This document shows, in pieces, positions 1 to 14,359 of a DNA stretch of 14,359 bases. Position numbers and translations under genes: made by a program. Below the pieces are notes generated by a model that saw only the letters and a program-made list of their open reading frames with translations, was not told the DNA's origin and ran no database searches. The stretch lies in contig JAQUEZ010000153.1 in assembly GCA_028684915.1 (NCBI GenBank), positions 1 through 14,359 on the forward strand, written 5' to 3'. Each line of letters opens with the position of its first letter. The stretch's first letter is position 1. Source of the DNA: Desulfobulbus sp. (GTDB lineage Bacteria; Desulfobacterota; Desulfobulbia; Desulfobulbales; Desulfobulbaceae).

Positions 1-20
1 TCTGATTTTGCCATGGGCAT
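1..20 (-). CDS. Start of a further gene downstream of moxR (partial, runs off the window)
   Basis: The moxR stop codon and an ATG share one base (TGATG), the usual sign of translational coupling. The ATG opens a frame reading M-P-M-A-K-S before the window ends; a second ATG lies two codons in. In many bacteria the gene after a MoxR ATPase encodes a DUF58 or von Willebrand factor A protein that works with it, so that is the best guess. Only six codons are visible, so identity is inferred from gene order alone. Confidence 0.4.
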
Positions 21-1057
21 CAGTACGGCTCGATCATTTTCAGGATTTCCTGAACGAGCATGTCGGCGTTGATCTGTTGAGACATCGCAGTGCTGTTGAG
101 CAGTATGCGGTGCCTGAGCACATGCCCGGCGCAGGTCGTTACATCGTCAAAATTGACAAAGTCCCGGTGCTGGCTGAACGCAAATGATTTTGCCAGAGCC
201 AGAAGCGATTCGGACGCCCGGGGAGACGCCCCGAGCCTGATGTACTGATGGATATCCGCATGCAGCTTTTGTGCGGCATAGGTATCACGGGGCCGTGTGG
301 CAATACAGATATTCAATATGTAGCTCATGACTTTCTGGCTCACCTTCACCTGGTCATGGATGAGCTGCTGGATGGCCATTATGTCATCAAGGGTAAGAAC
401 CGTTTGTATCTCAGCTTTGAGCTGGTCAAAGTTGGTATTTTTTCTCAGTATGAGCTCAAACTCCTCATCCTTCTGCGGATAGCCGACATCGTATTTCACC
501 ATGAAACGGTCAACCTGGGATTCCGCTAACGGATAGGTGCCAATCTGCTCAATGGGGTTCTGCGTAGCAAGCACCATAAACGGATGCGGGATATCGTAAC
601 GCATGCACTCAACCGTCACTTCCTTTTCCTGCATCGCCTGCAGCAGGGCAGATTGAACTTTCGGCGAAGCACGGTTTATTTCGTCGGCAAGGAAAATATT
701 ACAAAAGATGGGGCCAAAATAAAATTCGAACTTCCTATCCTTCTCATTCCACACCATAGTGCCGGTGATATCGCTGGGCATCTTGTCGGGAGTGAACTGG
801 AAGCGCTTGAAATTGCCGCCAATCACGTGTGCGAATGTTTCAACCGCAAGGCTTTTTGCCAGCCCGGGCACTCCCTCAAGCAGTATATGACCCTTGGAGA
901 GAAACGTATAAATCATCAGGCTGATCATCTCTTCCTGACCAATTACTACTTTTGCAATTTCAGCTTTTATCTGCTGAATCTTGTGAGCGTACCGGTCAAA
1001 AAGCTCTGTTGTGCTGCCTCCGGCTGCCATAGTGTCCTGCATAGAGATTCCCTTCAT
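20..1057 (-). CDS. MoxR-family AAA+ ATPase
   Basis: A cytoplasmic AAA+ chaperone-like ATPase of the MoxR family, 345 residues, the usual family length. Visible motifs are Walker A GVPGLAKS (about 62-69), Walker B IFLADEINR (121-129), sensor 1 in ATQNPIE (about 165-170) and the RLGASPRAS segment typical of the C-terminal lid. MoxR proteins generally help mature or insert cofactors into partner complexes together with a DUF58 or VWA protein; the specific partner is not visible. The first ATG overlaps the permease stop (ATGA), which suggests coupling. A second ATG five codons in (1042) has a better ribosome binding site (AAGGGA, 7 nt away), so the true start could be either. It is the fifth gene of a minus-strand cluster with an ABC transporter. 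Confidence 0.93.
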   Translation of the reverse strand: MKGISMQDTMAAGGSTTELFDRYAHKIQQIKAEIAKVVIGQEEMISLMIYTFLSKGHILLEGVPGLAKSLAVETFAHVIGGNFKRFQFTPDKMPSDITGTMVWNEKDRKFEFYFGPIFCNIFLADEINRASPKVQSALLQAMQEKEVTVECMRYDIPHPFMVLATQNPIEQIGTYPLAESQVDRFMVKYDVGYPQKDEEFELILRKNTNFDQLKAEIQTVLTLDDIMAIQQLIHDQVKVSQKVMSYILNICIATRPRDTYAAQKLHADIHQYIRLGASPRASESLLALAKSFAFSQHRDFVNFDDVTTCAGHVLRHRILLNSTAMSQQINADMLVQEILKMIEPY

Positions 1058-2082
1058 ATATATTGAAACTGTTTTCTGTGCTTTACAATCAGATAGATAA
1101 AAAATGGACCGCCGAGCATTGAAGTAAGAATTCCTACCTTCAGATCAACTGCTACGATAAGCCGCACAAAAAGGTCTGCGTAGATAATAAAAACCGCTGC
1201 CAGCATCCCGGAAAAAAATATCAGCTTCCGGTTATCCGGCCCGACAAGGCTGCGCATAATATGAGGTGCAACCAGCCCGACAAAACCGATAACACCCGAG
1301 ACGGCAATGGCACCTCCGGTTTCGATTGAAGAAAATAGCAGGAGCCAGTTGCGGGCACGCTTTATGTTGACCCCAAGGTTTGATGCGGTTTCTTCTCCGA
1401 GCATGAGAATGTTTAGATCCTTGGCAAAAAACAGGGTACCCAGCAGCGCTATAGCAGTTGTCGGAAAGACTATGGACACATGCTCCCAGGAGCGGTTATT
1501 AAGGTCACCCATGAGCCAATTCACAATCACCCGACCCACGTCGAACTCCCTGGTACTCAGGGTGATAATAAAAGACGTTAGAGCGCCAAGCACCAGATTA
1601 AGGGCAATGCCTGCAAGCAGCAACGTTGATATGGAAGTCCGCCCCCGCGAGGTCGCAATGGCAAAAACCAGGATCAGGGTGAGTATGGAAAAAATGATAG
1701 CTGCACACGGCAGCGCTATCAGCGAACCTGATGCCAGACCCAGGTAAATGACCAGCACGGCGCCCAGCGCAGCTCCCGAATCAATGCCCATAACACCGGG
1801 GCTGGCCATGGGGTTCTTGAATATACCCTGCATGATCGTACCTGCTCCGCCAAGGGAAAAACCTACCAGAAGAGCAACCAGAAGGCGCGGAAGCCGGCCA
1901 TCCCAGACAATGGTAGCTTCAACGTCATTGATGGTGCCGGCATAGAGCCCCAATTTCGATAAAATAATAAAGAGCACATGGGAACCGGAAATCGGCCACG
2001 AGCCTGATGACAAAGCGAGAAAACCTCCCGCAATAATCAGGGCTAGCAAGGCTGAAAATATATAAAAGTCCTTTTTAATCAT
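1054..2082 (-). CDS. FecCD/BtuC-type ABC transporter permease
   Basis: The inner-membrane permease of a type II ABC importer for iron-siderophore, heme or corrinoid substrates, 342 residues. The protein is hydrophobic throughout and fits the roughly ten membrane helices of the FecCD family. Family signatures are the MQGIFKNPMASPGVMGI segment near residues 85-100 and the GVIGFVGLVAPHIMR segment near 264-278, which includes the loop contacting the ATPase. The start overlaps the stop of the binding-protein gene by ATGA, and its own stop overlaps moxR in the same way. The substrate cannot be told from the permease alone. A corrinoid is attractive because an adenosylcobalamin-dependent enzyme is encoded next door, but this is inference. 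Confidence 0.93.
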   Translation of the reverse strand: MIKKDFYIFSALLALIIAGGFLALSSGSWPISGSHVLFIILSKLGLYAGTINDVEATIVWDGRLPRLLVALLVGFSLGGAGTIMQGIFKNPMASPGVMGIDSGAALGAVLVIYLGLASGSLIALPCAAIIFSILTLILVFAIATSRGRTSISTLLLAGIALNLVLGALTSFIITLSTREFDVGRVIVNWLMGDLNNRSWEHVSIVFPTTAIALLGTLFFAKDLNILMLGEETASNLGVNIKRARNWLLLFSSIETGGAIAVSGVIGFVGLVAPHIMRSLVGPDNRKLIFFSGMLAAVFIIYADLFVRLIVAVDLKVGILTSMLGGPFFIYLIVKHRKQFQYI

Positions 2083-3119
2083 AATGGCTTTTGGGACTTC
2101 CGGTAGATGAGGCCAGCGAGAAAATCCGCACTCAGGAGAATGTACTGGGATTCAACCCTCAGATACACACTGGGAACGTAATAAACAGAACCGTTTTTAA
2201 TGGCCTGGGCGTAGGACAGCACCCGGTTTGACGTAAGAAGCTCTTTAAGCTTACTGCGGCCGGGAACAATAATTACGTCCGGATTCCACTTAAGCAGGGT
2301 TTCGTAGTCAATCTGCGACCAGGATTTTATTCCCTGCTCAGCCCCGACATTGACTGCACCGATTATTTTGCAGATCGAATTGAAGTTGGATGATGCGCCG
2401 GGAACATAACCGCCCTCATCATAGTACAGAACACGGACCGGATGGTCTCTTCGCGGGAGCTTACCCTTCAGCTCCCGGATCTTTGTCTCAATAAGCGTTA
2501 CCAATGCCTGCGCATTACTCTCCTCACCGATAACATCTCCCATGAGTAGAATCTGCTTTTTTATGGATTCAATTGTTCCAAAATAGCCAAGGTCAAAGCT
2601 TTGGATCTTTGCCTGTTTAAGTTTTTCCTTGAAATCCGCACTGGAATAAAAAACGGTGAAAACCAGGTCAGGCTGATAACCGATAACCAGTTCTGTCTGC
2701 TTCGATTTAAAAATCGGCCCTTTCTCTCGCACCTTTTCAGCTATGAAGCTTGAGTCAGGATCAGCAGAAAACTCATTAAATGCAATCAATCTATCACGCG
2801 GGCAGATTGCCCATAATATTTCTGCAACGCCCACTGCGTGCGGTATTATCCGCAGCGGCTTCTTTTTTAGCACAAAGGTTTTTGCTTCCTGGTGGAACGT
2901 ATCAGTTTTAAAATCATATATTTTATAGGTATAGCGTACTTCCCGAGGCCATGGTCCCTCAGCTTTTGTCTTGCCCCTGACAAAGCTCAGCTCATTTTTC
3001 AACCTTTCCAAATCAAGAGGTGGAACAGTTTTTTGATCGTTACCCGCCGCTAAAGATACAGCGGCAGCAATGAGACAGTATGCTAGATAAGTGACTGTAA
3101 TTATGAGATATTTACGCAT
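2079..3119 (-). CDS. Periplasmic BtuF/FecB-type substrate-binding protein
   Basis: A 346-residue periplasmic binding protein of the Peripla_BP_2 type (iron complex or corrinoid). Residues 1 to about 26 form a signal peptide (MRKY, a hydrophobic core, then LAAG). The two lobes are recognisable: PLRIIPHAVGVAEILWAI opens the first, followed by ELVIGYQPDLVFTVF, and the second contains SWSQIDYETLLKWNPDVIIV, the common 'the ligand domain's place where the protein sits' pattern of this family. No lipobox cysteine follows the signal peptide, so it is probably soluble. A 60-70 residue stretch before the first lobe (KNELSFVRGK and onwards) is longer than usual and unexplained. The ribosome binding site is weak. 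It would hand its ligand to the permease encoded directly downstream. Confidence 0.9.
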   Translation of the reverse strand: MRKYLIITVTYLAYCLIAAAVSLAAGNDQKTVPPLDLERLKNELSFVRGKTKAEGPWPREVRYTYKIYDFKTDTFHQEAKTFVLKKKPLRIIPHAVGVAEILWAICPRDRLIAFNEFSADPDSSFIAEKVREKGPIFKSKQTELVIGYQPDLVFTVFYSSADFKEKLKQAKIQSFDLGYFGTIESIKKQILLMGDVIGEESNAQALVTLIETKIRELKGKLPRRDHPVRVLYYDEGGYVPGASSNFNSICKIIGAVNVGAEQGIKSWSQIDYETLLKWNPDVIIVPGRSKLKELLTSNRVLSYAQAIKNGSVYYVPSVYLRVESQYILLSADFLAGLIYRKSQKPL

Positions 3120-3145
3120 GGTAGCAGTTCCAGGTATATTTTATT

Positions 3146-3439
3146 TAGTTTCCATCCGGAAACTCCGGATGTGAAACTAGTGGTTTCCAATTTGGAAACG
3201 AAGATATTTTTGTCCTGACAAGAAACTTTTGCCTGCAAAAGTTGACAGCGAAGGCTGCCCGTAGGGCGAGTCCTCCGGGCGAGTCAAAATCAAGGGATTG
3301 TGCGGAGACGTACTATCTGTATGTCGCACAAACAAGACTGCTGATTGACGCAGTCAGGGCGACAATCCGGCCTCACCGGATTGGACAGCATAGGCTGCCT
3401 GTGGCCGAATCAAAAAAAACCGTTTCCGGATGGAAACTA
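3146..3439 (+). repeat. Hairpin-mosaic intergenic element with TA-flanked inverted ends
   Basis: No gene is seen between the ATPase and the binding-protein gene; the space is a ~290-bp element. Its ends are exact 18-bp inverted repeats, TAGTTTCCATCCGGAAAC (3146-3163) and its reverse complement (3422-3439), each itself a GTTTCC-N4-GGAAAC palindrome. Between them lie many short hairpins: 3183-3199 (8-bp arms), 3211-3220, 3224-3243 (9-bp arms), 3298-3331, 3336-3355 (6-bp arms) and 3363-3383 (8-bp arms). An imperfect direct repeat of about 31 bp is present near 3241-3271 and 3381-3411. The terminal TA on both sides would fit a TA target duplication, as in MITE-like elements. The strand is arbitrary. 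Multicopy status is inferred. Confidence 0.65.
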
Positions 3440-4198
3440 TTTATAAAAATCGAGGAAGGTGGCCTCATTGAATGTATATTCCCTCACATTTACCTCAAAA
3501 ACCTTTTTAATGTTTTCCTCAGCAAATGCACCCTCCGCAGTGCCCGAATAAAACAGCTCCCCACGATACAGTATAGATATTGTATCACAAAACTTTCTTG
3601 CCAGATTCAGATCGTGGATGGTCACCAGTGTGGTTTTGCCCTGTTCCTTGAGTTCGTATAAAATAGAAACAATCTCCAGCGTGTGTTTGACATCAAGCCC
3701 GGAGGTTGGCTCATCAAGCAGTATCAAAGACGCCTCTGTCGCCAGGGCTCTGGCTATTATTGCCAACTGGCCCTCTCCACCGGACAATTCATTGATGTTT
3801 CTGTCTCTCAAAGGATAAATATTGGTCTGCTGTAATGCCCTCTCGATTATTTCCCGGTCTTTTTGCCGCAAACCTTCAAACCTTCCCAAGTGCGGGTTTC
3901 GTCCCATGGAAACAATGTCAAATACCGATATCGGAAAACCGATGGCTGTGTTTTGCGGAACCAGGGTAACCAGCGTGCTCAGCTCTTTTCTTGGAATTAC
4001 AGTATAGTCTCTACCATTTATTATTATGGAACCGGATTGGGGTTCCCAGATTCTGCAGATATTTTTTAACAAGGTGGATTTACCGGAACCGTTCGGCCCG
4101 ATGATGCCATGAATCTTGCCGGGCTCAAAACACGCGGAGATGCCATCAAGAATCTTTTTGTCATCAAGTGAAAAATCAATATTTTTAATTTCAAGCAT
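3437..4198 (-). CDS. ABC transporter ATPase (FecE/BtuD type)
   Basis: The cytoplasmic ATPase that powers the permease, 253 residues, standard for FecE/BtuD proteins. Motifs: Walker A GPNGSGKST (34-42), Q-loop glutamine 82, signature LSGGEGQ (138-144), Walker B LILLDEP (158-164) and the switch histidine 195. The signature is slightly unusual: a glycine replaces the more common glutamine or arginine after LSGGE. The start lies 41 bp after the membrane-protein gene, so the two are probably co-transcribed; the ribosome binding site is poor. The stop codon TAG coincides with the first three bases of the hairpin element that follows, so insertion of that element may have set or shortened the C-terminus. 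Confidence 0.93.
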   Translation of the reverse strand: MLEIKNIDFSLDDKKILDGISACFEPGKIHGIIGPNGSGKSTLLKNICRIWEPQSGSIIINGRDYTVIPRKELSTLVTLVPQNTAIGFPISVFDIVSMGRNPHLGRFEGLRQKDREIIERALQQTNIYPLRDRNINELSGGEGQLAIIARALATEASLILLDEPTSGLDVKHTLEIVSILYELKEQGKTTLVTIHDLNLARKFCDTISILYRGELFYSGTAEGAFAEENIKKVFEVNVREYTFNEATFLDFYK

Positions 4199-4239
4199 AG
4201 GTTAACCGGAAGCCGGACGCCAGAGAAGCAGGGCGAAAT

Positions 4240-5022
4240 TCACGAGCACAGTTTTAATTTGTAGGTAACGGGAAGAATAAATTTAGAGATAACGACGAAT
4301 AAAAATCCACTATAAACTGTCATGCTTAGTATTGGTGCTGTCAGATCAGGAGAAAACTTAGTGGTTATGCCTAATGCTGTCCAGATAAAAAGCTGCCCCA
4401 ACAGAAGCTGAAAGTTTTGAGCCAGGGTATAAATGACCCAGAAATTTTGTGCGAGTTTTACGTTGTCGCCTCTGCGGATTTTGATTTCGATGATTTTAAA
4501 CCAGGTTCTTCCTTCGATTATTTGTGATGATCCGTCGCACACATGATGCAGTAAATAAACCGCCACCAGTAGATGCGCCTTAAAGGATACGCCTGCAAAA
4601 AAGTACAGAAATACCGGCGGGAAGCAGAGTAAAAGGCATACAGCGCCCAAGGACTGTCCCATAGCAATTCCTACATGTACTCTGATCAGACGTCCGATCT
4701 GAATCTTTATATCACGCGCCGCTTCCAGGTGGTCGATAAATTCAGAAGTATAGTTGCTTGCGATCATGGTTATGCCCGGATACGCATATTTCACAAGGAC
4801 ACCAAGAATAGCAGCAACTTTGAATTCCTGTTCTGCCATGGAAAACATGGTATAGAGGATTACGCCATCAAGGATGTTTTTCCCAACAGTATAGAAAATA
4901 TTACCGATCTCCCCATACCGATAAAAGGGAACTGAGAGTAGTGCTGCAATATAAAGTTTTATTTTCTGGGATAGGGGAGGGGCGATGTGGTCAGAATGAG
5001 CTGTCGGTTGCTCTTTATCCAT
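4240..5022 (-). CDS. Unrecognised multi-pass membrane protein at the head of the ABC cluster
   Basis: I do not recognise this 260-residue protein. After a polar N-terminus of about 20 residues (MDKEQPTAHSD...) it shows roughly five or six hydrophobic segments, near 51-61, 69-89, 115-143, 149-162, 194-220 and 229-250. A charged loop around 170-190 (IIEIKIRRGDN) is probably cytoplasmic. It has no visible catalytic motif. Repeated helices without nucleotide-binding motifs suggest a transport accessory or permease-like role. It precedes the ATPase gene by 41 bp on the same strand and lies after the eutBC terminator, so it is likely the first gene of the ABC transporter operon. No strong ribosome binding site is seen before the ATG. 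Confidence 0.75.
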   Translation of the reverse strand: MDKEQPTAHSDHIAPPLSQKIKLYIAALLSVPFYRYGEIGNIFYTVGKNILDGVILYTMFSMAEQEFKVAAILGVLVKYAYPGITMIASNYTSEFIDHLEAARDIKIQIGRLIRVHVGIAMGQSLGAVCLLLCFPPVFLYFFAGVSFKAHLLVAVYLLHHVCDGSSQIIEGRTWFKIIEIKIRRGDNVKLAQNFWVIYTLAQNFQLLLGQLFIWTALGITTKFSPDLTAPILSMTVYSGFLFVVISKFILPVTYKLKLCS

Positions 5023-5092
5023 TTTCAGAAGCTCGATTCATTCTGTGAGTCTAATGATATTGCAGACCGCCAGTTGGACAGGGATGAAAGAA

Positions 5093-5131
5093 AGCCCCAA
5101 AGAGGTCTCGGTACGCTACCTCTTTGGGGCT
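5093..5131 (-). terminator. Rho-independent terminator after eutBC
   Basis: A perfect 14-bp inverted repeat (AGCCCCAAAGAGGT and its complement) with an 11-nt loop starts ten bases past the eutBC stop. On the minus strand it is followed by TTTCTTTC. It should end the amine-system transcript and separate it from the ABC transporter genes downstream. Confidence 0.85.
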
Positions 5132-5140
5132 CAACCTATT

Positions 5141-7426
5141 TTAGATTGCCATCATTTTTTTGAGTAATGTGACTGTCTGTTTAGCTGCATCTTCCGGCTT
5201 TGTAGCCTGCTTGGAGATACCGCACACCACTTTCACGATATCGTGGTCGACCTTCTTCTCTGCCCAGAGTTTTGCCTTGGGCGCAGCTATATACACCGAG
5301 AAGGCGTTCTGGCCGGTACCCGGACGCTCGCCGATTATGTGGACTACGGCACGGGGCTTATTCGGGTCTGCCTTGTCGAACAGTATGTCTCCAACCATGT
5401 AGCCTGCACGCACACGGCCGCTGGTGATAATAAGGTTGCTCTTATCAACGGTCATGCCGGCAGCGTGAAGATCTTTTCTCAACGCCGTGATATATGTCAG
5501 TGCCTGCTCGTGACCCATGATTGAATTGGCATTTAAACCATCAGATATGACAATCTGCACATCCGGGGCTTTGCCATGCCACGAATCTCGCAGCTTTTGC
5601 AGGGTCGCCACTGACTGTTTATTCAGTTGTTCACCGGACTCAGGATGTACGATGTAGTTTTCACGATCCTTGGACAAGGTGGCAAGCTGAACTGAATCAG
5701 GAACACTCTTGATAAACGCTGGAGTAAACTCCGCCCAGATAGCTTTTTTCGCATCAGCGTAGAGTTCCCGTATTCTCTTGTCAAGTCCCGGATTCAGATC
5801 CCAGGTATTTTTTCCATACCCGGAGGCCAGAGGCACCTTGTTTCCGGTCTTAAGCCAGGTAGTATAAATCGAATCAAACTTCTTTTTGCCTTCAGCAATT
5901 ATTACTTGTTGAGCCCGCTTGTCGCCCTTGGCTACGCGGTACTGATAATACACCCAGACGGGGTCGCCGAAATGTTTCGTCGGCTTGCCGTTCTTATCGA
6001 TGACCTGGATACGCTTGAAGAAAGCCCACATGGCATCGTTTACCTTGAAGCCGAATTTGTTACGGAGGCGCACATGGTCCTGATAACTGGTGGTCAGGTA
6101 GCTGAGCATTGGGTCATTCCTGGTGGGAAGGGCCATGAGATAGGCCGGATTTGCCGGCATAATCTGATCCTGGCACCACTGGAGATCATCAAGGCTTACC
6201 GACATGTGCAAGGTGGAGCAGATATCAAGACCGGAAGTAAGTCCCTGCAGTTTGCCCATCAAGATATCTTCAAGGCAGCAGCGAACTAACTGCTCTCTGG
6301 TCCTGAATACTTCCGGTCCGATAAAACCTGCAACATCATTAAAATGGGTATATGCGCCCTGTGGTTGGACTTCAGCAAGGATCTGTTTCAACCCTCGGGC
6401 AAAACCGTACTTGCGGGATTCAAGCACCACCATGTCAACGCCCTCTGCACCACCATTGGTGAAATCAGAGCCCTGACCGGTCTCGTAATACAGCCCGTAT
6501 CTTTGCCCCTTGCGGGATTTTGCAGCGTTGACCATCTTAGCGACGGTAATGTCAAATGTTTTATTTGCCACATCAGTTCCTGCAAGACTCTGGAACTCAA
6601 AATCAACCAGTTCCGGCTCCTCTTTAAACAGTTCCCCCTGAATGTCAATATGGGCTAAGACGCACCAGGGAATAGTCCCCTTTAATTTGAACGTATCAAC
6701 CACATCCTTGAGGGATGCTTCCACTCTTGCAGTACTTTCTTTTGTCCCGTCCACCGGGTTGGTCCCGATGACTAAATCCCCTACTGCGTAGGAGAAGCTG
6801 TCAAGCACCTGCCACATAATTTCTTCAGGGTCATCAGTGGGGGAATTTGGTTGAATGCGAGCGCTCAGGTAGCCTTTTGCACCGATCTTGGTACCAGGCA
6901 GCGGATTGAAGATTTTACTGTCGACCGCAATCAGCTCCTTATTGCTCATAAGCTTGGGAAGACAGCCAACCACCTCGCTGTTCATACCGAACATGACAGC
7001 CTTGATTTCAGATTCGGATTTGGTCAGGAGATAGGTCTTCATCTGCCCCATAGTCCAGTTTTTTATTTTGTTGTACTGGGCAGTATTCGTTGATTTGGCG
7101 ATGAATTTATAAAGGTCGTCATTAAGCAAGGGGTGATCGGAGATATCCTTGATTTTGGTATTAGCTAAAAGCTTCCGGGCATTTTCCCTGCTGGCAGCAG
7201 TGTCGGCAGCAACGCCGATAGTCTTGTCACCCTCCTTGAAGGCATTTGACGCACCGATTACCTGCTGATAGAGTTTCTGGTCAAAAGAACCATTAACTCG
7301 TTTTATATAGGAAAAAACATCTTCGCCGGGTTTAACGTTCTTAATGGTGATAGCTTCACTGTTCGTACTGAACGCTAAAACCCCGAAAAAAAGCATCGCT
7401 AGGAACAATATAATTCGTTGTTGCAT
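5141..7426 (-). CDS. eutBC: Exported fusion of ethanolamine ammonia-lyase large and small subunits (EutB-EutC)
   Basis: A 761-residue single-chain form of ethanolamine ammonia-lyase, the adenosylcobalamin enzyme that converts ethanolamine to acetaldehyde and ammonia. Residues 1-25 are a classical signal peptide (MQQR, core IILFLAMLFFGVLAF, cleavage after SEA), absent from ordinary EutB. EutB homology runs from about 31 to 490 and ends at HFGDP. The E. coli substrate residues R160, Q162, N193, E287 and D362 correspond to R190, Q192, N223, E315 and D401, all kept. A stretch of about 85 residues (490-575) is unassigned. EutC homology follows at about 580-761, with VQIVISDGL (623-631), ERPGTGQ (700-706) and C735 matching the EutC cysteine near the cobalamin. 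The usual ~100-residue EutC N-terminus is missing or replaced. The start has a strong GGAGG site 9 nt upstream. It lies 49 bp after the porin gene. Confidence 0.9.
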   Translation of the reverse strand: MQQRIILFLAMLFFGVLAFSTNSEAITIKNVKPGEDVFSYIKRVNGSFDQKLYQQVIGASNAFKEGDKTIGVAADTAASRENARKLLANTKIKDISDHPLLNDDLYKFIAKSTNTAQYNKIKNWTMGQMKTYLLTKSESEIKAVMFGMNSEVVGCLPKLMSNKELIAVDSKIFNPLPGTKIGAKGYLSARIQPNSPTDDPEEIMWQVLDSFSYAVGDLVIGTNPVDGTKESTARVEASLKDVVDTFKLKGTIPWCVLAHIDIQGELFKEEPELVDFEFQSLAGTDVANKTFDITVAKMVNAAKSRKGQRYGLYYETGQGSDFTNGGAEGVDMVVLESRKYGFARGLKQILAEVQPQGAYTHFNDVAGFIGPEVFRTREQLVRCCLEDILMGKLQGLTSGLDICSTLHMSVSLDDLQWCQDQIMPANPAYLMALPTRNDPMLSYLTTSYQDHVRLRNKFGFKVNDAMWAFFKRIQVIDKNGKPTKHFGDPVWVYYQYRVAKGDKRAQQVIIAEGKKKFDSIYTTWLKTGNKVPLASGYGKNTWDLNPGLDKRIRELYADAKKAIWAEFTPAFIKSVPDSVQLATLSKDRENYIVHPESGEQLNKQSVATLQKLRDSWHGKAPDVQIVISDGLNANSIMGHEQALTYITALRKDLHAAGMTVDKSNLIITSGRVRAGYMVGDILFDKADPNKPRAVVHIIGERPGTGQNAFSVYIAAPKAKLWAEKKVDHDIVKVVCGISKQATKPEDAAKQTVTLLKKMMAI

Positions 7427-7475
7427 ACTTTGGGTCCTCCTTTATCAATTGTTAGGTGCAGAATGGCATCTTCAG

Positions 7476-8339
7476 CTAGATTGCCAGGTCCAGAATGATC
7501 CCCCCATAGACGAAGTTGTCCTGGCGATGATGGAATAGGCCTTCGCTGTTGTCCCTGATGCGTTGTGCCGCGTCTCCACTGAGAGCAAACGAGTACTGTA
7601 GATTCGGCTTGATCGAGAGGTAGTTGTTCAGGGGGATATTCAGGCCGGCCGAAACATTGCCGTCATGAAAATTGGAGAAGTCGGAGTCCGACTTGTCGTG
7701 CATATAACTGACCCATCCGCCCAGATCCAAGGACCAGTCCTTGTACACGGCGAAGCTGTGGGATACTCCAAGACTGAAGTACCAGGCTTGTCCAATCTCT
7801 ATTTCGTTATAGATACTCAAAGTTGGTTTAAGAAAGGTATCCAGCCCGAGACTCAGAAAGAGTTCCTGGTTTTTGGTATCCTTGATAGTTCCATCTGCCT
7901 CGCCCGCGGTTGGCTGGTAGTCGTAAAGAATCCATCCCAGAGAATAATTCAGTTTCCACGGCTCATAGGAGTTGCTGTACGAGACTGTCACGTCTGTTTC
8001 CTGCAGTTTAAAATGCCTATCCTCGATCCCTGATCCAAAGTTGGTATCCAGATCGGCCCACAGGTTTACGGCAAACCCCTTGTAGCCGATAGTCATGGTG
8101 GGAAAGACGACCAGGCTGTCCCTGCTCAGTTCATATCCACGCCAGATGTATTGAGAGTAAAGCGATACGTTGAGGTCGGCGGTAAGGTCCTCCGGTATCA
8201 TTTTTCCGGCGGGTTTCGGCGCCTCGGCCGTCAGACACGCTGGATTCACTGCCACGTCCTCTGCAAAGGCATACGTCCCCAGACCCATTCCAATGATAAT
8301 AAGGAAACTCAAAAATATTGTCTTAAAAGATGCCTTCAT
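7476..8339 (-). CDS. Putative outer-membrane beta-barrel protein (TorF-like porin family)
   Basis: A 287-residue exported protein. The start at 8339 is chosen because GAGGAGG lies 6 nt upstream and the protein then begins with a signal peptide (MKASFKT, hydrophobic core, cut after AFA at about 26). An upstream in-frame ATG at 8417 would add 26 polar residues before the signal. The mature part alternates hydrophobic and polar residues, as in beta strands: an opening strand with SLYSQYIWRGYELSRD, then TIGYKGFAVNLWADLD, regular aromatic girdle residues, and a last strand, FVYGGIILDLAI. This resembles small outer-membrane proteins of the TorF type. Its place between a binding-protein gene and eutBC suggests it lets the amine substrate through the outer membrane. 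Substrate and pore activity are inferred. Confidence 0.8.
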   Translation of the reverse strand: MKASFKTIFLSFLIIIGMGLGTYAFAEDVAVNPACLTAEAPKPAGKMIPEDLTADLNVSLYSQYIWRGYELSRDSLVVFPTMTIGYKGFAVNLWADLDTNFGSGIEDRHFKLQETDVTVSYSNSYEPWKLNYSLGWILYDYQPTAGEADGTIKDTKNQELFLSLGLDTFLKPTLSIYNEIEIGQAWYFSLGVSHSFAVYKDWSLDLGGWVSYMHDKSDSDFSNFHDGNVSAGLNIPLNNYLSIKPNLQYSFALSGDAAQRIRDNSEGLFHHRQDNFVYGGIILDLAI

Positions 8340-8397
8340 TTTGTCCTCCTCGTCATTTTCGTTCAGTTTTTTCGCTCCATTACTTCGATACCCCTGA

Positions 8398-8511
8398 TTA
8401 GCTGAAAACTTCTTCATTCGCCGCCTGAAGGCGACAGCTGTTCACGCTCTTCCCGACCATTTCCCCGATGATGGTGGTGGTTTCCCTGGCAGCATCCCTG
8501 CTGTACGTCAT
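8398..8511 (-). CDS. 37-codon ORF overlapping the binding-protein stop; possible gene remnant
   Basis: An ATG overlaps the stop codon of the binding-protein gene (ATGA) and opens 37 codons, MTYSRDAARETTTIIGEMVG and onwards, ending EEVFS. A diverged copy of its central part lies upstream of the binding-protein gene at 9794-9847, where it is interrupted by a frameshift and stops. The residue pattern loosely recalls the C-terminal coiled coil of methyl-accepting chemotaxis proteins. It could be a coupled small protein or, more likely, a remnant. I cannot assign a function. Confidence 0.3.
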   Translation of the reverse strand: MTYSRDAARETTTIIGEMVGKSVNSCRLQAANEEVFS

Positions 8512-9611
8512 TTTTTTCTCAACTTTTTTGCCGCCTCCCACATCTCTCCGTACGCCTTTTCCGTCTTTTCGCTCATGACCTGCCAGATCGCAACAGTCTT
8601 GAAGTAGGCATTGTCACCCACATGAAAGAGGCTTTTTTCCGTCGGAGTTAACAGGTCTCCTGCAACATTTACAACCGGTGAAACGCCCTGATTCTTGACT
8701 ACCGCAGCCTGGGCTTTGGGCGAAAGCTGAAGGTTGATCCATTCTTCACAGAGCTTTTTCTTCAATCCTGTCGCTGCCTTGGTAATGCACCAGTAGTCAA
8801 TCCAGGCCGTTCCCCCTTCTTTGGGAGCGGCAATTTGCCACTTCCCGCCCTTTTTGTTTGCCTGCGCTGCTGCGAAGCCCCAATCCGTAGCCAGGGCTAA
8901 CCGGGGAAACTCATCAGGGTTTGCCGATCCGTCCCAGAGGCTGTAAGCATTCTGGGCCAGAACGTTCAGCTTCTCTTGAACCTTCTTGCGGTCCAGTTTG
9001 TCGATATCGAATATCTGATCGTATCGATACCCCAGAGCGAGTGCGGTAATCCATATATTGCACTTGGGAAAGTTGTTATTGATGGTGTATTTCCCCTTGT
9101 ATTTGGGGTCCCAGAATATGTTCCAGCTTTGCGGGGTCTTTTTGACAACTTCGGTATTGTAATCCAGCCCGTAAGGACCGCAATTGTAGGGAACTCCGTA
9201 CCGTTTATGTTGATAGATAAGAGACTTATCTGCCGCAAAAAAAGGAATCATTTTTTTCGCGTTGGGGATGTTTTTCAAATCCACCTCTGCGAGCAGGTAG
9301 TTCTTCTTCTTAAAGCAGTTGAATCTGGGCGTCTTGGCCAGATCCGCCGGCGGAGAAATAAGGTCAGCGGTTCCATTCTTCGCCGCATTGTAAAATTCAT
9401 CCTGATCGGTCGGATAGTGGGTCTTCACATCGACGTCGATCTTATATTTCTTCTTTACCAGATCTTTAAATTCCTTCACGATCGTGGCATCTGCATACCC
9501 TTCCCAGCAAGTGATCCGAATGGTCTCCTGCTGGGCAGCCCGGGAAGCATTGATCCCCCAAAAAGCAACCACGATGAAAATGCCGATGGACAACAGGGAT
9601 ATCCTCTTCAT
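8508..9611 (-). CDS. Periplasmic amine-type substrate-binding protein (PotD/PotF-like)
   Basis: An extracytoplasmic solute-binding protein of the spermidine/putrescine family, 367 residues, with a signal peptide (MKRISLLSIGIF..., cut near SRA at 22-25). The start at 9611 has GGAGAAG 8 nt upstream. An ATG ten codons earlier (9641) also has a GGAGGAG site, but would place polar residues before the signal. Aromatic and acidic residues match the PotD ligand box: W36 and Y39 in CWEGYAD, and W270-x-D272 in TAWIDYW. The ligand is therefore probably a small amine; ethanolamine or a related amine fits the operon, but is inferred. No permease or ATPase of a Pot system is in the window, so it works with proteins encoded elsewhere or acts as a periplasmic carrier. 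It is the first gene before the porin and eutBC. Confidence 0.87.
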   Translation of the reverse strand: MKRISLLSIGIFIVVAFWGINASRAAQQETIRITCWEGYADATIVKEFKDLVKKKYKIDVDVKTHYPTDQDEFYNAAKNGTADLISPPADLAKTPRFNCFKKKNYLLAEVDLKNIPNAKKMIPFFAADKSLIYQHKRYGVPYNCGPYGLDYNTEVVKKTPQSWNIFWDPKYKGKYTINNNFPKCNIWITALALGYRYDQIFDIDKLDRKKVQEKLNVLAQNAYSLWDGSANPDEFPRLALATDWGFAAAQANKKGGKWQIAAPKEGGTAWIDYWCITKAATGLKKKLCEEWINLQLSPKAQAAVVKNQGVSPVVNVAGDLLTPTEKSLFHVGDNAYFKTVAIWQVMSEKTEKAYGEMWEAAKKLRKK

Positions 9612-9706
9612 AGATTCTTCTCCTTTCCATTGATCACCCATGGACTCCTCCAGCCAGACATTGATCAGCTGGTATTATAATTCAGGCCTATGATCTTTGC
9701 TGCAAT

Positions 9707-9903
9707 CCTTCGGAGCGCCGGTGCGCCCCGAAGGAAACAGTCTAAACAGCCATTTAACGATCACTTCAGTCGCTACCGTTAGGACGGCTGATGTTTACGC
9801 TCTTCATGAGTATTTCCCTGAAATCGTGATGGCTTCCCTGGCCGCCTTTCTGGAGGGGGGCCAGGTGGAAGCTGCGATAGTACACAAAAGTTTCGTACTA
9901 TCG
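9707..9903 (-). promoter_or_regulatory. Structured 5' leader upstream of the amine-binding protein gene
   Basis: The ~390 bases between the candidate promoter and the binding-protein start have no intact gene but three strong hairpins. These are 9875-9903 (9-bp perfect arms CGATAGTAC/GTACTATCG), 9832-9872 (6 + 6 bp with a 2-nt bulge, GCTTCCCTGGCC side) and 9707-9734 (12-bp arms, one G-U pair on the plus strand, loop CGGT). None has a following T-run, so they are not plain terminators. I could not match them to a known riboswitch; no cobalamin-riboswitch B12 box is seen. Confidence 0.35.
9794..9847 (-). repeat. Degenerate second copy of the 8441-8495 sequence
   Basis: This stretch matches 8441-8495 at roughly three bases in four, with a one-base indel in the middle. 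On the minus strand both spell a similar peptide (SRxAARE...), but here the frame breaks and hits stops. The two copies lie on either side of the amine-binding protein gene. They are best read as gene-remnant repeats. Confidence 0.4.
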
Positions 9904-10006
9904 TGATCGATCTTTTCTCACCCGATTCATACCCCGTGGGAGTGGTAATATCGGCCGAATAGGAAGTGTGTGGCCCGCACGCTTAAGGATGCGATGTACA
10001 GAATTT

Positions 10007-10042
10007 ATTGTCTAACTAAATTCAGTATTGTCAAGATACTGA
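10007..10042 (-). promoter_or_regulatory. Candidate promoter with its -35 box inside a palindrome
   Basis: On the minus strand a perfect TTGACA (10034-10029) is followed after 16 bp by GACAAT (10012-10007, four of six consensus bases). The TTGACA lies in the centre of a perfect 7-bp inverted repeat, TCAGTAT-N7-ATACTGA (10022-10042). A repressor bound there would block the promoter. It points toward the amine-binding protein, porin and eutBC genes. Confidence 0.45.
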
Positions 10043-10115
10043 GTTTGATTCTTATTAAAATTTTTACCAAGATGGAAAGAAGCATCTATCCGATCCTGGA
10101 AATGATGTGCGGTTG

Positions 10116-10193
10116 GGCGCGGCAATATCTGCAGGATTGAGAACGATCTAGCCCCGGGATTCTGAAAAATGCAAAGGCGGTCGATTGGCCGCC
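10116..10193 (+). repeat. Imperfect ~79-bp direct repeat, copy A, with terminator-like hairpin
   Basis: Matches 11055-11133 at about 70% overall, best in GGCGCGGCA at the left, ACGAT in the middle and GCAAAGGCGG with the hairpin at the right. The hairpin is AAAGGCGG(TC)-GATT-(GG)CCGCCTTT, followed on the plus strand by TTTT overlapping its arm, so it may act as a terminator. The sequence before the hairpin could be a small RNA, but no promoter was identified. Confidence 0.5.
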
Positions 10194-10291
10194 TTTTGAT
10201 TGAAATACAGGGATTGTCCTGGTCCCCCTATTCCACGAAGTGTGTAGCTCTGACACCCACAACTTATGGCCCTCATGTTTCCGCCTCAATA

Positions 10292-10313
10292 AAATACTGC
10301 CAAGGTAGTATTT
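10292..10313 (+). promoter_or_regulatory. Palindromic operator 1 of the hip-like relic
   Basis: AAATACT-N8-AGTATTT, a perfect 7-bp inverted repeat. Its centre is 50 bp from that of the second palindrome, close to five helical turns, as expected for cooperative binding by a HipB-type repressor. Confidence 0.55.
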
Positions 10314-10342
10314 CATTCAGCCCGAAGCAACCCTGAGCTTTT

Positions 10343-10362
10343 AATACTGTCCGGGCAGTATT
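10343..10362 (+). promoter_or_regulatory. Palindromic operator 2 of the hip-like relic
   Basis: AATACTG-N6-CAGTATT, a perfect 7-bp inverted repeat sharing its half-site with the palindrome 50 bp upstream. A GGAGG ribosome binding site (10368-10372) and an ATG (10378) follow directly, so this looks like the autoregulatory region of a toxin-antitoxin operon. Confidence 0.55.
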
Positions 10363-10377
10363 TTAATGGAGGATGGA

Positions 10378-10906
10378 ATGCCTAAAACAACCAAGCCGAT
10401 GCCAAGGTTTCTTTGCAGCGCTTTGGGGAACCGGTTCTGGTCGTCGAGCGGTTCGATCGACGCTGGCTCGGGGGTAAAGTAGACAGGTTGCATCCGATCG
10501 ACGGCTGCCAGATGTTCGATCTGCCGCCAACCTACAAATATGAAGTCCCTTCGGCAAGGCGGGGATCGAGGTGGCGCCAAGCTACGATCTCTTGAACATC
10601 GGGATCTATGGGTATGAGTTCGAACGGGATTTGGCCATGGCTGTCGGAGACGAGTTTGTCGCCGAGAAGGTCATGCCGTATGACCTGGCGGAATTCTGTG
10701 ACGCAAGCAATCTGCCGTTTCGCCAGGTTGTGACCAGTCTGAAAAATCTTTGTACGGCGACCATCGGCCGTATGGGAAGTCTGCCATTGGGTGATGTTCG
10801 GACCGGAGAGGAAATGGATTTTGCCCAGGATCTGATCGAAAAGGTCAAGGGGACTGCCGAGCGGCTCCTGGTGATTGCCGGAGAGCTTCCGCTGGTCAGG
10901 CTTTAA
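10378..10906 (+). pseudogene. Remnant of a hipBA-type operon (HipA kinase fragments)
   Basis: HipA-like serine/threonine kinases are toxins inhibited by the HTH protein HipB. Here a good GGAGG site precedes ATG 10378, but that frame (MPKTTKPMPRF...) is lost after 34 codons and may be the first codons of a former antitoxin. In another frame, about 10407-10545, a HipA middle segment is plain: LQRFGEPVLVVERFDRRW, then RLHPIDGCQMFDLPPTYKYE. In a third frame, about 10553-10906, the HipA C-terminus follows: FGKAGIEVAPSYDLLN, then ERDLAMAVGDEF, ending at a stop after PLVRL. The N-terminus and the catalytic core between KYE and APSYD are gone. At least two deletions are implied, so no kinase can be made. 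The HipA assignment rests on these family segments. Confidence 0.7.
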
Positions 10907-11054
10907 CCTGATTTCGTGAGCATACAAAACAGAGGTCCAGGGGGAAGGTTTGTTACGCAACAAGAGTGGCAAGGAAAGACCTGGCTCCAAGAAGCCTTGA
11001 CGTAATCCCGGCAGTAGTCGACGGGAAATGGAAGACTTCGATCCTTTGGCGCCT

Positions 11055-11133
11055 GGCGCGGCAGTAATAGCGAGATCGGGAACGATTGTGCCCTGAGTAT
11101 TGTGAAAACAGCAAAGGCGGCCAATTGGCCGCC
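11055..11133 (+). repeat. Imperfect ~79-bp direct repeat, copy B
   Basis: Second copy of the sequence at 10116-10193, about 940 bp away, same orientation. The two copies bracket the hip-like relic. It ends in a perfect 20-bp palindrome. No gene is seen between the end of the relic (10906) and this repeat. Confidence 0.5.
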
Positions 11134-11134
11134 T
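11115..11134 (-). terminator. Hairpin downstream of the radical SAM gene
   Basis: AGGCGGCCAATTGGCCGCCT is a perfect palindrome 33 bp past the radical SAM stop. On the minus strand TTGCTGTTTTC follows, a weak T-rich tail, so it probably terminates that gene. It is also part of direct repeat copy B. Confidence 0.5.
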
Positions 11135-11167
11135 GGTGAATTAAGTATACGGTACCTCGACCTGGCT

Positions 11168-12559
11168 TTACTGCAGGCACCTGAACAGCCCCTTCGACCA
11201 AAAACAACTTCCGCAGGGTACGGCGTTGACAAAGCAGTCGTGTTCGAAATCCTCCTTGTACACGTTGTCGCATGGGGTTAGGTTGCAGTCGGAACAGGTG
11301 GAATAGTCCTTTCGCAGAACTTCTTTCCGGTGCTTGATGAAGGCCGGGCTATTCCAGATCTCTTCTATCCCCTTCTCGGCCAGGTTGCCGAAAGACTTGT
11401 TGTTGACGTATCTTTTCTGCCCATAATACCAGCAGCTGAATTTGTGCCACAGGAAGTAACAGTTGTGGACGTCGCCGTTCCAGGAAATAAAAGCGCTCCC
11501 GTTGTCGACAAAGTCACACCCGTTATTGTTTTTCGGTATGATTGCCGGAAGGGACAGGTCAAGGCCGATTTCCCTTGCCGTCCTCTCTGCTTCCGCGAAA
11601 ATCTGTGCCAACCGCTCCAGCCACTTTTCGTCCCTCGTCATAAGATTCTTCATGTGAAACGATATCCCGCGAGCTCGTCCTTCGGCCTGCATAGCCGTAA
11701 CGAAATCGACTACCCGTTGCTCCTCCGGCGACCGCAGATAATTCCACCTGACTTTGAAGTAGGTCTCCAGGTCTATCCTCTCCCTCTCTGCCCGCTCCTT
11801 CCATTCCTGGAAAAACGCAAGTGCCTGCTCTGAATTGAGGTCATAGGCAATTTTTGTGGCATGCTCGCTGTCGTAAGGAAGAAGATGGGTAACGATGGCA
11901 AACGACGCTCCCTGTTTCGCCGCCCACCGCAATACCGACGGCAGCTCGTGGGCGTTGTCGCGCATCACCACAAATTCGACGCCGATCTGGAGATCGCGGC
12001 CGGCCATTGTCTTTGCTTTCCCGAGTGCGGCAAATGCCCTTTCCATATCCTGAACTTCTCCACCTTCCCGTATGTCACGGAAGACGTCCTCAGACAGGGA
12101 GTCCATGGACAGACATATTCGGTCAAGACCGGCTTCGACCAGTGAGGCGGCACGGACTTCATTGAGGTCGAGGCCGTTCGATTGGAATCCGATCCAGCTT
12201 CCCTGCGGCATCGCTGCTTTGGCTTTTCGAATGAAGTTTTCCAGTTCCGGGTGCAAAAGAGGTTCGCCGATCCCGTTCAGGACAAGAGTCTCAAGAGAGG
12301 GAAAGGCCGGTTCCAAGGCGGAAAAGACGTCAGACAACATATCTCCGTCAATGATCCCGCAGTCTTCGGTTTGTTTCACACACATGCTGCACTTCAAGTT
12401 GCAGCGGGTCGTAGTTTCTACGAAAAGTCGTGAAGGGAACAGGCGAAATGCAGCAACCTCGTTTGCGTCTTCTCCTGTAGTGCGGGAACCATGGCCGTTT
12501 TCAGGTACATCCTGTTGTGTCCAATCTTTCTCTTTTATAGCCAATTGTCCCGGGGTCAT
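11168..12559 (-). CDS. Radical SAM/SPASM protein, probable metalloenzyme maturase
   Basis: A 463-residue radical S-adenosylmethionine enzyme with a C-terminal SPASM-type region. The radical SAM cluster motif is C53-x3-C57-x2-C60 (TTRCNLKCSMC), with the GEP-type SAM motif GIGEPLLHPE (about 97-106). The C-terminal part has further cysteines at about 348, 367, 376, 422, 425, 430, 442, 449, 452 and 461, enough for two more Fe-S clusters; the chain ends GSCFWSKGLFRCLQ. This layout resembles the radical SAM/SPASM maturases described in Geobacter beside oxidoreductases, which is a recalled family match. The start at 12559 is chosen over a GTG at 12568 because AGGAGG lies 8 nt before the ATG and overlaps the GTG. 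The FAD oxidoreductase gene precedes it. The protein it modifies is not in the window. Confidence 0.88.
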   Translation of the reverse strand: MTPGQLAIKEKDWTQQDVPENGHGSRTTGEDANEVAAFRLFPSRLFVETTTRCNLKCSMCVKQTEDCGIIDGDMLSDVFSALEPAFPSLETLVLNGIGEPLLHPELENFIRKAKAAMPQGSWIGFQSNGLDLNEVRAASLVEAGLDRICLSMDSLSEDVFRDIREGGEVQDMERAFAALGKAKTMAGRDLQIGVEFVVMRDNAHELPSVLRWAAKQGASFAIVTHLLPYDSEHATKIAYDLNSEQALAFFQEWKERAERERIDLETYFKVRWNYLRSPEEQRVVDFVTAMQAEGRARGISFHMKNLMTRDEKWLERLAQIFAEAERTAREIGLDLSLPAIIPKNNNGCDFVDNGSAFISWNGDVHNCYFLWHKFSCWYYGQKRYVNNKSFGNLAEKGIEEIWNSPAFIKHRKEVLRKDYSTCSDCNLTPCDNVYKEDFEHDCFVNAVPCGSCFWSKGLFRCLQ

Positions 12560-12644
12560 CGCTCGCACCTCCTGTCTTTGATGGTTACACGATAACGATG
12601 TTCCGCATTACTTGCCATGACGCAAATCAAGAAAATGGAAATCC

Positions 12645-12687
12645 GGGACAGATCTATTTATTGCTAATTTGAGAAAAAATCTGTCCC
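12645..12687 (+). repeat. REP-like hairpin with GGGACAGAT ends
   Basis: Perfect 9-bp arms GGGACAGAT/ATCTGTCCC enclose 25 AT-rich bases; the plus strand continues ATTTTT. Similar GGGACAGA-flanked palindromes are scattered through deltaproteobacterial genomes, often with Y1-type transposases, but none is present here. It may also terminate transcription from the plus strand. Confidence 0.45.
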
Positions 12688-12808
12688 ATTTTTCCTAAGG
12701 CGTCGAGGCGCCCCAACTCTGTTCCGTGTGCAAGCATCCCCAAGGCTTCTTCGAGGTTAAAGCCTGAAAATACTGAGTTTATCGGATGCGGACATGTTTC
12801 GGAAATTA

Positions 12809-12847
12809 CGGGAAAGGCCCGTGGGCTAAAACCATGGGCCTTTCCCG
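12809..12847 (-). terminator. Long hairpin after the FAD oxidoreductase gene
   Basis: A 16-bp stem (CGGGAAAGGCCC side) with a 7-nt loop begins 6 bases past the stop codon. It has one mismatch on the minus strand and no T-run, so it may slow or stop transcription, or protect the 3' end of the message. Confidence 0.5.
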
Positions 12848-12853
12848 CACCGA

Positions 12854-14068
12854 TCATCCCGCCTGCTTCAGCCGTTTGAAATCGAAGCCCTCCTCCATAA
12901 TTTCGTCTTTCTCGTCCGAGATGTCCCTGCCGGTCTGTATCGCATACTGGATATAGTCCGCCCCCAGTGTGTCGCCGAGGAGGACCGCCCCGATGATGGC
13001 GTTGTCCCGCAGCACCAGTTTCCGGTAGACAAGAAGGGCATCATTCACCCGGACAAGGGAGTCGATCTCACCGGCCACGTCCAACTCTCCCATCGCCACA
13101 AGGTCCACCCCCGCGACCTTCAGCTTGTTGGAGGGAACCGTCCCTTCGTATCTCATATCCCCGCCGGCCATATTCACACCCGCCACCCTTCCCTGGGCGG
13201 TCGCGGCGGGCCAGATGCCGTAATATCTGCCCCGGTGCTCAATCATATCCCCTGCGGCAAAGATATCCTCTTGTGCCGTTGCCATCCGGTCATCCACCTT
13301 GACTCCCAGACCAATCTCCAGACCGAGGGTTTTCGCCAGGGCTGTCTCCGAACGGACTCCGGCAGAAACGAGAAGAACTATGTCGGAGTGCAGTTCTGCA
13401 CCTCCTTCGACGGCCACCGAAAGACCGGTTTCCCGGCGTACTATCTCCCGAATCCGCACCCCCAGGTGAAAGGAAAAACCCATCCTTTCCAACTGCGTCT
13501 TGAGCAGGGCAGAGGCGGCAGTATCCGTCTGCCTCGGGAGGAGGCGGTCGGCTGCCTCAATGACGGACACCTCTAGTCCCCTCTTTCTTAGACCGTTTCC
13601 CGCTTCGAGGCCAATGAGGCCACCGCCGATAACGAGAAGCCTGCGGACCGAAGGGAGTTTCGCCAGAATCCGATCCGCGTCGTCGATGGTACGGAGCGTC
13701 ATCACCCCTTCTTCTTCAACCCCTTTGAGGGGAGGAACATTCGACCTACCCCCGGTGGCCAGCAGCAGCCTGTCGTAGGAATAGGAAGATCCATCCCCGG
13801 TTTCAACCGTCTTAGCCGCCGGGTCGACACCGGTCACCTCTGTCTCAAGATGCAGGTCGATAGCGTTCCTTTCATACCACTGGCGGTCATGGAGCGTAAA
13901 ATCCTTGACGGCCTTTTCACCGGCAAGGTACTCCGGCAATGCCGGAACAAAGTAGAAACAGTGCCGACTCTGTGACAGTATCGTGATGGAACCGGCGCTA
14001 TCCGTCTTCCGGATGGCCTCTGCCGCTGAATTCGCGGCAACTCCATTGCCGATAATTACATACTTCAT
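12854..14068 (-). CDS. FAD/NAD(P)-dependent pyridine nucleotide-disulfide oxidoreductase
   Basis: A 404-residue cytoplasmic flavoprotein of the rubredoxin-reductase/NirB-N-terminal type. The FAD-binding motif is IIGNGVAANSAAEAI (5-19), the middle ATGGRSN motif (104-110) follows, the NAD(P)-binding Rossmann motif is VIGGGLIGLEAG (146-157), and the second FAD motif is DIFAAGD (268-274). The N-terminus has no CxxxxC redox pair, so it likely passes electrons to a separate carrier rather than using a disulfide. The start at 14068 has GGGAGG 7 nt upstream and begins directly at the FAD motif; an upstream in-frame start at 14104 would add 12 basic residues without a site. The radical SAM gene follows about 295 bp later. 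The electron acceptor is unknown. Confidence 0.9.
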   Translation of the reverse strand: MKYVIIGNGVAANSAAEAIRKTDSAGSITILSQSRHCFYFVPALPEYLAGEKAVKDFTLHDRQWYERNAIDLHLETEVTGVDPAAKTVETGDGSSYSYDRLLLATGGRSNVPPLKGVEEEGVMTLRTIDDADRILAKLPSVRRLLVIGGGLIGLEAGNGLRKRGLEVSVIEAADRLLPRQTDTAASALLKTQLERMGFSFHLGVRIREIVRRETGLSVAVEGGAELHSDIVLLVSAGVRSETALAKTLGLEIGLGVKVDDRMATAQEDIFAAGDMIEHRGRYYGIWPAATAQGRVAGVNMAGGDMRYEGTVPSNKLKVAGVDLVAMGELDVAGEIDSLVRVNDALLVYRKLVLRDNAIIGAVLLGDTLGADYIQYAIQTGRDISDEKDEIMEEGFDFKRLKQAG

Positions 14069-14143
14069 CCGTTTTCCTCCCTGTCTTCGACAATCACCCC
14101 GCACCGGCAGATGGTATCGAAGCCGATAGAAACAAGTGAGCTA

Positions 14144-14149
14144 ATTCTA
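14144..14149 (-). promoter_or_regulatory. Possible -10 box for the FAD oxidoreductase gene
   Basis: TAGAAT on the minus strand, five of six consensus bases, about 75 bases before the start codon. The -35 region (CTTGCA, 16-bp spacing) is weak. Nothing else stands out between the start and 14180. Confidence 0.3.
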
Positions 14150-14192
14150 CTACATTTTTCGAAGGTGCAAGGGGCAGGTCTTGGAATATATG

Positions 14193-14236
14193 AAACTTAC
14201 TTTTCAAATGTCCATGATGTAAAACTTATATTTCAA
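14193..14236 (+). repeat. Two 15-bp direct repeats near an insertion-sequence end
   Basis: AAACTTACTTTTCAA (14193-14207) and AAACTTATATTTCAA (14222-14236) differ at two positions and are 29 bp apart. They lie just before a transposase start, so they may be transposase-binding sites near the IS end. The exact IS boundary and its other end are not visible. Confidence 0.4.
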
Positions 14237-14286
14237 CGGCCTGTTGCCCAAAAGACATCAGCCTGGCTCTAACTAGCTGAACATGC

Positions 14287-14292
14287 TATAAT
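14287..14292 (+). promoter_or_regulatory. -10 box of the transposase gene
   Basis: A perfect TATAAT lies 31 bases before the ATG. The matching -35 position (14264-14269, TGGCTC) is a poor match. Confidence 0.5.
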
Positions 14293-14323
14293 CCGGCCAT
14301 CATTAGCTATTTGGAGAGTCGCC

Positions 14324-14359
14324 ATGATGGGAGTCCAGGAACAACCTCAGAGCAGCCTG
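14324..14359 (+). CDS. Start of an insertion-sequence transposase (partial)
   Basis: Twelve codons, MMGVQEQPQSSL, are visible before the window ends. GGAG lies 9 nt before the ATG and a TATAAT box upstream. This N-terminus resembles IS1182-type DDE transposases, which commonly begin M-x-G-x-Q-E and continue into a LFYY-type segment, but only the first residues can be compared. It is the only plus-strand gene likely to be intact. Confidence 0.5.
   Translation, partial: MMGVQEQPQSSL

Follow-up and report, generated by a model that had tools for sequence, protein, structure and literature searches.

Known ethanolamine ammonia-lyases and related B12 enzymes

Ethanolamine ammonia-lyase is a two-part vitamin B12 enzyme that splits ethanolamine inside the cell. 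To our knowledge, the enzymes that carry out radical chemistry with adenosylcobalamin are cytoplasmic, because their cofactor is made and repaired there at the expense of ATP. Reductive dehalogenases, which are Tat-exported corrinoid enzymes, do work outside the cytoplasmic membrane, but with another fold, another chemistry and no adenosyl radical. In the solved structures of E. coli EutBC (PDB 3abo), the subunits are two separate chains, whereas the protein described here is one chain preceded by a signal peptide. Eut systems of the microcompartment type share the first reaction and, unlike the putatively exported EutBC, are cytoplasmic and enclosed in a shell.

Fusion of the two subunits has a precedent. 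EutBC1 and EutBC2 of Pelobacter carbinolicus (Pcar_0491 and Pcar_0467) were described as fused proteins in 2012, and their surroundings, like those reported below, include a periplasmic binding protein, a multi-membrane protein and a corrinoid-type importer, with no eutA (passages of PMC3543383). The passages of that paper on EutBC make no mention of export, and the three places where it speaks of a signal peptide concern cytochromes, geopilins and a reference. In a Pelobacter metagenome-assembled genome (MAG), two EutBC copies (L052 and L053) have Sec-like N-termini by eye, with L052 alone positive by the Sec rule defined below; these MAG copies were read here, while the Pcar proteins are known from the paper only. 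Among the matches listed in the open-licence literature, no title or abstract opening described an exported ethanolamine ammonia-lyase, and for exported adenosylcobalamin enzymes only general papers on signal peptides and export appeared. Portions of PMC5821096, PMC3542024 and PMC11596606 were also compared. The initial annotation knew of no description of the whole arrangement; the fusion was already on record (PMC3543383), and it is the export that was not found described in the passages compared. The putatively exported EutBC variant is real and conserved, and appears to be new to the literature.

A one-chain EutBC with an N-terminal signal

The window (the whole stretch of DNA analysed, 14,359 nucleotides from a Desulfobulbus sp.) contains the following features of the EutBC gene.

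5141..7426, reverse strand: one-chain EutB-EutC (ethanolamine ammonia-lyase) with an N-terminal signal peptide, 761 residues (open reading frame, Pfam, PDB sequence, AlphaFold)
7436..7443, reverse strand: Shine-Dalgarno sequence AAAGGAGG, 9 bases upstream of the EutBC ATG
7352..7426, reverse strand: Sec-type signal peptide, residues 1-25 (MQQRIILFLAMLFFGVLAFSTNSEA), cleavage predicted before I26 (by eye)
5975..7270, reverse strand: EutB catalytic barrel, residues 53-484, with R190, Q192, N223, E315 and D401
5147..5773, reverse strand: EutC domain, residues 552-760

The coordinates, strand and length of the annotated gene proved correct. The reading frame is uninterrupted, with 761 codons plus a stop, and its start at the ATG at 7426, signal included, is supported by the Shine-Dalgarno sequence that precedes it. 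Pfam finds EutB (E 3.7e-147; 491 bits against a cut-off of 25) and EutC (E 5.1e-34; 118 bits against 25.8) in this single frame, and PDB sequences of EutB and then EutC match the protein in that order, in agreement with the initial annotation of both subunits as one chain. The NCBIfam EutB subfamily model was also reached (638.7 bits, cut-off 554). The EutC equivalog model was not (90.7 bits against 230), and the EutC part is divergent, though it matches by Pfam and by fold. In an AlphaFold model of which each part was compared singly, the fold of both subunits is predicted to be kept.

One 19-residue segment alone, residues 5-23, exceeds the hydrophobicity threshold that was applied. A basic start precedes this core and, by eye, a Sec-type cleavage site follows it between NSEA and ITIK, which together uphold the proposed 25-residue signal peptide ahead of EutB. 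AlphaFold confidence drops below 50 at residues 18-22 only. Read from its sequence, then, the protein is a single chain with a Sec-like signal, the substrate residues of the enzyme and a predicted fold of the known kind.

The five EutB substrate residues that the annotation had listed as kept (R190, Q192, N223, E315 and D401) are indeed invariant in 115 of 115 aligned EutB rows, comprising 42 rows from the Sec group, 52 from the Tat group, where a few have no visible signal, and 21 from cytoplasmic fused proteins. Aligned through 3abo, they correspond to E. coli R160, Q162, N193, E287 and D362, which we take to be the substrate-binding residues. The case of the EutC cysteine is different: C735 is present in the window protein, but the position is serine in 8 of the 42 Sec rows and 51 of the 52 Tat rows, and a conserved catalytic cysteine was rejected on that ground. 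Three other cysteines of the window protein, C155, C383 and C418, are almost exclusive to the exported clade. Exported and cytoplasmic fused forms differ consistently at several positions, for example 361, 412 and 433-435. Two non-exported EutBs (L040 and L050) have alanine at the position of D401, where the other proteins in their alignment keep the substrate-binding aspartate, and may possibly act on another substrate.

Export signals among the relatives

Three protein searches, each taken to the best 120 of more than 5,000 proteins, supplied the sets compared. Set A holds close relatives (121 rows, window protein included), set B is the Tat set, obtained with a twin-arginine relative as query (L036; 120 rows), and set C is a control of 120 cytoplasmic fused relatives obtained with L067. 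Two fixed rules were applied: for Sec, a basic n-region, a hydrophobic core and a small-x-small cleavage site; for Tat, a twin-arginine motif ahead of a hydrophobic core. The Sec rule was positive in 109 of the 121 set-A rows, against 1/120 in set C, 0/11 among other non-exported rows (nine ordinary EutBs and two fused) and 7% of shuffled N-termini, so the signal is conserved in close homologues, a check that the annotation had proposed. The Tat rule was positive in 98/120 of set B, 3/121 of set A, 0/120 of set C, 0/11 of the other controls and 1% of shuffled N-termini. Since 54 of the 120 set-B rows also passed the Sec rule, that rule separates exported from cytoplasmic proteins, not Sec from Tat. 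Both rules are crude and overlap; L034 is positive for both and the Pelobacter copy L053 for neither.

Inspection by eye gave much the same picture. A Sec-like hydrophobic signal was seen in 115/121 rows of set A, the other six having a missing N-terminus or a late start (P0101), and half of the 12 rows missed by the Sec rule have a hydrophobic core behind a late-called start. A small-x-small site follows the core in most of the set-A rows listed. Nineteen loci came from named genomes, some with two; 17 of them reach the N-terminus, and all 17 are Sec-like in frame. The cytoplasmic fused EutBCs of set C (P0242-P0361, the named ones mostly from Acidobacteriota groups) are also one chain and form a neighbour clade in the tree, but, unlike the exported clade, 117 of the 120 have no N-terminal extension. 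A KEGD-like motif lies at median residue 17 in these proteins and at 63 and 77 in the exported sets.

Four relatives from a survey of one phylum (L030, L035, L036 and L037) carry a twin-arginine signal in place of the Sec signal. Within set B, RR-x-hydrophobic occurs inside the first 75 residues of 106/120 rows, a count that falls to 103 on removal of P0172-P0174, truncated proteins with chance RR matches; the motif RRxFC is found in 79 of the 120. By eye, the remaining 17 comprise ten truncated or late-started proteins, one with KR (P0150) and six full-length members without a visible signal (P0181, P0182, P0186, P0190, P0196 and P0213), which may have returned to the cytoplasm or may have misplaced starts. 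A lipobox-like pattern follows the Tat core in 13/120 rows, including proteins of Myxococcus and Pyxidicoccus. For ten Tat-type proteins, the library Tat profiles, which are short models, did not reach their cut-off (L030 alone matched, weakly, at E 8.4), and a Pfam search of the same ten gave no Tat-profile match.

Descent and distribution

Two trees were built. The first, a quick one, took 150 rows with the N-terminal columns kept. A branch with SH-aLRT support of 100 sets 123 exported rows apart in it; their neighbours are 15 of the cytoplasmic fused rows from set C, and ordinary EutBs and the cytoplasmic fused L047, L048 and L050 fall outside. The exported branch had support of 99 in a second tree of 83 rows, made under a mixture model with the signal columns removed. 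This second tree sets a Sec group (95) opposite a Tat group (92), whereas the Sec rows are not one group in the first; both trees contain long branches. In both, the Tat-type L030 pairs with the Sec-type P0117 (supports 99 and 100), which implies at least two changes between Sec and Tat. Judged by sequence, the putatively exported proteins thus make up a single clade whose signals are of the Sec, Tat or Tat-lipoprotein-like kind, and it would be hard to explain why one enzyme should change its export pathway at one and the same terminus unless export matters.

Among 395 genomes from the phylum of a Geobacter MAG (G008), 36 had an EutBC match: 20 of exported type by identity (54-86%), of which G017 and G350 hold fragments only, and 16 ordinary or cytoplasmic fused. 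The exported type is thus somewhat commoner in this sample; seven of its 20 genomes had also supplied named-genome loci. The 18 with visible N-termini divide by eye into 14 Sec-like and 4 Tat-like. One genome (G015) has two exported copies together with a fused EutBC without a visible signal that adjoins EutA (L050, on G015:C150), so that exported and signal-less forms appear to coexist there.

Named members of the exported clade include Geomonas sp. RF6 (P0080), Myxococcus and Pyxidicoccus (P0223, P0234-P0237) and strains of Sinorhizobium meliloti other than 1021. On plasmids, a chain 57-59% identical occurs in 25 records of Sinorhizobium, Ensifer and Pararhizobium, with Tat-type signals in L074 (S. 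meliloti BL225C) and L075 (Pararhizobium). L074, L075 and L076 are Tat-type EutBCs on Sinorhizobium and Pararhizobium megaplasmids, and one of these records annotates EutB only. The exported-type chain was not found on pSymA of S. meliloti 1021, the one replicon compared with those 25 records, and this absence agrees with the three cobalamin enzymes named for S. meliloti in passages of PMC12013260 and, for Rm1021, of PMC6759758.

Gene neighbourhood

The genes around EutBC in the window are as follows.

8508..9641, reverse strand: solute-binding protein SBP_bac_6, signal peptide by eye, related to the polyamine-binding PotF/PotD
7476..8417, reverse strand: Gcw_chp family protein, signal peptide by eye, probable outer-membrane porin
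4240..5022, reverse strand: U260, conserved helical membrane protein, directly downstream of EutBC
3437..4198, reverse strand: ABC ATPase of the corrinoid/Fe-siderophore type (BtuD-like)
2079..3119, reverse strand: metal-chelate/corrinoid-type binding protein (BtuF-like; PF01497)
1054..2082, reverse strand: FecCD/BtuC-type permease (PF01032)
20..1057, reverse strand: MoxR-type AAA ATPase, with which the conserved run ends as far as the window shows it

Neighbours were counted over 28 Sec-type loci (some genomes contributing two), each count being restricted to loci with enough flank. In 16/25, the Gcw_chp gene is upstream of EutBC at a distance of no more than 200 bp. Its product scores 25.4 bits against the PF09694 cut-off of 24, has a better start at the Met at 8339 with GAGGAGG upstream, and has no PDB sequence match. 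A PotF-like binding-protein gene on the same strand occurs in only 10/21 loci, and no ABC permease for the binding protein was seen beside its gene in the window.

U260 follows EutBC within 320 bp in 19/23 loci. Neither Pfam nor NCBIfam gave the window's U260 a match at 0.001, the best Pfam E across 19 members is 0.099, and its AlphaFold model (pLDDT 87.6) has no Foldseek fold match in the PDB at E <= 0.001. The top-ranking structures at E 0.2-0.6, mostly of MFS type (ferroportin, LmrP, and FLVCR1 with choline or ethanolamine), were rejected as evidence. Many charged residues of U260 are invariant.

The BtuD-like ATPase, found in 15/18 loci, matches the corrinoid ATPase best (227 bits, under the cut-off of 537), as the permease does BtuC (275 bits in NCBIfam, under 461); the solved relatives of the BtuF-like protein among the matches listed are iron- and heme-type binding proteins. 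The importer beside EutBC is accordingly assigned a predicted corrinoid type at the level of family only. In L001, DUF58 and VWA-like genes come after MoxR (14064-18270), beyond the importer genes.

Of the 28 Sec-type loci, 9 have a gene for aldehyde:ferredoxin oxidoreductase close to EutBC; the gene is absent from the window. The N-termini of these nine oxidoreductases, as printed, bear no signal peptide, with L013 called from an early start, L061 cut at the 3' end and L054 the most distant. The family occurs in 25/25 exported-type genomes searched (of 30) and in 9/16 others. Upstream of the operon, the window has a radical-SAM putative metalloenzyme maturase, above the TIGR04311 cut-off and with a tungsten-enzyme maturase as next best model, and a pyridine-nucleotide oxidoreductase (11168-14104); neither turned up at any other EutBC locus, and the two perhaps serve as aldehyde oxidoreductase accessories.

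The Sec-operon partner genes are absent around the four Tat-type genome loci examined. As universal partners, the binding protein, porin and importer were rejected, being missing from some Sec-type loci and from 4/4 of the Tat type. The Tat-type L060 adjoins acetate kinase and phosphotransacetylase, and the S. meliloti EutBC gene lies near phosphoketolase. Microcompartment shell genes were found in 0/30 exported-type genomes of relatives, many of them incomplete, and in 5/16 others. EutA was found in 2/30 and 2/16, respectively, and its absence was rejected as support because the gene is equally rare in both; the other EutA matches (18-38 bits, partial, in frames mostly of 400-435 residues) are probably FtsA. 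Most genomes surveyed are MAGs, in which gene absences are soft. No riboswitch reached the gathering score in the window. In the Pelobacter MAG, a cobalamin riboswitch (L053, 9213-9397) lies downstream of the exported EutBC and precedes genes for a tetrapyrrole methylase, a histidine phosphatase and an aminotransferase-CbiA fusion.

Proposed mechanism and alternative explanations

The gene is best read as encoding an adenosylcobalamin-dependent ethanolamine ammonia-lyase that is fused, exported and probably active. This is the reading of the initial annotation, and it gains support from a conserved signal, the switching between Sec and Tat, the kept fold and active site and a fitting gene context, with location and activity as predictions. 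The chance that the window gene encodes such an enzyme, working in the periplasm by the mechanism below, is put at about three in four.

The EutBC chain would be threaded through Sec, lose its signal, fold in the periplasm and bind adenosylcobalamin there. The Gcw_chp-like protein may let ethanolamine in, the PotF-like binding protein may help to gather it, and the substrate would be split in the periplasm into acetaldehyde and ammonia. The ammonia would be taken up by the cell, and the acetaldehyde could cross the inner membrane for oxidation by a cytoplasmic aldehyde:ferredoxin oxidoreductase; with the aldehyde made outside the cytoplasm, no microcompartment would be needed. Because the ATP-driven reactivation by EutA would be impossible in the periplasm, the enzyme would depend on exchange to shed its spent cobalamin, which the BtuFCD-like importer could bring inside for re-adenosylation. 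We know of no route that brings adenosylcobalamin to a Sec-exported apoenzyme, which could not be preloaded and would have to meet its cofactor in the periplasm, supplied from outside or through some exporter. Tat-type relatives could be filled with cofactor before export, since Tat carries folded proteins (PMC3712460). A loop of cofactor supply or recycling that involves the conserved importer and U260 is possible. A larger proposal is tentative, with the odds against it: that one class of adenosylcobalamin radical enzymes, itself widespread, operates outside the cytoplasmic membrane, that the Sec operon embodies a dedicated periplasmic coenzyme-B12 cycle, with U260 as candidate carrier of adenosylcobalamin to the periplasm and a BtuFCD-like return of the spent cobalamin, and that C155, C383 and C418 are an adaptation to the compartment.

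The enzyme could conceivably be exported and yet act on choline, 2-aminopropanol or another short amino alcohol. Choline has been raised for one of the two P. carbinolicus copies (passages of PMC3543383), and the consistent differences from cytoplasmic fused forms would suit a changed substrate. The five substrate-binding residues are nonetheless all invariant and the neighbouring oxidoreductase suits acetaldehyde, and this alternative is judged unlikely. The invariance of catalytic residues that would be superfluous for mere binding also speaks against an exported protein that is chiefly a cobamide binder feeding the adjoining importer. The frequent position of that importer after EutBC and the unexplained cofactor supply of a Sec-exported enzyme would fit such a role, but no importer lies near the Tat-type loci examined, and the role is judged very improbable.

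The location itself could be otherwise. Uncut signals exist, the case is built on sequence, and some of the set-B members with a lipobox-like pattern may be membrane-held, so it can be imagined that the N-terminus is retained uncut as an inner-membrane anchor, with the enzyme on either face. The small-x-small site after the core in most listed set-A rows and the exchange for Tat signals, which would be unsuited to a cytoplasmic anchor, leave this with little probability. That the signal is a start-site artefact, or the enzyme cytoplasmic, is hardly credible: the six full-length Tat-set relatives without a visible signal would allow it, but the Shine-Dalgarno sequence at the ATG, the in-frame signals of set A, where the exceptions lack a complete N-terminus or start late, and the occupation of this position in set B by signals of another kind, Tat-type, all argue the other way.

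Significance of a probably exported ethanolamine ammonia-lyase

On the reading of the protein as an exported ethanolamine ammonia-lyase, the B12 chemistry of the clade probably happens outside the inner membrane. The conserved clade would imply that cells place adenosylcobalamin outside the cytoplasm, and export of EutBC would offer an alternative to the microcompartment as an answer to acetaldehyde toxicity. With named members of the exported clade at hand, the periplasmic supply of the cofactor would become directly testable.
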